Positions 1 to 6,121 of a DNA stretch of 6,121 bases are shown in pieces. Below the pieces are notes generated by a model. That model ran no database searches. It had not been told where the DNA came from and saw nothing but the letters and a program-made list of their open reading frames with translations. Every line of letters begins with the position of its first letter. The stretch's first letter is position 1. Source of the stretch: an uncultured Fusobacteriaceae bacterium (GTDB lineage Bacteria > Fusobacteriota > Fusobacteriia > Fusobacteriales > Fusobacteriaceae). The position numbers and the translations under genes are program-made. The DNA is taken from positions 1 to 6,121 of the forward strand of contig CAMTJB010000070.1 in the NCBI GenBank assembly GCA_947072715.1. Reading direction: 5' to 3'.

Positions 1-58
1 TTTTAATTTGTTATAATGAATTGCAACGCAAAATTATTTGTTTATTTACTTTATGTTT

Positions 59-97
59 AAAAGGGACTAGTTTGACATAGTCCCTTTTATTTTTTTG
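59..97 (+). terminator. Rho-independent terminator of an upstream gene
   Basis: A perfect 11-bp stem (AAAAGGGACTA at 59-69 pairing with TAGTCCCTTTT at 78-88) closes an 8-nt loop and is followed by a T-rich tract to about position 97. This is the classic intrinsic terminator shape reading on the + strand. No gene end can be confidently assigned in bases 1-58, so the terminated gene probably lies outside the window. The left arm is preceded by few A residues, so the structure is a weaker terminator for the opposite strand. Confidence 0.85.
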
Positions 98-143
98 TTA
101 TTTTTTATTTTTTCATCCCATCTGCAGCCATTTTCCGAACAAA

Positions 144-172
144 TTGTTTTTAAAATGTTTTGTTTTTAAAAT
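144..172. repeat. Pair of 13-bp direct repeats upstream of the promoter
   Basis: TTGTTTTTAAAAT occurs at 144-156 and again, identical, at 160-172, 16 nt apart start to start. The pair lies just upstream of the predicted -35 element at 179. It could be an activator site or an A/T-rich UP-type element. The low base complexity means chance similarity is also plausible. Confidence 0.4.
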
Positions 173-178
173 TATACA

Positions 179-207
179 TTGACTTATACAACCAATAGTT
201 GTATATT
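179..207 (+). promoter_or_regulatory. Predicted sigma-70-type promoter of the operon
   Basis: TTGACT (179-184) and TATATT (202-207) are separated by 17 nt, each one mismatch from the -35 and -10 consensus. Transcription would start near 214, giving a 5' leader of about 40 nt before the start codon at 256. It is the only well-spaced promoter seen between the upstream terminator and the first gene. No comparable site or terminator was seen in the short gaps between the following genes, so this promoter probably drives all six. Confidence 0.6.
185..205. promoter_or_regulatory. Inverted repeat, probable repressor operator within the promoter
   Basis: TATACAAC (185-192) and GTTGTATA (198-205) form a perfect 8+8 bp inverted repeat around a 5-nt centre (CAATA). 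The repeat fills the spacer and overlaps the first bases of the -10 element, so a dimeric protein bound here would block RNA polymerase. It has the size and symmetry of operators used by helix-turn-helix repressors such as GntR, TetR or LacI types. No regulator gene is in the window, so the family cannot be assigned. Substrate-inducible derepression is the likely logic (inference). Confidence 0.5.
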
Positions 208-240
208 TTATATAATTTACTTTTTAAAATCAATTTAAAA

Positions 241-249
241 AAGGAGGTG
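241..249 (+). promoter_or_regulatory. Strong ribosome binding site that fixes the first gene's start
   Basis: AAGGAGGTG is a near-perfect anti-16S match ending 6 nt before the ATG at 256. The same frame is open back to a TTG at 199, but that codon has no Shine-Dalgarno sequence, would add 19 low-complexity residues, and lies inside the predicted operator and promoter. The ATG at 256 is therefore the start. Confidence 0.85.
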
Positions 250-255
250 AAAAAT

Positions 256-1185
256 ATGGAAATTAAAACTGAAATAAAAATTTTAGATTATAAAGGATGG
301 AAAAACTCTATAAAAATTTCAAATGATAAAGCTGAATTAATTATTACTACAGATATAGGTCCTAGAATCATAAAATATGCTTTGATAGGAAAAAATAATG
401 AATTTTGTGAAATAGATTCTGAGGTAGGAAGCATGGATAAAAGGAACTTTACAATGTATGGCGGACACAGACTCTGGCATTCACCTCAAATAGAACCTAG
501 AAATAGTCAACCAGATAATGAAAAATTGGATTACTCCATAAACAAAAATAGTGTTACAGTTTTTCAAAAAGTTGAGGAAAAAACTGGACTACAAAAAGAT
601 ATAGAGGTATTTTTATTAAATAATAGTTCTAAAGTAAAAGTAATACATAGAATTTATAATAAAAATTTGTGGGATATTGAATTTGCAGTATGGTCTTTAT
701 CTATGATGGAAAAAGGTGGTTTTGAAATAATTCCTATAAATAAAGATGATACAGCATGCCTTCCAAATAGAACAATTACTTATTGGCCTTGGACAAAACA
801 AAATGATTCAAGGATTTTTTATGGAGAAAATAGTATTTTTATAAAGCAAGATGTTAATAGAGGTATTGAGTTTGAAGATACTCTTAAAATTGGTACTAAT
901 AATAAAGAGGGATGGGTAGCCTACCTAAATAGAGGACACGTTTTTGTAAAAACATTCAACTATGAAGAGAATGAAATCTATCCTGATAATGGATCTTCCT
1001 ATGAGACATTTACAAATAATTTTATGCTTGAACTTGAGACATTAAGTCCATTGAAAAAAATAAAACCTAATTCTTATATAGAGCACATAGAAGAGTGGGA
1101 TATTTTTGAAAATATCCATGATTTTATATTAGAAAAAGGCATTAATGGAGACTTTGCTCAGTATAACCTTCAACTAACTAAATAA
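256..1185 (+). CDS. DUF4380 family protein, aldose-epimerase-like fold (putative sugar-binding or mutarotase-like)
   Basis: A 309-residue soluble protein with no signal peptide. Family-like stretches are an N-terminal NDKAELIITTDIGPRII segment (GPR at 35-37), YGGHRLWHSPQ (68-78, with H71 and H75), PDN (86-88), EGWVAYLNRGHVFVKTF (218-234), YPD (242-244) and MLELETLSPL (257-266), followed by HIEEW (277-281). This pattern recalls DUF4380 proteins, which are predicted to take the galactose-mutarotase-like beta-sandwich fold. No catalytic activity can be read directly. The conserved His, Arg and Glu residues are candidates for a sugar site. It is the first gene of the operon, 43 nt before a URO-D methyltransferase and two genes before a sugar transporter. 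A role in handling the anomers of an imported (possibly O-methylated) sugar is an inference. It could instead be a glycoside-processing or binding protein. Confidence 0.75.
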   Translation: MEIKTEIKILDYKGWKNSIKISNDKAELIITTDIGPRIIKYALIGKNNEFCEIDSEVGSMDKRNFTMYGGHRLWHSPQIEPRNSQPDNEKLDYSINKNSVTVFQKVEEKTGLQKDIEVFLLNNSSKVKVIHRIYNKNLWDIEFAVWSLSMMEKGGFEIIPINKDDTACLPNRTITYWPWTKQNDSRIFYGENSIFIKQDVNRGIEFEDTLKIGTNNKEGWVAYLNRGHVFVKTFNYEENEIYPDNGSSYETFTNNFMLELETLSPLKKIKPNSYIEHIEEWDIFENIHDFILEKGINGDFAQYNLQLTK

Positions 1186-1228
1186 ACGTGGAATTATAGG
1201 AAAGCAAACTAGATTTTAGGAGGGATAA

Positions 1229-2515
1229 ATGAACTCAAGAGAAAGACTAATAAAAATATTAAATCATGAAAGCGTTGACCAAATAGTTGTTGATTTAGGT
1301 AGTAGTGTTATTTCTGGTATCTCTGCAACTGCTCTTCATAACTTAAGAAAAAAACTTAATTTAGAGGAACGAAAGGTTAAAATATCTGAACCCTTTCAGC
1401 TTTTAGGAGAAGTAGAAGAAGATGTTATTCAAGCATTGGGAATAGATATAGTTCCTGTTTCAGGTTCTGGAACTATTTTTGGATATAAGAATGAAAATTG
1501 GAAACCTTGGACTATGCAAAACGGAATTGAAGTTCTTGTTGGGGAAAACTTTAAAACAACTGTTGATGAGGATGGTGTTACCTATATTTATCCACAAGGT
1601 GATTTAGATGTTAAACCAAGTGCCCAAATGCCAAAAGATGGATATTATTTTGATAATATAGTTAGACAAAGTCCTATGGATTATGAAAATTTAAATGGAA
1701 GAGAAGATTTTAAAGATGATTTTGCAATAATCTCTGATGAGATTTTACAAGAGATAAAAGAAAAAGTTGATTACTATTATGAAAATACAGATTATGGAAT
1801 AAATCTTGGGGGATTTCAAGCTGGTTTAGGAGATTTTTGTCCATTACCTGCTGCTTGGTTAAAAGAACCTCAAGGTATAAGAAGTGTTGAGGAGTTTTTA
1901 ATGGCTCATTACTTATATCCTGAATATGTTAAGGATATATTTGAATTGCATACTGAAACTGCTCTAATAAATTTAGAACGACTTTATAAAACAGTTGGAA
2001 ACAAAGTTCAGATAATTCAAATATCAGCTACAGATTTCGGATGCCAACATGGGGAGATGATTGCTCCTGATATGTATCGAGAATTTTATAAGCCTTATCA
2101 TAAAAGATTAAATGACTGGGTTCATGAAAATACACAATGGAAAACTGCTTATCATAGTTGTGGTTCTATTCTAAATATTCTAGATGACTTTGTTGAAATT
2201 GGTGTTGACGTTTTAAATCCTGTTCAGTGTTCTGCTAAAGGGATGAATCCTAAGTTTTTAAAAGATAATTATGGAGATAAATTAGTCTTTTGGGGTGGTG
2301 GAATAGACACACAAAATACTTTACCCTTTGGTACTCCAGAAGATGTAAAAAAAGAGGTAACAGAAAGATTAGAAATATTCTCTAAAAATGGCGGTTTCAT
2401 TTTCAATCCTATTCACAATATCCAAGCTCCAACTCCTGTGGAAAATATCATTGCAATTTTTGAAGCTATTAAAGAATTTAACAATAAAATAAAACTAGGG
2501 TGTGATGACTCATGA
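1229..2515 (+). CDS. Long URO-D family corrinoid methyltransferase (probable substrate methyltransferase)
   Basis: A 428-residue protein of the uroporphyrinogen decarboxylase (URO-D) superfamily, in the branch with cobamide-dependent methyltransferases rather than HemE. Its start, MNSRERLIKILNHESVDQ, is the usual opening of such proteins. The C-terminal half holds YHSCG (H309, C311), the HxC half of the zinc site seen in MtaA/MtbA. It ends in GGGIDTQ (356-362), FGTPEDV (367-373) and GGFIFNPIHNIQAPTPVENI (388-407). Where MtaA/MtbA carry the third zinc ligand as Cys, this protein has H396. An insert-rich N-terminal region (about 75-215) makes it some 80 residues longer than the second URO-D protein downstream. 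A TAGGAGGG site lies just before the ATG. It overlaps the transporter gene by 4 nt (ATGA), so the two are probably translationally coupled. I infer that it demethylates the specific substrate and passes the methyl to the corrinoid protein. The reverse assignment with the other URO-D gene is possible. Confidence 0.8.
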   Translation: MNSRERLIKILNHESVDQIVVDLGSSVISGISATALHNLRKKLNLEERKVKISEPFQLLGEVEEDVIQALGIDIVPVSGSGTIFGYKNENWKPWTMQNGIEVLVGENFKTTVDEDGVTYIYPQGDLDVKPSAQMPKDGYYFDNIVRQSPMDYENLNGREDFKDDFAIISDEILQEIKEKVDYYYENTDYGINLGGFQAGLGDFCPLPAAWLKEPQGIRSVEEFLMAHYLYPEYVKDIFELHTETALINLERLYKTVGNKVQIIQISATDFGCQHGEMIAPDMYREFYKPYHKRLNDWVHENTQWKTAYHSCGSILNILDDFVEIGVDVLNPVQCSAKGMNPKFLKDNYGDKLVFWGGGIDTQNTLPFGTPEDVKKEVTERLEIFSKNGGFIFNPIHNIQAPTPVENIIAIFEAIKEFNNKIKLGCDDS

Positions 2516-3900
2516 GTAAGTTTAATACTGTTATTTTTATCTCTTTCGTTGCATCTCTAGGTGGTTTTTTATTTGGTTATGATACTGCTGTAATATCAGG
2601 AGCAGTGGAGTATCTTCAAATTTATTTCAACCTCTCCGCTGTTATGGTGGGCTGGGCTGTTTCTAGTGCCCTTGTAGGTTGTGTTCTTGGAAGTATTTTT
2701 GCAGCTAAACTCAATGAAAAATACGGCCGAAAAAAAGTAATGATTCTAGGTGCTGTATGTTTTGGAATTTCTGCATATTTCTCTGCAGTTCCTATTAACT
2801 TCAATGTTTTTGTATGGGCTAGAATCTTAGGTGGTTGCGGTGTTGGACTTGCTGCTTCTCTTGTTCCTCTTTACCTTTCTGAAATAGCTCCTTCTAAAAT
2901 AAGGGGTTCTCTTGGTGCATTTTTCCAAATTGCAATAGCTGTAGGAATGCTAATTGTATATTTTATAAACTACCGAATCTCATCTTTCAATACTTTAGAA
3001 TGGAATGTTTCCACTGGTTGGAGATGGATGTTTGGTTCAGAGCTAATTCCCGCTATACTTTTTTTCTTTCTATTATTTTTTATTCCAGAAAGTCCAAGAT
3101 GGTTAATGGCTAATGGAAAAGAAGAGGAAGCAAAAGCTATTCTTAAAAAATTAAATACTATACAAACTGCTGAAGAAGAATTTCTTTCTATAAAAAACAG
3201 TTTAGAAATGGAAAAAAAATTAAAAAATCAAGGAGTTAATTTAAAGGATTCAAAAACTAGTTCAAATATAAAAGGGATTAAAAAAGTTATAGGATTATGT
3301 GTACTTCTGGCCTTTTATCAACAAGTTTCTGGAATAAATGTAATTCTTTATTATACACCTACTGTTTTAAAAGCTGTAAGTACAGATGGAGGAAACTCAG
3401 CGTATTTTCAAAGTGTTTTAGTTGGTGCAACAATGGTAATTGGAGCTATTATAGCTTCCCTTACAGCAGATAAAATAGGGCGTAAAAAAATAATGGTAGT
3501 AGGTACCCTTTCAATGACACTATTTATGTTACTTATGGGGCATGAAATTTATTCTCAAAATATTAGTAAAATGGCCCTTATATATGTTATGGGCTATGTT
3601 CTAGCTTTCTCATGCTCAGCTGGTCCTATAGTATGGCTATATATTGCAGAGATATTACCTAACTCAATTAGAGCTAAAGGTGCTGCAATAGCAAGTTTAA
3701 CAGTTTGGGTAAGCAATATTGCTGTATCACAAACTTTTCCAATGTTAAATAATAACTCCATTTTAAAAGAAAATTTCCATGGTGCTTTTCCTTTTCTAAT
3801 CTATGGATTATTTTGTATAGCATTCTCTGTACTTTCGTTAAAATTACCTGAAACTAAAGGGAAATCTTTAGAAGAGATTGAAAAAATTTGGATAAAATAA
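2512..3900 (+). CDS. MFS sugar porter (XylE/AraE/GalP/IolT-like), sugar:H+ symporter
   Basis: A 462-residue inner-membrane transporter with 12 predicted helices (roughly 7-30, 45-66, 75-93, 98-120, 132-153, 172-192, 258-285, 297-317, 326-343, 353-378, 386-410, 424-445) and a cytoplasmic loop at 193-257. Sugar-porter hallmarks are GFLFGYDTAVISG (18-30), GRKK at 72-75 and again at 323-326, PESPRWL (192-198), QQVSGIN (270-276), RAKG (387-390) and PETKGKSLEE (446-455). Residues matching the XylE sugar contacts are present: Q139, Q270, Q271, N276 and W375. This supports a hexose, pentose or cyclitol substrate but does not pick one. The start at 2512 shares ATGA with the upstream stop and has only a weak AGGGTG site (2497-2502), so translation probably depends on ribosomes arriving from the upstream gene. 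Being embedded among methyltransferase genes, it most likely imports their methylated substrate (inference). Confidence 0.92.
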   Translation: MSKFNTVIFISFVASLGGFLFGYDTAVISGAVEYLQIYFNLSAVMVGWAVSSALVGCVLGSIFAAKLNEKYGRKKVMILGAVCFGISAYFSAVPINFNVFVWARILGGCGVGLAASLVPLYLSEIAPSKIRGSLGAFFQIAIAVGMLIVYFINYRISSFNTLEWNVSTGWRWMFGSELIPAILFFFLLFFIPESPRWLMANGKEEEAKAILKKLNTIQTAEEEFLSIKNSLEMEKKLKNQGVNLKDSKTSSNIKGIKKVIGLCVLLAFYQQVSGINVILYYTPTVLKAVSTDGGNSAYFQSVLVGATMVIGAIIASLTADKIGRKKIMVVGTLSMTLFMLLMGHEIYSQNISKMALIYVMGYVLAFSCSAGPIVWLYIAEILPNSIRAKGAAIASLTVWVSNIAVSQTFPMLNNNSILKENFHGAFPFLIYGLFCIAFSVLSLKLPETKGKSLEEIEKIWIK

Positions 3901-3913
3901 AAGGGGGAAATTT

Positions 3914-4957
3914 ATGAATTCTTTAGAACGAGTTGTAGCTATTCTTAATCACAAAGAAGCGGATAGAGTGCCTGTATATCCTTTACTAAACGGTATATCT
4001 AGAAAGTTGACTGGGGTAAGTTACAAAACTTGGGCAACTGATGCTGAAAAATGTGCTGAGGCATTTATTGCTGTTACAGAAAAATATGACTTAGATGTTA
4101 TCTGTACTTTAACTGATTTATCTGTTGAAGCAGCTGATTTTGGTCAAAAAATTATATTTCCAGAAAACGAAGCAGCACATCCTGACTACAGTGATATTCT
4201 TATAAAAGAGGAGAAAGATTATTATAATATAAAATATATTAATCCAAGATTATCTCCTCGAATGTCAGAGCATATTAAGCTTTGTAAAATACTTATGGAT
4301 AAAGTTGGAAGTGAAAAACCTATAGTTGCCTTTCTGTTTGCTCCACTTGGTATTTTAAGTATGCTTAGAAATCAACAAAATATTTTTTTAGATTTATATG
4401 ATTGCCCAAAGGCTGTTCATTACGCTCTTGAAGAGATTACTAACACTCTAATAGAATATTGTGATGCCCTAATAGAAACTGGAGTTCATGCCATAATGTT
4501 TGATACTCTGTTTGCTTGCCAAGGTATACTTGGAAAAGAGATGTGGAAAGAATTTGAGGGTGTATATATGAAACAAATTGCTGATTTTGTTCATAAAAAA
4601 GGGTGCATGGTTATGATTCATAATTGTGGAAAAGGAATTTATTTTGATGCTCAAATAGAGTCAATGTCACCTGAGGCAATATCTTTCCTACACATTCCAG
4701 ATGATTGTAAAAATTGGAAAGAGGTAAAGGAAAAATATGGTTTAAAAACAACATTGATAGGTTGTGTAGATCCAACTTGGATTCATAGTGCCTCTCCTGA
4801 AGATGTTGAAAAAAAATGCAAAGAACAGATTGATCTATTTGCAAAAGATGGAGGATTTATTTTAGCTACTGGTTGTGAATATCCAGCTAACTCAGAATTT
4901 AAAAATGCAGAGGTAATGGTTGAAACAGCTAAGACTTATGGAAAATATCAAAGTTAA
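3914..4957 (+). CDS. MtaA/MtbA-like URO-D methyltransferase (probable methylcorrinoid:carrier methyltransferase)
   Basis: A 347-residue URO-D superfamily methyltransferase, the usual length of MtaA/MtbA-type enzymes. It starts MNSLERVVAILNHKEADRVPV. The zinc site used to activate a thiol or other acceptor in this family is complete: MIHNCG (H236, C238) and ATGCEYP (C321) give the HxC...C pattern. FAPLGIL (142-148), IMFDTLFACQGIL (194-206) and GCVDPTW (283-289) are further family-like segments. It follows the transporter by 13 nt, with a G-rich AAGGGGG ribosome site, and its stop codon overlaps the ribosome site of the corrinoid protein 12 nt downstream. That close pairing suggests co-translation with its corrinoid partner. 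Archaeal relatives methylate coenzyme M. In a bacterium the acceptor is more likely tetrahydrofolate, and nothing else in the window looks like a dedicated methyl-THF enzyme (inference). Confidence 0.82.
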   Translation: MNSLERVVAILNHKEADRVPVYPLLNGISRKLTGVSYKTWATDAEKCAEAFIAVTEKYDLDVICTLTDLSVEAADFGQKIIFPENEAAHPDYSDILIKEEKDYYNIKYINPRLSPRMSEHIKLCKILMDKVGSEKPIVAFLFAPLGILSMLRNQQNIFLDLYDCPKAVHYALEEITNTLIEYCDALIETGVHAIMFDTLFACQGILGKEMWKEFEGVYMKQIADFVHKKGCMVMIHNCGKGIYFDAQIESMSPEAISFLHIPDDCKNWKEVKEKYGLKTTLIGCVDPTWIHSASPEDVEKKCKEQIDLFAKDGGFILATGCEYPANSEFKNAEVMVETAKTYGKYQS

Positions 4958-4969
4958 AGGAGATAAATT

Positions 4970-5614
4970 ATGGAGATTTTGAATTTAATAAGCGAGGCAA
5001 CACAAAGGGGAAAAGCTCCCACAGTAAGAGAACTTGTTGCTAAAGCTATCATAGAAAATATAGAAGCTAAAACTATTCTAAATGAAGGTTTATTAAAAGG
5101 GATGATGATTTTAGGGGAAAAATTTAAAAGAAACGAAGCCTTTGTTCCAGAGGTATTAATTGCTGCAAGAGCCATGAATGAAGGAACTAAAATATTGGAA
5201 GTTGAATTACTAAAAGCAGGAGTAAAACCTATTGGAAAAGCTATAATCGGCACTGTAAAAGGAGATCTTCATGACATTGGTAAGAATTTAGTTGGTATGA
5301 TGTTAAAAGGTGCTGGTATCGAAGTTATAGATTTAGGAGTAAACTGCGATGCTGAAAAATATATAAAAGCAGCAGAGGATAACCAAGCTAACTTAATAGT
5401 TCTTTCTGCTCTTTTAACAACAACTATGCCATATATGGAGGAGGTTATTAAAACTTTAGAAGTAAGAGGACTAAGAGATAAATATAGTGTTCTTATTGGC
5501 GGGGCTCCAATTAGTGAGGAATACTGTAAAAAAATTGGAGCAAATTTTTATACATCTGATGCTACAACTTGTGCCCAAAAAGCTCGTGAATTAATTTTAC
5601 AGTATAAAAATTAA
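4970..5614 (+). CDS. Corrinoid (B12-binding) protein of a methyltransferase system, MtaC/MtbC/MttC-like
   Basis: A 214-residue cytoplasmic protein of the usual length for corrinoid shuttle proteins. Residues 1-85 form the helical cap domain (including FVPEVLIAARAMNEG, 58-72). Residues 89-214 form the Rossmann-like cobalamin domain. The base-off/His-on signature is complete: D99-L-H101-D-I-G104, then S146-A-L148, then GG at 177-178. H101 is the expected lower axial ligand to cobalt. The protein would receive a methyl group on Co(I) from one methyltransferase and deliver it to the other. The start at 4970 is set by AAAGGAGAT (4956-4964), which overlaps the previous gene's stop codon. A 39-nt gap leads to the activator gene. 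The substrate specificity (methanol, amines or ethers) cannot be read from this protein. Confidence 0.93.
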   Translation: MEILNLISEATQRGKAPTVRELVAKAIIENIEAKTILNEGLLKGMMILGEKFKRNEAFVPEVLIAARAMNEGTKILEVELLKAGVKPIGKAIIGTVKGDLHDIGKNLVGMMLKGAGIEVIDLGVNCDAEKYIKAAEDNQANLIVLSALLTTTMPYMEEVIKTLEVRGLRDKYSVLIGGAPISEEYCKKIGANFYTSDATTCAQKARELILQYKN

Positions 5615-5653
5615 GATAATTTTCTAAAATTTTTCTCATAAAGGAGGTATAAA

Positions 5654-6121
5654 ATGGAGATTTTAATTAAATTTAATGAAGATAAAAAAAACAATGGCAA
5701 CAAGAAAAAACTATTAAATATATTAAGAGAAAAAAATATCTTCCTAAATTCTGACTGTGATGGAAAGACCTCTAAATGTGGAAAATGTAAAATAAAAATA
5801 AAAGATTTAAATTTTGAATTAACAGAAGAGGACAGATTACATCTTTCTAAAATTGAGATTGAAGAGGGATTCAGATTAGCTTGTAAAATTTATCCCAAAG
5901 AAGATATTGTTGTTATTTATGATGAGACGGATAGAGCTGAAAACTATAGTATACTTTCTGATTTTTTAGAAAAAGAGGGGCTAAAAAATAAAAAATTTAG
6001 AAAAGGATACGGTGTTGCTGTAGACCTTGGAACTACTACTATTGTAATGAAAATTTTTGATATGAGTGATGGGAATTTTATTGCTGAAGATAAACTTTTA
6101 AATCCTCAAATCATATATGGT
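5654..6121 (+). CDS. RACo-type corrinoid activation protein, 2Fe-2S ferredoxin plus ASKHA ATPase (5' part only)
   Basis: The frame is open from ATG 5654, with a strong AAAGGAGGT site (5640-5648), to the last base of the window: 156 codons, no stop. Residues 1-90 resemble a 2Fe-2S ferredoxin domain with four cysteines (C35, C42, C45, C77), including KCGKCKIKI (41-49). After a linker (about 91-117), GYGVAVDLGTTTI (118-130) is the phosphate-binding start of an ASKHA ATPase domain (DUF4445 type). This order matches reductive activators of corrinoid proteins (RACo, RamA-like in function), which use ATP to drive reduction of inactive Co(II) to Co(I). Family members are usually about 550-650 residues, so some three quarters lies beyond the window. 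The first cysteine spacing is C-x6-C rather than the C-x5-C I would expect. Its neighbour, the corrinoid protein, is the evident client. Confidence 0.85.
   Translation, partial: MEILIKFNEDKKNNGNKKKLLNILREKNIFLNSDCDGKTSKCGKCKIKIKDLNFELTEEDRLHLSKIEIEEGFRLACKIYPKEDIVVIYDETDRAENYSILSDFLEKEGLKNKKFRKGYGVAVDLGTTTIVMKIFDMSDGNFIAEDKLLNPQIIYG

What the first reader, a model, noticed from the sequence alone, without database searches (positions are those of the whole stretch)
256..6121. Possible anaerobic O-demethylation pathway for methylated sugars or cyclitols
A complete corrinoid methyl-transfer set (two URO-D methyltransferases, a B12 protein and a RACo-type activator) shares one operon with an MFS sugar porter and an aldose-epimerase-like DUF4380 protein. 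Known corrinoid O-demethylases act mainly on methanol, methylamines, glycine betaine or methoxylated aromatics, and those loci do not usually include a sugar porter plus a mutarotase-like protein. The combination points to a methyl ether of a sugar or cyclitol (for example O-methyl hexoses, O-methyl pentoses or methyl-inositols from plant or algal polymers). The substrate would be imported, demethylated, and split between the C1 pathway and sugar fermentation. The substrate itself is not readable from the sequence.
Basis: partly seen in the sequence, partly recalled or inferred. Interest (0 to 1): 0.8.

Follow-up and report, generated by a model that had tools for sequence, protein, structure and literature searches.

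The report
Likely sugar O-demethylation operon in anaerobes
A gene set in an anaerobic bacterium looks built to import a methylated sugar, pull off its methyl group with a vitamin-B12 protein and free the sugar for use; how anaerobes demethylate sugars is an open question.

Summary
The six genes are as described: mutarotase-like protein, long URO-D protein (UROL), sugar porter, short URO-D protein (UROS), corrinoid protein and a cut RACo. The sugar link holds beyond the window: in 100 UROL loci, transporter or LacI-type hits are three times denser near UROL, and an Ignavibacteriales genome has LacI, corrinoid protein, isomerase-like protein, UROL and sugar porter in a row. The methyl link holds too: 46 of 49 UROL genomes hold RACo. 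In one of them, G017, UROL is the only URO-D found, beside inositol dehydrogenase genes, with a corrinoid-RACo module elsewhere. UROL has a His-Cys-His metal site in 99 of 100 loci, UROS His-Cys-Cys in 120 of 120 listed relatives; a published rule calls the latter sulfur-type. Best reading: UROL moves a methyl from an O-methyl reducing sugar to the corrinoid protein and UROS passes it on, perhaps to a thiol. Family-wide, sugars and cyclitols both look possible; in the window the mutarotase favours a sugar. Substrate, acceptor and activity are unproven. My paper searches listed no report of corrinoid sugar demethylation.

The parts
58..89 (+). terminator-like hairpin before the operon
   Evidence: 12-pair stem followed by a T run
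179..207 (+). likely operon promoter, TTGACT-17-TATATT
   Evidence: 10 of 12 consensus matches; the number of promoter-like sites in the window is not above shuffles (26 against a mean of 29.4), so placement is the main support
185..205 (.). operator-like inverted repeat, 8-base arms and 5-base spacer, between the promoter hexamers
   Evidence: read from the sequence
256..1185 (+). mutarotase-like protein, 309 aa
1229..2515 (+). UROL, long URO-D protein, 428 aa: proposed sugar:corrinoid methyltransferase (MT-I); metal-site residues H309, C311, H396
   Evidence: PF01208; AF2 model pLDDT 91; Foldseek best 4ay7, E 7.8e-13; HCH in 99 of 100 loci, HDH in one
2512..3900 (+). MFS sugar porter, 462 aa, XylE-like
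   Evidence: TIGR00879 363.6 bits, above cut-off 237.8; XylE chains 328 bits; 11 of 13 XylE positions checked are kept, Q175 is M and Q415 is V (the choice of positions is recalled)
3914..4957 (+). UROS, short URO-D protein, 347 aa: proposed methyl-corrinoid:acceptor methyltransferase (MT-II); H236, C238, C321
   Evidence: PF01208 207.3 bits; 4ay7 50 bits by profile; HCC in 120 of 120 listed relatives
4970..5614 (+). corrinoid protein, 214 aa
   Evidence: PF02310 86.3 bits and PF02607 63.3 bits; nearest structure 1y80, E 3.8e-48
5654..6121 (+). N-terminal part of the RACo corrinoid activator, cut by the window end
   Evidence: Fer2 29.6 bits, RACo_middle 40.6 bits over positions 1-38 of 163

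Best explanation
The operon serves anaerobic O-demethylation of an O-methylated reducing monosaccharide. The sugar porter imports it (inferred from family). The mutarotase-like protein interconverts its anomers (inferred from fold). UROL binds the sugar methyl ether at a His-Cys-His metal site and passes the methyl to Co(I) of the corrinoid protein (inferred). RACo re-reduces inactive Co(II) (inferred from family). UROS, with a His-Cys-Cys site, moves the methyl from the corrinoid to an acceptor, perhaps a sulfur compound (inferred, weakest step). The freed sugar enters ordinary sugar metabolism. None of these steps has been shown by experiment.
For: Sugar side: transporter/LacI-type hits 88 within 4 kb of UROL and 29 beyond, in 678 and 669 kb. 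Pfam tallies: of 106 near genes Peripla_BP_4 8, BPD_transp_2 8, LacI 7, Sugar_tr 4, GH2 3; none of these reaches 2 in 106 far genes, which do hold ROK 2 and RhaA 1. Mutarotase before UROL in L038; DUF4432, which I recall as mutarotase-like, in L115; sugar-isomerase-like proteins in L036 and L114. Methyl side: RACo in 46 of 49 UROL genomes, 1 of 14 controls; 29 of 30 UROL genomes against 41 of 164 others in a phylum sample, p 3e-14 without correction for kinship, 20 of 21 at a stricter UROL cut; corrinoid gene within 4 kb, same strand, in 8 of 100 loci. Both: genome G029 holds LacI, corrinoid protein, isomerase-like, UROL, sugar porter (L036) and RACo with an HCC URO-D (L124). G017: one URO-D at E 1e-8, the UROL, in a run of genes with sugar-type ABC genes, IolG and IolM; no MttB or MtaB; corrinoid protein, Pterin_bind protein and RACo elsewhere. 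Metal sites: with the rule in PMC10418091.
Against: No activity or substrate is shown. 3 of 49 UROL genomes show no RACo (G008, G020, G030; G030 is the L038 genome). RACo may follow anaerobic life in general; 4 of 16 genomes tested hold MtaB, and in G001, G015 and G047 MtaB lies in the corrinoid-RACo module. Only 8 of 100 loci have a corrinoid gene within 4 kb on the same strand. UROS is in 5 of 49 UROL genomes, and no corrinoid gene was hit in the 9.7-17 kb fetched around it. 64 of 100 loci show no transporter-like hit within 4 kb on the same strand, partly because contigs are short. The clearest single-genome case, G017, points to a cyclitol rather than a sugar.
Confidence: 0.57

Rival explanations
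1. The substrate is a methyl cyclitol such as a methyl-inositol; the mutarotase-like protein then has another role.
For: In L021 (genome G017) UROL lies in one same-strand run of genes with inositol 2-dehydrogenase IolG (464 bits, cut-off 355), scyllo-inosose 3-dehydrogenase IolM (509 bits, cut-off 450) and a rhizopine-type binding protein (191 bits, below cut-off 420); rhizopine is, as I recall, an O-methyl inositol amine. Relatives of these dehydrogenase genes fall in the same clusters in L074 and L029. Some sugar porters carry inositols (recalled).
Against: Cyclitols have no anomeric centre, so a mutarotase would have no role; the window holds no inositol dehydrogenase, though genes beyond its end are unseen.
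Confidence: 0.14
2. The substrate is a methyl glycoside, with the methyl at the anomeric oxygen; demethylation yields one anomer, which the mutarotase equilibrates.
For: Explains mutarotase and porter together; same gene evidence as the best explanation.
Against: Glycosidases could do this without a corrinoid system; nothing in the sequence favours the anomeric position.
Confidence: 0.1
3. The substrate is a methoxylated aromatic glycoside: the porter and mutarotase serve the sugar part, and UROL demethylates the aromatic ring like MtvB, OdmB or VdmB.
For: Known bacterial URO-D O-demethylases act on methoxylated aromatics (PMC13222342, section 9); Lactonifactor longoviformis and Blautia species hold UROL, and their aromatic demethylation is recalled.
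Against: The UROL profile finds 4ay7 but not CdmB, the solved relative of the aromatic clade, at E 0.001; neighbours are monosaccharide-type transporters, isomerase-like proteins and inositol dehydrogenases; a XylE-like porter is unlikely to take an aromatic glycoside (knowledge of the family).
Confidence: 0.09
4. This is a type 1 mlp-like cluster for methyl-sulfur or methyl-selenium compounds, with sugar genes nearby by chance.
For: Two URO-D proteins, a corrinoid protein and RACo without a folate methyltransferase resemble type 1 mlp clusters (PMC10418091); UROS is HCC in 120 of 120 listed relatives.
Against: UROL has His for the third Cys in 100 of 100 loci, whereas the Mlps are HCC except several Mlp1; sugar genes recur around UROL; no sulfur or selenium gene among the six.
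Confidence: 0.06
5. UROL is not a methyltransferase but another URO-D-fold enzyme of sugar metabolism, such as a decarboxylase.
For: In 92 of 100 loci no corrinoid gene was hit within 4 kb on the same strand; the fold is as close to uroporphyrinogen decarboxylases.
Against: RACo in 46 of 49 and 29 of 30 UROL genomes; conserved metal site at the MtaA position; G017 has a corrinoid-RACo module and UROL as its only URO-D.
Confidence: 0.04

Closest known systems
Corrinoid O-demethylase systems of acetogens (MtvB/OdmB/VdmB, MtoB) and CdmBCA
   Same: Same parts in kind: URO-D MT-I, corrinoid protein, MT-II, activator (PMC13222342, passages and section 9)
   Different: Substrates there are methoxylated aromatics or haloalkanes; MT-II there is CdmA/MtvA-like, here possibly UROS; the UROL profile does not find CdmB; sugar porter and mutarotase in the operon
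Type 1 mlp gene clusters
   Same: More than one URO-D protein with corrinoid protein and activator, no folate methyltransferase in the stretch seen
   Different: UROL is HCH, not HCC; no sulfur/selenium genes among the six; sugar context
MtaA/MtbA methylcobalamin:CoM methyltransferases (4ay7)
   Same: URO-D fold; UROS keeps H, C, C at the three metal positions
   Different: UROS 36.7 bits to 4ay7 and below the NCBIfam MtaA/MtbA cut-offs; no evidence for coenzyme M
P450 demethylation of 6-O-methyl-galactose
   Same: Same overall task, O-demethylation of a sugar
   Different: Oxidative and aerobic; PMC12316285 (passages) says the anaerobic route has not been elucidated
TTE1925-type mutarotase and XylE-type sugar porter
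   Same: Near full-length family matches; fold or residues
   Different: Below the equivalog cut-offs; sugar specificity unknown

Membership tests
Corrinoid methyltransferase system | corrinoid protein with both B12-binding domains | tested here: met
   PF02607 and PF02310 over cut-off
Corrinoid methyltransferase system | RACo-type activator | tested here: inconclusive
   Fer2 and the first 38 of 163 positions of RACo_middle, both over cut-off; the rest is beyond the window end
Corrinoid methyltransferase system | MT-I of a methyltransferase superfamily | tested here: met
   UROL, URO-D 82.2 bits against 23.9; activity not tested
Corrinoid methyltransferase system | MT-II to folate or thiol | tested here: inconclusive
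   UROS has the HCC signature; no Pterin_bind protein in the window
Aromatic O-demethylase / CdmB clade | sequence kinship with CdmB | tested here: not met
   profile of 26 UROL proteins finds only 4ay7 at E 0.001
Aromatic O-demethylase / CdmB clade | sequence kinship with MtvB, OdmB, VdmB | not tested
   their sequences were not at hand
Type 1 mlp cluster | proteins with His-Cys-Cys site | tested here: not met
   UROL is HCH; UROS alone meets it
Type 1 mlp cluster | kinship with Mlp2 and Mlp3 | not tested
   their sequences were not at hand
Type 1 mlp cluster | sulfur or selenium genes nearby | tested here: inconclusive
   none among the six genes; the rest of the genome is unseen
Sugar porter family TIGR00879 | score over curated cut-off | tested here: met
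   363.6 against 237.8 bits
XylE D-xylose transporter NF007484 | score over equivalog cut-off | tested here: not met
   425.4 against 608 bits
TTE1925 mutarotase NF052227 | score over equivalog cut-off | tested here: not met
   326.5 against 550 bits
Aldose 1-epimerase fold | fold | tested here: met
Methylated-sugar demethylase | methyl transfer from an O-methyl sugar | not testable with these tools
   needs a protein assay

The most novel reading that the evidence does not exclude
UROL proteins (URO-D, about 420 aa, His-Cys-His site) are a widespread, unrecognised family of O-demethylases for methylated sugars and cyclitols, spread over sugar and inositol operons of many anaerobic phyla and often sharing one corrinoid-RACo module elsewhere in the genome. 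In the window all parts sit in one operon, and the methyl goes to a sulfur acceptor through UROS rather than to folate. (Raised from 0.40 to 0.45 after the G017 inositol genes.)
Probability: 0.45. Interest if true: 0.85.

Novelty: new variant of a known kind. Interest (0 to 1): 0.7.

Why it matters
O-methyl sugars occur in plant, algal and bacterial polymers (general knowledge). Aerobes demethylate 6-O-methyl-galactose with a P450; [quoted passage not shown] This gene family gives named candidates, some in Blautia and Lactonifactor, that can be expressed and assayed, and would join carbohydrate use to C1 metabolism in anoxic habitats.

Tried and rejected
Own genome: none held, so kinase, MT-II and folate genes of this organism could not be sought. 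I had no genome handle in the Fusobacteriaceae; co-location there rests on equal contig lengths (20,992 for UROL plus mutarotase; 7,240 and 18,793 for UROL plus UROS), an inference and not a view of the DNA.

4-O-methyl-glucuronate: considered because of a 948-residue protein with a weak Glyco_hydro_67N match in the UROL operon of L007. The L006 homologue gives no family in Pfam or NCBIfam, and neutral-sugar porters rarely carry uronates (knowledge), so not adopted.

Rfam: nothing over gathering score. Plasmids: 3 records match UROL, the best at 28.7 percent identity over 98 percent; not followed. Structure and fold searches gave folds, no ligand.

Literature (open-licence PMC only): no report of corrinoid-dependent sugar demethylation appeared in the listings; subscription papers are mostly not held, so this is not proof of absence. 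Read: PMC10418091 outline and full Results; PMC13222342 passages and section 9; PMC12316285 passages. All others: search listing only.

Rows dropped: operons use 69 loci plus the window, because a longest-ORF caller lost UROL in 11 of 80; a codon-usage caller then placed all 100. One search used 106 of 115 near genes (same strand, within 600 bases, at least 100 aa) and 106 of 313 far genes, for the residue limit. RACo, corrinoid and UROS searches used 49 genomes, from 50 of the 80 loci. The URO-D census used 14 genomes and the MttB and MtaB censuses 16. Transporter references came from gene clusters around UROL, which favours near hits; the representatives themselves were left out, and the Pfam tally is free of that choice. 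L114 is the same place as L008, L113 as L019, L131 as L024 and L132 as L014; these later copies are not in the count of 100, in which no two UROL proteins are 95 percent identical.
Full report
What is in the window. Six genes run in one direction from 256 to the window end. They follow a terminator-like hairpin (58-89) and a promoter-like pair of hexamers (179-207) with an inverted repeat between them, and have gaps of -4 to 43 bases. In order: mutarotase-like, UROL, sugar porter, UROS, corrinoid protein, RACo start. G+C is 31 percent. The nearest named relatives are Fusobacteriaceae MAGs: 85 percent for the mutarotase, 71 percent for UROL.

Does the sugar link hold elsewhere? With 20 more from a phylum sample there are 100. 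Within 4 kb on the same strand 36 of 100 show a transporter-like hit. Counting transporter and LacI-type hits on either strand, 88 lie within 4 kb and 29 beyond, in nearly equal DNA. The Pfam comparison of 106 near and 106 far genes agrees, though the far genes also hold a few sugar families (ROK 2, RhaA 1). Six loci have a sugar porter of the window's type (121-394 bits) within 4 kb on the same strand: L033, L036, L075, L095, L099, L100. Of five of these checked with NCBIfam four pass the sugar-porter cut-off; the fifth, L036, is cut by its contig end, and the porter of L099 was not checked. A mutarotase of the window's family lies directly before UROL in L038, a weak match (45 bits) lies in L053, and a DUF4432 protein lies beside UROL in L115.

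Does the methyl link hold elsewhere? RACo is in 46 of 49 UROL genomes and in 1 of 14 control genomes. In 194 genomes of the phylum of G047 (an Opitutia record by its locus title), UROL at E 1e-60 is in 30 and RACo in 70; 29 of the 30 overlap, against 41 of the other 164; at E 1e-120 it is 20 of 21. Kinship is not corrected. B12-binding_2 is in 48 of 49, but also in 9 of 14 controls, so by itself it says little. Corrinoid genes lie within 4 kb of UROL on the same strand in 8 of 100 loci; the order corrinoid-UROL-URO-D recurs in L081, L083, L093 and L094.

Genomes with few candidates. G029 (locus L036) holds three URO-D proteins at E 1e-8: one that scores 471 bits and is probably HemE, an HCC one beside RACo (L124), and UROL in LacI-corrinoid-isomerase-like-UROL-sugar porter. 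That is the window's parts list in two places, with an isomerase-like protein where the window has the mutarotase. G040 holds two: UROL, in a locus with GH95 and NAGLU genes, and an HCC one in a corrinoid-RACo module. G017 holds one, the UROL; it lies in a same-strand run of genes (L021, 6995-21253) with ABC genes whose best matches are sugar types and with inositol 2-dehydrogenase IolG and scyllo-inosose 3-dehydrogenase IolM, both over their curated cut-offs; a second ABC set in the run matches polyamine and phosphonate types best. A corrinoid protein, a Pterin_bind protein and RACo lie together elsewhere in G017. G008 (L012) holds one, the UROL, and a short corrinoid protein, but no RACo was found. 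None of the four has MttB or MtaB. These are draft genomes of untold completeness. G017 suggests that there UROL works on a methylated inositol and that the methyl goes to folate.

Two metal sites. At the three metal positions of MtaA-type enzymes UROL has His-Cys-His in 99 of 100 loci and His-Asp-His in L036; all 120 listed database relatives are His-Cys-His. All 120 listed UROS relatives are His-Cys-Cys. Kountz and Balskus write that His-Cys-Cys marks sulfur-type enzymes, and that O-type enzymes replace one or both Cys by carboxylates or non-coordinating residues (PMC10418091). UROL's third residue is His, not among the replacements they list, so the fit is partial; the HDH case in L036 fits best. 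On this basis UROL is the sugar-side enzyme and UROS the acceptor-side enzyme.

Results against. Three UROL genomes show no RACo, among them that of L038, the best mutarotase neighbour. In G001, G015 and G047 the corrinoid-RACo module holds MtaB, a methanol enzyme, so RACo there may serve methanol; UROL would have to share the corrinoid protein. UROS is in 5 of 49 UROL genomes and no corrinoid gene was hit in the stretches fetched around it, so its partnership with UROL is not general, although UROL and UROS relatives share one more contig length, 18,793. Sulfur as acceptor is the weakest step. The G017 operon speaks for a cyclitol in that lineage.

Verdict. Demethylation of a methylated sugar is the best supported reading for the window, at about 0.57; its mutarotase favours a reducing sugar over a cyclitol, while the family as a whole may use both. 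It is a new variant of the corrinoid methyltransferase kind. The substrate needs a bench test.

Noticed in passing
window 185-205: Inverted repeat TATACAAC-5-GTTGTATA between the promoter hexamers, an operator-like site; no regulator gene is in the window.
   Followed up: no
L021:6995-21253 (genome G017), L012: UROL in a run of genes with IolG and IolM over curated cut-offs and a rhizopine-type binding protein below its cut-off; points to methyl-inositol use. L012 shows the same gene order in its shorter stretch, which ends before the place of the dehydrogenase genes.
   Followed up: partly
L038:723-1958, L053:7352-9943, L069:4676-5824: One gene cluster without Pfam match near UROL, in two loci together with a mutarotase-like gene.
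   Followed up: partly
L006:14406-17255, L007:14447-17293: A protein of about 949 aa in UROL-ABC operons (L006 is Blautia parvula), with a weak Glyco_hydro_67N match in L007 and none in L006.
   Followed up: partly
L083:8130-9545, L093, L094, L121, L128, L131: URO-D proteins of about 450-470 aa with Phe-Cys-Cys at the metal positions, in corrinoid gene neighbourhoods, some with CobW.
   Followed up: partly
L083:6417-8015: Fusion of CobW and DUF1638 in a corrinoid-UROL-RACo operon.
   Followed up: no
L028:6735-7142, L059:4055-4609: Macro-domain protein at the end of URO-D operons (Pfam match checked in L028 only; L059 is in the same cluster).
   Followed up: no
L116, L117: RACo-corrinoid-regulator-MtaB module of nearly the same gene sizes in two Clostridia genomes that each hold three UROL genes; families checked in L116 only, MtaB in both.
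   Followed up: partly
L114:10145-11578: A protein related to sulfoquinovose isomerase SftI (100 bits, cut-off 700) follows UROL.
   Followed up: no
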